In this document: piece by piece, positions 1 through 64,000 of the stretch
Layout of the letters: each line of letters opens with the position of its first letter
How positions within the stretch are numbered: the stretch's first letter is position 1
Origin: Euzebyella saccharophila
GTDB taxonomy: Bacteria > Bacteroidota > Bacteroidia > Flavobacteriales > Flavobacteriaceae
Length of the DNA: 64,000 nucleotides
Reading direction: 5' to 3'
Assembly (NCBI RefSeq): GCF_014855495.1
Contig: NZ_JACYFJ010000002.1
Location: 434,001 to 498,000, forward strand
Position numbers and translations under genes: made by a program
The notes under the pieces: generated by a model
The model's input: only the letters and a program-made list of their open reading frames with translations
Told to the model about the DNA's origin: nothing
Database searches by the model: none

Positions 1-1051
1 TTTCATCACGAATCATGCCTAAATACCGCTCAACCTTTTCTTTATCTCCAATTATTTTAGGGTTCCGGATAGCCTCTACTGCCAAATTAATAGTGGCAAT
101 AGGGGTCTTGAACTCATGGGTCATGTTGTTTATAAAGTCGGACTTTATCTCCGATATCTGCTTTTGCCTTATCAATTGATAAATGGCCCCTGAATAAGAT
201 GCCACAATTACCAAGATAAAAAGCAAAGACAAAAAGGCCATTCCCATTATAGAACTAATCAAAAACCGCTTTTTCTTTGGAAAATTTATAAGAAGGGAAA
301 AATTGGTGTCCCCCTCACTATCCTTAAAAATAGGCGCCTCGTATATAGTGCTTTCAGCAAATTTAAACCGCTTGGATTTTACCTTAGTGGGCAACCCCCT
401 ACTATAAACACCATACTCATATTCAATATCCAATCCTCTGTTCTTTAACTCCCTATTGAGCAAAAGTTCTATTTCCTGCTTTGAAACCCGTTTATGGATA
501 GGCACTTTTTTGGCATATTCCATAAAAACATCATCAAAAGCAGCCTTTTCCAAAGATGTAAGCCCTCCAATTTTTTCAATTTTCTCAATTGGAGTTAGTG
601 ATATATTTTTTCCGTCCAAATCAAAGTTTTCCTTGAAAACCATGCTTGTACGCTTACTGGTAAAGTTTTTAATTGTAGTAGTATCCCCACTGTCGCTGCT
701 GTCAAAGAACGTTGATGCAATGTTGTAATCTTCTTCAAGAATTCCATGAGAATACGTGCGTATTTCATTGGAATTCAAGTCTTTGTCTATAAATAAGAAA
801 TTACGGATGGGAGTGGTTTTTGGCTCAACTCCCATACTGTCTATTTGACTAAGATAACGTTCTGAATAGTCCCGACGTTCACGCCTTTCTATCTTCTCCG
901 TTACCTCATTCAGTATGTCTATAACCGCATTGGAAAACTGCTCTTCCTTATCGTCTACTGACTGTTTGATCCAAAAACTTTGAACGAATATAATTCCGAT
1001 CAAGGAGAGGCTCATCAAAATCACCAGAACAACAAACAACCTCTTATTCAT
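1..1051 (-). CDS. Sensor histidine kinase, N-terminal part (runs off left edge)
   Basis: Two-component sensor kinase of the inner membrane. Reading leftward from an ATG at 1051, 350 codons are visible before the window ends. There is a membrane helix at about residues 4-28, an extracytoplasmic sensor region of some 230 residues, a second helix at about 263-285, then the dimerisation H-box NNMTHEFKTP with the phospho-acceptor His312. The ATP-binding catalytic domain lies outside the window. The sensor region matches no domain I recognise, so the stimulus is unknown. The gene follows coaE by 65 nt on the same strand; in flavobacteria such kinases are usually followed by their response regulator, which would be off the left edge. 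The kinase call is secure, its partner is inference. Confidence 0.93.
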   Translation of the reverse strand, partial: MNKRLFVVLVILMSLSLIGIIFVQSFWIKQSVDDKEEQFSNAVIDILNEVTEKIERRERRDYSERYLSQIDSMGVEPKTTPIRNFLFIDKDLNSNEIRTYSHGILEEDYNIASTFFDSSDSGDTTTIKNFTSKRTSMVFKENFDLDGKNISLTPIEKIEKIGGLTSLEKAAFDDVFMEYAKKVPIHKRVSKQEIELLLNRELKNRGLDIEYEYGVYSRGLPTKVKSKRFKFAESTIYEAPIFKDSEGDTNFSLLINFPKKKRFLISSIMGMAFLSLLFILVIVASYSGAIYQLIRQKQISEIKSDFINNMTHEFKTPIATINLAVEAIRNPKIIGDKEKVERYLGMIRDE

Positions 1052-1116
1052 TGGTCATAAAATTAAAAATTTAACATTTAGCAATTTGTACGTTTAACCA
1101 AACCTTAACAAAAATG

Positions 1117-1719
1117 TTAAAATTCGGTCTTTTTAGCCTTGGTAAGTAGTTTTAAATGAATATCTTCCACTTGTTTGTAAGTGTTTTTCAAATCAAGATT
1201 TTCAATGACAAAATGAGAAAAAGGGGCTTTTTTAGAATCCGGCAATTGATTGCTTATTCTCTCTTCCACCTTCTTTCTATTTGAGTTGGGGTCGCGCAAC
1301 ATCACTCTGTTTATTCGTTCTTCCTGTGGAGCGGTTACAAAGACAATTTGATCATAGAATTCCTGGGAACCAGTTTCAAATATGAGAGCGGATTCTTGAA
1401 TAACATAGGGGGTTTCCTTTTCCTCTCTCCATAGAATAAAATCTTTTCTAACCGAAGGATGGACTATAGCGTTCATTGAACGTAATAGTTTGGGGTCATT
1501 AAAGATTTTTTTAGATATAAATTCACGATTCAAGATACCTTCTACATACGCTTCCTCCCCTAGTAACTGAATGATTTGTTCTTTGACTTCGCCATTAGAA
1601 ATCATCAAGGTTTTAGCTTCTTTGTCAGAGTTATATACCGGAACGCCAAGTTCTTGAAACATTTTGGCGACGGTGGTCTTTCCACTACCGATTCCTCCTG
1701 TTAAACCTACGGTTATCAT
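1117..1719 (-). CDS. coaE: Dephospho-CoA kinase
   Basis: Catalyses the last step of coenzyme A synthesis, ATP-dependent phosphorylation of the 3'-hydroxyl of dephospho-CoA in the cytoplasm. The P-loop GGIGSGKT is at residues 8-15, and the 200-residue length is normal for CoaE. The start ATG overlaps the end of the upstream YbbR-like gene by 4 nt, so the two are probably translationally coupled. The glycosyltransferase, YbbR protein, CoaE and the histidine kinase form one minus-strand run. CoaBC, an earlier enzyme of the same pathway, is encoded 6 kb away in another minus-strand cluster. Nothing is truncated. Confidence 0.97.
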   Translation of the reverse strand: MITVGLTGGIGSGKTTVAKMFQELGVPVYNSDKEAKTLMISNGEVKEQIIQLLGEEAYVEGILNREFISKKIFNDPKLLRSMNAIVHPSVRKDFILWREEKETPYVIQESALIFETGSQEFYDQIVFVTAPQEERINRVMLRDPNSNRKKVEERISNQLPDSKKAPFSHFVIENLDLKNTYKQVEDIHLKLLTKAKKTEF

Positions 1720-2684
1720 TCTCGTTTTAGGATAAATTCTACCTCATTTTCAAGTAATTTTGAACTATGTAGGCCTTCTGGTGTCTTGGTCAACATTACA
1801 GTAATAAAATTACTATTAGTCGCCTCTAGAGAGCGAAAATCTGCAACTACTTGGAAATCTTCCTCTGAGATTTCCTTTAAGACCTTTATTTTAGCTTTGC
1901 ATAAAACCGAAACATTTTCTGGAAACGTCCTCACTTGAACTCCCTTTGGAAAGTTGATTTTTTTTATAGGAAGCTTATACACCTTTTCAGAAAATCTGGC
2001 GATTTCTCCCTGTACTTGAACTTTATACGTGGAATAGCTTGTATTTTCCAATTCAGGTGATTGCAATAAATCCACACTTTCAGAAAAGCCCGAGGCCAAA
2101 TCCGGCAACCTAAGCTTGGCACTGCTCACAAAATCTATGGTATCTATTTCATCTTTGGGACCGGTAATTTCAACAGAATCAGGTAAAATCTTCATTTTCC
2201 CGTCCAAAAGATAATTTTTGGCCAAATCCAGTTCTACCTTGGCCTTAACTGGTACTTTTTTGGTAGTAACGGCCAACATGTCAAAATATAGCGTATCATT
2301 ATCAATATCCATCAAGGCCATGGTTCCGGGCAATTGGCTTTCTATCTGTTTTTTATAAATATCCGGGGATGCAAAAAATTTTGCGGATGTTTCCTCCAAC
2401 TCAGAAAGATCTATAAATACCTGCTTATTTTTAAAATTGAATCTTAAGAATTGAAAACCTATTGCACGTAACCTAACATCAACCGAGGTTTTTGAGGCTT
2501 TTTCAAAAAGGTAGTTGTCCGGTACATTTACAAACTCCAAATCAAATTGAGCTGTGCTCACGTACGTTCTGGAAAGTTTGTTTATAAACCAAATAAGACC
2601 CGAGCAAAGAAAAAATACTAGAAATACTTTTACTTTTCTCTTTTTGAGTCCACTCTCTATCTTTTGTAATACGGTATTTTTCAG
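1716..2684 (-). CDS. YbbR-like domain membrane-anchored protein, probable CTG start
   Basis: YbbR/CdaR-like protein: an N-terminal membrane anchor followed by extracytoplasmic YbbR-type beta domains. The earliest standard start is a GTG at 2561 (281 residues), which would leave out the anchor. The frame is open for 41 more codons upstream to 2684 and encodes a basic stretch (GLKKRKVK) followed by a hydrophobic helix (VFLVFFLCSGLIWFI), the usual N-terminus of this family. That extension has no ATG, GTG or TTG. Its first plausible start is CTG at 2684-2682, which overlaps the TGA of the glycosyltransferase gene as CTGA, the exact geometry of the common ATGA coupling. The full product would be 322 residues. 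Precise function in Bacteroidota is unknown. The family call is good; the CTG start is inferred. Confidence 0.8.
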   Translation of the reverse strand: MKNTVLQKIESGLKKRKVKVFLVFFLCSGLIWFINKLSRTYVSTAQFDLEFVNVPDNYLFEKASKTSVDVRLRAIGFQFLRFNFKNKQVFIDLSELEETSAKFFASPDIYKKQIESQLPGTMALMDIDNDTLYFDMLAVTTKKVPVKAKVELDLAKNYLLDGKMKILPDSVEITGPKDEIDTIDFVSSAKLRLPDLASGFSESVDLLQSPELENTSYSTYKVQVQGEIARFSEKVYKLPIKKINFPKGVQVRTFPENVSVLCKAKIKVLKEISEEDFQVVADFRSLEATNSNFITVMLTKTPEGLHSSKLLENEVEFILKRE

Positions 2685-3703
2685 GGCTTAAAAAAAAGTT
2701 CTGGAAACAACTGTTCCGGTTTTCTATTGCTAAAGTTAACCAAGATACTGGATTTAAGAAAACTAAATCCGTAACCAAAAAACTGTATACTTACTGCCAG
2801 CAAGGACCACAATGCAATGACTAAATTTCGGTTTTTCAATAAAGAATCTAGAAAAATAAGAATATAATAAAATAGATACAGGTAGAGCGGCAATGATATT
2901 CCCAATGCGAATAAAAGTAGCGAAACAAAAAGACCTAAGGTGAAAATAGTTGGAAACCAATACGTAATCTTTGCCGTACCGGGATGCCATTTATTTAAAA
3001 TAGGTCTTACTTTCCCAAACTTGGAAACCTGTTTAAAAAACTTACTCCAATCAATTCTGCGTTTATGAAATACATAGGCCTCAGGAATTAATTTTGTTGA
3101 ATACCCTTCTTGCCAAATTCTAAAGGTTAGGTCTGGGTCCTCCCCTGGATGAATAAACCCAAAACCTTTGGTAGACTCAAATGCTTCTTTAGAAATACCC
3201 ATGTTAAAACTTCTAGGCTGAAATTTACCAATGGCCTTCTTATTCCCACGGATTCCACCAGTGGTCAAAACCGAAGTCATCGCGTAATTAATCGATTTTT
3301 GAATAAGACTAAAAGACGAATGCGCGGCATCTGGGCCACCATAGCAATGGACAAAGTCTTTGGTCAAGGATTTCTCCACTTCCTCCAAGTAGTTTGGCGG
3401 AAGTATGCAATCTGAATCTAGTATGATAAAATAATTGCCCTTTGCCATGGACATTCCATAATTTCGTGAATCTCCTGGCCCGCTATTTTTTTTAAAATAA
3501 TAGGAAATGGTTATGGAACTTGTTGCATCCAACTCTTCTTGAAATGAACGAACGATGTTTTCCGAACTTACGGTAGAACCATCTTCTACAATGACTATTT
3601 CAAAGGCTTTTTGATAGGATTGACTTACCAAACTTTCCATTAATTCCCGGACCTCTTCTGGCCTATTATAAACGGGAACAACAAATGAGAAGGATGGATT
3701 CAT
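2681..3703 (-). CDS. Family 2 glycosyltransferase, membrane-associated
   Basis: GT-A fold glycosyltransferase that should transfer a sugar from a nucleotide-sugar donor at the cytoplasmic face of the inner membrane. The N-terminal VPVYNR motif (9-14) and a metal-binding DSD at 96-98 inside IILDSDC are typical of GT2. Hydrophobic helices lie at about 248-283 and 293-315. At 340 residues it is a normal size for a GT2 with a short membrane tail. It is first in the run with ybbR, coaE and the kinase, and its TGA lies within the CTGA overlap with ybbR. The acceptor (cell-surface glycan or lipid) cannot be read from sequence. It starts about 80 nt after fabI and its terminator. Confidence 0.9.
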   Translation of the reverse strand: MNPSFSFVVPVYNRPEEVRELMESLVSQSYQKAFEIVIVEDGSTVSSENIVRSFQEELDATSSITISYYFKKNSGPGDSRNYGMSMAKGNYFIILDSDCILPPNYLEEVEKSLTKDFVHCYGGPDAAHSSFSLIQKSINYAMTSVLTTGGIRGNKKAIGKFQPRSFNMGISKEAFESTKGFGFIHPGEDPDLTFRIWQEGYSTKLIPEAYVFHKRRIDWSKFFKQVSKFGKVRPILNKWHPGTAKITYWFPTIFTLGLFVSLLLFALGISLPLYLYLFYYILIFLDSLLKNRNLVIALWSLLAVSIQFFGYGFSFLKSSILVNFSNRKPEQLFPELFFKP

Positions 3704-3729
3704 CTAAAAATTGTATTACTAAAAGTCCT

Positions 3730-3768
3730 TTAAAAACAATACCGCCAACCTAGGGCCAGCGGTATTAA
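3730..3768 (-). terminator. Terminator downstream of fabI
   Basis: Inverted repeat with 8-bp perfect arms AATACCGC (3738-3745) and GCGGTATT (3759-3766). On the minus strand it is followed by GTTTTT, so it fits a Rho-independent terminator for fabI, whose stop is at 3785. Confidence 0.75.
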
Positions 3769-3784
3769 AAAATAGAATTTATTC

Positions 3785-4594
3785 TTAAGAGAACTGCTCA
3801 ATAACCTCTTGGCTTACTCCTGTATTAGAGAATCCTCCATCGTGGAAAAGGTTCTGCATAGTCACCTTTTTTGTCAAATCTGAAAACAACGTAACGGTAT
3901 AATCTGCGCACTCCAGAGCAGTGGCATTGCCTAAAGGCGACATTTTATCGGCATAACTTATAAAGCCATCAAAACCTTTTACCCCTTGACCTGCAGTAGT
4001 TGGGGTTGGGGATTGGCTAATAGTGTTGACCCTTACCTTTTTTTCCTTTCCAAAGAAATAGCCAAAACTCCTAGCTACAGATTCCAAATACGCCTTATTA
4101 TCCGCCATATCATTATAATCCGGAAAGGTTCTTTGGGCGGCCATATAGGTTAGGGCTACGATACTTCCCCACTCGCTCATGGCATCAGCCTTGTACAATG
4201 ATTGCAATACTTTATGAAAAGAAAGAGCGGAAACATCCCAACCCTTAGTGGTAAAATCATACTTCTCATCTGTATAATGCCTTCCTTTTCGAACGTTGAT
4301 GGACATACCAATGGCATGCAAAACAAAGTCTATCTTACCTCCAAGAATTTCCATGGATTTGGTAATCAAATTCTCTAAATCTTCCTCACTTGTAGCATCG
4401 GCAGGAATAATTTCAGAGCCTGTTTTTTCGGCCAAATCCTTAATTTGACCAAGGCGCATGGCTACCGGGGCATTGGTAAGAACAAAGCTTCCGCCTTCTT
4501 CATGCACTCTTTCTGCTGTTTTCCAGGCAATGGAGTTTTCATCCAAAGCTCCAAAAATAATTCCTCTCTTTCCTTTAAGTAAGTTAAATGACAT
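3785..4594 (-). CDS. fabI: Enoyl-[acyl-carrier-protein] reductase (NADH type)
   Basis: Reduces the trans-2-enoyl-ACP double bond in the last step of each type II fatty-acid elongation cycle. It is a 269-residue short-chain dehydrogenase. The FabI-type nucleotide-binding start GIIFGALDENSIAW replaces the classical GxxxGxG. The catalytic residues are visible: Tyr150 in ALTYM, and Tyr160 with Lys167 in the FabI-specific Y-x6-K spacing (DYNDMADNK). It appears monocistronic, with its own hairpin terminator and an upstream region carrying two perfect TAnnTTTG -7 elements. Length and motifs are those of canonical flavobacterial FabI. Confidence 0.97.
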   Translation of the reverse strand: MSFNLLKGKRGIIFGALDENSIAWKTAERVHEEGGSFVLTNAPVAMRLGQIKDLAEKTGSEIIPADATSEEDLENLITKSMEILGGKIDFVLHAIGMSINVRKGRHYTDEKYDFTTKGWDVSALSFHKVLQSLYKADAMSEWGSIVALTYMAAQRTFPDYNDMADNKAYLESVARSFGYFFGKEKKVRVNTISQSPTPTTAGQGVKGFDGFISYADKMSPLGNATALECADYTVTLFSDLTKKVTMQNLFHDGGFSNTGVSQEVIEQFS

Positions 4595-4623
4595 ATGTGT
4601 TAGGATTTGACTAGGTTATTTTT

Positions 4624-4651
4624 CAAAGTTATTTATAAGTTGACAAAGGTA
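4624..4651 (-). promoter_or_regulatory. Two tandem -7 elements upstream of fabI
   Basis: On the minus strand TACCTTTG (4651-4644) and TAACTTTG (4631-4624) both match TAnnTTTG exactly, 30 and 50 nt from the fabI ATG. Neither has a clear TTG -33 box at normal spacing. Confidence 0.55.
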
Positions 4652-4708
4652 GAAATTTCCAATAGGTATTCCATTAAGAAAAATGAAATAGGAAAAACCC
4701 AAAGATAT

Positions 4709-6361
4709 TTAAGCCAAAAGCTGTCTGGCGTGGGCCATTGCCGAATCTGAAATATCCTTCCCTCCTAACATCTCAGCAAGTTCAGACACTCTTTCTTCTG
4801 CCGTCAATTTTCTCATTTGTGTCTGTGTTCCCTCGCTATCCTCCTCCTTAAATACTTTATAATGGTGGTTTCCTTTGGATGCTACCTGCGGCAGGTGGGT
4901 AATTGAAAATACCTGCATGGTCTTACTCATATCCTGCATAATCTCTCCCATTCTATTGGAAATTTCTCCGGAAACTCCCGTGTCAATTTCATCGAACATC
5001 ATTGTTGGAAGGTTTTCATACTTGGCCAAAATGGCCTTAATCGTAAGCATTATCCTAGAAAGCTCTCCTCCTGAAGCCACTTTTTTCAATTCTCCATAGG
5101 AACCTCCTTTATTCGCGGAAAAGAGAAAAGTCAACTCATCCTTACCGGTTGATTTAAATTCTTTACTTTCCTTGAGTTCAATTTGAAAGGTTGCACTGGG
5201 CATGCCCAGTGGTTTAAGGCTACTTTCCAATTGTTTTTTCAATTGGGGAATTACTTTATTCCTATTTTTCAATAATTCGTTGGCCAATGACTGTAATTTA
5301 CCCTTACTTTCTTGCAGCTTCTTTTCCTTGGTCTGAATATCTGAATCCAAATTTTCGGTAATTTCTACTTTTTCAGCCAAAGAATTCCGGATGTCTATCA
5401 ATTCAGAAACCTCTTGCACTCCATGCTTCTTTTGCAAATCATATAATTGCTGAAGCTTTCCATTTACTTCCTCCAACAATTGCGGATTGGCCTCTGCACC
5501 CTCCTGTAGGTTCTGAAATTCCGTAGCAATATCATCGGCCTCTATAAAAAGGGATTGAATCCTAGAATTGATTTCCGAATATTGGGAACCAAAGGCAGCT
5601 AATTTTCCTGAAATTTGCTTGAGTTCCGTAAGTAAATTAACCAGCCCCACTTGTTCATCATTTAAAAGTTGATGCCCGTTGGAAAGATGTTCCAAGATAT
5701 TTTCAACATTGTTCAATTGCTCAAATTCCTCTTCAAGGGCTTCTTGCATTCCCTGCTTTAAAGAAATGGACTGGAGTTCTTCTAACAGAAAAGTATTGTA
5801 ATCATGTTCTTTTATAGCTTCTCGCTGCTGCTCTAGCAAGGCGCTCAGTTCTTTTTCATATCTTTTATAGGTCTTAAGCTGTTGTTTATAATCCGATAGT
5901 AACGACCCGTTTTCGGCAAGCGCATCAATAACCCTTAGCTGAAAATCCGCTTCCGTTAATTGCATGGTCTGATGTTGCGAATGCACATCGATCAAACTAC
6001 TGCCCAAATCGGATAGGATATTTAAAGTAACCGGAGAATCATTAATAAAGGCCCTGGATTTTCCGCTGGGATGAATTTCCCTTCTTATAATTGTAAGGTC
6101 ATCATATTCCAACTCGTTCTTTTCAAAAAAAGAAGATAGGTCATACTTGGCAATCTGAAATTCCGCCTCAATGATACATTTGGAGTTCTTATCCCTTAAG
6201 GAACTTAGATCGGCCCTGTTACCCAAAACCAATGAAAGGCCACCTAATAAAATGGATTTACCGGCGCCGGTCTCTCCTGTGATACATGTAAACCCTTCAC
6301 CAAACGACACGTTTAGATTATTGATCAGGGCGTAATTTTTAATTGAAAGTTTTGCTAGCAC
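4709..6361 (-). CDS. recN: DNA repair protein RecN
   Basis: SMC-like ATPase that acts early in recombinational repair of double-strand breaks. The Walker A motif GETGAGKS is at residues 29-36. A long central region rich in Leu, Glu, Lys and Gln is the expected coiled coil (about 150-380), and the C-terminal ABC half carries signature-like SGGELSR and Walker B MMFDEIDTG. The 550 residues are normal for RecN. It lies downstream of the DUF4835 gene on the same strand, but a perfect TATCTTTG -7 element sits in the 55-nt gap, so it may also have its own promoter. No LexA-type operator was recognised. Confidence 0.97.
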   Translation of the reverse strand: MLAKLSIKNYALINNLNVSFGEGFTCITGETGAGKSILLGGLSLVLGNRADLSSLRDKNSKCIIEAEFQIAKYDLSSFFEKNELEYDDLTIIRREIHPSGKSRAFINDSPVTLNILSDLGSSLIDVHSQHQTMQLTEADFQLRVIDALAENGSLLSDYKQQLKTYKRYEKELSALLEQQREAIKEHDYNTFLLEELQSISLKQGMQEALEEEFEQLNNVENILEHLSNGHQLLNDEQVGLVNLLTELKQISGKLAAFGSQYSEINSRIQSLFIEADDIATEFQNLQEGAEANPQLLEEVNGKLQQLYDLQKKHGVQEVSELIDIRNSLAEKVEITENLDSDIQTKEKKLQESKGKLQSLANELLKNRNKVIPQLKKQLESSLKPLGMPSATFQIELKESKEFKSTGKDELTFLFSANKGGSYGELKKVASGGELSRIMLTIKAILAKYENLPTMMFDEIDTGVSGEISNRMGEIMQDMSKTMQVFSITHLPQVASKGNHHYKVFKEEDSEGTQTQMRKLTAEERVSELAEMLGGKDISDSAMAHARQLLA

Positions 6362-6384
6362 GTATAAATTTTCATTGCTTGACG

Positions 6385-6392
6385 CAAAGATA
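6385..6392 (-). promoter_or_regulatory. -7 element upstream of recN
   Basis: TATCTTTG on the minus strand matches TAnnTTTG and would give a leader of about 18 nt before the recN ATG at 6361. No good -33 TTG was found. Confidence 0.55.
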
Positions 6393-6416
6393 ATTCATAA
6401 AAGTGAACGGAAAGAA

Positions 6417-7304
6417 TTAGTATGTAATGTCGTTCCAAGTACTGGAATATAAAGGAGCCACATTATTAAGTGTTTCCTTTAATTGCACGATGTCCACCTT
6501 GGGCCCATCGGAAAAAATATTCTGGATTTCCTCGGATTTGGCATCAAAAAATGTCTGAATCAAAAAAGCATTGGGCCTGCGTTTTATCATAGTTTCAAAC
6601 AATTTCATGGAACCTGCAATCACCTGTTTACCAGTACTATTATTGTCCCCAAGAATATCCAATCCCTTTCTATGGTAATTATACATGGCAATACGATATT
6701 CCCTATAGGTATTTGACAATAAGTTATCAATTAGCTCAAAACGACTACGATCGGTATTTTGGTCCCAACCAGCGTAATTGGTGCCTTGGGCCTGGGTAAC
6801 TATCTGCTGCGCCTTTCTAAAATGTTCTGTACCGCCTTCCAAAGAAAAGGTGTCCGCGTCCAATCCTAAAATAACATAAACATAATATGAGATAACCCCC
6901 ACCAAATTGGAATCAAAAACATTTTCGTTGAATACCAATGGCTGATACTCTATATATTCAAAATTAAATTGTCCGTCCTTATAATTAAAGACCGGACTAT
7001 CATAAGAAGTATTAAAGACGGGTCTGGAGGATTGAATTTGAATATTTCCTTCAAATCTATTGCTTTCAAAATTTGTAATGGTAATGAACATCTGGGCATT
7101 GATACGCTCATTCTCCTTGAACTTTCTATTGGTCCATTTGTTTTTATTGACAAAATCGTTCAAGGAACGTTCCAAGGTTTTGAAAATTTGCTGATTGGTT
7201 TGTGATACCTGATCGGCATTTACCGTAATAACACAGTTCATTTCTTGGGCATAGGAAGTAAGCCCTATAAGTAAAAAGAGAAAAAAAGAAAGAATATTAC
7301 GCAT
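6417..7304 (-). CDS. DUF4835 family secreted protein (possible type IX secretion factor)
   Basis: A 295-residue protein with a clear signal peptide (about 1-19, ending TSYAQ) and the conserved DUF4835 start MNCVITVNADQVSQTN. It should be exported to the periplasm or outer membrane. From memory, DUF4835 proteins have been linked to type IX secretion under the name PorD, but no other secretion gene is present here, so the role stays tentative. The gene starts 8 nt inside the end of coaBC and precedes recN. The overlap points to co-transcription with coaBC. No catalytic motif is visible. Confidence 0.85.
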   Translation of the reverse strand: MRNILSFFLFLLIGLTSYAQEMNCVITVNADQVSQTNQQIFKTLERSLNDFVNKNKWTNRKFKENERINAQMFITITNFESNRFEGNIQIQSSRPVFNTSYDSPVFNYKDGQFNFEYIEYQPLVFNENVFDSNLVGVISYYVYVILGLDADTFSLEGGTEHFRKAQQIVTQAQGTNYAGWDQNTDRSRFELIDNLLSNTYREYRIAMYNYHRKGLDILGDNNSTGKQVIAGSMKLFETMIKRRPNAFLIQTFFDAKSEEIQNIFSDGPKVDIVQLKETLNNVAPLYSSTWNDITY

Positions 7305-8502
7305 GGTATCGTTTCAAAATTTCGGCAAATATATCTTCGGCCACCGCCGTCTTGCTTTTTAGTTCAAACGAATTAATCTGGTAATTGTTATCAATAAAGC
7401 TTACTTTATTCGTTGCGTGCCCAAAACCTGCCCCCTTATCGTTCAAAGAGTTTAGGACAATGGCATCTAGGTTCTTTCTTTTAAGTTTTCCTTTGGCATT
7501 TTCTACCTCATTTTCAGTTTCAAGGGCAAAACCTACCAAATACTGATTTTTCTTTTTTTCGCCCATTGATAAGAGAATATCCTGTGTTTTCTCTAATTCA
7601 ATCGTCAACGAAGCATCTTTCTTTTTAATTTTTTGATCCGCTACATATTTTGGTCGATAATCCGCAACAGCCGCGGCTGCAATGGCAATGTCAATTTCTG
7701 CATAGTGCTCATGAACTTCCTCATACATTTCTGCCGAGGATACGACCCGCAGGACCTTAATCAACTCATTCGAAACCGAAATATGTGTGGGACCAGAAAC
7801 CAATATAACCGAAGCTCCCAACAGCGCAGCCCTCTTAGCCAACTCATACCCCATTAAACCAGAAGCGTGATTACCTATAAACCTCACTGGATCGATGGCC
7901 TCATAGGTTGGTCCCGCGGTTATCAAAACCTTTTTTCCCTTTAAAGGAAGACCTTCTAAAAGAAACTGTTTGATGGAACGTAAAATTTCTTCAGGCTCTG
8001 CCATTCTACCTTCCCCATGGAGTCCACTGGCCAATTCACCTGAACCAACGGGAATCAATATATTTCCAAAAGATTGCAACTTTTCTAAGGAAGCTTTTGT
8101 AGATGGATGTTGGTACATGTCCAAGTCCATGGCCGGAGCGAAAAATACAGGACATTTTGCAGAAAGGTAGGTTGCCAACAGTAAATTATCACAAATTCCG
8201 TTAGACATCTTTGACAAGGTGTTTGCCGTAGCAGGAGCTATCACCATCAAATCTGCCCACAATCCCAGCTCCACATGATTGTTCCAATCCGTTTCTTCAT
8301 TTTCTTCATGTACAAAAGAGGAAAGGACAGGATTTTTTGAGAGGGTAGCCAAAGTAAGAGGCGATACAAAAGAACTGGCGCTATCCGTTACTATTACTTT
8401 AACGTTAGCGCCAGCTTTAATCATTAACCGAACTAGAAATGTAGTCTTATAAGCGGCAATCCCTCCGGTAATGCCTAAAAGGATGTTTTTACCGCCTAAC
8501 AT
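7297..8502 (-). CDS. coaBC: Bifunctional phosphopantothenoylcysteine decarboxylase / synthetase
   Basis: Makes 4'-phosphopantetheine in CoA synthesis: the C-terminal CoaB half joins phosphopantothenate to cysteine, and the N-terminal flavin-dependent CoaC half decarboxylates the product. CoaC motifs are the flavin site GITGGIAAYK (10-19), His76 in NNHVELG, the PASANT-like APATANT (89-95) and FAPAMDLDMY. CoaB is marked by ITAGPTYEAIDPVRFI. One oddity: the substrate-flap motif that reads ACGDxGxGRM in E. coli reads ASGLHGEGRM here, so the usual catalytic Cys is Ser159. The rest is intact at 401 residues. It lies 9 nt after the omega-like gene and overlaps the DUF4835 gene. Confidence 0.96.
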   Translation of the reverse strand: MLGGKNILLGITGGIAAYKTTFLVRLMIKAGANVKVIVTDSASSFVSPLTLATLSKNPVLSSFVHEENEETDWNNHVELGLWADLMVIAPATANTLSKMSNGICDNLLLATYLSAKCPVFFAPAMDLDMYQHPSTKASLEKLQSFGNILIPVGSGELASGLHGEGRMAEPEEILRSIKQFLLEGLPLKGKKVLITAGPTYEAIDPVRFIGNHASGLMGYELAKRAALLGASVILVSGPTHISVSNELIKVLRVVSSAEMYEEVHEHYAEIDIAIAAAAVADYRPKYVADQKIKKKDASLTIELEKTQDILLSMGEKKKNQYLVGFALETENEVENAKGKLKRKNLDAIVLNSLNDKGAGFGHATNKVSFIDNNYQINSFELKSKTAVAEDIFAEILKRYHA

Positions 8503-8511
8503 TCAACAGTT

Positions 8512-8838
8512 CTATTTTTCGGTATTTCTATGGTAAATTTTATCGTTCAACCACTCCTCTACTGCCAAGGCATGTGGCTTAGGAAGTTTCTCGTAGAATT
8601 TAGAAACTTCAATCTGCTCCTTATTCTCAAAAACCTCTTCTAAACTATCGCTATATGTAGCGAACTCTTCCAATTTTTCCAACAACTCCTTTTTGATTTC
8701 AGAATTGATTTGAATGGCACGTTTGGCCGTTATGGAAATAGCCTCGTAGATATTTTCGGTCTTTTCGTCAAATTCGTTTCTATTTACAGTAGTAGTAGAA
8801 ACGGATGCACTGGAGTTTTTCAAGTCGTTCATATTCAT
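8512..8838 (-). CDS. Omega-like RNA polymerase subunit of Bacteroidota
   Basis: A 108-residue acidic, mostly helical protein. It belongs to the small conserved family found between coaBC and bamD in Bacteroidota and annotated as DNA-directed RNA polymerase subunit omega, the small subunit that helps assemble beta-prime. The segment ENIYEAISITAKRAIQIN (about 28-45) resembles the omega core where it contacts beta-prime; the tail KLPKPHALAVEEWLNDKIY is specific to this family. It follows bamD by 12 nt and precedes coaBC by 9 nt, so they are co-transcribed. Assignment rests on family resemblance and gene order; direct evidence of polymerase binding cannot be seen. Confidence 0.75.
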   Translation of the reverse strand: MNMNDLKNSSASVSTTTVNRNEFDEKTENIYEAISITAKRAIQINSEIKKELLEKLEEFATYSDSLEEVFENKEQIEVSKFYEKLPKPHALAVEEWLNDKIYHRNTEK

Positions 8839-8850
8839 GGTGGCACAAAT

Positions 8851-9687
8851 TTATTTTGCTTCTAATTGTTGGGTAGACCCCTCTAACTCGTTATTTACTT
8901 TTTCTATAAGATCATCTGCCTTTTTGGCGTACTTGGTATTTGGGTATTGCTTTTTCAAGGTAGCATAGTGCTCTTGCGCTTCCTTTAACCTTGGCTTCTG
9001 TAATACCTGAAAACTGTTTAAAGCATATTGGGTTGCCGATTCAAACCTATAGTACATAGCGTCTTCGCGGTAAATGGAGCCAGGATAATCAGATATAAAA
9101 TTATCAAAAGCGGCTACCGCTGGGGTCAAAAAACTAAAATCGAATTCCCCTAACTTATTAAATTGCTTCGCGATTTCGTACGCCTTTTTCTCCTTCTTGG
9201 TGGTCAATTCCTTGGCCATGGCATTCGCCTCATCAAAATATTCAGAATCAGGATAAGCATTTATAAAATTTTGCAGTTTTGCTAATGCCTTATCCGTATC
9301 CGTTTGATCTAGGGAATAAGAAGGACTCAATTCAAAGTAACTTTTGGCACCATAAAAAGAAGCCTCTGCTACCTTTTCACTTTTAGGGTATGATTTTACA
9401 AAACGCTCAAACTGATAGCCTGCCATGTTAAAATCCTTTCTTTGGAAATAGGTGTCGGCTAAAAAGTACATAACTCTCTCCCCTTGAGGCTTGCCCACGT
9501 ATTTGGGAGCAATTTGCTCAAACAATCTGTTAGCACGCTTCATATCGCCCTCTTCATAGAACTTTTGTGCCAAATCATATTTTGCCTTTACATCTTCATT
9601 TTTAAGTACTTTTTGATACTCACTACAAGATTGTAAGGCAATGGTCAAAAGTAAAATAGGGGCTAACAGTCTCATTTTAAAAAACAT
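8851..9687 (-). CDS. bamD: Outer membrane assembly lipoprotein BamD
   Basis: Lipoprotein component of the BAM complex that inserts beta-barrel proteins into the outer membrane. A lipoprotein signal ends in the lipobox ALQSC (Cys21 from the first Met). The mature part is built of TPR-like helical pairs, e.g. YDLAQKFYEEGDMKRAN and MAGYQFERFVKSYP, typical of BamD. Two Met starts are possible, 9687 and 9675. A TAATTTTG -7 element at 9699-9692 puts the expected transcript start at about 9687, so translation is either leaderless from the first ATG or starts 12 nt in, at MRLLAP. It heads the run bamD, omega-like, coaBC, DUF4835, recN. Confidence 0.93.
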   Translation of the reverse strand: MFFKMRLLAPILLLTIALQSCSEYQKVLKNEDVKAKYDLAQKFYEEGDMKRANRLFEQIAPKYVGKPQGERVMYFLADTYFQRKDFNMAGYQFERFVKSYPKSEKVAEASFYGAKSYFELSPSYSLDQTDTDKALAKLQNFINAYPDSEYFDEANAMAKELTTKKEKKAYEIAKQFNKLGEFDFSFLTPAVAAFDNFISDYPGSIYREDAMYYRFESATQYALNSFQVLQKPRLKEAQEHYATLKKQYPNTKYAKKADDLIEKVNNELEGSTQQLEAK

Positions 9688-9691
9688 TTTG

Positions 9692-9699
9692 CAAAATTA
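9692..9699 (-). promoter_or_regulatory. -7 element upstream of bamD
   Basis: TAATTTTG on the minus strand, a perfect TAnnTTTG, ends 5 nt before the first possible bamD ATG. This decides between a leaderless start at 9687 and a 12-nt leader before the ATG at 9675. Confidence 0.6.
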
Positions 9700-9854
9700 C
9701 GGATTCCTATCGGATTTAAAAAACAAAAATAAATACCGAAAGTAGGGTAATTGAATCTTCAAGGCAATGGTTTTGTAGAAGATTTAACAACCAAACGTAA
9801 AGAAAGCCTTTACCATTTCATCAAAAAAGTTAAAATTGACAAGATGTAGCGACC

Positions 9855-10751
9855 TTAACCAGCTGTAACCCTAACAAAGGGCTTAATAAAATGCTGTATT
9901 TTTTGTTTTAAGCCAGCTGTTGCTTCCATTAATGGCAATCTAACGGATGCTCTTGAAAGTTGAAGTGCTTCAAAAATTGCTTTGATACCTGCAGGGTTTC
10001 CTTCTTGAAAGATGAGTTCCATACCTTCTTGCATGGTGTAGTGCAACGCATATGCTTCTTCCGCTTCACCTTTAAGACCTGCTCTGATCATTTCAGAAAA
10101 CTCTGAGGGTAGTCCTTGTCCAATTACCGAAATTACCCCTGAGCCCCCAGCCAGTACGGTGGGTAACGCTGTGATGTCATCTCCGGAAATGATTTGAAAA
10201 CCTTTAGGACAAGTCTTTATCAATTCTTGTACCTGAACCATGCTGCCTGAAGCCTCCTTTATCGCAACGATTTTTTCTGATGCGTTGGCCAATCTGGCTA
10301 CCGTGGCCGGCAACATATTGCTACCCGTTCTACCAGGTACATTGTATAAAATGATAGGTTTGGGCGATGCTTCTGCAATAGCCATAAAATGTTGAAAAAT
10401 CCCTTCTTGAGTGGGTTTGTTATAATATGGTGAAACGGATAGGATAGCCTCATAATTGGTTAAGTCAAGAGTTTTTAATTCCTCGATAACTGCATAGGTA
10501 TTGTTTCCTCCTACTCCTACCACCAATGGTACTCTTCCCGCATTTGCTATGGTAACCGTATCCATTACCAATTGTTTTTCTTCCTTGGTCAGGGTTACAG
10601 ATTCACCAGTGGTGCCTAAAACCACCAAATATTCTACCCCACCGTCAATACAATAATTAACGATTTTATGAAGGGCATCGATATCAACCGACAAATCTGA
10701 TTTAAAAGGCGTAATTAACGCCACTCCTGTTCCAATTAGCTCTTTCATCAT
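9855..10751 (-). CDS. dapA: 4-hydroxy-tetrahydrodipicolinate synthase
   Basis: Condenses pyruvate with aspartate semialdehyde at the entry to lysine and diaminopimelate synthesis, feeding peptidoglycan. The class I aldolase features are present: Schiff-base Lys165 in IVAIKEASG, Tyr136 in LYNVPGRTG, and the GTTGE loop (47-51). Length is 298 residues. It overlaps the upstream DUF6913-like gene by 4 nt (ATGA), implying coupled translation. dapF, a later enzyme of the same pathway, lies at 26.7-27.5 kb. The 167-nt gap to bamD downstream holds the bamD promoter and nothing else I can identify. Confidence 0.97.
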
Positions 10752-11281
10752 TCAATTTCGTTTAAAACACCAAGGTATTTCTTTAACTCTGCTCTAAAGG
10801 TTTTAAAGTCTTTTAAAGGAAGATCTAGAATCAAGTCATTGTAAACCATATCCACATCTTTAAATCCTGCCCTGAACCTAGCCTTGGTCTTAATGCTCAT
10901 TAACTGTACCAAAAGATTTTCTTTAGTATAGTAATTGATCAACAAATCATATTCCCTACTCAAAAATTCTAGGGCGTAACTATTTTCAATAGCCCCGTTC
11001 CACCCCAAATCCTTATCGGAAAATACAGGTGTGGAATATGGCGAGTTTTTATCATAGAAACTTTTATACCCTATTATCTTAACAGCATTTGGCCTTAGGT
11101 TATAATCTTCAACAAATTCAAAAAAAACACTGGCATCCTCAAATTCGTCTAGATCCACAATACAGCCTACAGAACTTATACCTCTACTTCGGTTAACAGT
11201 TGGTAGTTCTTTTGCCAATTCCTGCTTTAAAAATTTAACGCCGGAATTGTACTTGAACTTATCTTTTATTCCTTTAAACAT
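10748..11281 (-). CDS. DUF6913-like conserved protein
   Basis: A 177-residue cytoplasmic protein without signal peptide or membrane helix. It starts [18 protein letters not shown] and has the pattern of a small conserved flavobacterial family which I recall as DUF6913. No catalytic motif is visible. Its stop overlaps the dapA start by 4 nt, so it is the first gene of a two-gene operon with dapA, which hints at a link to lysine/cell-wall supply, but only by position. A perfect TACATTTG -7 element lies upstream at 11341-11334, giving a leader of about 47 nt. Confidence 0.75.
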
Positions 11282-11333
11282 GTACTTTTACATTTTTTTA
11301 GATCACAACTTTTCAAAATTGGGATGTGCTCTA

Positions 11334-11341
11334 CAAATGTA
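11334..11341 (-). promoter_or_regulatory. -7 element upstream of the DUF6913-dapA operon
   Basis: TACATTTG on the minus strand is an exact TAnnTTTG match, with the expected transcript start near 11328. No convincing -33 TTG upstream. Confidence 0.5.
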
Positions 11342-11383
11342 AAGAATCTCCTTGCATATTATTGTGCGAAGATAGAACGAAAT

Positions 11384-12151
11384 ATGGGTTTAAAAATACA
11401 ACATTTTGTTACAATTGTAACTTTCATCGTTTTTTTTAGCTGTAAGGATAGTAAAATTGAACTCTCTAAAATTAGAGGAAAAGAGGTGCTGATAGATTCC
11501 GTACTCGCCAATAATGCACAAATAGAAGACTTTGTAACCCCCTATAGAAATAGGGTCAACGAAGTTTTGGACAGTACCCTGGCTTTTGCTCCATTTACTA
11601 TTTCAAAAAGTGACGGGGAACTTAATACGACCGCTGGAAATCTTATGGCGGATGTAGTGCTTTCAGAGGCCAACCCCATTTACAAATCCAGAACCGGAAA
11701 CAATATAGACTTTGTGCTTCTCAACCACGGAGGGATTCGCTCTATTATCTCCAAGGGAACTATTTCCTCGAGAACCGCTTACGAAGTAATGCCTTTTGAA
11801 AACACCATTGTGGTGGCTGAATTATCAGGAAAATCAGTTCAAGAAATGGTTAATTACTTGCGCGATTCAGGACGTGCCCACCCAGTTGCTGGACTGCAAA
11901 TCATTTTAGACGCCCAAAACAATGTTAAAAGCGTAAAGGTTCAAGGCAAGCCCCTGAACGATACTGAAACATACCATGTTGCTACTTCTAATTATTTGCT
12001 CAATGGCGGAGACCGAATGGGGTTTTTTAAGGATGCTGTAAATTCGGTAAATACCGATTATCTTATTCGAAATGCGATGATCGACTACTTTAAAAAAGTT
12101 GATACCGTAGCTCCAAAAGTTGATGACCGTTTTATAAAATTGAAAAACTAG
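11384..12151 (+). CDS. 5'-nucleotidase C-terminal-domain lipoprotein
   Basis: Exported protein made only of the C-terminal substrate-binding domain of UshA-type 5'-nucleotidases (5_nucleotid_C). Diagnostic segments are TTAGNLMADVVL, DFVLLNHGGIRS, the SGKSVQEMVNYL region, and YHVATSNYLLNGGDRM, which carries aromatic and Asn residues that bind the nucleoside. The start at 11384 gives a signal MGLKIQHFVTIVTFIVFFSC with Cys20 at a loose lipobox; an upstream in-frame ATG at 11324 would add 20 unlikely residues. The matching metallophosphatase is encoded by the next gene, 4 nt downstream. Together they should form one enzyme that dephosphorylates nucleotides outside the inner membrane. Confidence 0.88.
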   Translation: MGLKIQHFVTIVTFIVFFSCKDSKIELSKIRGKEVLIDSVLANNAQIEDFVTPYRNRVNEVLDSTLAFAPFTISKSDGELNTTAGNLMADVVLSEANPIYKSRTGNNIDFVLLNHGGIRSIISKGTISSRTAYEVMPFENTIVVAELSGKSVQEMVNYLRDSGRAHPVAGLQIILDAQNNVKSVKVQGKPLNDTETYHVATSNYLLNGGDRMGFFKDAVNSVNTDYLIRNAMIDYFKKVDTVAPKVDDRFIKLKN

Positions 12152-12155
12152 CGCT

Positions 12156-13067
12156 ATGAAAAGAAGAAGTTTCATAAAAAACACCAGTGCCTCTGCCGCA
12201 CTTATTGGTTTGGGCGGTCTTTCATTAAACGCCTGCGGCTCTAACGCAAAAAAACATATCACTATACTACATACGAATGATGTACACAGTCATATCGACA
12301 CCTTTCCAACCGATCATTCCAGATATGCCAATTTAGGTGGCGTGGCCAAAAGAGCTACGTTAGTTGATAGCATTAGAAACGAAAACCCAAATACCTTATT
12401 ATTGGATGCAGGCGATATTTTTCAAGGTACGCCATACTTCAACTTTTACGGAGGTGAATTGGAATTCAAACTCATGAGCATGCTCAAGTATGATGCGGCA
12501 ACCATTGGAAACCATGATTTTGATAATGGACTTGACGGACTTTTTGCCCAAATTCCGCATGCTAATTTTGAACTGCTATCGGCCAATTATGATTTTACGA
12601 ATACGGTAATGGCCGAACACGTAAAGCCGTATAAGGTTTTTTTGCTTGACGGAATTAAAATTGGGGTGTACGGACTTGGAATTGAATTGAATGGCCTGGT
12701 CACCAAGAGACTTTACAAGGAAACGGAATATTTAGATCCTTTTGAAATTGCCCAAGATACCGAAACCACTTTAAAAGAAGCCGAAGCATGTGATTTGGTT
12801 ATCTGCCTTTCGCATTTGGGGTACGAGTACAAAAGGGAGTCTAAACCAAGCGACTTAAGCTTAGCTGCCAACACCCGATATACCGATTTGATCATTGGCG
12901 GACACACCCATACTTTTTTAGACAAGCCAACTATTGTAAAAAACAAGCTGGAGCGGGAAATTTTAGTGAACCAAGTCGGCTGTTTTGGTATTAACTTAGG
13001 CCGAATAGATTTCTATTTTAATGCTGCCATGAACGGCAAAGCGGAAGGAGTCTCGATTACTGTCTAA
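12156..13067 (+). CDS. Metallophosphatase (5'-nucleotidase N-terminal domain), twin-arginine lipoprotein
   Basis: A 303-residue calcineurin-like metallophosphoesterase equal to the catalytic half of UshA. Metal-ligand motifs appear in order: HTNDVHSH (Asp42, His44), GDIFQGTP, GNHDFDNG, LSHLGY and GGHTHT. The N-terminus MKRRSFIKNTS carries two Arg in a twin-arginine-like signal, followed by a lipobox LNAC (Cys27), so it is probably Tat-exported and lipidated. The substrate-binding domain sits in the separate upstream gene, so domain order is reversed compared with one-piece UshA. The 3' end overlaps the convergent small gene by 4 nt. Confidence 0.93.
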   Translation: MKRRSFIKNTSASAALIGLGGLSLNACGSNAKKHITILHTNDVHSHIDTFPTDHSRYANLGGVAKRATLVDSIRNENPNTLLLDAGDIFQGTPYFNFYGGELEFKLMSMLKYDAATIGNHDFDNGLDGLFAQIPHANFELLSANYDFTNTVMAEHVKPYKVFLLDGIKIGVYGLGIELNGLVTKRLYKETEYLDPFEIAQDTETTLKEAEACDLVICLSHLGYEYKRESKPSDLSLAANTRYTDLIIGGHTHTFLDKPTIVKNKLEREILVNQVGCFGINLGRIDFYFNAAMNGKAEGVSITV

Positions 13068-13369
13068 GATTCAGCAATTACAAATTCTGCAATCTGCTTG
13101 ATTTCTTCTTTTAAAGAAAGTTTACAGAACGGCTTGTTGGCCATGCGGTACCAGTATCCGGCATTGAACTTATCTCCCTCTTCACGATGTAAATGGGCAT
13201 GGATCCAACTTCCTACCTGCGTATGTAAATCCTGTGCAATATCATGGGATGCTTCCCATTCACCATTTCCTGCGTACCATAGCGCCTTTAACTCGGGCAA
13301 CCAATTTTCTGGTGGATTTTCATCATTTAAGGTAATTTCAAAATCATGGTAAGTCTTCGGCTTGTTCAT
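13064..13369 (-). CDS. Conserved small protein of unknown function
   Basis: A 101-residue soluble protein rich in Trp and His. No signal peptide or membrane helix. Notable segments are ELKALWYAGNGEWEASHDIAQ, GSWIHAHLHREEGD and NAGYWYRMANK, the pattern of a small conserved bacterial family which I know only as hypothetical. The clustered His, Asp and Glu could bind metal, but nothing proves this. It is convergent with the metallophosphatase gene and overlaps it by 4 nt. The start ATG follows an AT-rich gap shared with the divergent membrane-protein gene at 13440. Confidence 0.75.
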   Translation of the reverse strand: MNKPKTYHDFEITLNDENPPENWLPELKALWYAGNGEWEASHDIAQDLHTQVGSWIHAHLHREEGDKFNAGYWYRMANKPFCKLSLKEEIKQIAEFVIAES

Positions 13370-13439
13370 TATTGAGCAGGTTTCTTTATTTTAAACTGTA
13401 AAATTAGCTAATTTCACTTAGAATTTAGAAGCGCTCGAA

Positions 13440-14672
13440 TTGTCAAAATTACCTTCTTTGTACCAGCACCCCTACACCCCTATGGTCTTGGCAATTATGG
13501 TTTGTGGTCTAATTTTCGGTCTGCATATGCTGCCTGCAGTGGATAGCATGCTAAACGAAAACAACTTGAAAATCTCCCATCATTTTTTAAGGTCACAAAT
13601 AGATTATCATGCGGAGCTGCCTCCTTTTGCCCGAAGACCGTTAACTACACTATTGATGTATGGCTTTATAGGTCTTTTGGGATTAAAAGCGGGCTATGCT
13701 TTCATCTTTGTAAATTTTTCCTTGTTGGCCTTAAGTGGCTACCTATTGTATCGACTTTCGTTGACCTTGAAAGCAAGCCGAAGGCAGGCGATTATAAATA
13801 TGCTAATGTATTTTGGTTCGTTCTCCATTCTTTTCGCCTTTTTTCCACCTGTTTTCACCTATGATGAACCTTTACAATACTGCTTTCTTTTTATTGCTTT
13901 AAATTATTATTTCTCTGGTAATCGATTCCGATTTGTTCTCTTTTTCAGTTTAGCCCTGATAGCAAGGGAAACGTCCATTTTATTGCTTCCGGCCCTACTC
14001 TACTTAGAAAACAGAAGAGTAAAATGGCTGTCAGCATCAATTTTTATCAAAAGGAATTACCTCGTATTTACACCAGTACTGTTTTACACTATCTACTTAG
14101 CCATTTTCATGTATGCCAATAACCTTTTTGGAGATGCCAGTACAGAAATGACCCGAAGATGGTCCTGTTTTTTAGAGAATTTTGAAAGTGAGAAAAACAT
14201 TTTGGAATCTGTTGTGTCCATACATTTTACCTTAAGTTTTTTTGCTTTAATTACCTTATTCCCTAAGAAGAAAAAGCACCAGTTTTCGAACCTGGTAATC
14301 GCTTTTTGGATAACCGCACTTATCAACACCCCCATTGTTATCTTATCGGCCTTTGCCCGGGAATCAAGATTGTTTGCCTTACCCCTGCTATTTATTTGGC
14401 CAATCTTTGCCCAGTTTTTTTACCCCTCTTTAGTTCAGAATTGGAAAAACTTTCTTTCCCGCCCTCTTTCCTATAAAACCTTTATGGCCACACTATTCGT
14501 TTTGTGCTTCTTCGGAAATTATTATTTCTGTTATAAAATCTATTCGGATTTTGGATTGGGAGATAACAACTTTTTTACCGAATACCTTTTTTTACTGAAC
14601 TTTTTAATTCTCATTTTAGTCTTACTTTCTTTTACCAAAAAGAGTACAGGGGCATATTTTTTTCTTTCCTAA
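13440..14672 (+). CDS. Multi-pass membrane protein, possibly GT-C glycosyltransferase-like
   Basis: A 410-residue protein with about ten hydrophobic helices across its whole length. The start is TTG at 13440; the next ATG (13482) would cut into the first helix. The arrangement, with FPPVFTYDEPLQY after several helices and an ALIARETSILLLPALL segment, resembles GT-C-type glycosyltransferases or their DUF relatives, in which Asp/Glu in a first loop is catalytic. I could not confirm the family. No neighbour suggests a substrate. A TTG start with no evident promoter makes the exact N-terminus uncertain. Confidence 0.7.
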   Translation: MSKLPSLYQHPYTPMVLAIMVCGLIFGLHMLPAVDSMLNENNLKISHHFLRSQIDYHAELPPFARRPLTTLLMYGFIGLLGLKAGYAFIFVNFSLLALSGYLLYRLSLTLKASRRQAIINMLMYFGSFSILFAFFPPVFTYDEPLQYCFLFIALNYYFSGNRFRFVLFFSLALIARETSILLLPALLYLENRRVKWLSASIFIKRNYLVFTPVLFYTIYLAIFMYANNLFGDASTEMTRRWSCFLENFESEKNILESVVSIHFTLSFFALITLFPKKKKHQFSNLVIAFWITALINTPIVILSAFARESRLFALPLLFIWPIFAQFFYPSLVQNWKNFLSRPLSYKTFMATLFVLCFFGNYYFCYKIYSDFGLGDNNFFTEYLFLLNFLILILVLLSFTKKSTGAYFFLS

Positions 14673-14691
14673 TGGGTTACTTATAAATTGA

Positions 14692-14922
<231 letters not shown>

Positions 14923-14936
14923 CTTCTCCCTGAAAT

Positions 14937-14965
14937 AAAAAAAGTCGGACTTTCGTCCGACTTTT

Positions 14966-14968
<3 letters not shown>
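14937..14968. terminator. Bidirectional terminator between lmo0937-type gene and ligA
   Basis: Perfect 10-bp stem AAAGTCGGAC (14941-14950) / GTCCGACTTT (14955-14964) with loop TTTC. Runs of T follow on both strands, so it can end both the small plus-strand gene and ligA. Confidence 0.9.
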
Positions 14969-17822
<2,854 letters not shown>

Positions 17823-17892
17823 CTGTTTGAAGGAATCATCTCATTTTCAATCGGTCTGGAAAGCAAAAACCTAACTGACCGCAAAGAGTCTT

Positions 17893-17920
17893 TTGAGCAG
17901 GAATTATTATACTATTTTTA
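17893..17920 (+). promoter_or_regulatory. Probable promoter of the ribD operon
   Basis: TTG (17893-17895), 17 nt, then TATTTTTA (17913-17920), 7 of 8 to TAnnTTTG. The expected transcript start is within a few bases of the GTG start codon at 17925, so the mRNA may be leaderless. Confidence 0.45.
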
Positions 17921-17924
17921 CGGG

Positions 17925-18977
17925 GTGAAGATACACAGAAAATACATGTTGCGGTGCTTGCAGATTGCAAAGAACGGACTGGGAACTACAGCTCCCAATC
18001 CCATGGTGGGCTGCGTAATTGTCTATGATTCCAAAATCATTGGAGAAGGTTTTACCAGTCCGTATGGAGGTCCGCATGCAGAGGTCAACGCTGTTAATTC
18101 TGTAAAAAACAAGGCATTATTAAGTGAATCAACATTGTATGTTACCTTAGAGCCTTGCAGTCATTATGGTAAGACGCCCCCTTGTGCCGACATGATTATC
18201 AAACACCAAATACCGAAAGTGGTCATAGGTCTTTTGGACCCACATGAAAAAGTAGCCGGTAAAGGTATTTCCAAATTAAAAGATGCCGGTGTGGAAGTTA
18301 GTTTTCAAATTATGGAAAACGAATGCCGCGAACACCATAAGCGCTTTTTGACCTTTCAAGAAAAGAGGAGGCCCTATATCATTTTAAAGTGGGCACAAAC
18401 CTCCGATGGTTTTATAGCTCCCCTAAAAGACAAAAGAGACGATGAACCTAAACCCTACTGGATTACCAACAAATTTTCAAGGCAATTGGTTCACCAGTGG
18501 CGCAGCCAAGAACAGAGTATTCTGGTAGGCACCAAAACAGCTTTGGAAGACAACCCTAAATTAGATGTAAGGCAGTGGCATGGAAAGAACCCAATCCGGG
18601 TGGTATTAGATCGCCAGCTGAAATTGGGCAAAAAATCCAATTTATTGGATGGCACCATTCCTACTATTGTTTTTACCGAACAGATTGTTGAGGAGAATAC
18701 ATCTGAAAACGTGAGTTACCAGCGAATCGACTTTAATGAAAATTTGGCAGAACAAATCTGCGAAATTCTTTTTAGGAACAACATCAACAGCGTATTGATC
18801 GAAGGTGGTGCTCAAACCCTGAAATGTTTTATTGATGCCAATTTATGGGACGAAGCTCACATTTTTATAGGAAATACTACTTTCAAAGAAGGTGTCAAAG
18901 CTCCTTTTATATCAGGACGACTAGTTGAAACAAGAAATATAGCGGGAGACCAACTAAAAACATACCATAATGATTAA
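17925..18977 (+). CDS. ribD: Bifunctional riboflavin deaminase / reductase
   Basis: Second and third steps of riboflavin synthesis: deamination of the pyrimidinone, then reduction of the ribose. The deaminase zinc site is His51-Ala-Glu53 (GGPHAEV) with Cys78 and Cys87 (EPCSHYGKTPPCADM). The C-terminal reductase begins around KWAQTSDGFIA (about 150) and has the LIEGGAQTL motif. The start is taken as GTG 17925 (MKIHRKYM), since residues before the ATG at 17946 are conserved in the family; 350 residues is normal. No FMN riboswitch fits in the short upstream region. It leads the operon ribD, HAD phosphatase, EamA, YigZ, overlapping the next gene by 8 nt. Confidence 0.95.
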   Translation: MKIHRKYMLRCLQIAKNGLGTTAPNPMVGCVIVYDSKIIGEGFTSPYGGPHAEVNAVNSVKNKALLSESTLYVTLEPCSHYGKTPPCADMIIKHQIPKVVIGLLDPHEKVAGKGISKLKDAGVEVSFQIMENECREHHKRFLTFQEKRRPYIILKWAQTSDGFIAPLKDKRDDEPKPYWITNKFSRQLVHQWRSQEQSILVGTKTALEDNPKLDVRQWHGKNPIRVVLDRQLKLGKKSNLLDGTIPTIVFTEQIVEENTSENVSYQRIDFNENLAEQICEILFRNNINSVLIEGGAQTLKCFIDANLWDEAHIFIGNTTFKEGVKAPFISGRLVETRNIAGDQLKTYHND

Positions 18978-19575
18978 GAACATCATTTTTGATTTTGGAG
19001 ATGTATTTATCAATTTAGACAAGCAAATTATCTTTCGTGAGATGGAAAAGTTTGGAGGAGAACTGACCCTTACTCCTGAACTACTTCAACTTAACAACCA
19101 GTATGAGGTAGGAAAGATTACTTCAGATGAGTTTCTTTCAGGTCTTGCCGAAGTTTATCCTCAAGCCAGTAAAGAACAAATAAAAAACATTTGGAACGGT
19201 ATGTTGTTGGATTTCCCTGAGGAACGACTCCAGTTCATTGAAAAAATCAGTCAAGAAGGTAACTACAGAACCTTTCTGTTAAGTAATACAAACGCCCTTC
19301 ATATTGAACATGTAGAGAAAATCATGGGAACGGAAAAATACCATCGTTTTCAAAACTCCTTTGAAAAATTCTATTTATCGCACGAAATCAACTTACGTAA
19401 ACCCAATGCGGAAATCTATCAGTTCGTATTAGACCAAAATAACCTTGTGGCGGAGGAGACTTTTTTTATTGACGATACCAAAGAGAATACCGATGCGGCC
19501 ACCGAACTGGGAATCCACTGCTGGAACATGCAGGTGGGTAAAGAAACAATTTTGGAACTTAACTCTAAGCTCTAA
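18970..19575 (+). CDS. HAD family hydrolase (YihX-like)
   Basis: A 201-residue haloacid-dehalogenase-superfamily phosphatase. Motif I is FDFGDVF, with nucleophile Asp8; the second Asp is replaced by Gly10, as in YihX-like sugar-phosphatases of subfamily IA. Motif II Ser/Thr lies in FLLSNTNA, motif III Lys in LRKPNAEIY and motif IV in FFIDDTKENTDAA. Being in the ribD operon, it could be the phosphatase that removes phosphate from the RibD product, a step for which HAD enzymes are known in other bacteria; this is inference from position. It overlaps ribD by 8 nt and abuts the transporter gene. Confidence 0.88.
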   Translation: MIKNIIFDFGDVFINLDKQIIFREMEKFGGELTLTPELLQLNNQYEVGKITSDEFLSGLAEVYPQASKEQIKNIWNGMLLDFPEERLQFIEKISQEGNYRTFLLSNTNALHIEHVEKIMGTEKYHRFQNSFEKFYLSHEINLRKPNAEIYQFVLDQNNLVAEETFFIDDTKENTDAATELGIHCWNMQVGKETILELNSKL

Positions 19576-20445
19576 ATGCTTTATTTACTCTTTAGCATTT
19601 TATGTGCAAGCCTCATTTTTGTGGTATTCAAACTTTTTGAAACCTTTGGTATCAACACCTTACAGGCCATTATTTTCAATTACGCGGTAGCCTGTACCTG
19701 CGGTATTATATTTTACAAGGGCGATATAACCCTTGATCAGCTTCCCGGCAAACCTTGGTTTTTGGGTACACTTGCCTTGGGCGTTCTTTTTATCGCCATC
19801 TTTAATCTTATGGCTGCCACTACTCAAAAAATGGGGGTAAGCGTAACTTCCGTTGCTACCAAAATGTCCTTAGTGGTTCCTGTGGTGTTTGGAGTCCTAA
19901 TGTACAACGAAGTACTGGGTACCCTAAAAGTAGTTGGTATTTTAATTGCCTTACTTGCTGTATATTACACCTCCGCAAAGGAAAACAGCATAGAAAAAGT
20001 TCAAAAAATTTCGTGGCTTTTTCCCTTAGGAGTTTTTTTAGGTTCTGGTATTATTGACACAAGTTTAAAATTTATCCAAGAGAGAATGGTGCATGAAAAC
20101 GATTTCCCCATATTCTCGGCAACGGTATTTGGGGCGGCGGCATTCATTGGATTTATTATCACTTTAGTTAAAAAAATAAAAAGGCAACCCTTTCAATTTT
20201 CAGTTAAGAATATCATTGCTGGAGTAGCTTTGGGAACCCTAAATTATTTCTCCATTTACTTTTTATTGAAGGCGCTTAAAAGCAATGGTTTGAATAGTGC
20301 TTCTATTTTTACCATTAATAATGTAGCCATTGTGCTGTTTTCTACCTTATTGGGCATTCTTCTATTCAAAGAAAGATTAAGTGCCAAAAACTGGCTTGGT
20401 GTTGCTTTAGCCGTAGTTAGTATATTACTTGTAGCTTTGTTCTAA
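19576..20445 (+). CDS. EamA-family membrane transporter
   Basis: A 289-residue inner-membrane protein with ten predicted helices in two EamA repeats; the second starts near WLFPLGVFLGSGIIDTS. These drug/metabolite-type exporters carry small metabolites, often amino acids or nucleosides. The C-terminal LSAKNWLGVALAVVSILLVALF is typical. The ATG follows the HAD gene stop without any gap and its TAA overlaps the YigZ ATG by 1 nt, so it is a tightly coupled operon member. Substrate unknown; a link to riboflavin intermediates would be only positional. Confidence 0.88.
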   Translation: MLYLLFSILCASLIFVVFKLFETFGINTLQAIIFNYAVACTCGIIFYKGDITLDQLPGKPWFLGTLALGVLFIAIFNLMAATTQKMGVSVTSVATKMSLVVPVVFGVLMYNEVLGTLKVVGILIALLAVYYTSAKENSIEKVQKISWLFPLGVFLGSGIIDTSLKFIQERMVHENDFPIFSATVFGAAAFIGFIITLVKKIKRQPFQFSVKNIIAGVALGTLNYFSIYFLLKALKSNGLNSASIFTINNVAIVLFSTLLGILLFKERLSAKNWLGVALAVVSILLVALF

Positions 20446-21056
20446 TGGAACCCAGCAGCGATATCTTTAGAACAGTTGAAAAAGCCTCAGAAGAAATCCT
20501 CTTTAAAGAGAAAAAAAGCAAGTTTTACGGTTCAGTATTTCCCATTGATACGGAAGAAGAAGTTAAGCAAATCATTGAAGAACTCCGTAAAAAACATCCA
20601 TCGGCCGGACATATATGTTATGCCTGGCAAATTGGAACACAGGAAACGAGATATAGGGCCAATGATGATGGGGAACCCAATAATTCTGCCGGGATGCCTA
20701 TCTATGGGCAAATTCAATCTTTTGAAGTTACGAATGTTCTGGTAGCGGTAGCACGAATTTTTGGTGGCACAAAGCTAGGAGTTGGCGGATTGATTTCTGC
20801 TTATAAAACAGCTGCGCAGACCGCATTGGAAGCCTCTAAAATCATTGAAAAAACACTACAGTCACAATTTGAATTAACCTTTGCCTATGATAAAATGGAC
20901 ATAGTTATGCGAACTATTAAACAGAAGCAATTGGAAATTCTCTCTCAAGAAATGAACCTAGACTGCAAATTGATAATATCAGTTAGACAACGTGACGCCT
21001 CTGTTACACTTCAAACTTTTGGAGGTATCCATCAAGTAAAAATCAGGGAAATTTAG
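20445..21056 (+). CDS. YigZ/IMPACT family protein
   Basis: A 203-residue protein of the UPF0029/IMPACT family. The conserved N-terminal domain is clear: KKSKFYGSVFPI, AGHICYAW, a DDGEPNNSAGMP motif and ARIFGGTKLGVGGL. The C-terminal 60 residues form the YigZ-specific ferredoxin-like domain. In eukaryotes IMPACT regulates translation control by Gcn2; in bacteria the role is not settled. It is last in the ribD-led operon and converges with the thioesterase gene (stop codons 2 nt apart, no terminator seen). Confidence 0.9.
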   Translation: MEPSSDIFRTVEKASEEILFKEKKSKFYGSVFPIDTEEEVKQIIEELRKKHPSAGHICYAWQIGTQETRYRANDDGEPNNSAGMPIYGQIQSFEVTNVLVAVARIFGGTKLGVGGLISAYKTAAQTALEASKIIEKTLQSQFELTFAYDKMDIVMRTIKQKQLEILSQEMNLDCKLIISVRQRDASVTLQTFGGIHQVKIREI

Positions 21057-21057
21057 A

Positions 21058-21456
21058 TTAGGACCTTATCTTGCTCAAAATCTCATCAGGGCATTTTATA
21101 GGTCTTCTAGATTCAGAATTTAAGAATGCCAAAACTGTATTTCCGGTAGCAATAATTTCTTTATGTTGATTGGTTAAAACATAGTCAAATTCTATCTTAA
21201 CCAGAGGCTCTTTTAACAATGTGGTTTCCACCGTTATGTAATCATCGTAATAGGCAGATTTTTTAAAATCAACAGAAAGCGAAATAACTGGCAGAATAAT
21301 TCCGTTTTCTTCCATTGTTTTGTAGGAAATTCCTAACCCACGTAACCATTCAACCCTTCCCATCTCCATATATTGCGCATAATTCCCGTGGTATACTATT
21401 CCCATCTGATCGGTTTCGCCGTATCGTACCCGGAAAGATATTCTGTTAAATTTCAT
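21058..21456 (-). CDS. Acyl-CoA thioesterase, YbgC/FadM type
   Basis: Hot-dog fold thioesterase that hydrolyses acyl-CoA or acyl-ACP esters. The family signature RVRYGETDQMGIVYHGNYAQYMEMGR includes the catalytic Asp in ETDQMG and the His/Asn/Tyr region after it. The start is set at ATG 21456 (MKFNRISFRVRYGE), giving 132 residues; an upstream ATG at 21504 would add 16 residues not seen in the family. It is convergent with the YigZ gene and divergent from dnaA. The physiological substrate is unknown. Confidence 0.92.
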   Translation of the reverse strand: MKFNRISFRVRYGETDQMGIVYHGNYAQYMEMGRVEWLRGLGISYKTMEENGIILPVISLSVDFKKSAYYDDYITVETTLLKEPLVKIEFDYVLTNQHKEIIATGNTVLAFLNSESRRPIKCPDEILSKIRS

Positions 21457-21661
21457 TGACTTTAAAGTAAAAACTATATATTTAATTGATTTCGAATGTG
21501 TCACTGAACATGCGAAAAAAAAAGGTCAAATTCAATAGACTTACCATTTTTTTTTTAGCTTTTTTGTTCACATATTTGCCCCACTAGAAAGTACGGTATC
21601 CCCCTTGTATTTTCCACCGACTTGCGAAATCACTAACCGACAAAATAAGAGAAACTTTAAG

Positions 21662-23086
21662 ATGGGTATTACGGCTAATTCCGTATGGAAAAATTGTTTG
21701 GCGTTCATTAAAGATAATATTCAACCCCAAGCATATAAAACGTGGTTTGAACCAATTAAACCAATTAAGTTAGCGGAAAATGCCTTGAGCATACAAGTAC
21801 CCAGTAAATTTTTTTACGAATGGTTAGAGGAGCATTATGTAAAGCTTCTCAAAGTGGCCCTTACAAAAGAACTGGGTGAAACCGCAAAATTGGTCTACAT
21901 AATCCGTATGGAAAACACCTACGGAAACAAAGAACCTTTTACCGAAAAAATTCCAAGTACCAACAGAGGCAATATGGGACCTCAGGAAATGGATGTTCCA
22001 ATTAAATCCAAAAACCCTGAACTAAAAAACCCCTTTGTTATTCCGGGAATTAGAAATATCAAGATAGAATCCCAGCTTAATCCCAACTACAATTTTGACA
22101 ACTTTCTGGAAGGAGACTCCAACAGATTGGCCAGATCCGCCGGTATGGCGGTTGCCAACAAACCTGGAGGTACTTCTTTTAATCCGCTATTGGTCTTTGG
22201 GGGCGTTGGATTGGGAAAAACTCACTTGGCACATGCCATTGGTGTGGAGATAAAGGACAAATATCCTGAGCGTACCGTACTTTATATTTCTGCGGAAAAG
22301 TTTACACAACAGTATATTGAATCCGTAAAAAAGAACACTAGAAATGATTTTATCCACTTCTACCAATTGATAGATGTGTTGATTATTGATGATGTTCAAT
22401 TTCTGAGCGGAAAATCCGGTACCCAAGATGTGTTCTTCCATATTTTCAACCATTTGCACCAAAATGGAAAGCAAGTTATTCTTACTTCTGACAAAGCTCC
22501 TGTAGATATGCAGGATATAGAACAGCGTCTGCTGTCTAGATTCAAATGGGGACTTAGTGCAGAACTACAAAGTCCTGATTACGAAACACGTGTTTCCATT
22601 GTAAAGAATAAATTGTATCGTGATGGTGTTGAAATGCCGGAAGAAATTATTGACCATGTAGCAAAGCACATCAAGACCAATGTAAGGGAATTGGAAGGCG
22701 CTATTATTTCGTTAATAGCACAGTCCTCCTTTAACAAAAAAGAGGTAACACTGGAGCTCGCCCAACAGGTAGTTGAAAAGTTCGTAAAAAATACAAAACG
22801 CGAAGTTTCAATCGATTACATTCAAAAAGTAGTTTCTGATTACTTTGAAATGGACGTGGCTACCTTGCAATCAAAAACCCGTAAAAGACATATTGTACAA
22901 GCAAGGCAGCTGGCCATGTTTTTTGCCAAGAAATTTACCAAGGCTTCCTTGGCCAGTATAGGTTCTCAAATTGGAAAAAGAGATCACGCTACGGTACTGC
23001 ACGCTTGCAAAACGGTAGATAATCTTGCCGAAACTGACAAGCAGTTCAGGAAGTACATTGAAGACCTCACCAAAAAATTTACCTGA
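21662..23086 (+). CDS. dnaA: Chromosomal replication initiator DnaA
   Basis: AAA+ initiator that binds DnaA boxes and melts the origin. The start is ATG 21662 (MGITANSVWKNC), matching flavobacterial DnaA; the frame could open at 21605 but those residues are not DnaA-like. In the 474-residue product, domain I (SVWKNCLAFIKDNIQP) is followed by a short linker, the AAA+ core with Walker A GGVGLGKTH and Walker B VLIIDDVQF, and domain IV with the DNA-binding signature KRDHATVLHACK. I see no cluster of DnaA boxes around the gene, so the origin is probably elsewhere. The next gene starts 2 nt after its stop. Confidence 0.97.
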   Translation: MGITANSVWKNCLAFIKDNIQPQAYKTWFEPIKPIKLAENALSIQVPSKFFYEWLEEHYVKLLKVALTKELGETAKLVYIIRMENTYGNKEPFTEKIPSTNRGNMGPQEMDVPIKSKNPELKNPFVIPGIRNIKIESQLNPNYNFDNFLEGDSNRLARSAGMAVANKPGGTSFNPLLVFGGVGLGKTHLAHAIGVEIKDKYPERTVLYISAEKFTQQYIESVKKNTRNDFIHFYQLIDVLIIDDVQFLSGKSGTQDVFFHIFNHLHQNGKQVILTSDKAPVDMQDIEQRLLSRFKWGLSAELQSPDYETRVSIVKNKLYRDGVEMPEEIIDHVAKHIKTNVRELEGAIISLIAQSSFNKKEVTLELAQQVVEKFVKNTKREVSIDYIQKVVSDYFEMDVATLQSKTRKRHIVQARQLAMFFAKKFTKASLASIGSQIGKRDHATVLHACKTVDNLAETDKQFRKYIEDLTKKFT

Positions 23087-23088
23087 TT

Positions 23089-23541
23089 TTGAGTACGAAG
23101 ACCAAGGTGCTAATGATTTGCTTGGGCAATATTTGCCGCTCCCCTTTGGCCGAAGGTATTTTACAGAACAAAGTTGATCCGGACAGAGTTTTTGTAGATT
23201 CTGCTGGAACGGGTGGTTACCATATTGGAAATGCTCCTGACCCAAGGTCCATTGCAGTTGCCCGGTCTCACGGAATTCATATTGAAAATCAACGTTGTCG
23301 GCAATTTACTGAAACAGATTTTGAAAATTTTGATGTAATTTATGCCATGGATAAGAGCAATTATGGAAACATTATTGCAAAAGCCAAAACCAAAGCTGAC
23401 CAACAAAAGGTAAAATTATTGCTTTCTGAAGTAAATCTCTCTGTTCAGGAAGTTCCTGACCCTTATTGGGATGACAATGGATTTCAGAATGTTTACGACC
23501 TCATAGACACCGCATGTGAAGCCATTGCCAAAAAGCTTTAA
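23089..23541 (+). CDS. Low-molecular-weight protein tyrosine phosphatase
   Basis: A 150-residue phosphatase. The P-loop C-x5-R is CLGNICR (Cys11 to Arg17, followed by SP), and the general-acid Asp is in the late loop PDPYWDD. The start is TTG 23089, right after the dnaA stop; no ATG lies before the P-loop. Bacterial members dephosphorylate tyrosine kinases that control polysaccharide export or arginine phosphate; there is no partner here. It is coupled to dnaA and the methyltransferase gene downstream. Confidence 0.93.
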   Translation: MSTKTKVLMICLGNICRSPLAEGILQNKVDPDRVFVDSAGTGGYHIGNAPDPRSIAVARSHGIHIENQRCRQFTETDFENFDVIYAMDKSNYGNIIAKAKTKADQQKVKLLLSEVNLSVQEVPDPYWDDNGFQNVYDLIDTACEAIAKKL

Positions 23542-23556
23542 AATCTTTTTTAGCGA

Positions 23557-24279
23557 ATGGAAAGCACAAAATCAATTTTTGGAAAATTATACCTGATCCC
23601 AACAACCCTAGGTGACAATGAACCTTTGGAAGTATTGCCGCTTTCCGTTAAACAGGCCATTGAGAAAATAGAGCACTACATTGTTGAGAATGAAAAGACG
23701 GCCAGACATTTTATAAAAAAAATAAGTCCGCGCAAATCCCAACCCGGCTTGACCATTCATGTTCTAAACAAATACACGGAACCCGAAGAAATTCCACTGA
23801 TGTTGGAAGCTTGTTTATCAGGAAAGGATGTGGGTGTTTTGTCCGAGGCCGGTTGCCCCGGTATAGCCGATCCCGGTGCCGATGTGGTAAAATTAGCTCA
23901 TGACAAGGGCATAACGCCAGTACCATTGGTGGGCCCCTCCTCTATTTTTCTAGCTTTAATGGCAAGTGGAACGAATGGTCAAAGTTTTGCTTTTAACGGA
24001 TACTTGCCAATCGACAAAGTTGAAAGAAAAAAGGCAATTAAAAGTTTTGAAAGAACATCAGCTGAAAAGAACCAATCCCAAGTTTTCATTGAAACACCCT
24101 ACAGAAACGATAAATTATTGACAGAACTTTTAAAGACCCTGAGACCTACGTCCCAACTTTGCATTGCCTGCGATATTACCCTAGCTACAGAATTCATCAA
24201 AACGCTATCCGTTGCACAATGGACCAAGGAATCCATAGACCTTCATAAAAGACCTGCTATTTTTATAATCCAAGCATAA
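23557..24279 (+). CDS. Tetrapyrrole-methylase-fold SAM methyltransferase (RsmI-like)
   Basis: A 240-residue methyltransferase of the tetrapyrrole methylase fold, related to the RsmI enzyme that 2'-O-methylates C1402 of 16S rRNA. Typical parts are LYLIPTTLGD at the N-terminus, LSEAGCPGIADPGADVV (about 95-115) and VPLVGPSSIFLALMASG. It differs from RsmI in the N-terminal third (HYIVENEKTARHFIKK) and belongs to a second, Bacteroidota-type group whose substrate I do not know. It is third in the dnaA operon. Confidence 0.8.
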   Translation: MESTKSIFGKLYLIPTTLGDNEPLEVLPLSVKQAIEKIEHYIVENEKTARHFIKKISPRKSQPGLTIHVLNKYTEPEEIPLMLEACLSGKDVGVLSEAGCPGIADPGADVVKLAHDKGITPVPLVGPSSIFLALMASGTNGQSFAFNGYLPIDKVERKKAIKSFERTSAEKNQSQVFIETPYRNDKLLTELLKTLRPTSQLCIACDITLATEFIKTLSVAQWTKESIDLHKRPAIFIIQA

Positions 24280-24308
24280 AAAAACCCTAGCTTAAAGCCA
24301 GGGTTTTA
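24277..24308. terminator. Terminator between the methyltransferase and lysozyme-like genes
   Basis: Stem AAAACCCT/AGGGTTTT plus GC/GC with one A-C mismatch (24281-24308). On the minus strand seven T follow, so it best ends the minus gene at 24346; on the plus strand it starts right after the methyltransferase stop. Confidence 0.8.
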
Positions 24309-24345
24309 CCACATTCATATATAATTGTATGTTTTTTCGCGAAAA

Positions 24346-24975
24346 CTAAACTTTAGGATTTCGCTTGGGAATAATGTGAGACACATCATAACCTGAAAAC
24401 TTGCGCATATATTTGGCTATACTAGTACCATAACTGTCCGCCACATCATATGCACCCCAAGAACGAAGGTACTTCTTTACATTACCCGCTCCCGCCAAAT
24501 GGGCGGCAGCCAATATTCCAGATTCCGTAATCACGGTTCCATTGATCTCTTTTCCAACAAAACGTGGGATGTCTCTTCTAAGAATCCACTTGTTTCTAGA
24601 AATATTGGTATGGAACACTTTTTCCTGTAATATAGGATCGTTTAAAAAGCGCGTAGCATTATAAACTCCCATTAATTGCAGGGTACCAATACCAAATTGA
24701 TATTTACCTAAATACCCTAAGGTATTGGTGGTAAAATAATTACCTTGGGATTCCTTGAATGCCAAGGCTTCTTTAAAGCCAATGTACGTACTCCCTAAAA
24801 AGGGAGGTGCCATTAGCATGCTCTTAGGTATGGTTTTGTTTTTGGGGAACAAAACCAAAGTAGGTTCGGTCACTTTAAGAGTTTCGGGCACCTTGGCCAT
24901 TTTTGGCTTAAATGCAAAACTCATTAAAACAGCGGTAATGATCAGGGGGCTTGAATAACTTAGCCACTTTCTCAT
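24346..24975 (-). CDS. Lysozyme-like (SLT-type) exported protein
   Basis: A 209-residue protein with an N-terminal membrane/signal segment (about 7-22) and a lysozyme-like fold. The probable catalytic Glu75 is in FKESQGNY, followed by NTLGYLGKYQFG (84-95), the pattern of lytic transglycosylases. A late GILAAAHLAGAGNVKKYL segment also fits the SLT fold. It is expected to cut peptidoglycan glycan strands in the periplasm. Flavobacterial homologues are sometimes labelled LysM peptidoglycan-binding protein, but I see no LysM repeat. It has its own -7 element and terminator, so it is monocistronic and separate from mltG upstream. Confidence 0.78.
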   Translation of the reverse strand: MRKWLSYSSPLIITAVLMSFAFKPKMAKVPETLKVTEPTLVLFPKNKTIPKSMLMAPPFLGSTYIGFKEALAFKESQGNYFTTNTLGYLGKYQFGIGTLQLMGVYNATRFLNDPILQEKVFHTNISRNKWILRRDIPRFVGKEINGTVITESGILAAAHLAGAGNVKKYLRSWGAYDVADSYGTSIAKYMRKFSGYDVSHIIPKRNPKV

Positions 24976-25030
24976 ATCTTGCTTTTCCTATGACTTACGA
25001 GAAAAATCCCTGCATAGATTTCACAGCCGG

Positions 25031-25038
25031 CAAAGTTA
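25031..25038 (-). promoter_or_regulatory. -7 element upstream of the lysozyme-like gene
   Basis: TAACTTTG on the minus strand, an exact TAnnTTTG, about 55 nt upstream of the ATG at 24975. It shows the gene can be expressed apart from mltG. Confidence 0.5.
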
Positions 25039-25121
25039 CCCCAGTTTTAAGTTATTGTTTAGAAATCTTCGTTAAAAAGACAGCGAATTAGTTAAAAAGT
25101 CTTAAAATTCCGACAAAAAGA

Positions 25122-26165
25122 TTATCGGTTGATTTTTTGTGCGTTGATCCACTGGACGTACTGCACTTTGTTTCGGTTATGTTGAGCCAAGGTTTTGGCA
25201 AACTTGTGGTAGCCAAAATTCTCCACGTCGGCAACAAAATATAGATAATCATGACTTTCAGAATTCAGCACCGCCTCAATTGCAGAAATATCTGGCATAG
25301 CTATTGGACCAGGAGGAAGACCTGCATACTTATAGGTGTTATAGGGAGAATCCAACTCCAAATCCCTGTACAAGACCCTTTTGATTACCATATCAAAATC
25401 ATTCGCTTCTTTTTTAAGAGCGTAGATAACGGTTGGATCGGCCTGCAATAGCATACCTCTTCTTATCCTATTTAAATAAAGTCCGGCCACCTTAGGTCGC
25501 TCATCCACCTTTGCCGTTTCTTTATGTACCAGAGACGCCAAGGTTATGACTTCTTCCGGTGTTAAGTTCATTTTCTCCGCCTTTGTTTTTCTCTCCGGTG
25601 TCCAGAACTTTTGGTATTCCTTTGCCATACGCTCCCTAAATTCTTCTCCGGAGGTATTCCAAAAGAACTCATAACTGTTGGGAAGGTACATCCCCAATTT
25701 GGTCTCTTGGTTAAATCCATTTGTTTTTAGAAACTCTCTATCGTTCATAGCTTTTAACAAAGAAAGACTATCCGCTTCTATTTGCTCAGAAATCCTTCCT
25801 GCCAAGTCCTCTATAGTTTCTTGATTATTAAAGGAAACGCGCACCGGGATATTATTTACCCTTAGGGTATTGATAATATCATTGTTGTTCATTCCTTTTT
25901 TAATAGCATATTTTCCCGGTTTCACGTTGGAAGCATACCCCTTTCGTTTGGCAACCTGTTCAAAAGTTTCCAAATTTTCCAACAAAGGTGCCGCAAGACT
26001 CTTCACCTCCTTAAAATTGGCATCCGAAGGTATATACAAATAAGCCTCCTCATTATTAAATGAGGTGTTGGATACAAAAATGGCGTTATAAATAAAATAG
26101 GAGAAAACCCCTCCAACAACCAATCCTATCAATACTATTATAAGCAGAATCTTTTTAATGTACAT
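25122..26165 (-). CDS. mltG: Endolytic murein transglycosylase MltG
   Basis: Inner-membrane enzyme that cuts nascent glycan strands and so sets their length. There is an N-terminal helix (about 5-28), a LysM-like region, and the YceG catalytic domain. The catalytic Glu216 is in LASLVHKETAK, followed by VAGLYLNRIRRGMLLQADPTV, the family signature. At 347 residues it is complete. The gene overlaps the upstream GNAT gene by 11 nt and is the last of the dapF, GNAT, mltG run, joining a precursor-synthesis enzyme with a wall-processing enzyme. Confidence 0.96.
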   Translation of the reverse strand: MYIKKILLIIVLIGLVVGGVFSYFIYNAIFVSNTSFNNEEAYLYIPSDANFKEVKSLAAPLLENLETFEQVAKRKGYASNVKPGKYAIKKGMNNNDIINTLRVNNIPVRVSFNNQETIEDLAGRISEQIEADSLSLLKAMNDREFLKTNGFNQETKLGMYLPNSYEFFWNTSGEEFRERMAKEYQKFWTPERKTKAEKMNLTPEEVITLASLVHKETAKVDERPKVAGLYLNRIRRGMLLQADPTVIYALKKEANDFDMVIKRVLYRDLELDSPYNTYKYAGLPPGPIAMPDISAIEAVLNSESHDYLYFVADVENFGYHKFAKTLAQHNRNKVQYVQWINAQKINR

Positions 26166-26688
26166 TATCCTTTATTTTTTGCAACAACACTTCATTTTTA
26201 TACTTACCGTTGGAATATATCCAGTCTTCTTTTACTCCAACCACTTGGAACCCCATTTTTTTAAATAAATGCAAACTTATTTCGTTCTCTTCAAGCACAT
26301 TGACATACAACTGTTTAACATCCAAAACCTTATAGGCGTAATCACAGATTAAACCTATCACCTGCCCTCCTACACCTTTATTCCTATCTATTGTATTTAA
26401 CACGATGATACCCAAACCTACTCGTTTATTTTTTGGGTCAAAATCAAACAAGTCAACCAAGCCCAAAACTTCCTCGTTCAAATTACAAATACATAGTCGT
26501 AATTGTTTAACCTCGTAGATATCCCTATGGGCATTTTCAAGATATTCCTTTAAAACAAACTTGGAAAACGGGGATGTGGTACCACTAATTTCCCAAACGT
26601 CAGGATTGTTCTCTAGATGGTACAGAAAATCCAAATCGGTTGGCTCAAGTGCCCTTAAGAATATAGTGTCACCTTTAAGTAGAAGCAT
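26155..26688 (-). CDS. GNAT family N-acetyltransferase (RimJ/RimL-like)
   Basis: A 177-residue acetyl-CoA-dependent acetyltransferase. The N-terminal LRALEPTDLDFLYHLENNPDVW and the acetyl-CoA binding region GLGIIVLNTIDRNKGVGGQVIG (about 91-112), then NEISLHLFKKMGFQVVG, match the RimJ/RimL/SpeG group that acetylates protein N-termini or polyamines. The Q/R-x-x-G-x-G/A loop is RNKGVGG. It overlaps dapF by 1 nt and mltG by 11 nt. Substrate unknown. Confidence 0.92.
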   Translation of the reverse strand: MLLLKGDTIFLRALEPTDLDFLYHLENNPDVWEISGTTSPFSKFVLKEYLENAHRDIYEVKQLRLCICNLNEEVLGLVDLFDFDPKNKRVGLGIIVLNTIDRNKGVGGQVIGLICDYAYKVLDVKQLYVNVLEENEISLHLFKKMGFQVVGVKEDWIYSNGKYKNEVLLQKIKDNVH

Positions 26689-27464
26689 TAAATGGTTATT
26701 TCCCCCTTAAATACCTGCTTTGCTGGGCCTGTTAGATAAATGTTCCTGTAGGTATCGCCATCTTTGGAAAATTTCACTTTAAGGTTACCGCCTTGGGCCT
26801 TAATTTTCACTTCACTAGATGTTGTTTTTTGTTGATGGTGCATGGCTAGAGCCGCAGCCGTAACCCCAGTTCCACATGAAAGTGTCTCATCTTCCACTCC
26901 ACGCTCATAAGTTCTTACGGCAAACTCATCGTCAGAAATTGATTCAACAAAATTGATATTACTACCGGACTGTCCATACAAACCATATCTAAGTTTTTTC
27001 CCTTCCGAGAACACATCAAAAGATTGAATGTTCTTAACCATCTGCACGTGATGGGGAGAACCGGTATTTAGAAACACATAGTTAGGTTTCATTTTAATAT
27101 CGGACAAATCCTGCATTTGCAAGCTCACGAGTTCATTATCAATAGAGGCATTGTGCAAGCCATCTACGGCATTAAAAGTTGTTTCATTTTCAATAATGCC
27201 CAGATACTTTGCAAAGGCAATGGTACATCTACCACCATTTCCACATAAAGACCCCTCGTTACCATCGGCATTGTAGTAGACCATATTAAAATCTGACATT
27301 TCGTCATTTTCCAACAAAATAAGGCCATCTGCTCCTATGCCAAATCTACGGTCGCAAAGCGAAGCAACTAATTTGGTATCTTTTTTGGGGAAATTAAGCG
27401 AACGATTATCGATCATTACAAAATCATTTCCCGTTCCTTGATATTTATAAAAGGTAAGTAACAT
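26688..27464 (-). CDS. dapF: Diaminopimelate epimerase
   Basis: Interconverts LL- and meso-diaminopimelate, supplying both lysine synthesis and the peptidoglycan cross-link. The two catalytic cysteines are Cys74 in LCGNGGRC and Cys197 in LSCGTGVTA. The start MLLTFYKYQGTGNDF is canonical; 258 residues is normal. First gene of dapF-GNAT-mltG, with a perfect TATATTTG -7 element 18 nt upstream. It is divergent from the protease gene at 27658. Confidence 0.97.
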   Translation of the reverse strand: MLLTFYKYQGTGNDFVMIDNRSLNFPKKDTKLVASLCDRRFGIGADGLILLENDEMSDFNMVYYNADGNEGSLCGNGGRCTIAFAKYLGIIENETTFNAVDGLHNASIDNELVSLQMQDLSDIKMKPNYVFLNTGSPHHVQMVKNIQSFDVFSEGKKLRYGLYGQSGSNINFVESISDDEFAVRTYERGVEDETLSCGTGVTAAALAMHHQQKTTSSEVKIKAQGGNLKVKFSKDGDTYRNIYLTGPAKQVFKGEITI

Positions 27465-27481
27465 AGCATAAAATGAGGCAA

Positions 27482-27489
27482 CAAATATA
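27482..27489 (-). promoter_or_regulatory. -7 element upstream of dapF
   Basis: TATATTTG on the minus strand, exact match to TAnnTTTG; expected leader of about 12 nt to the ATG at 27464. Confidence 0.55.
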
Positions 27490-27657
27490 AGCTTTTAAAC
27501 CATTCAGTTTCTGGCTTATATATAGAGAGTTGAACCATTTTACAACCTGCTGATTAAGATTATTTTAGCAGTTAAAAAGTAGTTAAAGGCTTTATACCAC
27601 ATTGGTGAAAGAACTAATTTTAACATTTAAAGCAAACCAAAAAACAAGTGCATTAAG

Positions 27658-29040
27658 ATGAAGAAAATAGCAAGTACATTTCTTACGGCTCTTTTTGCGG
27701 GGGCATTGACCCTAGGAGCATATAAAGTATTTTTTGAAAAACCCAATTACACCATTGTTTCAGAGAATGACCAGGGATCGGTATTTCAGACCAGTTACAA
27801 TCCTACAACAGGAATTAATGAGGTGGATTTTACTTCTGCCGCCGAAACGACGGTAAATGCGGTAGTTCATGTAAAAAATGTATCCATAAACCGAGGAGGA
27901 AGTAGCTATTTGGATTTCTTCTACGGCCATGGTAGTAGCTCAAGACCCCAAGTAGGTACGGGATCGGGTGTTATTATCTCCCAAGATGGGTACATTGTAA
28001 CCAATAACCATGTAATTGATAATGCGGACCAATTACAGGTGATGCTCAATAATAATAAGGTTTATAATGCAGAATTGATAGGTACCGACCCCAATTCCGA
28101 CATTGCCTTGTTAAAAATTGAAGCCGATGGGAATTTACCTTATCTAGCTTTTGGAGATTCTGATAATGTGCGTGTGGGAGAATGGGTATTGGCCGTAGGT
28201 AATCCTTTTAGTTTAACTTCTACGGTTACCGCAGGCATTGTAAGTGCCAAGGCTAGGAACTTAGGTAAGATAGACCAGTCCTTTATTCAGACAGATGCTG
28301 CTGTAAACCCGGGAAATAGTGGTGGAGCTTTGGTTAATACCAATGGTGATTTGGTAGGTATCAATACAGCTATTACCTCACAAACCGGATCTTATGTTGG
28401 TTATTCTTTTGCCGTACCTAGTAATATTGCCAAAAAGGTTGTGGATGATATATTGGAGTACGGCAATGTTCAAAAGGGAATTTTAGGAATTAATGCTGCT
28501 AGGGCTAACACACCTTATGCCGTAGAAAAAGGGATCAACCAAATTGAGGGCGTTTATATTTCCGGAGTGGAAGAGGATACGGGCGCTCAAGAAGCGGACT
28601 TAAGGGAAGGTGACGTTATAAAACAAATTGATGATATTAAAATTAGAAAATTTGCAGATTTAACAGGCTACCTGTCTTCCAAAAGACCTTCGGACACGGT
28701 ACAAGTAACCATCAATAGAAATGAGGAACTATTGACTGTACCAGTGGTTTTAAAGAAGCGACAGGTCATTACAGTTCCCAACATGGGTCTTGAAATTAAA
28801 AATCTCTCTAAAGAGGACATGAAAAAATTCAGGACCAGAAAAGGTGTAAAAGTGGTTGGGGTTCCTGAAATTTATAGAGGCTACGGTCTAGATGGGAAGG
28901 TTCTTCTCTCTCTAGATGACGAAGAAATTAATGATATTGAGGAGGCAAAAGTTCTTTTTGGTAGAATTTCCAAAAGAGGAAGAACTATCATAACCATGAT
29001 CAATGAAAAAGGCGAAAGGGAACGACTCATATTCCAATAA
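27658..29040 (+). CDS. DegP/HtrA-type periplasmic serine protease
   Basis: A 460-residue S1C protease that degrades or refolds misfolded envelope proteins. An N-terminal signal/anchor helix (about 4-21) is followed by the trypsin-like domain with His118 in VTNNHVIDN, Asp148 in PNSDIALLKI and Ser221 in PGNSGGAL. Two PDZ domains follow (about 265-360 and 375-460). The loop YGHGSSSRPQVGTGSGV is typical of Bacteroidota DegQ-like forms. It is monocistronic with a good terminator. The 193-nt upstream region has no perfect housekeeping -7 box, which could mean control by an envelope-stress sigma factor; that is inference. Confidence 0.95.
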   Translation: MKKIASTFLTALFAGALTLGAYKVFFEKPNYTIVSENDQGSVFQTSYNPTTGINEVDFTSAAETTVNAVVHVKNVSINRGGSSYLDFFYGHGSSSRPQVGTGSGVIISQDGYIVTNNHVIDNADQLQVMLNNNKVYNAELIGTDPNSDIALLKIEADGNLPYLAFGDSDNVRVGEWVLAVGNPFSLTSTVTAGIVSAKARNLGKIDQSFIQTDAAVNPGNSGGALVNTNGDLVGINTAITSQTGSYVGYSFAVPSNIAKKVVDDILEYGNVQKGILGINAARANTPYAVEKGINQIEGVYISGVEEDTGAQEADLREGDVIKQIDDIKIRKFADLTGYLSSKRPSDTVQVTINRNEELLTVPVVLKKRQVITVPNMGLEIKNLSKEDMKKFRTRKGVKVVGVPEIYRGYGLDGKVLLSLDDEEINDIEEAKVLFGRISKRGRTIITMINEKGERERLIFQ

Positions 29041-29050
29041 TTAAAAAATA

Positions 29051-29078
29051 AACGCTTCCGTTTAGGGAGCGTTTTTTT
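29051..29078 (+). terminator. Terminator after the DegP-like protease
   Basis: Stem AACGCTTCC / GGGAGCGTT (29051-29059, 29065-29073, one G-T pair), loop GTTTA, then TTTTTT. It starts 11 nt after the stop codon. Confidence 0.9.
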
Positions 29079-29293
29079 GTTGGAATTACTTCTATGAACA
29101 TAAAAATTTTTCATGAACAAAAAAATATACTTGTGGTCATAATCTTTTTAGCTCATTTTAATCGTATTATATGACAACACCAGTTTTGAGCGATAACCGG
29201 GACAAAAGCTTATTCGCAAATTTTTTTCTTAATTGATATTATTCAATTACTTTAGCTCCCTCTAATAAAATAACTCCAAAGACTCATTAGAAC

Positions 29294-29914
29294 ATGAAAG
29301 GTTTTAGACTACTGTTAATTATAGCGGCCTTATTTACTTTCAACCTACAATTTGCCCAAGAAGAGGAACAACAGGATGAACTATCACTGGACAAAGGTCC
29401 TATTGATAGCCAATTTGAATTTGTGTTTACCAAATCCGGTAATTACCGTGCAGATGGCAAGCGATATGAAGTGGTGAGAACCATTTCCTTGGATAAATTA
29501 AGACAAAATGTACTTGACACGCTAAGCGGATACAATAAAAGAGCTGCAGAGTTAAAACAGACTATAGCAGGTCATGAATCCACTATAGCCTCCTTGAACG
29601 AGAAATTGGAGGAAACGACCAATAACCTTACTTCTGTTACCGAAGAAAAAGATAGCATGTCATTTTTGGGAATTATGGTTTCCAAAAGTACGTATAACAC
29701 CATTTTATGGTCCGTTATGGGATGTTTACTGGTGTTCTTGTTATTCTTTATATATAAGTTCAGGAATAGCAATGTGTTGACACAAGAGGCCAAAACCAAT
29801 CTGGCGGAGCTGGAAACCGAATATGAGGACCATAGGCGCAGAGCTTTAGAAAGGGAACAGAGAATAAGCAGGCAGCTACAGGACGAAATCAACAGATACA
29901 AAAAACAAAAATAA
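29294..29914 (+). CDS. Exported coiled-coil protein with one membrane helix
   Basis: A 206-residue protein of unknown function. It has a signal peptide (about 1-21, ending LQFAQ), an acidic segment, a heptad-like coiled coil (about 80-120, with ESTIASLNEKLEETTNNL), one membrane helix (about 137-153) and a highly charged second coiled coil at the C-terminus (EYEDHRRRALEREQRISRQ). It could be anchored in the inner membrane with coiled coils on both sides. Homologues upstream of trmD in flavobacteria are sometimes labelled as tRNA methyltransferase, but no methylase motif is present, so I reject that name. It is followed by its own terminator. Confidence 0.75.
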   Translation: MKGFRLLLIIAALFTFNLQFAQEEEQQDELSLDKGPIDSQFEFVFTKSGNYRADGKRYEVVRTISLDKLRQNVLDTLSGYNKRAAELKQTIAGHESTIASLNEKLEETTNNLTSVTEEKDSMSFLGIMVSKSTYNTILWSVMGCLLVFLLFFIYKFRNSNVLTQEAKTNLAELETEYEDHRRRALEREQRISRQLQDEINRYKKQK

Positions 29915-29915
29915 C

Positions 29916-29940
29916 AAAAGCTCCTCACGGAGCTTTTTTC
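29916..29940 (+). terminator. Terminator after the coiled-coil protein gene
   Basis: Stem AAAAGCTCC (29916-29924) / GGAGCTTTT with loop TCAC and a TTTTTT tail; it starts 2 nt after the stop codon. Confidence 0.9.
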
Positions 29941-29961
29941 TTTTAAACACCGCATTACTCT

Positions 29962-30417
29962 ATGTTTAAGATTATTAGAGCAGAAAGGGAACACCTAGAA
30001 GATGTAGCCCCCCTTTTTGACGCCTACAGGGTTTTCTATGAGCAAGAATCCGACCAAGTTAAAGCTTTGGAATTTCTAACGGAACGTTTTTTAAATGACG
30101 AGTCCGTTATTTTTATGGCCTATGACAATGATAAAGCCGTAGGTTTTACCCAGCTTTACACCACCTTTTCATCTGTAAGTCTAAAAACTGCCTACATTTT
30201 AAACGACTTATTTGTGAATCCTGAATATAGAAAAAAGGGTGTGGGAGAAGCTCTTTTGCTTCAAGCTCAAAAACTATGTGGCGAAAAAAAATTTAAAGGT
30301 ATTTCCCTAGAAACGGCACACGACAATCCCGCCCAAAGGCTATATGAAAAATTGGGTTGGGAAAAGGATTCTGGCTACTTTCATTATTTTTGGACATCCA
30401 AACAAGTTACCAATTAA
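29962..30417 (+). CDS. GNAT family N-acetyltransferase
   Basis: A 151-residue single-domain acetyltransferase. The acetyl-CoA loop is in LNDLFVNPEYRKKGVGEALL (about 85-104; R-K-K-G-V-G), and the C-terminal ISLETAHDNPAQRLYEKLGWEKD is the usual strand-helix that closes the site. The N-terminal half VAPLFDAYRVFYEQESD is typical of a common GNAT subgroup with small-molecule or N-terminal substrates. It precedes trmD by 9 nt, so they share a transcript. Substrate unknown. Confidence 0.93.
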   Translation: MFKIIRAEREHLEDVAPLFDAYRVFYEQESDQVKALEFLTERFLNDESVIFMAYDNDKAVGFTQLYTTFSSVSLKTAYILNDLFVNPEYRKKGVGEALLLQAQKLCGEKKFKGISLETAHDNPAQRLYEKLGWEKDSGYFHYFWTSKQVTN

Positions 30418-30426
30418 AGTTCTGCT

Positions 30427-31101
30427 ATGCGAATAGACATTATTACCGTCTTGCCAGAATTAATGGAGAGTCCTTTCAACGCTTCAATCCTAAGCAGGGC
30501 CAAAGAAAAGGGCATTGTAGAAGTTTATTTCCACAATCTTAGGGACTATACGGATAACACCTACAAACAGGTTGATGACTACCAATACGGTGGCGGAGCC
30601 GGTATGGTTCTTATGATCGAGCCCATAGACAAATGCATTTCAGGGCTACAAAAGGAGCGGCAGTACGATGAAATCATATACATGACGCCCGATGGAACCA
30701 CGTTGGACCAAAAATTGGCAAATCAACTATCCTTGCACGAAAACATCATTATCCTTTGTGGTCATTATAAAGGAGTGGACCAACGTGTAAGGGACAAGTT
30801 TATTACCAAGGAAATCTCCATTGGCGATTATGTGTTGTCCGGTGGTGAATTGGGTGCCGCGGTACTTTGCGATGCTGTAATACGCTTGCTTCCCGGTGTG
30901 TTGAATGATGAAACATCGGCACTTACAGATTCATTTCAGGATAATTTGTTGGCCCCGCCAGTTTATACAAGACCGGCAGATTATAAAGGAATGAAAGTCC
31001 CGGACTTACTGCTAAGTGGGAATTTCCCAAAAATAGAAAAGTGGCGTGAAGAACAAGCATTGGAGAGAACACAGCGTCTGAGACCCGATCTTTTAAAATA
31101 A
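30427..31101 (+). CDS. trmD: tRNA (guanine-37-N1)-methyltransferase
   Basis: SAM-dependent SPOUT methylase that makes m1G37 next to the anticodon and prevents +1 frameshifting. The trefoil-knot motifs are visible: [23 protein letters not shown] and [12 protein letters not shown]. The last also holds the catalytic region. Length is 224 residues, close to the usual 220-250. The ATG lies 9 nt after the GNAT stop, and rplS, its usual partner in many bacteria, follows 122 nt later from its own promoter. Confidence 0.97.
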
Positions 31102-31125
31102 ATTCTTCAAAAATTTAAAATTTTC

Positions 31126-31155
31126 TTGTAGGTTTTAGAATATAACGTAATTTTG
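31126..31155 (+). promoter_or_regulatory. Promoter of rplS
   Basis: One of the best promoters in the window: TTG (31126-31128), 19 nt, TAATTTTG (31148-31155), an exact -7 match. The transcript would start near 31160 and have a leader of about 60 nt before the ATG at 31224, room for a small control element. Confidence 0.8.
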
Positions 31156-31223
31156 CAACCTGTTAAATCAACCTCTGACGAAAATCGTGAATGTTGCTTT
31201 ATATTAAACCATAAATTACAATC

Positions 31224-31574
31224 ATGGAAGCATTGTTAAAATTCGTTGAGGACGAGTTTGTTCCAAAAAAGGAGTTCCCTGCATTTTCAGCAGGTGATAC
31301 TATCACAGTTTATTACGAAATTAAGGAAGGTGAAAAAACCAGAACCCAGTTCTTTAGAGGAGTTGTTATCCAAAGAAGAGGTACAGGGGCAACAGAAACC
31401 TTTACTATTCGTAAAATGTCTGGTACCGTAGGTGTAGAGCGTATCTTCCCTATTAATATGCCAGCCTTGCAGAAAATAGAAGTAAACAAAAAAGGTAAGG
31501 TTCGTAGAGCACGTATTTTCTACTTTAGAGGTCTTACCGGTAAAAAAGCTCGTATTAAGGAAGTACGTTCCTAA
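31224..31574 (+). CDS. rplS: 50S ribosomal protein L19
   Basis: Large-subunit protein at the interface with the small subunit. The 116-residue sequence has the L19 core FSAGDTITVYYEIKEGEKTR, QFFRGVVIQRRGTGATETFTIRKMS, VGVERIFPINMP and the end KVRRARIFYFRGLTGKKARIKE. Strong own promoter and terminator make it monocistronic although trmD is just upstream. The leader of about 60 nt is a candidate for autogenous control, but no structure was confirmed. Confidence 0.98.
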   Translation: MEALLKFVEDEFVPKKEFPAFSAGDTITVYYEIKEGEKTRTQFFRGVVIQRRGTGATETFTIRKMSGTVGVERIFPINMPALQKIEVNKKGKVRRARIFYFRGLTGKKARIKEVRS

Positions 31575-31595
31575 GCTAATTTACCTACATAAATT

Positions 31596-31634
31596 AATCC
31601 CTGTTAAATCATATGATTTGGCAGGGATTTTTTG
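31596..31634 (+). terminator. Terminator after rplS
   Basis: Outer stem AATCCCTG (31596-31603) / CAGGGATT (31622-31629) encloses the perfect palindrome AAATCATATGATTT (31605-31618), followed by TTTTT. Confidence 0.9.
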
Positions 31635-32096
31635 TTGTCAACAATTGTTCATAACCAATGTTTATAAATGGTTGATTTTTAAAGTGTTAAAAAAAATTGA
31701 TATGTTCATATTCTTTGTATATTAGTAATGCGATTGAGAAATGAACCTGTCGATGGAAAATTTTAGCAATCGGTATAGAGTTAACGTTCTTTATATTGTT
31801 GTTTAACCTAGCGTATTTATGAAGGCATTTGTAAACGGACGCAAAGATGGCGAGCATTTGTCCTTAAAACTGTCGTTTTTTGGATATACTATGTGGATGT
31901 ACTTACCAACTTGTATTTAAACTTAGAGTTTATACAGTTGCTCTTAAGATCATTTGGACAACAAGAAGAAAAATTCAAGTAGAATTGGGTGATACCTGTT
32001 CAAAAGAATTTATCAAACGTTTGAAATAGCCATGCAAACGCAATCAATGGTTGCCGATCTACAGAAAGTAGACACGAAAGTTTGACAACTATTTCT
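31635..32096 (+). other. Gene-free region between rplS and icd; possible small RNA or decayed gene
   Basis: No ORF here is longer than 34 codons; the longest with an ATG is 31819-31920 (MKAFVNGRKDGEHL...). Yet the stretch ends in a 13-bp terminator at 32097, too far (about 500 nt) to serve rplS, which has its own. So something is likely transcribed. Local hairpins include CGTTTG (32018-32023) / CAAACG (32035-32040) and AACCA/TGGTT near 31655-31675. It matches no RNA family I know (not tmRNA, 6S, RNase P or SRP RNA). A weak promoter-like TATTCTTTG is at 31709-31717, one base longer than consensus. A second possibility is a protein gene broken by several stops, since two frames (around 31819-31920 and 31925-32029) read like protein. 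Confidence 0.35.
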
Positions 32097-32139
32097 AAAA
32101 GCCATATCAATGTATTAATACAATGATATGGCTTTTTTT
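32097..32139 (+). terminator. Strong terminator in the rplS-icd gap
   Basis: 13-bp perfect stem AAAAGCCATATCA (32097-32109) / TGATATGGCTTTT (32124-32136), with an inner TGTATTAATACA palindrome, then TTT. It lies about 170 nt before icd and 520 nt after rplS, with no intact gene before it. Confidence 0.88.
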
Positions 32140-32271
32140 ATGCCGGGTATTTTCTACTCACCTTTCTTTGGATTTTCCTTAATATTTCTGCACTAAATAA
32201 ATAATATTCGTTAAATAATTTCTCCTGTTTAAAGGCTTTTCTGATATAGTTAGTAACAAAACATAAAATTG

Positions 32272-32279
32272 TATATTTG
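32272..32279 (+). promoter_or_regulatory. -7 element of icd
   Basis: TATATTTG, exact TAnnTTTG, 30 nt before the icd ATG. The -33 region has only TTAG at about 20 nt spacing. Confidence 0.6.
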
Positions 32280-32303
32280 CTCCGCTTTAAATTAAACTCC
32301 TAA

Positions 32304-34529
<2,226 letters not shown>

Positions 34530-34546
34530 AATGGCTCATATAAATT

Positions 34547-34586
34547 AAAAAGGCTCTCTATCAAGTTATAGAGGGCTTTTTTTTTG
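34547..34586 (+). terminator. Terminator after icd
   Basis: Stem AAAGGCTCTCTAT / ATAGAGGGCTTT (two wobble pairs), loop CAAGTT, followed by a run of T to 34585. Confidence 0.88.
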
Positions 34587-34639
34587 ACATTATCCCTAAG
34601 GACATGCCATTTCTAACTATTTTTATAAAAAGATTTTGA

Positions 34640-37039
34640 ATGCCCCACAAGATTAAGTTTCTCCTTCCTCTATTGTTCTTGGTCCTACACCATTCCTTTG
34701 CACAACAACGATTTACACTTAGTGGAACTGTTTCTGAAGATTCCAGTAATGAAACATTGATAGGCGTTACCATAGCCGTTCCAGAACTAAGAACGGGTGT
34801 AACCACCAATGAATACGGCTTTTACTCCATTAGCTTACCAGCAGGTGAATACAAGGTTCAAGTGAGTTACTTGGGCTTTCAAGATATTGTAAAAACTATT
34901 GACCTTTCTGAAAATCAAAAACTCAATTTTCAGATGACGGAGGCTGCCGAACAATTGGATGAAGTTGTTATTACGGAAGACGTTGAAAAAATCGATATTA
35001 GAAAGCCTCAAATGAGTGTTAACGCTATGTCCGTTGAAACTATCAAAAAAATTCCAGTCATTCTTGGAGAAGCAGATGTTATTAAATCTATCCTTTTGCT
35101 TCCGGGGGTTACTAATGCTGGGGAGGGCGCCTCCGGTTTTAACGTTCGTGGTGGTGCGGTAGACCAAAATCTTATTCTACTTGACGAGGCTACAATTTTT
35201 AACTCATCGCACTTATTCGGTTTCTTTTCGGTATTCAACCCAGATGCCATTAAGGATTTAAAACTTTATAAAGGTGGAATTCCCGCTCGCTACGGAGGTA
35301 GGGTTTCATCTGTTCTTGATATTTTTCAAAAAGAGGGAAACAGTAAGGAAATAAAGGTCAATGGCGGTATTGGTGCGGTTGCTAGTAGGTTACTGGTAGA
35401 GGGTCCGATAATTGAAAACAAGGCGGCTTTTTTAGTGGGAGGCCGTGCTTCCTATGCTCATTTATTCCTACCCTTGTTCGATGTTGACAACACCGCATAC
35501 TTCTATGACCTAAATACGAAACTTAATTACAATATTAATGACCGAAATAGCATTTTCCTATCCGGCTATTTTGGAAGGGATGTCTTTGGCATAAGTGATA
35601 GCTTTGTAAATACCTACGGAAACGCCGTTGGAAACTTTAGGTGGAACCATTTGTTTTCTGATAAATTGTTCTCCAATCTTTCTTTGATTTATTCGGATTA
35701 CTATTACGGACTAAAATTAGATTTTGTAGGCTTCAATTGGAACTCCGGTATTCAGAATTTCAATATAAAATATGACCTCAAGCATTATGTTAACGATAAG
35801 CTACAGGTCAACTACGGATTAAACAATATTTACTATAGATTCAATCCTGGAAAAATTGAACCAAGTAATGACAATTCTGGAATTGTAGAAGATCAATTAA
35901 TACAGAAATACGCCAATGAATTTGCTGCCTATATTGACGTGGAACAGGATATTACCAATAAACTAAGCCTTAATTACGGACTGCGTTTTAGCAACTTCGT
36001 GCGCTTGGGACAAGATGAAATAAATGAATATGCCAATAACAATCCCGTTTCCTTTGATCCCGAGTTATTAATTTACCAAGAAGCTGAACCTATTTCAGTT
36101 TCCAATCCTGAAAGAAGTTCAAGTTTGGCTACCTATTCTAATTTTGAACCCCGTGTTTCTTTGGCATATACCTTAAACGATGCTAATTCATTCAAGGCCA
36201 GTTATACGAGACTAGCTCAATACCTTCATTTATTAAGCAACACCAGCTCCCCTACCCCTTTGGATGTTTGGACACCTAGCGGACCTTTTATTGAACCTCA
36301 AAAGCTAGACCAATATGCCGTGGGCTATTTTAGAAATTTAAAGGAAGGAGAATACTCCTTGGAAACAGAGCTCTTTTATAAAGAAATCCAAAACCGAATA
36401 GATTACATTGACGGTGCCAACCTTATTGCAAATGATGCCATTGAACAGGTTATTCTAAATGGGGAAGCACGTGCCTATGGGTGGGAGTTACTACTTAAAA
36501 AGAATGAAGGCCGGTTCCAAGGATGGTTAGCATACACTTTGTCCAAATCCGAACAACGCACCCCTGGCAGGGAAGCAACGACTAACAACGGCATTTCGCC
36601 CAATGAAACCGGAATAAATTTCGGGGAATGGTACAACACTCCCTATGACAAGACCCATGACATTTCTCTTTATGGCAGTTATGAGCTCAATAGTAAATGG
36701 AGTTTCAATTCCAATTTTGTATATCAAACGGGTCAGCCTACCAATTATCCCGTTGGTCAATTTGAATTTCAAGGTCTATCAGTACCTTTTTATGGCTTAA
36801 GAAATGAGGAGCGTCTACCGGCCTATCATCGATTGGATTTATCGGCCACAATGACACCAAGAAAGAACAATGACAGAAACTTTAAGGGCGAGTGGGTATT
36901 TAGTTTATATAACGTCTATAACCGAAGAAATGCAGCTTCCATCAATTTTAGCCGCAATCCGGACACTAGGCAAAACGAAGCTGTTAGAACCAGTATTTTT
37001 GGTTTTGTACCGGCCGTAACCTATAATTTCAAATTTTAG
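34640..37039 (+). CDS. TonB-dependent receptor with carboxypeptidase-regulatory-like domain
   Basis: A 799-residue outer-membrane receptor. The signal peptide ends at about 21 (HHSFAQ). A CarboxypepD_reg-like beta domain follows (about 25-105, LSGTVSEDSSNETLIGVTI), then the plug (about 115-230, GASGFNVRGGAVDQNLILL and GGIPARYGGRVSSVLDI), and a 22-strand barrel ending VPAVTYNFKF with the C-terminal Phe needed for BAM insertion. It imports a substrate with TonB-ExbBD energy. The DUF4249 lipoprotein gene follows 3 nt later, the usual pairing in flavobacteria. No regulator or enzyme nearby points to the substrate. Confidence 0.93.
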   Translation: MPHKIKFLLPLLFLVLHHSFAQQRFTLSGTVSEDSSNETLIGVTIAVPELRTGVTTNEYGFYSISLPAGEYKVQVSYLGFQDIVKTIDLSENQKLNFQMTEAAEQLDEVVITEDVEKIDIRKPQMSVNAMSVETIKKIPVILGEADVIKSILLLPGVTNAGEGASGFNVRGGAVDQNLILLDEATIFNSSHLFGFFSVFNPDAIKDLKLYKGGIPARYGGRVSSVLDIFQKEGNSKEIKVNGGIGAVASRLLVEGPIIENKAAFLVGGRASYAHLFLPLFDVDNTAYFYDLNTKLNYNINDRNSIFLSGYFGRDVFGISDSFVNTYGNAVGNFRWNHLFSDKLFSNLSLIYSDYYYGLKLDFVGFNWNSGIQNFNIKYDLKHYVNDKLQVNYGLNNIYYRFNPGKIEPSNDNSGIVEDQLIQKYANEFAAYIDVEQDITNKLSLNYGLRFSNFVRLGQDEINEYANNNPVSFDPELLIYQEAEPISVSNPERSSSLATYSNFEPRVSLAYTLNDANSFKASYTRLAQYLHLLSNTSSPTPLDVWTPSGPFIEPQKLDQYAVGYFRNLKEGEYSLETELFYKEIQNRIDYIDGANLIANDAIEQVILNGEARAYGWELLLKKNEGRFQGWLAYTLSKSEQRTPGREATTNNGISPNETGINFGEWYNTPYDKTHDISLYGSYELNSKWSFNSNFVYQTGQPTNYPVGQFEFQGLSVPFYGLRNEERLPAYHRLDLSATMTPRKNNDRNFKGEWVFSLYNVYNRRNAASINFSRNPDTRQNEAVRTSIFGFVPAVTYNFKF

Positions 37040-37042
37040 AAG

Positions 37043-37879
37043 ATGAGGAAGGTTTATTTTAAGCTCGCCATACTTTTATTTCTTGCTTCCTGTGAAGATG
37101 TGGTTGAAATTGATACTCCAACGGAAAGTCCACGGCTTTTTGTAGATGGCGTCATTAGGATAGATGAAAGCAGTAGTAGTACCAATGTTTCATTTCAGGT
37201 AGGTCTTACCAATAATTTTTTCGATGATACCCAAACCGCCAATTTAGATGAAATAAGAATTACCAATGATTCCTACATTCCGGAAAATCCATCGGAAGAT
37301 AATTTTTTGGATCTGGTTCAATCCCCTTCTGGGAGATATGAAGGCTCTAAAGACACTAATTTTTTTACGAATGGAGGAGAACTTGTACTCTCCATTTCAT
37401 TTCAAGGAGAGAACTTTAGGGCTGTTACCAATTACGTTCCCGCAGTACCCATAGACAATTTAATTCAAGGGGAAGGAAGCCTTTTTTCCGGTGACGAAAC
37501 AGAAATAGTTATTTCATTTACCGATAACGGAAATAGGGATGATTATTATTTGTTCGATTTTGACTTTAATGAATATTTGGTTTCCGAAGATGAGTTTTAC
37601 CAAGGGCAAACTTTTGAGTTTTCCTATTTTTATGACGATGACGTAGAAGCTGGCCGAGAGGTAGATATCAGTCTTTTAGGGGTAGACGAGACTTTTTTCA
37701 ATTATATGAATCAAGTTATTGTGCAAGCTGGGGGTGACCAAGGGCCTTTTCAAACCCCTTCTGCTACGGTAAGAGGTAACATCCTGAATATTTCGGACAA
37801 TAGCGATCCACGCGAAAATTTTGCTTTAGGATATTTCGCCGTATGCCAAACCTATTCCCAATCAATAACTATTGAATAA
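37043..37879 (+). CDS. DUF4249 lipoprotein, partner of the TonB receptor
   Basis: A 278-residue exported lipoprotein: the signal MRKVYFKLAILLFLASC has a lipobox with Cys17. The rest is acidic and beta-rich, starting with VVEIDTPTESPRLFVDGVI, the mark of DUF4249. Members are encoded next to TonB receptors of this type and may act as a surface lid or substrate-binding partner, like SusD, but with a different fold; this is inference. The ATG is 3 nt after the receptor stop, so they are co-expressed. It overlaps the next gene by 8 nt. Confidence 0.88.
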   Translation: MRKVYFKLAILLFLASCEDVVEIDTPTESPRLFVDGVIRIDESSSSTNVSFQVGLTNNFFDDTQTANLDEIRITNDSYIPENPSEDNFLDLVQSPSGRYEGSKDTNFFTNGGELVLSISFQGENFRAVTNYVPAVPIDNLIQGEGSLFSGDETEIVISFTDNGNRDDYYLFDFDFNEYLVSEDEFYQGQTFEFSYFYDDDVEAGREVDISLLGVDETFFNYMNQVIVQAGGDQGPFQTPSATVRGNILNISDNSDPRENFALGYFAVCQTYSQSITIE

Positions 37880-38129
37880 GGTGGGGAAAAACGAGCAAAG
37901 ACATACGGACAAAGACTTGTTGATTAAAGGTATAAAGTTCTTAGCATATACCGTAGCACTCATGTTTTTAGCACCTATAGTTTTATACCAAGCTTTTAAA
38001 AATCAAGAGAATATTCTTTTTTGGCCAGTCCTGATCATAGGGCTAATTCTGGGGGTAGCCGCCATTGCCATGGGTTTTTATAGTTTAAAGGTTCTATTGG
38101 ATTCCCTGTTTGGTACTAAAAAGAGATAA
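37872..38129 (+). CDS. DUF6095-like small membrane protein
   Basis: An 85-residue protein with a charged N-terminus (NEQRHTDKDLLIKG) and two helices (about 23-44 and 48-72), recognised as the flavobacterial DUF6095-type family. Function unknown. The start is TTG 37872 inside the end of the DUF4249 gene, or GTG 37881 just after its stop; either keeps both helices. It is third in the receptor operon. The stop is 2 nt from the convergent DUF4294 gene, with no terminator between them. Confidence 0.75.
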   Translation: MNKVGKNEQRHTDKDLLIKGIKFLAYTVALMFLAPIVLYQAFKNQENILFWPVLIIGLILGVAAIAMGFYSLKVLLDSLFGTKKR

Positions 38130-38130
38130 A

Positions 38131-38817
38131 TTACTTCTCACGTTTGCCGCTTAAAGACCATTTGTTGCTCAATTGTGCATAGTCATAATCCAAAACGGAT
38201 TCTTGCCTATCTAAACGGTACGAGGCAAAAGCCCTCTGTAGTATATCTTCAATGAGGTAATCTTCATGGACTTGGTCTGGGTGAAATTCTTCCTTAAGAC
38301 TTATATCGAACATACTTGCCGTAGTATTGTACCAAAATGCCCGCCAACCGCTTCGTAGTTCTTTCACTAGGTCAAAGGCTGTTTCTCCAGTCTGCCTGTA
38401 AATGAGCTTTACCAAAATTTGGCCCTCGGTACGGGTCAGTTTTTTAAGTTCTTCTGAAAACTCCTCCTCTATAAATTTTTGAACCTTTTTGGTATACTTC
38501 TTTTGGTGTCTTTTTTTAGTAATTTGAGAAATGCTGTCATTGAGTTCTACCAACCTTTCCGCTGCCAACTTTGCATAAGGATACACTTTAATTGTCTTTC
38601 TTCTTAGAATGTAATATCTGAGTTTCTCCTTATAGGAACCAAATTCCAGCCTTCCAAAAAGATATACTTCATCTAGATCAATAGAACTCCTAAAGATAGA
38701 ATCTCCTTCAACAATTATCATTTTTTCAGTAAGGGAATCTATTGGCTGTTCTACAATTTGAGCAACGCCAAAAAATGGAAATCCGACCAAAAAAAAATAA
38801 AACAAAATGTTTTTCAT
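38131..38817 (-). CDS. DUF4294 exported protein
   Basis: A 228-residue protein with signal peptide (about 1-19, FFGVAQ) and the DUF4294 core: VYLFGRLEFGSYKEKLRYYILRR, KVYPYAKLAAERLVELND and LTRTEGQILVKLIYRQTGETAFDLVKELRSGWRAFWYN. The pattern of conserved Arg, Tyr and Gly suggests a structured periplasmic or outer-membrane role, but no activity is known to me. It is divergent from the M42 peptidase, a neighbour order that I recall as common in flavobacteria. A perfect TAATTTTG -7 box lies 27 nt upstream. Confidence 0.88.
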   Translation of the reverse strand: MKNILFYFFLVGFPFFGVAQIVEQPIDSLTEKMIIVEGDSIFRSSIDLDEVYLFGRLEFGSYKEKLRYYILRRKTIKVYPYAKLAAERLVELNDSISQITKKRHQKKYTKKVQKFIEEEFSEELKKLTRTEGQILVKLIYRQTGETAFDLVKELRSGWRAFWYNTTASMFDISLKEEFHPDQVHEDYLIEDILQRAFASYRLDRQESVLDYDYAQLSNKWSLSGKREK

Positions 38818-38843
38818 AGCGCGTAAAAGTGCAAAAGCCTTGC

Positions 38844-38851
38844 CAAAATTA
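38844..38851 (-). promoter_or_regulatory. -7 element of the DUF4294 gene
   Basis: TAATTTTG on the minus strand, exact match, about 27 nt before the ATG at 38817. It faces away from the M42 promoter 45 nt off. Confidence 0.55.
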
Positions 38852-38895
38852 ACGATAATTAAGAACGCTTATTATTAATTAAAAGTGAATATTGC

Positions 38896-38903
38896 TAAGT
38901 TTG
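38896..38903 (+). promoter_or_regulatory. -7 element of the M42 peptidase gene
   Basis: TAAGTTTG, exact TAnnTTTG, 18 nt before the ATG at 38922; leader of about 13 nt. Confidence 0.55.
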
Positions 38904-38921
38904 TAGGTAAATCTAATTTAA

Positions 38922-40010
38922 ATGGCTAATAAGAAAATAATAACAAAAAAGTCGCTCGAGTTTTTTGAAAAATATCTTAACAATGCGTCCCCTACCGGTT
39001 ATGAATGGGAGGGACAGAAAATCTGGATGGATTATCTAAAACCGTACGTAGATACATTCATCACAGACACCTATGGTTCCGCTGTGGGTGTCATTAACCC
39101 AGATGCCAAGTATAAGGTGGTTATTGAAGGGCATTCTGATGAAATCTCTTGGTATGTTAATTACATTACTGATAACGGACTTCTGTATGTAATTAGAAAT
39201 GGTGGTAGTGACCATCAAATTGCACCCTCCAAGTGGGTAAACATTCATACAAAAAACGGCGTTGTCAAGGGCATTTTTGGATGGCCGGCCATCCACACCC
39301 GTGATAAGTCCAAGGAAGAACCCCCAAAACTGGACAATATTTTTATCGATATAGGCGCCAAGGACAAAGAAGAAGTTGAAAAAATGGGTGTTCATGTAGG
39401 CTGTGTTATTACTTACCCAGATGAATTCAAAATTCTAAACAAGGACAAGTTTGTTTGTAGAGCCATAGATAACAGAGCTGGTGGATTTATGGTGGCCGAA
39501 GTTGCCCGACTATTGCACGAGAACAAGAAAAAATTGCCTTTTGGATTATATATTACCAATGCGGTGCAAGAGGAAATAGGCCTTCGTGGAGCGGAGATGA
39601 TTACCCAGACCATAAAACCCAATGTGGCTATCATTACAGACGTTTGTCATGATACCACTACCCCAATGATCGAGCAAAAAACGCAAGGGCATACTGAAAT
39701 TGGTGCTGGACCTGTTATTTCGTACGCTCCTGCCGTTCAAAATAAACTAAGGGAACGTATTATTGAAACGGCCGAAGCCAATAAAATTCCTTTTCAACGG
39801 ATGGCCGCTTCTAGGTCTACTGGAACTGATACCGATGCCTTTGCCTATAGTAATGGCGGTGTAGCTTCTGCTTTGATTTCTTTGCCTCTTAGATATATGC
39901 ATACCACCGTGGAGACGGTACATAAAGATGATGTGGAAAATGTTATCAGACTTATTTACGAAACCTTGCTCAATATTGAAGAAGGAGAAACCTTCAGCTA
40001 TTTTGATTAA
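38922..40010 (+). CDS. M42 family metallopeptidase (aminopeptidase/endoglucanase-like)
   Basis: A 362-residue di-zinc aminopeptidase expected to work in the cytoplasm on short peptides. Metal ligands and catalytic residues in order: His71 and Asp73 in EGHSDEI, Asp183 in AIDNRAGG, the catalytic Glu217 with Glu218 in VQEEIGLRGA, Asp240 in ITDVCHDTTTP, and a late His in RYMHTTVETV. All are intact, so it should be active. M42 members form large tetrahedral particles. A compact terminator follows and abuts the NUDIX gene. Confidence 0.95.
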   Translation: MANKKIITKKSLEFFEKYLNNASPTGYEWEGQKIWMDYLKPYVDTFITDTYGSAVGVINPDAKYKVVIEGHSDEISWYVNYITDNGLLYVIRNGGSDHQIAPSKWVNIHTKNGVVKGIFGWPAIHTRDKSKEEPPKLDNIFIDIGAKDKEEVEKMGVHVGCVITYPDEFKILNKDKFVCRAIDNRAGGFMVAEVARLLHENKKKLPFGLYITNAVQEEIGLRGAEMITQTIKPNVAIITDVCHDTTTPMIEQKTQGHTEIGAGPVISYAPAVQNKLRERIIETAEANKIPFQRMAASRSTGTDTDAFAYSNGGVASALISLPLRYMHTTVETVHKDDVENVIRLIYETLLNIEEGETFSYFD

Positions 40011-40017
40011 TCAAATC

Positions 40018-40042
40018 GCCCTCCTTTTTGGAGGGTTTTTTA
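40018..40042 (+). terminator. Terminator after the M42 peptidase, touching the NUDIX start
   Basis: Stem CCCTCC / GGAGGG (40019-40024, 40030-40035), loop TTTTT, then a T run to 40041. The NUDIX ATG is at 40044, so that gene relies on read-through or a promoter inside this hairpin. Confidence 0.85.
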
Positions 40043-40043
40043 T

Positions 40044-40592
40044 ATGGATGAACTCATAGATATTTTAGATTCTGAGGGAAAATTGACCGGCAAAACAGCC
40101 ATGAAATCGGAAGCGCATAAAAACGGCTGGTACCACCAATCAGTTCATATTTGGTTTTATACCGAAAACGGACAGGTGCTCATACAGCAAAGAGCGGCCA
40201 ATAAAGACACACATCCCCTACTCTGGGATGTTTCTGTGGCTGGCCATATTGGAGCCGGAGAAAATTTGCTAGATTCAGCAGTTAGGGAAGTGCAAGAAGA
40301 AATAGGTTTGACCATTGAGAGAAATGACCTTGAGAAAATTGGGATATTCAAATCATTCCATCAACACTCGGAGACTCTTATCGACAAGGAGTTTAACCAC
40401 GTTTTTATTTGTAAACTCACAGTTCCTTTAAATAAGCTCACTAAGCAAGAAAGTGAAGTAAACGATTTAGCATTAATACCACTTATCACTTTCGCTCAAG
40501 AAACTTGGGGCATGGCCAATCTAAAGAAATATGTAGCACACTCCCTCGATTATTACAAAACTATTACTACTGAAATAAAAAAACGCTTATAG
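40044..40592 (+). CDS. NUDIX hydrolase (IPP-isomerase-like)
   Basis: A 182-residue NUDIX protein. The box G-x5-E-x7-R-E-x2-E-E-x-G spans residues 67-89 (GHIGAGENLLDSAVREVQEE...), complete. The start DELIDILDSEGKLTGKTAMKSEAHKNGWYHQSVHIWFY resembles the group that includes isopentenyl-diphosphate isomerase and YfcD-type diphosphatases. The two Cys/Glu needed for IPP isomerisation are not evident, so hydrolysis of a nucleoside or prenyl diphosphate is more likely. The ATG lies right after the upstream terminator, and the 3' end overlaps hisS by 6 nt, convergently. Confidence 0.9.
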   Translation: MDELIDILDSEGKLTGKTAMKSEAHKNGWYHQSVHIWFYTENGQVLIQQRAANKDTHPLLWDVSVAGHIGAGENLLDSAVREVQEEIGLTIERNDLEKIGIFKSFHQHSETLIDKEFNHVFICKLTVPLNKLTKQESEVNDLALIPLITFAQETWGMANLKKYVAHSLDYYKTITTEIKKRL

Positions 40593-41963
40593 ATTTTCAA
40601 TAAAGTCCTTAGGTGTAGATAGCGCGTAATTTACTTGCTCCCCACTTTGCATATTTTTTACTGTGAATTCCCCATTTTGCAATTCTTGAGACCCAATCGA
40701 AATTACGTAGGGCACATTTCTATTGTTGGCGTACTTAAATTGCTTGTTTATTTTGGCCGATGAAGGATATAAATCGGCTTTAATGCCATTTTTACGCAGC
40801 TCAGTAACTAATTTCAGTGCTGCTTGGGATTCTTTTTCGCCAAAATTGAGGCATAATACCTGAAGGGATTGCTCAATTTCTTGAGGGAATAAATTCAGTT
40901 CCTCAAGTACCAGATAGATACGGTCCAATCCAAAAGAAATGCCTACACCACTCACATCCTTCAATCCAAAAATACCGGTGAGGTCATCGTATCTTCCGCC
41001 GCCGCCAATAGATCCCATTTTTACACCTTTGGGAGCTGCGACTTCAAAAATGGCTCCGGTATAGTAATTCAATCCTCTAGCGAGGGTGACGTCAATAGCC
41101 AGATTGGCGGACTGAAGACCTAATTCTTCAACGGTTTCTATAATAAATTGCAACTCTTTTACACCTTTAGTTCCAATTTCGGAATCTTGCAGCATTTTTT
41201 TGAGGGCCTGAAGTTGCTCCAGGTTACTTCCGGATAAAGAAAACAAGGGTTCTACCTTGGCAATTGCCTGAGCAGTCAACCCTCTTTCTGACATTTCCTT
41301 TTTTACGCCTTCTTCCCCAATTTTGTCCAACTTATCCAAGGCAACGGTAAAATCAATTAAGAGGTCGTGAGCTCCAATAACTTCCGCAATCCCGGAAAGA
41401 ATCTTACGGTTGTTCATTTTAATGGTAGCACCTTCCAATTTTAAATTGGTAAAAACAGCATCGTACAACTGTACCAATTCCACTTCTTGTAATAGGGAAT
41501 TGGCCCCGACCACATCAGCATCACACTGAAAAAACTCCCTAAACCTACCTTTTTGCGGCCTGTCTGCCCTCCAAACGGGTTGAATTTGGTAACGCTTAAA
41601 AGGAAAATCAATTTCATTTTGGTGCATGACCACATAACGCGCAAAGGGTACGGTGAGATCATAACGAAGGGCTTTTTCGGAAATTTTGGGAGTCATTTTT
41701 CCTGTATCCTTGGCCACGTAAGTGGCTTCATCTACCTTTTTTAGATAATCTCCAGAATTCAGTATTTTAAAAATCAATCGGTCACCTTCATCCCCGTACT
41801 TACCCATTAGGGTTTCGGAATTTTCAAAAGAGGGCGTCTCAATAGGTTGAAATCCAAAAGTTTCAAAATGCTTGCGTACAATACCGAAAATATAGTTACG
41901 CTTTTGTACTTCAGAGGGAGAAAAATCCCTTGTTCCTTTTGGTATTCCTGGTTTCTGGGCCAT
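40587..41963 (-). CDS. hisS: Histidyl-tRNA synthetase
   Basis: Class II aminoacyl-tRNA synthetase, cytoplasmic. Motif 1 region FGFQPIETPSFE, motif 2 FREFFQCDADVVG, the His-specific LARGLNYYTGAIFEV and motif 3 GVGISFGLDRIYLVLEE are all present. The C-terminal anticodon-binding domain (about 365-455) begins near LQVLCLNFGEKE. 458 residues is normal. It starts 77 nt after the DUF6495-like gene, which may be co-transcribed. Confidence 0.97.
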   Translation of the reverse strand: MAQKPGIPKGTRDFSPSEVQKRNYIFGIVRKHFETFGFQPIETPSFENSETLMGKYGDEGDRLIFKILNSGDYLKKVDEATYVAKDTGKMTPKISEKALRYDLTVPFARYVVMHQNEIDFPFKRYQIQPVWRADRPQKGRFREFFQCDADVVGANSLLQEVELVQLYDAVFTNLKLEGATIKMNNRKILSGIAEVIGAHDLLIDFTVALDKLDKIGEEGVKKEMSERGLTAQAIAKVEPLFSLSGSNLEQLQALKKMLQDSEIGTKGVKELQFIIETVEELGLQSANLAIDVTLARGLNYYTGAIFEVAAPKGVKMGSIGGGGRYDDLTGIFGLKDVSGVGISFGLDRIYLVLEELNLFPQEIEQSLQVLCLNFGEKESQAALKLVTELRKNGIKADLYPSSAKINKQFKYANNRNVPYVISIGSQELQNGEFTVKNMQSGEQVNYALSTPKDFIENL

Positions 41964-42040
41964 TTTAAAATATTATGAGTAGAGGGCTATATCATGTCTA
42001 TTTAAAAAAGCCCTAAATGAAAACTGATTGAAATTTGTAT

Positions 42041-42511
42041 TTAATTGATAATGTTATCAAACCATTGGTACAAATCGCCTTTGGTGATAACGGCACCTTG
42101 TTGGATAAGCTCAAACTTATCTAAGTTCTTATCCTCTGAGTATGCTTTTGATGCCGTAAGGTACTCCACAAAATCCGATTGCCAATTTTTTTTAAACCAT
42201 GCAAAACCTTCAGTAGTGGTCAAATCTATTTTTGGATTCATTACCTTGACCGAAAGTAATTTCATTTCCTTTTCGGTCAAATGAAAAAGGTGCATTTGTT
42301 GTGAGGAGACATTTTCCAAGTAATTGACTTTTGCCAATACCCCTTCCCAAATCAAATCGCTAAAAACATCGATTTCCTCTTCGGCAACTTCTGGTTTATT
42401 TTCTTTGATATCTTTCCACTCATCGGCGGTAATCGATTGGGTAGCCAGAAAATTAATAAATTCTGGATGTAATTCTTCCAACTGTTGTTTTGTAAGCCTC
42501 GTGTATTTCAA
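42041..42511 (-). CDS. Conserved flavobacterial protein, DUF6495-like
   Basis: A 156-residue acidic, soluble protein, starting MKYTRLTKQQLEELHPEF. I link it to a flavobacterial family recalled as DUF6495, with moderate certainty. No signal peptide, membrane helix or catalytic motif is visible. Pairs of Trp in ADEWKDIKENK, WFKKNW and LYQWFDN suggest a compact helical domain. It lies upstream of hisS on the same strand, and downstream of the Oar-type receptor's terminator. Confidence 0.7.
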   Translation of the reverse strand: MKYTRLTKQQLEELHPEFINFLATQSITADEWKDIKENKPEVAEEEIDVFSDLIWEGVLAKVNYLENVSSQQMHLFHLTEKEMKLLSVKVMNPKIDLTTTEGFAWFKKNWQSDFVEYLTASKAYSEDKNLDKFELIQQGAVITKGDLYQWFDNIIN

Positions 42512-42555
42512 ACCTTTTCTTTTCGGTAACTAATCGTCCTTTGAATTATCGGGCA

Positions 42556-42591
42556 AAAATAAAAAAAGGCCATGCTAAAAGCACGGCCTTT
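42556..42591 (-). terminator. Terminator after the Oar-type receptor gene
   Basis: Stem AAAGGCCATGC (42565-42575) / GCACGGCCTTT (42581-42591) with one wobble pair; on the minus strand it is followed by a run of T. It lies 21 nt after the stop at 42612. Confidence 0.9.
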
Positions 42592-42611
42592 CCCAATAAA
42601 TATCTTTTTTC

Positions 42612-45600
42612 TTAGAAAATGTATCTCAATCCGAATTGAATTTGCCAACGAGACAACAAACTCGCGTCGTAAACAAAACTTTCAGTGAGCCCTTGATTAA
42701 AAGTATAGGTAGGTGTATTGGTATTGGGGTCTACACTTACGGATATAGGATTTAATGCATTTGGCTGTTGTACCAAGCCCCAATCACTGTTCAATAAGTT
42801 ACCGAAATTCAAAATATCCATACTGAACTGAATGGTATGAACCTTGTCTTCCGCAACGGTTAACCTATAATCTTGAAGTAGCTTCACATCCCATTTTCCT
42901 CTCCAAGGAGACAAAGCCCCGTAGCGATCAAAATATTCCCCACGGTTGTCACTCATATAATCATCTTGTTGAATGAAACGCTCGTAGGCCTCTGCCTGCC
43001 CAGCTCCAGAAAACTGCATCTGCTGAACTTCTGCCTCGGTGGGAATATAAAACAAATCGTTGTTCTGAAAAGAACCGTCATTATTGATATCGCCAGCATA
43101 GGTATAATTGAAACGTCCACCCTGTGCGTACTCAAAGAAAGTAGAAATAGTGGTAGACCATTTGTCATTACCATAATTGAATTGCTTTGAACCTACCCCA
43201 ATAAAACGGTGAGTATCCCCATACTTTGAATAGGATAATACATCTGCGTTGGCATCGCCATAATTGGGATTAAAATCAAAGGCATCACCTGTGATTTCAG
43301 CTTCAATGGAATTTACATCTTTTGCATTCAAATAGTTATATGCAAAACTAGCGTATAGTCCGTTATCAAAGTTTTTCTGAGCTTTTAAAGAAGCGTTCCA
43401 TATTCTACCTTTATCGGAATTAGTGAATACATAGGCATTGTTTCCTTTATCACCTGCTGCATACACCGGACGGTTATCACCCGGGGCGTTCAAAGTTCCA
43501 GAAGGGTTTCTGAGTCCCCAGTTTTGAACATGAGCACCATTGATATCTTTGGTGTAGGACACATCTGCCGTTACTATCACACCACTTTCAAAACGGTGGT
43601 CTCCACCAATATTTGTTCTCCAAACCTGTGGCCATTTGAAATCAGGGTCTACAATCTGATAAAAGAAAGAATCTAAGCCCTGAACCTGATTACCTAACCA
43701 AACAAAAGGAAAGCGGCCTGTAAATACACCACTACCACCACGTATTTGTGTTCTTTGGTTACCATTTACATCCCAGTTGAAGCCTACTCTTGGCGAAATC
43801 AAGAAATCATTGCTTGGTAAGGTTTCTGAATCCAGCAAGGTTTCTTGATCTGTTTGCGGATTGAAATAGGAAATGGTAGGGTCAAAAGTAAATGGCTTTC
43901 TGGCGATGTTCTCTTGAATTTTATCTTGAGTATCAAAATAAAGAGGCTTGTCAAATCGAACCCCGTAAGTCAATTTAAAATCTGGAGTTACGCTCCAATC
44001 ATCCTGCACATAAAAGGAAAACTGCCCCACATTGGTTTCGGCCAAGGCCCAACCGCCATCGTTACCTTCACCAGCGGCATTACTATTCGTAAAAAGAGCT
44101 TCGGCATTGGCAATGGCTATTGCCATGGAGCCATCGTTGATATCGTCATAGAACTCGGCCAAGCTTGGGTAAGCTGCAAAAGCCCCAATTTCCTGAACAA
44201 AATCCCCGTTTTCGTCATATCCGTAAGCACCAAGGTTAAAGGAATTGTCAAACTGGAATTTCTCAAAAGAAGCACCAACGGTAAAAGTGTGGTTTCCTAC
44301 AAAGTAGTTGAAATTGTTGGTCACCTGAAAAACCTTTTGATCCAATCTGTTGTTAATAGAAAAAGGTTCATGCCCCGCAATGATATAGTTACTACCAGCA
44401 CCATCTTGAATAGTAATTGCAGGGATTGGAGATGAAAGCGCATCACGATAATCATCAAAATGGGTGTAGCCCACCTGCAATTTGTTGGTGGCATTATCAC
44501 CAAAGGTTGAGTTCAATTCTAGTTGAAGCGACTGGATGTTATTATTGATTTCGTAGCCACTATTCTCAAATTGTAAAACTTGTGCACTAGGGCCACGAAT
44601 ACCCAAGGCGGTAGGGTGAGCTGGCTTCTCTTTGGAAGCACTCAAGAAATTATAGATTAACGCCAACCGATGGTCATCGTTTACGTTCCAATCCAATTTA
44701 ACTATACCTTTTGTAGATTCTGCACCATAGGTAAAATCTTGGTACCTTCCCGTATTATATCCAAGTCCTGATAAGGCATTTTGTACTCCCATCAAGTCGC
44801 TTTCCAAAACTCGAGATTCATTGATAGCTCCAGAACCTGTATTAGGCACCCAACCATTTGTTCCTAAATCATCTCTTTGATCTCTTTCAAAATTAGCAAA
44901 GAAGAAAAGTTTGTTTTTAACGATAGGTCCACCAATGCTAAGACCGTATTGATTTTGCTTTAAATCCGGTTTTACCACATCTTCCCCTTTGATCTTTCCA
45001 CCGGTCAAATCCTCATTTCTAAAAAAGCCATAAACCGTACCATGAAATTCATTGGTTCCACTTTTGGTAACGGCATTAACCGTTGCACCTGTAAACCCAG
45101 ACTGGGTCACGTCATAAGGCGCCAAGGATACCTGAATCTGGTCGATAGCATCTAAGGAAATAGGCTGCGAATCTGTTTGTCCACCAGGCGTAGGCGCATC
45201 CAAACCAAAAGGGTTATTAAAAATAGCGCCATCTAAAGAAAAGTTATTGTACTGATCGTTTCTACCTCCAAATGAATTACCTGTGGAAGAAGGTTCCAAT
45301 CGAGTGAAATCTTGAGCGGACCTAGAAATGGTAGGCAAGCGAGTTAGCTCTCTTCTGCCAACGCTGGTCTCGGCACCCGTACGGTCACTGCCAAAAGTTC
45401 CACCCCTATCTGAAATCACAACAACCTCGTCCAAAGCTTGGCTTTCAGTAATCAATATCACATCGATCGTAAAAGTTTTACCAAGAGATAGATACGCATC
45501 ATTTATAGTTTGTTCTTTAAATCCAATGTAAGAAACCTTAATTTCATAGGGGCCTCCAACCCTCATGTTTAAGATCTTAAAAAGACCGTCTTCATTGGTA

Positions 45601-45770
45601 ATTGCACCGTAGGTAGTACCCGTGGGCGTGTGCACAGCAACCACATTGGCCCCTAGTAAAGGTTCGTTTTGATCGTCAGTAACAGAACCTGACATGTTGG
45701 ACGTGGTAACCTGCGCGGTGAGGCAAAGGGTAAAAAACGTCAAAAATGCAAAAAGGTGAAACTTCTTCAT
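42612..45770 (-). CDS. Oar-type TonB-dependent receptor
   Basis: A 1052-residue outer-membrane protein. The signal peptide ends near 20 (LCLTAQ), followed by a carboxypeptidase-regulatory-like domain (about 23-115, MSGSVTDDQNEPLLGANVV), the plug (about 120-240, DRTGAETSVGRRELTRLPT and FGGRNDQYNNFSLDGAIFNN) and a long barrel ending WQIQFGLRYIF. The plug type and length match OmpA-related Oar proteins, named for a Myxococcus adhesion/development mutant and common in Bacteroidota. They probably import or display large ligands. It is monocistronic with its own -7 box and terminator. No partner lipoprotein is adjacent. Confidence 0.93.
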   Translation of the reverse strand: MKKFHLFAFLTFFTLCLTAQVTTSNMSGSVTDDQNEPLLGANVVAVHTPTGTTYGAITNEDGLFKILNMRVGGPYEIKVSYIGFKEQTINDAYLSLGKTFTIDVILITESQALDEVVVISDRGGTFGSDRTGAETSVGRRELTRLPTISRSAQDFTRLEPSSTGNSFGGRNDQYNNFSLDGAIFNNPFGLDAPTPGGQTDSQPISLDAIDQIQVSLAPYDVTQSGFTGATVNAVTKSGTNEFHGTVYGFFRNEDLTGGKIKGEDVVKPDLKQNQYGLSIGGPIVKNKLFFFANFERDQRDDLGTNGWVPNTGSGAINESRVLESDLMGVQNALSGLGYNTGRYQDFTYGAESTKGIVKLDWNVNDDHRLALIYNFLSASKEKPAHPTALGIRGPSAQVLQFENSGYEINNNIQSLQLELNSTFGDNATNKLQVGYTHFDDYRDALSSPIPAITIQDGAGSNYIIAGHEPFSINNRLDQKVFQVTNNFNYFVGNHTFTVGASFEKFQFDNSFNLGAYGYDENGDFVQEIGAFAAYPSLAEFYDDINDGSMAIAIANAEALFTNSNAAGEGNDGGWALAETNVGQFSFYVQDDWSVTPDFKLTYGVRFDKPLYFDTQDKIQENIARKPFTFDPTISYFNPQTDQETLLDSETLPSNDFLISPRVGFNWDVNGNQRTQIRGGSGVFTGRFPFVWLGNQVQGLDSFFYQIVDPDFKWPQVWRTNIGGDHRFESGVIVTADVSYTKDINGAHVQNWGLRNPSGTLNAPGDNRPVYAAGDKGNNAYVFTNSDKGRIWNASLKAQKNFDNGLYASFAYNYLNAKDVNSIEAEITGDAFDFNPNYGDANADVLSYSKYGDTHRFIGVGSKQFNYGNDKWSTTISTFFEYAQGGRFNYTYAGDINNDGSFQNNDLFYIPTEAEVQQMQFSGAGQAEAYERFIQQDDYMSDNRGEYFDRYGALSPWRGKWDVKLLQDYRLTVAEDKVHTIQFSMDILNFGNLLNSDWGLVQQPNALNPISVSVDPNTNTPTYTFNQGLTESFVYDASLLSRWQIQFGLRYIF

Positions 45771-45796
45771 AATAATGAGTTTGTGTTAATTTTTTG

Positions 45797-45804
45797 CAAA
45801 AATA
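45797..45804 (-). promoter_or_regulatory. -7 element of the Oar-type receptor gene
   Basis: TATTTTTG on the minus strand, exact TAnnTTTG, about 27 nt before the ATG. The rplI terminator lies just upstream, so no separate -33 box fits well. Confidence 0.5.
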
Positions 45805-45810
45805 AAGTAA

Positions 45811-45840
45811 AAAAAAAAGAGCTATGCACGCATAGCTCTT
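45811..45840 (-). terminator. Terminator of the rpsF-rpsR-rplI operon
   Basis: Perfect 10-bp stem AAGAGCTATG / CATAGCTCTT (45817-45826, 45831-45840), loop CACG, followed on the minus strand by ten T. Confidence 0.93.
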
Positions 45841-45866
45841 TAAAGTTATCAATGATTATCAACCGT

Positions 45867-46319
45867 TTATTTCTGGTCGGCAATAACTTCAAAATCAAAT
45901 TGAACGTTAACCTCACGGTGTAATCTTATATCTGCAGTGTAAGGTCCTGCTCTTTTAATGGCACCACCTTTAATACTGATATATTTCTTATCGATTTCAT
46001 GCCCTTGTTTGGCCAATACACCTGCTAAATCTGCAGAAGTTACAGAACCAAAAAGTTTATCACCAGCACCAACTTTAGCAGGAATCTTAACTTCCAATGT
46101 ACTTAAGGCTTCTGCTGTGGATTTTGCGGCATCAACAATCTTCTTCTCTTTATGGGCTCTTTGCTTCAAGTTCTCCTCAAGAACTTTTTTAGCAGAAGAG
46201 GTAGCCATAGTGGCCATGCCCCTTGGTATTAAATAATTTCTACCGTAACCGTTCTTTACTGTTACGATATCATCTTTAAAGCCCAAATGCTCTACGTCTT
46301 GTTTTAATATAAGTTCCAT
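45867..46319 (-). CDS. rplI: 50S ribosomal protein L9
   Basis: Large-subunit protein with two globular domains joined by a long helix. The start MELILKQDVEHLGFKDDIVTVKNGYGRNYLIPRG is the canonical N-domain signature; the linker helix and the C-domain (KLFGSVTSADLAGVLAKQG) follow. 150 residues, full length. It is last in rpsF-rpsR-rplI, 12 nt after rpsR. Confidence 0.98.
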   Translation of the reverse strand: MELILKQDVEHLGFKDDIVTVKNGYGRNYLIPRGMATMATSSAKKVLEENLKQRAHKEKKIVDAAKSTAEALSTLEVKIPAKVGAGDKLFGSVTSADLAGVLAKQGHEIDKKYISIKGGAIKRAGPYTADIRLHREVNVQFDFEVIADQK

Positions 46320-46331
46320 CTTGCCTTAAAT

Positions 46332-46628
46332 TTATTTTAGTAGATCGCCTACGTATGGCATTAGAGCCAAATGACGTGCCCTCTTTACCGCTTGGGCCAC
46401 TTTGCGTTGGTACTTCAAAGAAGTTCCGGTAAGTCTTCTAGGTAAAAGTTTACCTTGCTCGTTTACCAATTTCATCAAGAAATCCGGGTCTTTGTAATCA
46501 ATGTACTTAATTCCGGATTTTTTAAAACGGCAATACTTCTTTTTCGTATTGGTCTCAATGTTCAATGGGGTCAAATAACGGATTTCCCCATCCTTCTTTC
46601 CTTTTGCTTGCTGTTGTAATGTTGCCAT
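46332..46628 (-). CDS. rpsR: 30S ribosomal protein S18
   Basis: Small-subunit protein that binds 16S rRNA together with S6 at the platform. The 98-residue product has an N-terminal extension [19 protein letters not shown] followed by the S18 core [21 protein letters not shown] and [31 protein letters not shown]. Its single Cys is kept, so it is not the zinc-binding form. It is 5 nt after rpsF. Confidence 0.98.
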
Positions 46629-46633
46629 GATAC

Positions 46634-46972
46634 TTACGCTTTAGCTTTTAACCTTGTTCTTCTTTTCTCTGCCCACTCAATAGCGTGCTTGTCTAATTTT
46701 ACGGTTAAAAACCGCATAATACGTTCATCTCTCTTGAACTCTTGCTCGTAAGGAGCAATTACGCTTCCAGGAGCGGTGAACTCGAACAAATGGTAAAAAC
46801 CACTTTTCTTGTGTTGTATGGCATATGCCAATTTCTTAAGTCCCCAGTTTTCTTTAGAGACCATTTTGGCGCCATTGTTAATTAAGAAATCCTCAAATTT
46901 CTTAACTGTTTCCGCTATCTGATCATCAGAAAGCACGGGATTCAAAATGAAAACAGTTTCGTAATGGTTCAT
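46634..46972 (-). CDS. rpsF: 30S ribosomal protein S6
   Basis: Partner of S18. The start is set to ATG 46972 ([12 protein letters not shown]), the conserved S6 N-terminus; a longer frame to 47023 runs into the promoter. The 112-residue product holds [24 protein letters not shown] and ends in a basic tail. It leads the three-gene operon. The predicted leader is only about 18 nt, leaving no space for the S6:S18-binding leader RNA known in other bacteria. Confidence 0.97.
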
Positions 46973-46994
46973 AAATGTATATTTTTTAGGAGCG

Positions 46995-47025
46995 CAAAAG
47001 TAATAATATTTCTTACACTTCACAA
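46995..47025 (-). promoter_or_regulatory. Promoter of rpsF-rpsR-rplI
   Basis: On the minus strand TTG (47025-47023), 20 nt, TACTTTTG (47002-46995). Both boxes match the Bacteroidota consensus at normal spacing; expected transcript start about 46990. Confidence 0.8.
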
Positions 47026-47205
47026 GAAATCCGAATATTCTTCGTTATAGATTGGTAAACCATAAAAAATCGAACTTAACCAAATCTTAACCTATGGTCA
47101 TTGCAAATTACACAGGAAACCTGACGAACTTTACAAGATTACTTGCAGATAAACGTCAATTTTTAGTATTTTGTCGATGATTTAACCCCACAAATCGACC
47201 CATTT

Positions 47206-47898
47206 ATGAAATTAAGAAGTATTATTGTCGACGATTCGTCCATGCAGCGGATGGCAGTAGCAAAGCTGGTCAACAGTCATCCCAATTTAGCTATGGTAGC
47301 CGAATACAGCAATGCGATCGAAGCAAAAAATGGAATCAAGAACAACGAGATTGATCTTATTTTTCTTGATGTTGAAATGCCCATCATTAGTGGTTTTGAT
47401 CTTTTGGAATCATTAGAAAACAGACCACAAGTAATTCTCATTACCGGAAAACCGGATTATGCCCTTAAAGCTTTTGACTACGATGTGACAGATTACCTAC
47501 ACAAACCTATTACTATGGCAAGGTTTGATGCATCTGTAAAAAGAGCTGTGGCTAAATATGAGCAATTGCACAAAGTTCAAGAAGATGAGGAGCATATCTT
47601 TGTTAAAAGTAATCTTAAGAAAAGAAAGGTTATTTTAAATGATATCAAGTGGATCGAAGCTCTCGGAGATTATATTAAGTTGGTAACCGATGAAGCCAAC
47701 ATTGTTATTCTGTCCACCATGAAGTCTTTTGAGAAGCAACTGCCGGAGGACAAGTTCCTTAGAATACATAAATCCTATATCGTTAACCTGGAAAAAATTG
47801 AAAAGTTCAACAGTAAAAATGTTGAGGTTAGCGGTAGATCCATTCCTTTAAGCAGGAACAAGAAAACAGAGTTGGCCGAAGCACTTAGCAACGTCTAA
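47206..47898 (+). CDS. LytTR-family response regulator
   Basis: A 230-residue transcription regulator. The receiver domain (1-120) has acidic pair Asp9/Asp10, phospho-acceptor Asp55 in IFLDVEMP, the Thr in LITGKPDYALKAFDYDV and Lys in LHKPI. The LytTR DNA-binding domain (about 130-228) includes IKWIEALGDYIKLVT and FLRIHKSYIVNL. Such regulators usually pair with a LytS-like (His_kinase) membrane kinase; none is adjacent, so it is an orphan here. LytTR proteins bind direct repeats about 20-22 nt apart; no clear target was found in the 180-nt upstream gap. A terminator follows. Confidence 0.95.
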   Translation: MKLRSIIVDDSSMQRMAVAKLVNSHPNLAMVAEYSNAIEAKNGIKNNEIDLIFLDVEMPIISGFDLLESLENRPQVILITGKPDYALKAFDYDVTDYLHKPITMARFDASVKRAVAKYEQLHKVQEDEEHIFVKSNLKKRKVILNDIKWIEALGDYIKLVTDEANIVILSTMKSFEKQLPEDKFLRIHKSYIVNLEKIEKFNSKNVEVSGRSIPLSRNKKTELAEALSNV

Positions 47899-47922
47899 AC
47901 TTCTACTTCTTTAAAAATACGC

Positions 47923-47952
47923 AAGCTCCGTTTCTTAAACGGGGCTTTTTTT
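47923..47952 (+). terminator. Terminator after the LytTR regulator
   Basis: Stem AAGCTCCGTTT / AAACGGGGCTT (47923-47933, 47937-47947, one wobble), loop CTT, then seven T. It borders the priA stop at 47951 and may act on both strands. Confidence 0.9.
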
Positions 47953-50407
47953 ATACATGGTCTACATTGTATATGATACGTACACTTCTATAAGGAGCAA
48001 TGGCATTAAATGACTTCTCCAATCTTCTAATACCCTTTTTAACCCCGCCCACCGATGTACTTTTAGGTATTTTTACCAATACATTTTTTAGATACTGGTT
48101 TCTAATTCGTGCCACGGGAGGGTATTCCGGTCCCAAGACATTACCCGCCAAGCTGTTCCTTAGTCCTTTCGCAAACCACTCCGCCGCCTCATTAAGTCTA
48201 TTGTAATCCTTATGCTTAAAAGTAATTTTTATAATTCTATTCTTTGGCGGATACTTGTATTGTTCTCGCTCATATAATTGTTCTTTAAACATACCTTCAT
48301 AGTCATTGGTAGACATTTGAGTCAATATCTGATGGTATGGATTATAGCTTTGAACAATGACCTTTCCTCGTTTTTGGGTACGCCCTGCCCTACCGGCAAC
48401 TTGCGTCAATAATTGAAAACAGCGTTCATGAGCCCTATAGTCAGGGAAGTTTAATAAGGAATCTGCATTCATAATTCCCACCAAACTTACATTTCTAAAA
48501 TCGAGGCCTTTGGTAAGCATTTGGGTACCCACCAAAATATCTATTTCCTGTTGCTCAAAGGCAGTAATAATTTTTTCATACCCATGTTTCCCACGAGTGG
48601 TATCTAGATCCATTCGCCAAGTCTTGGCATCTGGAAATAAGGTTTCCAGTTCTTTTTCTACCTGTTCAGTACCAAAACCTTTGGTGTCCAGTGTAGGACT
48701 TCCGCAGGCTTGACAACTTTCGGGCAAAGCGGTGTGGTACCCACAATAATGGCAGCGAAGCTGTTTTTTGTATTGATGATAGGTCAAACTTACATCACAA
48801 TTAGGGCATTGGGGCGAAACACCACAAGTAGTACACTCCACAATGGGCGCATAGCCCCTTCTATTTTGAAAAAGGATGATTTGTTCCCCTTCCTTTAGAG
48901 CTTCTTCTATTTTCAAAAATAATCGCTCAGAAAAATGACCCTTCATTAGTTTTTTTCGGGATTGCTCCTTAAGGTCCACCAGTTCTATTTCTGGCATTAG
49001 TACATTCCCAAAACGTCTTTTGATTTCAGCAAAGCCATATTTTCCGGTCTTGGCGTTCAGGTAACTTTCAATACTCGGAGTTGCCGAACCCAACAAAACT
49101 TGGCTGCCGTGTAAATTTCCCAAAACGATGGCGGCATCCCTGGCATGATAACGTGGGGCAGGATCAAATTGTTTAAAGGAGCCTTCATGCTCTTCATCAA
49201 TGATAATCAATCCTAATTTGGAAAAAGGAAGAAACAAAGAGGAACGGGCACCAATGACCACCTGGGCCTTACTTTTTTGATGCAGCACATTGTTCCACAC
49301 CTCTACCCTTTCCTGTACATTGTATTTAGAATGATAAACGGAAACTTTTTCCCCGAAATATTCTTGCAAGCGACCTATCAATTGGGTTGTCAATGCAATT
49401 TCGGGAAGCAAGTAAAGCGCTTGCTTTCCCTTATTGATACAATCTTCAATAAGTTGAACGTAGACTTCCGTTTTTCCGGATGAGGTAACGCCATGCAATA
49501 AAACGGGTTTTTTATTTTCAAAACCTTTATGAATATCGGATAAGGCTTTTTCTTGATACTCATTTAATGATTTTACTTCTTCATCCCCACCATCCCCTTC
49601 ATAATCCACCCGATCTCTACGTATATAATATTCCTCTAAAATCTGCTTATCGACCAAAGCTTTGATGACCGCTTTGGAAGCACCGCTTTCCTGTTCCAAT
49701 TCAGTGACTTTAATCGGCTTTTGAGAAACAGCCTGTAGTTGAAAAAGCGCCAGCACCACCTGACTTTGTTTTGGTGCTCGACTCAAATCGGTTAGAAGGG
49801 CTTCCAGTTTTTCTTCAGATAGATATTCCTTTCCCAATTGTACATACTTCACCAATTTGGGTTTGTACTGCTCATAGATTTCTTCCTTCAGCAGAATGAC
49901 ATTCTTTTCAATAAGCCTATTCAATACTGGAAGTATATTTTTCCTGTCCACAATAGAACTGACTTCATGTACTTTTAAGCTAGATTGGTGCTGTAGTGCT
50001 TCAAACACCAAAAACTCATCGTCTTCCAAAGCGGATTCCTCAATAACGGCTTCGGTACTCAATAAAATCAAAGTTTCACTTTCCAAAAGAAAGGCACTGG
50101 GTACGGCACTACGAAAGACCTCACCAAAAGTACACATGTAGTATTCGGCTATCCACTGCCAATGCTTTAGCTGGAAAGGATTTACAATAGGATGTTCGTC
50201 AAGAATTCTATCTATTTCCTTGGCTTCATAGGCCTGTGGAGGCTCATTATGCACCCGATGTACGAGGCCTGTATAGATTTTTGATTTTCCAAAGGGAACA
50301 GCCACCCGCATGCCAGGCTTCAAATTTTCGCCCTCGGCTTGGGTTATACTATAGGTAAAAAGCTTCTCTAAAGGAATAGGTAAGACAACATCAATAAAAT
50401 ATTCCAT
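47951..50407 (-). CDS. priA: Primosomal replication restart helicase PriA
   Basis: Superfamily 2 helicase that reloads the replisome at stalled forks. The N-terminal fork-binding region (MEYFIDVVLPIPLEKLFTY) is followed by Walker A LLHGVTSSGKTEVY, a DEEH box in LIIIDEEHEGSFK, eight zinc-binding cysteines (CTTCGVSPQCPNC ... CHYCG ... CQACG), and motif VI QVAGRAGR. 818 residues, complete. It is the last gene of the minus-strand group nadC, yihY, DUF2147, priA, starting 14 nt after the DUF2147 stop. Confidence 0.97.
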   Translation of the reverse strand: MEYFIDVVLPIPLEKLFTYSITQAEGENLKPGMRVAVPFGKSKIYTGLVHRVHNEPPQAYEAKEIDRILDEHPIVNPFQLKHWQWIAEYYMCTFGEVFRSAVPSAFLLESETLILLSTEAVIEESALEDDEFLVFEALQHQSSLKVHEVSSIVDRKNILPVLNRLIEKNVILLKEEIYEQYKPKLVKYVQLGKEYLSEEKLEALLTDLSRAPKQSQVVLALFQLQAVSQKPIKVTELEQESGASKAVIKALVDKQILEEYYIRRDRVDYEGDGGDEEVKSLNEYQEKALSDIHKGFENKKPVLLHGVTSSGKTEVYVQLIEDCINKGKQALYLLPEIALTTQLIGRLQEYFGEKVSVYHSKYNVQERVEVWNNVLHQKSKAQVVIGARSSLFLPFSKLGLIIIDEEHEGSFKQFDPAPRYHARDAAIVLGNLHGSQVLLGSATPSIESYLNAKTGKYGFAEIKRRFGNVLMPEIELVDLKEQSRKKLMKGHFSERLFLKIEEALKEGEQIILFQNRRGYAPIVECTTCGVSPQCPNCDVSLTYHQYKKQLRCHYCGYHTALPESCQACGSPTLDTKGFGTEQVEKELETLFPDAKTWRMDLDTTRGKHGYEKIITAFEQQEIDILVGTQMLTKGLDFRNVSLVGIMNADSLLNFPDYRAHERCFQLLTQVAGRAGRTQKRGKVIVQSYNPYHQILTQMSTNDYEGMFKEQLYEREQYKYPPKNRIIKITFKHKDYNRLNEAAEWFAKGLRNSLAGNVLGPEYPPVARIRNQYLKNVLVKIPKSTSVGGVKKGIRRLEKSFNAIAPYRSVRIIYNVDHV

Positions 50408-50421
50408 ACAATATTTAGAAT

Positions 50422-50862
50422 CTAGCCATCTACGCGCTGCCAGGTTTGGGTGCGGTAAATAAATGCAAGATAGCCCCTAACTTTTAATTCATCGTGATTA
50501 TCCGGATTTAACCATATTTTACATCTAAAAGTCATGGCCTGTTGAGGGTCAAATAGCGTATCTCCCTTGTAGACCCCATCCCCTACATGTTCTGCTTCCT
50601 CAATAATATGCATCCCTAGAACGGGCTTATCTTTGCGGTCGCCCTCGCATTTTTCACAGATGAAGTTTTCTTTTCCTTCCTCCACAATCTCAATCACCTT
50701 GCCGTACATAAGGCCGTCTTTTTCATATATATCGATGATGGCCTTAGGTTTACCAGTACGGTCATCAATTGTTTTCCATGTTCCGAAAACACTTTGAGAT
50801 TGAATTAGCTGAATTGTGAAGAATAAGAATGCGAATAGAATACAATTAAATGGTTTTATCAT
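50422..50862 (-). CDS. DUF2147 exported protein
   Basis: A 146-residue periplasmic protein with signal peptide (about 1-23, LIQSQS) and the DUF2147 fold: FGTWKTIDDRTGKPKAIIDIYEKDGLMYGKVIEI, two Cys in FICEKCEGD (redox or metal site), ILGMHIIEEAEHVGDGVYKGDTLFDPQQAMTFRCKIWL. Small beta-barrel proteins of this family are lipocalin-like in shape; their ligand is unknown. It overlaps the upstream YihY gene by 4 nt (ATGA). Confidence 0.9.
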   Translation of the reverse strand: MIKPFNCILFAFLFFTIQLIQSQSVFGTWKTIDDRTGKPKAIIDIYEKDGLMYGKVIEIVEEGKENFICEKCEGDRKDKPVLGMHIIEEAEHVGDGVYKGDTLFDPQQAMTFRCKIWLNPDNHDELKVRGYLAFIYRTQTWQRVDG

Positions 50863-51827
50863 TCCTTTTTATAGGTTTTTCTTAGGGAATTTAAGGAAGC
50901 GTTTAGCTCAAACCCTAGCAACAATATATTGGAATTTAACCAGATATATACCATTAGAATCAACAAACCGCCCAAGGCACCATATAATTCGTTATATCTT
51001 GCGAATTTCTCAACATAAACCCCAAAAAGATAAGAAGTAAGCATGAATAACAAGGTGGTCATCAAGGCGCCTATGGAAAAAAATTTGGCATGCTTCCCTT
51101 CTAAAGTGCCAAAATAGTAAAGAATGGCCGTGGTAAAGTAAGACAACAATACAAAGAATACCACTTTGCCGATCTGAGCGCCCACAATATCGTTTTCCGT
51201 AAGGTCATATCCTCTGGTTTTGGCAGCCCAAACACTTAGATAGTCCAGTATATAAAATTCTACATAGACATAGGCCACTGCACCCACAATCAATAGAATG
51301 GATAAAATCAAGCCTACCATTAGGGCATATAAATACTGACGGAAAAAACTTCTGGTAAGTTCTACGTGATACGAATTTTCAAAACCTCCAAAAATAGCGT
51401 TTACGCCATTCGCCATTAAAAAAATAGAAAATAAAAAGGCTGAAGACAGCAATCCGCCCCGTTTCTGGTCCTTTATCTGCTGATAGATATCCCCAAAATA
51501 ATCACTCGTTGCAGATGGTAAAAAGGACTCTAAAAATACCAAGAACTGAGAATCGAAATTCGCATTGCCTATGCTTACATAGGGTATGATAAACGGAACC
51601 AAGGTTATTAGAAAAATAAGTAAGGGAAAAAGCGCCAAAAACAGACTAAATGCAATGGCACTAGCCCTTGTGGAGATTGCCCCTTTAAAAATGCCAAAAA
51701 TGTACATTTCCATTAGGTCATAAAGAGAAAGCCCTTCAAAAGCCGGTAACTTCACCTCTTTTAAGAGCAAGGCCAGTTTATTGATAATAGGAATTTTGGC
51801 TATTTTCTCCTCAATCTCCTGCGACAT
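50859..51827 (-). CDS. YihY/BrkB family inner-membrane protein
   Basis: A 322-residue protein with six membrane helices, of the family once called ribonuclease BN. The hallmark FKGAISTRASAIAFSLFLALFPLLIFLITL (about 50-79) and late YNELYGALGGLLILMVYIWLNSNILLLGFELNA are intact. Function unsettled: some members were linked to resistance to host killing or transport. Its start directly abuts the nadC stop and its end overlaps the DUF2147 gene. Confidence 0.92.
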   Translation of the reverse strand: MSQEIEEKIAKIPIINKLALLLKEVKLPAFEGLSLYDLMEMYIFGIFKGAISTRASAIAFSLFLALFPLLIFLITLVPFIIPYVSIGNANFDSQFLVFLESFLPSATSDYFGDIYQQIKDQKRGGLLSSAFLFSIFLMANGVNAIFGGFENSYHVELTRSFFRQYLYALMVGLILSILLIVGAVAYVYVEFYILDYLSVWAAKTRGYDLTENDIVGAQIGKVVFFVLLSYFTTAILYYFGTLEGKHAKFFSIGALMTTLLFMLTSYLFGVYVEKFARYNELYGALGGLLILMVYIWLNSNILLLGFELNASLNSLRKTYKKE

Positions 51828-52685
51828 TTACACCGCTTTTAAACTCAAATCCATATTGTAGACCGAATGCGTTAAAGCCCCTGAAGAAATATAATCCACA
51901 CCACATTCTGCATATTGACGAATGGTCTCTTCGTTAATTCCCCCTGAGGATTCCGTGAGGCATTTTTCGCCAATTAAGTTCACCGCAGTACGCGTATCTT
52001 CATAATTAAAATTATCGATGAGAATTCGGTATACTCCATCAGACCTAAGAATTTCTTTAATTTCATTTAAATCACGGGCCTCCACGATTATTTTAAGGTC
52101 ACGCCCCGTTTCTTTTAAATAGTCTTGGGTCTTTTTAATTGCCTGGGTAATGCCACCTGCAAAATCGATATGGTTATCCTTCAGCATAATCATATCGTAC
52201 AGCGCAAACCGATGATTTTCACCTCCTCCTATTTTTACCGCCCATTTTTCTAATGCCCTGATCCCCGGTGTGGTTTTACGGGTATCGAGAATCTTGGTTC
52301 CGGTTCCCTCCAAAAGTTTTACAAAAAAAGTGGTTTTGGTAGCTATAGCACTCATACGTTGCATGGCGTTCAAAACAAGTCGCTCTGCCTTTAAAATACT
52401 CTGAGAACTGCCACTCACATAAAAAGCAATATCTCCATGCTGCACTTGTGAACCATCTTCGATTAAAGTCTCTACCTCTAATCCTTCATCAACATACGCA
52501 AAAACCTGTTTTGCAAATTCAATACCGGCAATTATGCCCTCATCTTTTACTAAAAGTTTAGCCTTTCCTGTTGCGGAATCAGGAATACAGGCCAATGAGC
52601 TATGGTCTCCATCGCCCACGTCTTCCCGAATGGCATTGGCAATTATTAAGTCTAATTCTTTTTGGAATGCGTCTTTTGAAATCAT
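51828..52685 (-). CDS. nadC: Nicotinate-nucleotide pyrophosphorylase (carboxylating)
   Basis: Quinolinate phosphoribosyltransferase of de novo NAD synthesis. Substrate-binding residues are in RKTTPGIRALEKWAVKIGGGENHRFALYDMIMLKDNH (about 138-175), and the phosphate-binding SGGINEETIRQYAE lies near the C-terminus. 285 residues, complete. It is first in the nadC-yihY-DUF2147-priA group and divergent from rlmH. A TAATTTAG near-match to the -7 box lies about 30 nt upstream. Confidence 0.96.
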   Translation of the reverse strand: MISKDAFQKELDLIIANAIREDVGDGDHSSLACIPDSATGKAKLLVKDEGIIAGIEFAKQVFAYVDEGLEVETLIEDGSQVQHGDIAFYVSGSSQSILKAERLVLNAMQRMSAIATKTTFFVKLLEGTGTKILDTRKTTPGIRALEKWAVKIGGGENHRFALYDMIMLKDNHIDFAGGITQAIKKTQDYLKETGRDLKIIVEARDLNEIKEILRSDGVYRILIDNFNYEDTRTAVNLIGEKCLTESSGGINEETIRQYAECGVDYISSGALTHSVYNMDLSLKAV

Positions 52686-52762
52686 AAATAGAAGTATGCT
52701 TTGGGCTAAATTAAGAAATGTTAAGGGTAAAATGAGGACTTGCCAGAGTAATTATTGACAAC

Positions 52763-52791
52763 CTTGGTTTTCCAAAATGGAATTATATTTG
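52763..52791 (+). promoter_or_regulatory. Promoter of rlmH with -7 box almost touching the start codon
   Basis: TTG (52763-52765), 18 nt, TATATTTG (52784-52791), an exact -7 match. Only three bases separate it from the rlmH ATG at 52795, so the transcript should begin at or next to the start codon. Confidence 0.65.
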
Positions 52792-52794
52792 CGC

Positions 52795-53268
52795 ATGACC
52801 ATAAAATTGCTCGCCATAGGAAAAACGGACAGCAAACCGTTACAAAGCCTTATTTCGGAATACGAGAAAAGACTAAAACATTATATCAAATTTGAAATTG
52901 AGCTTATTCCGGATATAAAAAACGTCAAAAACCTTTCGGAAACCCAGCAAAAGGAAAAAGAAGGCGAATTGATTCTTAAAAAATTGGTTCCCACGGATGT
53001 CTTAGTTCTTTTGGACGAAAGTGGAAAACACCTTTCATCGGTAGGCTTTTCAGAATACCTGCAGAAAAAAATGAACGCCGGGATCAAGCAACTGGTTTTG
53101 GTCATTGGAGGACCCTACGGCTTTAGTGACGAGGTATATACCGCGGCACAAGGAAAAATTAGCTTATCCAAAATGACCTTCTCCCACCAAATGGTACGTT
53201 TGTTTGTCACAGAACAGATTTATAGGGCCTTTACCATTTTACGAAACGAGCCTTACCATCATCGATAG
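52795..53268 (+). CDS. rlmH: 23S rRNA (pseudouridine-1915-N3)-methyltransferase
   Basis: SPOUT methylase that modifies pseudouridine 1915 in helix 69 of assembled 70S ribosomes. The start is ATG 52795 (MTIKLLAIGKTDSK), giving 157 residues; an upstream ATG at 52777 lies within the promoter. Trefoil-knot motifs: LVLLDESGKHLSS, LVIGGPYGFSDEVY and LSKMTFSHQMVRLFVTEQIYRA, ending NEPYHHR. All canonical. No leader seems to exist. Confidence 0.97.
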   Translation: MTIKLLAIGKTDSKPLQSLISEYEKRLKHYIKFEIELIPDIKNVKNLSETQQKEKEGELILKKLVPTDVLVLLDESGKHLSSVGFSEYLQKKMNAGIKQLVLVIGGPYGFSDEVYTAAQGKISLSKMTFSHQMVRLFVTEQIYRAFTILRNEPYHHR

Positions 53269-53345
53269 TTTTAAAAAAACCACTATTACAATTCCTAAAA
53301 GCCTATCAACTTTTCTACTTTAGTAGTCTAACTAAATAACGGACT

Positions 53346-54380
53346 ATGATCGTATCCAAGGGCATACCCCTTAAAAAACTCTTTAATTGGTCTTTTCATC
53401 ATATTGTTTGGCTTTTTCTTTTTATGGGTGGAGTAGCTGTTTTATATCGCTTCAACATAATTTCCTTTAAAATTCCATGGCTTCCTGTTTCCGTAATCGG
53501 TACCGCTGTGGCGTTTTACGTAGGTTTCAAGAACAACCAATCATATGGTAGAATGTGGGAAGCCCGAAAAATTTGGGGCGGTATTGTAAATGACAGTAGG
53601 GCTTGGGCCATGCACGTAGATGGTTATATTACCAATCTAAATACCCGAACTAAACGAAGTGAAACGGAACTACAGTCCATAAAAAAAAGATTGATCTATA
53701 GGCACATAGGTTGGCTTTACACACATAGAGAGCAATTGTTGGTACCCACTCCTTGGGAGCATGTTAGCCAAGGTGGACTTACCACTAGGCATGCAGAAAG
53801 GCTGGAAGAAAGTTTTGGAGTAGGTTTAATAAGTGATAAAGAGGAGTTTAGGGAACTGAAAAATTTTCTTGGCGAAGAAGAGTATATAAGGTTGAAATCG
53901 AAAGCAAATACCGCCACACAAATCATCAATGAACAATCAAGGGATTTAAGGGATTTGAGGGAAGAAGGTTTGATAGACGATTTTAGGCATATTAAAATGC
54001 AGGAAATACTAAGAACATTTTTTGAATTACAAGGAAAAAACGAGCGGATAAAAAAGTTTCCTTTTCCGCGTCAGTATGCCAATATGAGCTATTATTTTGT
54101 AGGGATATTTATTTTTCTACTTCCTTTTAGCATGATGCCCGAAGTTTTAGATGCCCAAAAAATTAATTTTTGGCTGGCCGTTCCCATCTGCGTCCTTTTA
54201 GGTTGGGTTTATATTATGATGGAATTGGTTGGAGACTATTCTGAAAATCCATTTCAGAGGATGTCAAATGACATTCCAATGTTATCCCTTTGCAGAACCA
54301 TAGAAATTGATTTAAGGGAGATTTTGGGTGAAACGGAACTTCCTCCTCCGGTTAAGGCAGAAAAAGGAGTACTTATGTAA
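53346..54380 (+). CDS. Bestrophin-family anion channel
   Basis: A 344-residue membrane protein of the bestrophin (UPF0187) family, which forms pentameric chloride-like channels. Conserved parts: helices around 20-37 and 44-61, then VGFKNNQSYGRMWEARKIWGGIVNDSRAWA (59-88), the cytoplasmic helices, and late MSYYFVGIFIFLLPFSMMPEVL with DYSENPFQRMSNDIPM. The final acidic region is cytoplasmic. A near-match TACTTTAG -7 box is at 53316-53323. It shares a bidirectional terminator with the convergent serB-serA fusion. Confidence 0.93.
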   Translation: MIVSKGIPLKKLFNWSFHHIVWLFLFMGGVAVLYRFNIISFKIPWLPVSVIGTAVAFYVGFKNNQSYGRMWEARKIWGGIVNDSRAWAMHVDGYITNLNTRTKRSETELQSIKKRLIYRHIGWLYTHREQLLVPTPWEHVSQGGLTTRHAERLEESFGVGLISDKEEFRELKNFLGEEEYIRLKSKANTATQIINEQSRDLRDLREEGLIDDFRHIKMQEILRTFFELQGKNERIKKFPFPRQYANMSYYFVGIFIFLLPFSMMPEVLDAQKINFWLAVPICVLLGWVYIMMELVGDYSENPFQRMSNDIPMLSLCRTIEIDLREILGETELPPPVKAEKGVLM

Positions 54381-54402
54381 ACTAGCTACCAAACACAGCA
54401 TG

Positions 54403-54430
54403 AAAAAAGCCCTCAAACGAGGGCTTTTTT
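54403..54430. terminator. Bidirectional terminator between bestrophin and serB-serA
   Basis: Stem GCCCTC / GAGGGC (54409-54414, 54419-54424), extended by A/T runs on both sides, loop AAAC. T runs on both strands serve both convergent genes. Confidence 0.92.
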
Positions 54431-54450
54431 ACTTCCTTTATTCTATACTA

Positions 54451-56343
54451 CTAGTAAAGCACTCTAAATTTAATAGTGTTATCTACTCTTTTCAATGCCT
54501 TGATAACATCCTTATCATATTCTCTATCAACATCAGTAATTACATATCCTACATCACTATCTGTAGAAAGATATTGACCCAGGATATTCAATTCATAGGA
54601 AGCCAATACCTCGTTGATCTTAGCCATAATACCAGGTACGTTCTTGTGAATATGTAGGAACCTATGCGCTTTTTGCTGTTTTGGCAAACGTATATTAGGG
54701 AAGTTTACCGCATCTACAGAGTTACCTGTATTGATATAATCCATGATTTTATTAGGAACGAAATCTGCAATATCTCTTTGGGCTTCTTCTGTACTACCGC
54801 CAACATGCGGCGTTAAAATTACATTGGGGATACCCTGTAGAGCAGTGTAAAACTCACCGTTACTTCTGGGTTCCTCTGGATATACATCTATAGCAGCTCC
54901 GCCAAGTTTACCACTTTTTAAAGCTTCTGCCAACGCTTCAATATCCACCACAAATCCTCTAGAAAGATTGATTAACATAGCACCATCGCGCATTTGATTA
55001 ATTTCCCTTTCTCCAATAAAGTTTTTGTTGGCCTTGTTGTCATCTACGTGGAGCGTTACCACATCCGAAACATTTAAAAGGTCTTCTAAGGAATTACATT
55101 TTTTGGTATTACCCAAAGACAGTTTATCCTCTACATCGTAATAATACACCCGCATACCAATGGCTTCGGCAAGTATGGAAAGTTGTTTTCCAATATTACC
55201 ATAACCAACAATACCAAGGTTCTTACCTCTTACTTCGCGTGAACCTACAGCGGTTTTTTGCCATTGTCCGCTATGGATTTCAGCACTTCTGGCAACCACG
55301 CTACGCATTAACATAATGATTTCACCAATGGCCAATTCTACTACGGAACGAGTATTACTGTAAGGAGCATTAAAGACGGCCACCCCTTTTTTACGGGCAT
55401 AATCCAAATCTATTTGGGTGGTTCCAATACAAAAAGCACCTACCACCAATAGTTTATTGCCGGCATCCAAAACTTTTTGGGTCACCTGGGTTTTGGAGCG
55501 GATCCCTAAAACGTGAACACCTTTAATTTTTTCAATTAACTCCTCTTCTGGAAGACTGTTTTTGACCAGCTCTACAGAGAAACCATCTTTAGAAAGGTTT
55601 TCAAGTGCCGCCGGATGTACATTTTCCAACAGTAAGATTTTAATTCTGTTCTTAGGGTACGAGTAATTTCTTGGTAAATCGTTCACAAATAAAAATTCAT
55701 CTAGGTTAGGGGCCACATGGTCTGCCTTACTAGCGGCTTTCTCACGGTGCACATTTTCAGTGTAGGCAAAAAACTTATCGGCAATTCCGGCTTCTTTCAT
55801 TACATAATCACTGTAACCATCACCAATTACCTGAACTTCGCCTTCTAAATCCATATCTCGCAAACAGGCAATTTTACCGTTGTGCTGAGATAGTACATTT
55901 TCTTCATCAAAACCAATAATATTTCCTTGTTCATCAAACTTAAAGGTATTGGCATAAACCCTATTGGAAGGAATTTGGTATTCTTCTACTATAGGGTCTA
56001 TAAACTCTTTAAATCCGCATGAAATCACATAAATATCATCGGAAAATTTTTCAAAAAACTCTTTGTTGGCAGCAATGGACTTGGAAATTTTTTGTCGGAG
56101 CTCATCAACTAAAGGACCTAAATCATCTTTGTGGGCTTTTAGCAATTTAATACGGCGCTCCAAGGACTCGGTAAAGGAAATATCCCCATCGATTCCTAAG
56201 TTGGTAATTTCCTGAATTTGATTGATAATCTCTTCTTTGTTCGATTTGTCCTTAAGGGTCATTTCGGCCAGTACATCCAGTGCCTCTACCCTAGTTAAGG
56301 TGCTATCAAAATCAAAAACATATTTTCTGTTTGTTGCTACCAT
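54451..56343 (-). CDS. serA: SerB-SerA fusion: phosphoserine-phosphatase-like domain plus 3-phosphoglycerate dehydrogenase
   Basis: A 630-residue protein joining two serine-synthesis modules. Residues 1-220 are a HAD domain like SerB: nucleophile Asp11 and Asp13 in FDFDSTLTR, motif II in YVISCGF and motif IV in VIGDGYSDYVM. Residues about 230-540 are the dehydrogenase: NAD site GIVGYGNIGKQL, catalytic Arg in INLSRGFVVD, Glu in DVYPEEPR and His in LTPHVGGST. An ACT domain ends the protein (IHKNVPGIMAKINEVL), usually a serine sensor. So it could run steps one and three of the pathway. A TATTTTTG -7 box is 24 nt upstream. Confidence 0.94.
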   Translation of the reverse strand: MVATNRKYVFDFDSTLTRVEALDVLAEMTLKDKSNKEEIINQIQEITNLGIDGDISFTESLERRIKLLKAHKDDLGPLVDELRQKISKSIAANKEFFEKFSDDIYVISCGFKEFIDPIVEEYQIPSNRVYANTFKFDEQGNIIGFDEENVLSQHNGKIACLRDMDLEGEVQVIGDGYSDYVMKEAGIADKFFAYTENVHREKAASKADHVAPNLDEFLFVNDLPRNYSYPKNRIKILLLENVHPAALENLSKDGFSVELVKNSLPEEELIEKIKGVHVLGIRSKTQVTQKVLDAGNKLLVVGAFCIGTTQIDLDYARKKGVAVFNAPYSNTRSVVELAIGEIIMLMRSVVARSAEIHSGQWQKTAVGSREVRGKNLGIVGYGNIGKQLSILAEAIGMRVYYYDVEDKLSLGNTKKCNSLEDLLNVSDVVTLHVDDNKANKNFIGEREINQMRDGAMLINLSRGFVVDIEALAEALKSGKLGGAAIDVYPEEPRSNGEFYTALQGIPNVILTPHVGGSTEEAQRDIADFVPNKIMDYINTGNSVDAVNFPNIRLPKQQKAHRFLHIHKNVPGIMAKINEVLASYELNILGQYLSTDSDVGYVITDVDREYDKDVIKALKRVDNTIKFRVLY

Positions 56344-56366
56344 TGCCTCATTGAAAAATTAAGGCA

Positions 56367-56374
56367 CAAAAATA
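56367..56374 (-). promoter_or_regulatory. -7 element of serB-serA
   Basis: TATTTTTG on the minus strand, exact TAnnTTTG, leader of about 18 nt to the ATG at 56343. The 150-nt region upstream holds nothing else recognised. Confidence 0.55.
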
Positions 56375-56493
56375 AAGATTAATTACGAGTGATTTTTAGT
56401 AAAGTCATGAAAAGTTACTCTTATAACTAATCCGTTCGCATTGACACTTATTTTAAAATTACAAGCTCTTGAAAACTTTAATTTTCCAAACAA

Positions 56494-57192
56494 TTAAAAT
56501 GCTTGGTAAACTATACCGGATATTATGGCCAGCCCAAAACTTAACAGGGTACCTATGAGGATGTATTCCGTTAATTTACGGTTATTACTTTCTTTTAAAT
56601 CATTGAACCTAAAGACCGATTTTGCTCCGATCAAAAGTCCAATGGCCTCCCACCTACCCATAATAATGAACATAAGAACAAAAAGGCGCTCAATGATGCC
56701 AATGTACTTTCCTGCGTTTGGCAGGGATTTATGGTCTAGTTCTATTTTATCGGACATGGCTTCCAACAGTTTTCCCATGATAATGGAAGAAGGAAAACTC
56801 ACAAAGACGATTGCTGTTACCAGACCCCAATCAATTTTAGAAAAGAGCATTGCTGTATGAGGCGACAAATTTTGGTAATAGACCACCATGTATATTACAA
56901 TTAAATGTAATACCTGGTCTATAAAAAAAGGCACACTTTTTAATTTAAAGTATGGTGTGGCGTATAATTTGGCAAGGTCTATCAAGTAATGGGAGAAGGT
57001 AATAATGGCTACTGGAAGTAAGTAATCTAAATCCCATAGTAATACCATTGAAATCAAAAAATGTACAAGTACATGAACATATAGGTATTTTGATTTTATT
57101 TTATTCGCCTCTTTGTGTATGACCCAACGACCGGGCTGCAATAAAAAATCCCCAATTAAATGGGCCAAGAACAATTTGGTAAACAAAATCAT
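56494..57192 (-). CDS. DUF3307 polytopic membrane protein, SatD partner
   Basis: A 232-residue protein with about six helices. His and Asp recur at helix ends: His11/Asp15 (FLAHLIGDFLLQ), His40/His44 (YVHVLVHF), His68/Asp72 (TFSHYLIDL) and Asp92/His96 (FIDQVLHL). Such buried His/Asp pairs recall membrane metal-dependent hydrolase families such as YdjM/DUF457. The C-terminal part (GKYIGIIERLFVLMFI ... IGLLIGAKSVFRF) is the conserved DUF3307 end. It begins 1 nt after the SatD gene, so the two form one unit. A metal-dependent activity on lipid or a diffusible molecule is a guess. Confidence 0.88.
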   Translation of the reverse strand: MILFTKLFLAHLIGDFLLQPGRWVIHKEANKIKSKYLYVHVLVHFLISMVLLWDLDYLLPVAIITFSHYLIDLAKLYATPYFKLKSVPFFIDQVLHLIVIYMVVYYQNLSPHTAMLFSKIDWGLVTAIVFVSFPSSIIMGKLLEAMSDKIELDHKSLPNAGKYIGIIERLFVLMFIIMGRWEAIGLLIGAKSVFRFNDLKESNNRKLTEYILIGTLLSFGLAIISGIVYQAF

Positions 57193-57193
57193 A

Positions 57194-57802
57194 TTAGTTC
57201 ACTTCTTTAAGATTCTCTCTATAAAACTCCAATAATTCTAACACTAAATCCAACCGCGCCCTTTTTTGTCTTTGGCTTACGGCCGATTGTTGAATACCTA
57301 AACGGTTTGCTATTTCTTGCTGAGATGCATCTGGATAATCTAGCGCCAAAACCACTATTTCTGCTGAAACCGGACTCCAATCATCCATAATATGCAACGC
57401 AAATTTGAGCATGAGGTTAAAAATACGGTCATGATTTTTGTTTCCCGTTGCAATACTCAAATTTATTTTATCCTCTTTTAGATGCTCAAATGTTCTGCCC
57501 GATCTTTGATATGCCGTTCCATTGGACTCACTTACTCCCTGACCTTGATAGTCTTCCCCGCCTAGACCTACTCCTATCCGGGCATCCAGTCCTTTTATTG
57601 TTTTTAACAAGGCCTTTATATATATAGCTTGCACCAGTGCTTCCTTGGCAGTTATTTTAAGTTGAAATTCATCTCCTCTGTACACTTCCCAATCATGGGG
57701 AGATTTACCTAATTTGGATAAATGCTTTTTTAATATCGGAAGCCATGTAGACGAGCTGTGATTTCCAGAACCTATGATATCTCCTGTTATTACCGCTACC
57801 AT
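57194..57802 (-). CDS. SatD family protein: palm-like domain plus C-terminal helix-turn-helix
   Basis: A 202-residue protein. The N-terminal part reads VAVITGDIIGS (Asp8), then VYRGDEFQLKI (Asp44, Glu45), then ARIGVGLGG; this order recalls the palm fold of GGDEF and class III nucleotide cyclases, where the two acidic sites hold metal. The tail (about 156-185, ASQQEIANRLGIQQSAVSQRQK) is a helix-turn-helix of the sigma-region-4/LuxR kind, so it likely binds DNA. The family name comes from an acid-tolerance locus of Streptococcus. It precedes the DUF3307 gene by 1 nt. A cluster of AAGCTA repeats upstream may be its own operator. Family call good; activity inferred. Confidence 0.85.
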   Translation of the reverse strand: MVAVITGDIIGSGNHSSSTWLPILKKHLSKLGKSPHDWEVYRGDEFQLKITAKEALVQAIYIKALLKTIKGLDARIGVGLGGEDYQGQGVSESNGTAYQRSGRTFEHLKEDKINLSIATGNKNHDRIFNLMLKFALHIMDDWSPVSAEIVVLALDYPDASQQEIANRLGIQQSAVSQRQKRARLDLVLELLEFYRENLKEVN

Positions 57803-57812
57803 TGTTATTAGT

Positions 57813-57898
57813 TTATAAGCTAATTTATTAAAATATTAACTAAAAAGCTAATAAATAAAAAAATAAGCTAAAAAGCTTATTTATTGAAATAGAAGCTA
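57813..57898. promoter_or_regulatory. Cluster of AAGCTA repeats (candidate operator) upstream of SatD
   Basis: AAGCTA occurs at 57817, 57845, 57865 and 57893, with AAGCTTA at 57873. Spacings are 28, 20 and 28 nt. The central two make an inverted repeat with 9-bp arms AAATAAGCT (57861-57869) / AGCTTATTT (57874-57882) and a 4-nt gap. The repeats fill the region between the SatD start and the 3' end of the methyltransferase gene, so they likely control SatD-DUF3307. Confidence 0.6.
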
Positions 57899-57911
57899 GT
57901 ATCCTTATAAA

Positions 57912-58364
57912 CTAAAACCATCTTCTAACTTTGAGACAGTATTGTCTATACTCCTTGCCAAAAATTGACTCAAGAGACCTTTCTTCAGGTTCTATCTGAA
58001 ACCTGTTCATATACCCCACAAAACCAGCTGCTAACAATGTATTGAAAGCATTGCCCAACCAAAGCCCAAAAGCCAAAAGCACCATGAGCATAGCCAAATA
58101 CATGGGGTTTCTGGAGTAGGCATAAACTCCACTATCTACCAAAGTGGTTGTTTTTGACGGGTCACGTGGATCTACAGTTGTTTTCCTACTATAAAACTGA
58201 AACAAGGCCCATATAACCACAATAGATGCCATCACCAACAGCCCAATCATTAAATAGGTCCTCCCAAAAAAATCAAAATAGCCAACAGGCAAGACCTTGG
58301 CCAAAAGAAACATCAAAGCACTGAAGAAAAGAAAAACTATAACAGGAGGTACTTTTAACTGCAT
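57912..58364 (-). CDS. Isoprenylcysteine carboxylmethyltransferase-like membrane methyltransferase
   Basis: A small membrane methyltransferase of the ICMT/PEMT group. The start is ATG 58364 (MQLKVPPVIVFLFF), 150 residues; a longer frame opens at a TTG at 58385 that is part of a -7 promoter element, so it cannot be translated. Four to five helices, with the C-terminal SAM site TTLVDSGVYAYSRNPMYLAMLMVLLAFGLWLGN and EPEERSLESIFGKEYRQYCLKVRRW, all conserved. Substrate unknown; lipid or small thiol is possible. Transcribed towards the SatD region but with its own promoter. Confidence 0.92.
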   Translation of the reverse strand: MQLKVPPVIVFLFFSALMFLLAKVLPVGYFDFFGRTYLMIGLLVMASIVVIWALFQFYSRKTTVDPRDPSKTTTLVDSGVYAYSRNPMYLAMLMVLLAFGLWLGNAFNTLLAAGFVGYMNRFQIEPEERSLESIFGKEYRQYCLKVRRWF

Positions 58365-58382
58365 AAATGGAAATTTCACAAA

Positions 58383-58390
58383 CAAAATTA
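58383..58390 (-). promoter_or_regulatory. -7 element of the methyltransferase gene
   Basis: TAATTTTG on the minus strand, exact TAnnTTTG, 19 nt before the ATG at 58364. It fixes that start because the upstream TTG lies within the box. Confidence 0.6.
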
Positions 58391-58444
58391 ACTATTTTAC
58401 GTCCATAAGAAGCATCCCAAACGTATAATACATATATCCTCCAA

Positions 58445-59035
58445 ATGAAACTTGTCTTCGCCACACATAACCAAAACAAATTTCAAGAAGTAAAGCTATT
58501 AATGCCAGATTACATAGTTCTTCTTTCACTAACGGACATTTCTTGTTTTGACGAAATTGAGGAAACAGGCACTACCTTGGAAGAAAATGCCCAAATTAAA
58601 GCAAACTATGTTACCAAAAAGTATGATCTACCTTGTTTTTCTGATGATACGGGGCTTTTAGTTAACGCTCTAAATGGTAAACCTGGTGTTTATTCTGCCA
58701 GATATGCAGGAAATCATAAAAATTCTGAAGACAATATGGCCAAATTGCTTCATGAACTTAAAGATGAAAATGATAGACGAGCCTATTTTAAAACCGTTAT
58801 AGCTTTAAATTTACCAGAACAAAACTACCTATTTAAAGGAGAGGCCCACGGCGAAATTACCATAGGCAAGCAAGGTGAAAAGGGTTTTGGATATGACCCT
58901 ATTTTCAAACCCTTAGGATATGACCAAACTTTTGCTCAATTAACGATCGATGTAAAAAATAAAATTAGCCATCGAGGAAAAGCCATAGACCAACTTGTAC
59001 AATTCTTAAAAAACAATCATGTCATCACAAAGTAG
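58445..59035 (+). CDS. rdgB: Non-canonical purine NTP pyrophosphatase (RdgB/HAM1)
   Basis: House-cleaning enzyme that hydrolyses dITP, XTP and similar to monophosphates. The start MKLVFATHNQNKFQEVKLLM contains the THNxxK substrate motif (7-12). The Asp-bearing FSDDTGLLVNALNGKPGVYSARYAG (about 65-89) and GEKGFGYDPIF complete the site. 196 residues, normal. It overlaps the next gene by 17 nt, so both are co-translated. Confidence 0.97.
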   Translation: MKLVFATHNQNKFQEVKLLMPDYIVLLSLTDISCFDEIEETGTTLEENAQIKANYVTKKYDLPCFSDDTGLLVNALNGKPGVYSARYAGNHKNSEDNMAKLLHELKDENDRRAYFKTVIALNLPEQNYLFKGEAHGEITIGKQGEKGFGYDPIFKPLGYDQTFAQLTIDVKNKISHRGKAIDQLVQFLKNNHVITK

Positions 59036-59627
59036 AAAAATAGAGGAGCGCGGGGGAGTACTGATTATATTTTTTGTTGCCCTACTGGCCATTATGGAAG
59101 TAATCAACAACTCTTTTGAAAAGAAAATTACAGATGCAGATAATAATGAAGTAAGCTATTCAGATTGGTACAACGCCAAAAGTATTAAGCAGGTAATGAA
59201 GGAAAATGAACGCGATTTTTTAATTGCCCTGTTAAGTACAGGGATGATAGACAGGGAACGATCCGCGGCCATGAAGGAAAAAATTGAAAAGACCAAACAA
59301 CTGGTAATTAAATACGAGGCGGAAAAAACAGAAATCTTAATGGGTTCCGCAAATATTCCTCCAAGCTCTTGGGCACAGGATTTAGACGGGGAAATGGGTA
59401 AAATCATTGGTCTTCGTGAGTGGCGAGAGAAAGCAAAAACCTTGAAAGAGACCGTAGGAAAAATTAATATGGGCATTCTTTTTCTACAAATAAGCGTTGT
59501 TTTTGGAGTGGTATGTCTAATCATTCAAGAAAACCCCAAATTGCAACAGACCTTTACTTGGCTAATGATCGGGTCTGGCTTTATAGGTATTGCTTTGTCC
59601 TTATACGGGTATATATTGTCCCTTTAA
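59019..59627 (+). CDS. Membrane protein of unknown function, three helices
   Basis: A 202-residue protein with one helix near the N-terminus (about 13-29) and two at the C-terminus (about 150-167 and 180-200), with a helical soluble region rich in Lys, Glu and Arg between. It resembles DUF4337-type proteins in layout (a coiled segment between membrane helices), but I cannot confirm the family. It starts 17 nt inside rdgB, which suggests a shared transcript. The end of the gene is followed by the deaD leader with its own promoter. Confidence 0.72.
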   Translation: MSSQSRKIEERGGVLIIFFVALLAIMEVINNSFEKKITDADNNEVSYSDWYNAKSIKQVMKENERDFLIALLSTGMIDRERSAAMKEKIEKTKQLVIKYEAEKTEILMGSANIPPSSWAQDLDGEMGKIIGLREWREKAKTLKETVGKINMGILFLQISVVFGVVCLIIQENPKLQQTFTWLMIGSGFIGIALSLYGYILSL

Positions 59628-59669
59628 TCGGATAATAATAAAAGATCTTCATTTCTAAATAAATAAGCT

Positions 59670-59677
59670 TACCTTTG
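59670..59677 (+). promoter_or_regulatory. -7 element of the DEAD-box helicase gene
   Basis: TACCTTTG, exact TAnnTTTG, about 110 nt before the helicase ATG. The leader would run from about 59683 to 59786, unusually long for this window. Confidence 0.6.
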
Positions 59678-59701
59678 CCGCTTATTTTTAACGCCGCCGG
59701 T

Positions 59702-59767
59702 ATGGCAGGTGTTGCACTGAGTACTAGGGTTATACACGATAATCGCTCTAAGCAACACACCTATTAG
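59702..59767 (+). other. Possible upstream ORF of 21 codons in the helicase leader
   Basis: ATG 59702 to TAG 59767 encodes MAGVALSTRVIHDNRSKQHTY. It covers both arms of one hairpin (GTGTTGC 59709-59715 / GCAACAC 59752-59758) and runs into the second (AATCGCT 59741-59747 / AGCGATT 59766-59772), so ribosomes on it would open these. There is no evidence of translation beyond the open frame. Confidence 0.3.
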
Positions 59768-59786
59768 CGATTTAAGTATAACTTAT

Positions 59787-61550
59787 ATGACAAAATTTGA
59801 AGCATTGGGGCTAAATGATGCCCTATTGAATGCTATTAAGGATATGGGCTTTGAGAGTCCGTCCGAAGTGCAAGAAAAAGCAATCCCAATTTTATTGGAA
59901 AACGAGTCCGATCTAGTGGCTCTGGCCCAGACCGGAACAGGTAAAACTGCAGCATTTGGTTTCCCACTTATTCAAAAGCTGGATGTCAATAGCAGGACCA
60001 CTCAAGGGCTTATTTTATCCCCTACCCGAGAATTGTGCTTACAGATTACCACAGAAATGCAAGCATATTCCAAATATGTGAAGGGTTTAAGCACGGTTGC
60101 CATCTATGGTGGAGCCAGTATAACGGAACAGGCCAGACAAATTAAAAGAGGAGCCCAGATAGTGGTGGCCACTCCTGGTAGAATGAAGGATATGATTGGC
60201 CGTGGTTTGGTAGATATTTCCAAAATTGACTATTGTATTCTAGATGAAGCAGATGAAATGCTCAACATGGGCTTTTATGAGGATATCAAGGATATTTTAT
60301 CCAACACTCCGCAAGATAAATCTACATGGTTGTTTAGCGCTACTATGCCCAAGGAGGTTTCCGTTATTGCCAAAAAATTCATGCATAACCCAACTGAAAT
60401 TACAGTTGGCACCAAAAATGCCGGTTCTACCAATGTGGACCACGAATATTATGTAGTAAGCGGAAGGGACAGGTACCCCGCACTTAAGCGTTTGGCAGAT
60501 GCCAATCCAGATATTTTTTCGGTGGTATTCTGTAGAACTAAAAGGGATACTCAAAAGGTTGCCGAAAAATTAATAGAAGACGGTTACAATGCCGGGGCCT
60601 TGCACGGAGATTTAAGCCAAAACCAAAGAGATTTGGTTATGAACGCCTTCCGTAAAAAACAAATACAAATGCTGGTGGCAACAGATGTGGCCGCCCGTGG
60701 AATAGATGTTGATGACATAACCCATGTTATCAATTATCAATTACCAGATGAAATTGAAACCTACACCCACCGTAGCGGTAGAACAGGTAGGGCCGGTAAA
60801 TCTGGTATTTCAATGGTAATCGTTACCAAAAGCGAATTGCGTAAAATTCGCTCTATAGAAAAAATAGTTAAGCAAAACTTTATCAGCAAAAATATTCCAA
60901 CAGGAATTGAAATTTGTGAAATTCAGTTGTACCACTTGGCCAACAAAATAAAGGAGACCAAAATCAATAAGGATGTAGAGAACTATTTACCTGCCATCAA
61001 TGAGGTTTTGGAAGGTATTGACAGGGACGAACTAATCAAAAAAATCGTTTCGGTAGAGTTTACAAGATTCTCCAACTACTACAACAAGACCAAGGACCTC
61101 AATAGTGGAGGTAACGACCGAGGTTCTGATAGAGGTGGTTCAAATAATGGTTCTGTTCGCTACTTTATTAATGTAGGTGAAAAGGATGGTTATGACTGGA
61201 TGAGTTTAAAAGACTTTTTAAGGGATACGCTCAACCTAGGAAAAGAAGATGTTTACAAGGTGGATACCAAAGATACCTTTTCATTCTTTAACACAGATGA
61301 GGCACACACCGAAGCCATTTTACAATTCTTTACGGATTTTAAACTGGAAGGAAGGTTTATAAATGTGGAGATTTCCAAAAATCCTGGTGGCGATGGCTTA
61401 CGAGGTAGAAAGGGCAAATCCAAAAGAAGAGGCCGGGATAGAGATCGCGGAGGTAACCGAGGTAGAAGAAATGACAACAGTAGTTCTAAGAAAGGCTCAA
61501 GCTTCTCCGGAAAAAGGCGTAGCAAGAAAAACAGAAGTGACTTCTTTTAG
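59787..61550 (+). CDS. DEAD-box ATP-dependent RNA helicase
   Basis: A 587-residue helicase of the CsdA/DbpA type that remodels RNA in ribosome assembly or cold adaptation. Motifs in order: Q region GFESPSEVQEKAIP, motif I AQTGTGKTA, PTREL, TPGR, DEAD, SAT, DVAARGID and HRSGRTGRAG. A DbpA-like RNA-binding domain (about 450-525, RYFINVGEKDGYDWMSLKDFL) and a basic Arg/Gly/Lys-rich tail (about 530-587) follow. Complete. The 104-nt leader with an upstream ORF and competing helices suggests post-transcriptional control, as for cold-shock helicases. A terminator follows. Confidence 0.96.
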   Translation: MTKFEALGLNDALLNAIKDMGFESPSEVQEKAIPILLENESDLVALAQTGTGKTAAFGFPLIQKLDVNSRTTQGLILSPTRELCLQITTEMQAYSKYVKGLSTVAIYGGASITEQARQIKRGAQIVVATPGRMKDMIGRGLVDISKIDYCILDEADEMLNMGFYEDIKDILSNTPQDKSTWLFSATMPKEVSVIAKKFMHNPTEITVGTKNAGSTNVDHEYYVVSGRDRYPALKRLADANPDIFSVVFCRTKRDTQKVAEKLIEDGYNAGALHGDLSQNQRDLVMNAFRKKQIQMLVATDVAARGIDVDDITHVINYQLPDEIETYTHRSGRTGRAGKSGISMVIVTKSELRKIRSIEKIVKQNFISKNIPTGIEICEIQLYHLANKIKETKINKDVENYLPAINEVLEGIDRDELIKKIVSVEFTRFSNYYNKTKDLNSGGNDRGSDRGGSNNGSVRYFINVGEKDGYDWMSLKDFLRDTLNLGKEDVYKVDTKDTFSFFNTDEAHTEAILQFFTDFKLEGRFINVEISKNPGGDGLRGRKGKSKRRGRDRDRGGNRGRRNDNSSSKKGSSFSGKRRSKKNRSDFF

Positions 61551-61563
61551 TTAATCATATATT

Positions 61564-61590
61564 AAAAAATACGCTTCGGCGTATTTTTTC
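61564..61590 (+). terminator. Terminator after the helicase gene
   Basis: Stem AATACGC / GCGTATT closed by a very stable C(TTCG)G tetraloop (61574-61579), flanked by A and T runs; ends TTTTTT. Confidence 0.92.
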
Positions 61591-61628
61591 GTTTTGTTTA
61601 GTACTTTTAAATTTCCATTTATAAGTTA

Positions 61629-62402
61629 ATGAGAGCACTCCTTACCCTTTTCCTGTTAATATCTACTACCGCCATTTTTGCCCAAGATGAAGAACCGGAA
61701 CTGCAGCCATTGAAAGCGGTAGTTGTAAATGCCCAAACCGAAAAAGCCATGGAAAGCGTTCACGTGGTCAACCTTACCCAGGTCATTGGCACTATTACGG
61801 ATCAAAATGGTGAGTTTACCGTTTCGGCAGCGGTAGATGATATTATTTACTTTTCGTTTTTAGGTTTCAAATCTCAGAAAATTAGGGTAACGAATGATAT
61901 GTTCAAGTTTGAAAATACTCAAATTGCCCTAACAGAATTGGCATATGCACTAGAAGAAGTGATTGTAAAACCCTATCAACTTACCGGTTATTTGGAAATA
62001 GACGTAAAGAACTACCCCATAAACAACTCCTACCAATATAGTATTTCCGGTCTTTCTGTGAGTTACGAAGGAGGGAACAAAAACCCCAGTGCGGTAACCA
62101 AAGTATTGGGTGCCATCCTCAATCCAGCGGATCTTCTTCGAAATTTGTTTGGAAAACAACCCAACCAGATGCGTAAACTTCGCAAAATGAAGGAAGATGA
62201 TCAAATCAGGGATTTATTGGCTTCCAAATTTGATCGCGAGACCTTAACGGAGCTTCTACAAATAGAGAAGGTAGACATTGAAGACATTCTTAACAACTGT
62301 AATTATTCCAAATCATTTATCACTACGGCAAACGACCTTCAAATTTTGGATGCTGTAAGTAGTTGCTACGAGGAATTTAAAGTCCTCAATCGCAAAAAAT
62401 AA
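61629..62402 (+). CDS. Exported protein with carboxypeptidase-regulatory-like domain
   Basis: A 257-residue exported protein: signal peptide (about 1-18, TTAIFAQ) and a CarboxypepD_reg-like beta sandwich (about 25-112): LKAVVVNAQTEKAMESVHVVNLTQVIGTITDQNGEFTV and DIIYFSFLGFKSQKI. The remaining 140 residues (LEEVIVKPYQLTGYLEIDVKNYPINNSYQYSI ...) resemble proteins that carry only the TonB-receptor accessory domain without a barrel. Function unknown. It precedes the amylase gene by 44 nt on the same strand; a shared transcript is possible. Confidence 0.85.
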   Translation: MRALLTLFLLISTTAIFAQDEEPELQPLKAVVVNAQTEKAMESVHVVNLTQVIGTITDQNGEFTVSAAVDDIIYFSFLGFKSQKIRVTNDMFKFENTQIALTELAYALEEVIVKPYQLTGYLEIDVKNYPINNSYQYSISGLSVSYEGGNKNPSAVTKVLGAILNPADLLRNLFGKQPNQMRKLRKMKEDDQIRDLLASKFDRETLTELLQIEKVDIEDILNNCNYSKSFITTANDLQILDAVSSCYEEFKVLNRKK

Positions 62403-62452
62403 TTCTTTGATTTCCTCCGGGCATTTTATAGCTTTAGACAAAATAGATGTCC

Positions 62453-64000
62453 ATGAAGAACCTACTCGCCGTGTGCTTTCTTTTGTTATTCGCTTACTCA
62501 TGTGTTGAACAAAAAAAGGAACAAAGCAAAGAACCTACCATTGTAAGCGAGAACATTGAAGACAGCGTCATTACTAAACCATTTCTCTGGGAAGCTGCCA
62601 ATATTTATTTCTTATTGACAGACCGCTTCAATAATGAAAACACTGATAATGACCTAAACTTTAATCGTACGGAACCCACGGGGCCTTTAAGAGGTTTTAT
62701 GGGAGGTGATATACAAGGGATAACCCAAAAAATTGAGGAAGGATATTTTTCTGATTTAGGTGTCAATGCCATTTGGTTCACTCCTGTTGTAGAGCAAATT
62801 CATGGGGCCACAGATGAAGGAACGGGCAATACCTACGCCTATCATGGTTATTGGACCAAAGACTGGACTGCTCTAGACCCCAATTTTGGTGATAGGAAAG
62901 ATCTGCAAAAGTTAGTTAAGACGGCACATGAAAACGGTATTCGAATTCTAATGGATGTAGTGCTTAACCATACCGGTCCTGTTACGGAATTAGACCCTGT
63001 GTGGCCAGAAGAATGGGTACGAACCACTCCTCCTTGTAATTTTAGCAATTATGAAGGTACTACCGCATGTACTTTGGTGGAGAATCTTCCGGATATTTAT
63101 ACGGATTCTAATACCGATGTGGAACTGCCAGATGCCTTATTGGCCAAATGGAAAGAGGAAGGCAGGCTCAGTCAAGAATTGGATGAACTACAGCTTTTTT
63201 TTGAACGAACCGGCTACCCTAGGGCTCCCAGATTTTATATCATAAAATGGCTAACGGACTATGTAAACCAATTGGGAATTGATGGCTTTAGGGTAGACAC
63301 TGTAAAACATGCCGATGAAAAAGCATGGAGCGAACTTTATACAGAGGCCTCCAAAGCTTTTGAGAATTGGAAAAAAATGAATCCTGATAAGGTCTTGGAC
63401 AACACCCCATTTTTTATGATGGGCGAAGTTTATGGCTATGGAATTTCTAGTGGAAGGGAATATGACTTTGGCGATAAAAAAGTGGATTATTTTAATCATG
63501 GTTTTAAAAGCCTTATCAATTTTGAACTAAAGAACGATGCCCAAAAAGATTACGAAAACATCTTTAAAAAATACCATCAACTGTTACATACTAAACTAGA
63601 AAATCAAGGAGTGGTCAATTACCTATCTTCCCATGATGATGGAAATCCGTTTGACCGTGAGAGAACCAATCCAAAAAAAGCGGCCAATATTCTACTGCTT
63701 ACACCAGGGGCTTCCCAAATCTATTATGGTGATGAAACGGCAAGAAGTCTATCTATGGATAGTACAGATGGCAATCCGGTTATAGGTGATGCCAATCTAC
63801 GTTCCTTTATGAATTGGGATGAATTGGATAGTCTTCCGGAAAAAAAGGACATACTGTCACACTGGCAAAAATTAGGATGTTTTAGAAATAACCATTTGGC
63901 CGTTGGGGCCGGAAGGCATAATAGACTATCTAAAACACCTTATGTATTTAGTAGGGCGTATGTAAAAGATGATTTTAAGGATAAAGTGATTATAGGTCTG
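62453..64000 (+). CDS. GH13 alpha-amylase family lipoprotein, C-terminus missing (runs off right edge)
   Basis: Start of a surface or periplasmic alpha-glucan hydrolase. Start ATG 62453 gives the lipoprotein signal MKNLLAVCFLLLFAYSC (Cys17); ATG 62447 two codons earlier is also possible. About 516 codons are visible. GH13 regions appear in order: DVVLNHTG (I), GFRVDTVKH (II, catalytic Asp), GEVYGYG (III, Glu) and YLSSHDDGNPF (IV, Asp). The N-terminal IYFLLTDRFNNENTDN is the metal-binding loop of the amylase subfamily. So all catalytic residues are present; the C-terminal beta domain is beyond the edge. It should cut starch-like glucans outside the cell, but no Sus-type genes lie in the visible part. 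Confidence 0.95.
   Translation, partial: MKNLLAVCFLLLFAYSCVEQKKEQSKEPTIVSENIEDSVITKPFLWEAANIYFLLTDRFNNENTDNDLNFNRTEPTGPLRGFMGGDIQGITQKIEEGYFSDLGVNAIWFTPVVEQIHGATDEGTGNTYAYHGYWTKDWTALDPNFGDRKDLQKLVKTAHENGIRILMDVVLNHTGPVTELDPVWPEEWVRTTPPCNFSNYEGTTACTLVENLPDIYTDSNTDVELPDALLAKWKEEGRLSQELDELQLFFERTGYPRAPRFYIIKWLTDYVNQLGIDGFRVDTVKHADEKAWSELYTEASKAFENWKKMNPDKVLDNTPFFMMGEVYGYGISSGREYDFGDKKVDYFNHGFKSLINFELKNDAQKDYENIFKKYHQLLHTKLENQGVVNYLSSHDDGNPFDRERTNPKKAANILLLTPGASQIYYGDETARSLSMDSTDGNPVIGDANLRSFMNWDELDSLPEKKDILSHWQKLGCFRNNHLAVGAGRHNRLSKTPYVFSRAYVKDDFKDKVIIGL

Follow-up and report, generated by a model that had tools for sequence, protein, structure and literature searches.

SatD, encoded by the first gene of a two-gene operon of Euzebyella saccharophila, is very probably the DNA-binding protein of a periodic array of inverted repeats that precedes its own gene, because the half-sites of such arrays covary with residues 173, 174 and 177 of its helix-turn-helix. 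The rest of the protein is a predicted palm domain, for which structural modelling gives good support to a fold like that of class III cyclases and GGDEF domains; its two invariant aspartates presumably bind metal.

In the window (the whole 64,000-nucleotide stretch analyzed), the ORF list and Pfam place satD at 57194-57802 on the minus strand (202 aa) and the gene for a DUF3307 membrane protein at 56494-57192 on the same strand (232 aa). The 1-nt gap between them is as the first-pass annotation had described it. SatD matched PF16264 (E 9.8e-8, 32.3 bits, above the gathering cutoff of 29) and its neighbor matched PF11750 (E 1.1e-29, 103.5 bits, gathering cutoff 23). Both are named families without an assigned function, and a search of the open literature found no link of SatD to a cyclase fold, an operator array or DUF3307.

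Operator array and recognition helix

The candidate operator array (57807-57908, minus strand) consists of four 18-bp inverted repeats of the form ATWAGY-N6-RCTWAT with a period of exactly 28 bp. The copies lie at 57807-57824, 57835-57852, 57863-57880 and 57891-57908, the last being the farthest from satD and degenerate. Arrays with a period of 28 or 29 were found in 64/67 Flavobacteriaceae, at 69 of the 80 named loci and at 30 of 35 others, and they occur upstream of satD in Bacteroidota, Proteobacteria and Haloarchaea; none was found for two plasmid homologues (L190 and L195). Repeat copy number exceeded that of dinucleotide shuffles (mean 2.38 vs 1.05). In a scan of 116 whole loci, the stretch upstream of satD, 3% of the scanned DNA, held 310 of the 325 high-scoring positions, and a period of 28 or 29 was seen at 306 of these 310. 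A pattern search for a regulon in the E. saccharophila genome recovered perfect repeat matches solely upstream of satD, with the remaining matches at the control rate.

Half-sites are not conserved between species. Flavobacteriaceae use ATAAGC/ATTAGC, ATTACA, ATCACA, ATCGTT, ATCTGC or ATTCC, and more distant Bacteroidota use AACC or TTTCA types. Elsewhere we found TTAGCC (Vibrio), AACC (the E. coli plasmid pEC34A and Enterobacter), TTCGCC (a haloarchaeon) and GGCCGG (a viral-contig homologue).

The C-terminal helix-turn-helix of SatD (residues 144-202; 57197-57373, minus strand) had been proposed from the sequence, and both a Sigma70_r4 match (residues 147-184, E 3.7e-8) and the model helices at 144-201 agree with that assignment. 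The domain resembles YlxM/UPF0122, itself a streptococcal sat operon gene, and its profile matched the SPy1201 structure 1s7o (E 3.9e-5). The homologues examined share the two-domain layout of the window protein.

We compared the predicted recognition helix (residues 172-181; 57260-57289, minus strand) with the operators of 112 non-redundant loci, with half-sites in a fixed register. Where residue 177 is Gln, the half-site is AAG or TAG (53/55 loci); Glu goes with a triplet beginning with C (15/15) and Arg with TAC (14/14), and Lys is found mostly with TCC/TCT or TAC half-sites. Across 56 independent nearest-relative pairs, column 177 ranked first among the 202 SatD columns for each specificity base (p values of 1.3e-7 for d6, 2.1e-6 for d5 and 2.4e-4 for d7), with columns 173, 168 and 174 just behind; for the whole triplet, columns 173 and 177 shared the first rank. 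On a tree of the palm alone, the Glu state switches seven times and the Arg/Lys-with-TAC state four times. This covariation lends strong, sequence-based support to the earlier suggestion that SatD binds DNA.

TAnnTTTG promoters are enriched upstream of satD (54/146 vs 23 expected from base shuffles). The exact motif is absent in the window, so an overlap of array and promoter can only be suggested there. Since the array sits in the promoter region, we infer repression and not activation: SatD most likely acts as a cooperative autorepressor, its helix-turn-helix occupying the tandem inverted repeats spaced 28-29 bp apart before its own operon. We hold the DNA-binding and autoregulatory part of this predicted model with high confidence.

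Palm domain and membrane partner

Residues 1-120 of SatD (57443-57802, minus strand) are predicted to form a palm with the order beta-alpha-beta-beta-alpha-beta-alpha-beta, as judged from an AlphaFold2 model, Foldseek, VIA and a palm profile. The model, built on 53 homologues, reached a pLDDT of 96.6 and places helices and the helix-turn-helix after the palm. The top Foldseek match was Ma1120, an adenylyl cyclase of class III (prob 1.00, E 1e-3), with further matches to GGDEF domains, Cas10 and Panoptes mCpol. VIA-align matched GTP cyclohydrolase III (Z 9.5, rmsd 2.9, 108 residues), Rv1625c (Z 9.3, rmsd 2.6, 118 residues) and GGDEF (Z about 8.7), values that are only modestly over background. 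A palm-only sequence profile also placed Ma1120 (E 0.0011) and Rv1900c (E 0.0017) at the top of the PDB. The palm fold that the first-pass annotation had anticipated is thus what these predictions return.

That annotation had also pointed to acidic metal sites in two motifs, VAVITGDIIGS (Asp8) and RGDEFQ (Asp44-Glu45), which are indeed present, with Asp44 36 residues on from Asp8. Asp8 (codon at 57779-57781, minus strand), the presumed first metal ligand, aligns with the Asp of TDIEES in the Ma1120 alignment of this profile, Ser12 with its Ser, and GD44 with QGDGF; Asp44 (codon at 57671-57673, minus strand) is the presumed second ligand. Both aspartates are invariant in 66 Flavobacteriaceae, in 139 non-redundant homologues and in 39 very diverse ones. 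In the last set (Bacteroidota, Proteobacteria and one haloarchaeon), D8, S12, G43 and D44 are the sole invariant columns, and M1, Q47, R75 and G95 are nearly so. Position 45 is Glu in 76/139 and Ser in 58/139 of the non-redundant homologues. Glu45 is thus not conserved, and the proposed acidic pair of the second motif fails; Asp8 and Asp44 hold up.

SatD is like the class III cyclases Ma1120, Rv1900c and Rv1625c in its predicted fold, in both metal aspartates and in the RIGxG motif that follows them. It is unlike them in being shorter, in having a sigma-r4/YlxM-like helix-turn-helix fused to it and in the transition-state Asn/Arg pair, which is not conserved in the helix after RIG across the 139 homologues (position 103, in that helix, is Arg in 57/139 and Glu in 53/139). 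On the predicted catalytic residues, its membership in the class III cyclase family is incomplete. The homologues also lack the GG(D/E)EF signature, the motif being RGD(E/S)FQ or LGDEFQ, and the GGDD motif of mCpol is absent, with GD alone conserved in the 39 diverse sequences.

It is plausible that the putative active site makes or senses a nucleotide. With the Asn/Arg pair unconserved and GG(D/E)EF absent, the palm may merely bind a ligand, which brings in the main rival to the function that we propose below. Here SatD would be a ligand-responsive autoregulator without catalysis, whose degenerate cyclase palm binds a nucleotide or metal and alters affinity for the array, and DUF3307 would be a dose-tuned transporter, channel or membrane enzyme, with no toxin logic. 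The array and the helix covariation require DNA binding alone, and the unconserved Asn/Arg pair suits such a regulator. However, the invariance of the metal aspartates and Ser12 from bacteria to archaea exceeds what a simple sensor would need. We consider this rival possible, if somewhat doubtful.

The DUF3307 protein was modeled as all-helical (pLDDT 90). Comparison of the model with the PDB was of no use for naming a relative, as Foldseek gave E values of 1 or worse and VIA a top Z of 7.2; this result is not evidence against any family. Its N-terminal Pfam half (residues 1-119; 56836-57192, minus strand) carries four His/Asp or His/His pairs in i,i+4 spacing. These pairs (H11/D15, H40/H44, H68/D72 and D92/H96), picked out in the first reading of the sequence, do exist, and Flavobacteriaceae keep them almost without exception. 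The C-terminal membrane segment (residues 121-232; 56497-56832, minus strand; ER...AKS..RF.DL...EY.LIGTLLSF) is shared with short partners of roughly 105-145 aa in distant Bacteroidota and Alphaproteobacteria, which correspond to this segment; the 138-aa partner of Sphingomonas parapaucimobilis matched it at 97.2% in hhalign. Alignments thus identify the membrane segment, and not the His/Asp half, as the predicted conserved core of the SatD partner, and the His/Asp pairs are accessory in the wider family because they lie in the N-terminal half that many partners are missing. Plasmid-borne DUF3307 proteins (L196:2766-3788 and L194:2483-3481) have an extra charged insertion between the two halves. 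The only PADLOC match of DUF3307, to a type I specificity subunit (E 0.003), covered 25 residues and was judged to be chance.

Linkage, mobility and proposed function

SatD was found in 67/120 Flavobacteriaceae genomes, and the next same-strand gene encodes DUF3307 in 66 of the 67, most commonly with a 4-nt overlap. In the one exception (L015), a DUF3307 tail, IGTLLSFGLSILAGLAYVFLR, directly follows satD, and the DUF3307 body appears to have been deleted with satD retained. The pair is present at 79 of the 80 named loci, the exception being cut by a contig edge. From the other side, SatD lies directly upstream in 30/30 of the best DUF3307 matches in Bacteroidota. Neighbor conservation, which the first-pass annotation had set as a check, is therefore found from both directions. 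The unit occurs in Bacteroidota, Proteobacteria, Fusobacteriota (Fusobacterium) and Haloarchaea.

The unit is not mobile everywhere, since the locus is syntenic in most Maribacter-like genomes, with an upstream gene family common to 50/79. This vertical, syntenic locus fits housekeeping as well as defense, and its conservation in Flavobacteriaceae also agrees with a non-catalytic autoregulator. The family takes its name from the streptococcal sat operon ('secretion and acid tolerance'), an operon with ffh (streptococcal papers, including PMC11323703). A housekeeping regulator of membrane biogenesis or acid tolerance would account for that name, the ffh operon, the vertical inheritance in Flavobacteriaceae and the YlxM-like helix-turn-helix. 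Yet ffh linkage was not noticed at any locus examined, and the patchy distribution (67/120 genomes), the small plasmids and the defense islands speak against such a role, which we regard as very improbable.

Among plasmids, pEC34A of E. coli (3,770 bp; NC_019077.1; L194:1792-3481) carries the pair, as do near-identical Klebsiella plasmids; Rop, MobA and a single short hypothetical gene make up the rest of their annotation. The mobilizable pEC34A is nearly unchanged between E. coli and K. pneumoniae, and the array-bearing unit is its sole annotated cargo. Plasmids of Vibrio, Salinivibrio, Enterobacter, Pseudomonas, Sphingomonas and haloarchaea also carry the pair. The pEC34A unit was not found in complete E. 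coli genomes by blastn. Tblastn detected no relative of SatD or DUF3307 in phage records, and only two distant homologues were found in viral contigs. In a viral-contig homologue (L192:1798-2624), SatD-DUF3307 has two divergently oriented genes upstream of it, one encoding a helix-turn-helix protein and one resembling an ImmA/IrrE-type metallopeptidase; both gene types also precede the pair in Sphingomonas.

Plasmid carriage and the combination of a tandem array, a DNA-binding protein and a membrane protein could also suggest a DNA-tethering or partition cassette, with the array centromere-like, SatD as adaptor and DUF3307 as membrane anchor. However, many units are chromosomal single copies, an NTPase motor is absent, pEC34A is a small Rop/MobA plasmid for which a partition need is not expected, and the invariant cyclase metal aspartates would be left unexplained. 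This is hardly probable.

A defense-island context was seen in two cases only. In Sphingomonas insulae, SatD-DUF3307 is flanked by Gabija and a ThsB-like TIR on one side and by Pycsar on the other, the plasmid island (L234:1410-12685) comprising GajA-GajB, the ThsB-like TIR, HTH and ImmA/IrrE, SatD-DUF3307, PycTM, E2 and PycC. In Agrobacterium, a short-partner version of the unit lies with HerA-DUF4297, HipA and AbiEii genes. A DUF4365-annotated gene adjoins the unit in Enterobacter kobei (L196:5629-7189) and in Agrobacterium (L231:4862-6652). PADLOC models gave no match to the window SatD or the homologues tested.

The neighborhood of Pycsar and Gabija in Sphingomonas, the palm fold, the metal aspartates and the operon of enzyme and membrane partner would all be consistent with activation as in Pycsar/CBASS, where SatD is silent until infection or stress and its cyclic nucleotide then switches the membrane effector on. 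Against this, profile comparison did not relate the partner to the PycTM beside it, the PADLOC models miss SatD, and the essentiality of S. pyogenes satD suits an antidote and not an activator. We find activation of this kind improbable. Comparison of SatD with PycC and of DUF3307 with PycTM by hhalign gave no similarity, which is weak evidence as the templates were single sequences.

In S. pyogenes, satD is accessory (178/249 genomes) and was the single accessory gene essential in all strains tested (PMC11323703). In Panoptes, c-di-AMP from the constitutive activity of a minimal palm enzyme keeps a toxic membrane effector off, a system that its authors describe as toxin-antitoxin-like (PMC12657230). 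Because satD is dispensable for the species and essential where present, and Panoptes provides a precedent, we tentatively favor an antidote or guard reading, by analogy: SatD-DUF3307 could well be a self-contained, self-regulated module of toxin-antidote type, with SatD as antidote or guard and the membrane protein as effector. The downstream membrane protein would be potentially harmful, and SatD would hold it off through repression of the operon and through a nucleotide bound or made by the palm. The effector would be set free once SatD or the nucleotide signal is lost, for instance when a phage attacks or nucleotides run short. The logic would be that of Panoptes (mCpol/2TM-beta), with palm and membrane partner replaced by others and a DNA-binding arm added.

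The S. pyogenes essentiality and the retention of satD in L015, where the DUF3307 body appears to be lost, form an antidote-like signature. Mobility and defense context (the sole cargo of pEC34A and the two islands) count for the toxin-antidote reading, and the sole-cargo plasmids and the accessory-yet-essential satD count against a non-catalytic autoregulator. One draft genome counts against an antidote: in L056 (G051:C65:6716-7311), satD breaks off directly behind its RGDS motif, the apparent cause being a 5-bp tandem duplication that may be a mutation or an assembly error, and DUF3307 is intact. In S. mutans, viable non-polar satD mutants were reportedly obtained by Kremer in 2001 in work on the sat operon, which speaks against a universal antidote. 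An extended version, in which the pair is an unrecognized, widespread immune or addiction system, seems unlikely to us. In it, a DNA-bound cyclase-fold antidote would hold off a multi-pass membrane toxin with an inhibitory nucleotide, the array would set the dose, and nucleotide loss would kill the cell.

Relation to known systems and significance

Of the known systems, Panoptes (mCpol OptS with 2TM-beta OptE) is like the unit in being a two-gene operon of a minimal palm and a membrane protein and, as a proposal by analogy for SatD, in its antidote logic. SatD differs from mCpol in its helix-turn-helix arm, in its operator array and in lacking GGDD, the semi-conserved active site of mCpol (PMC12657230). 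Its partner is predicted to be all-helical and multi-pass, without a match to a solved structure. With Pycsar/CBASS the unit shares a cyclase-like protein beside a membrane protein, and Pycsar physically adjoins it in Sphingomonas; however, PycC models miss SatD, and the logic proposed for SatD is inverted. Type II toxin-antitoxin systems are similar in their antidote-first operon and conserved linkage (66/67 and 30/30 here), in an antidote that controls its own operon through tandem palindromes (predicted for SatD from the array and covariation) and in the accessory-yet-essential behavior of S. pyogenes satD. They differ in that the proposed antidote here has an enzyme-like palm and the putative toxin is a multi-pass membrane protein.

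What is new here is the operator array upstream of satD, and the combination is a distinct variant among two-gene signaling or addiction modules. An uncharacterized pair becomes a testable system of a cyclase-fold transcription factor, an identifiable operator array and an obligate membrane partner, and pEC34A offers a ready laboratory model of it. SatD and its arrays also form a natural DNA-recognition code that is legible from sequence. The 'acid tolerance' name is old and probably misleading. If the antidote logic is true, the unit would represent a new branch beside Panoptes of defense by inhibitory signaling, and it would explain why satD essentiality is confined to the S. pyogenes strains that carry satD.
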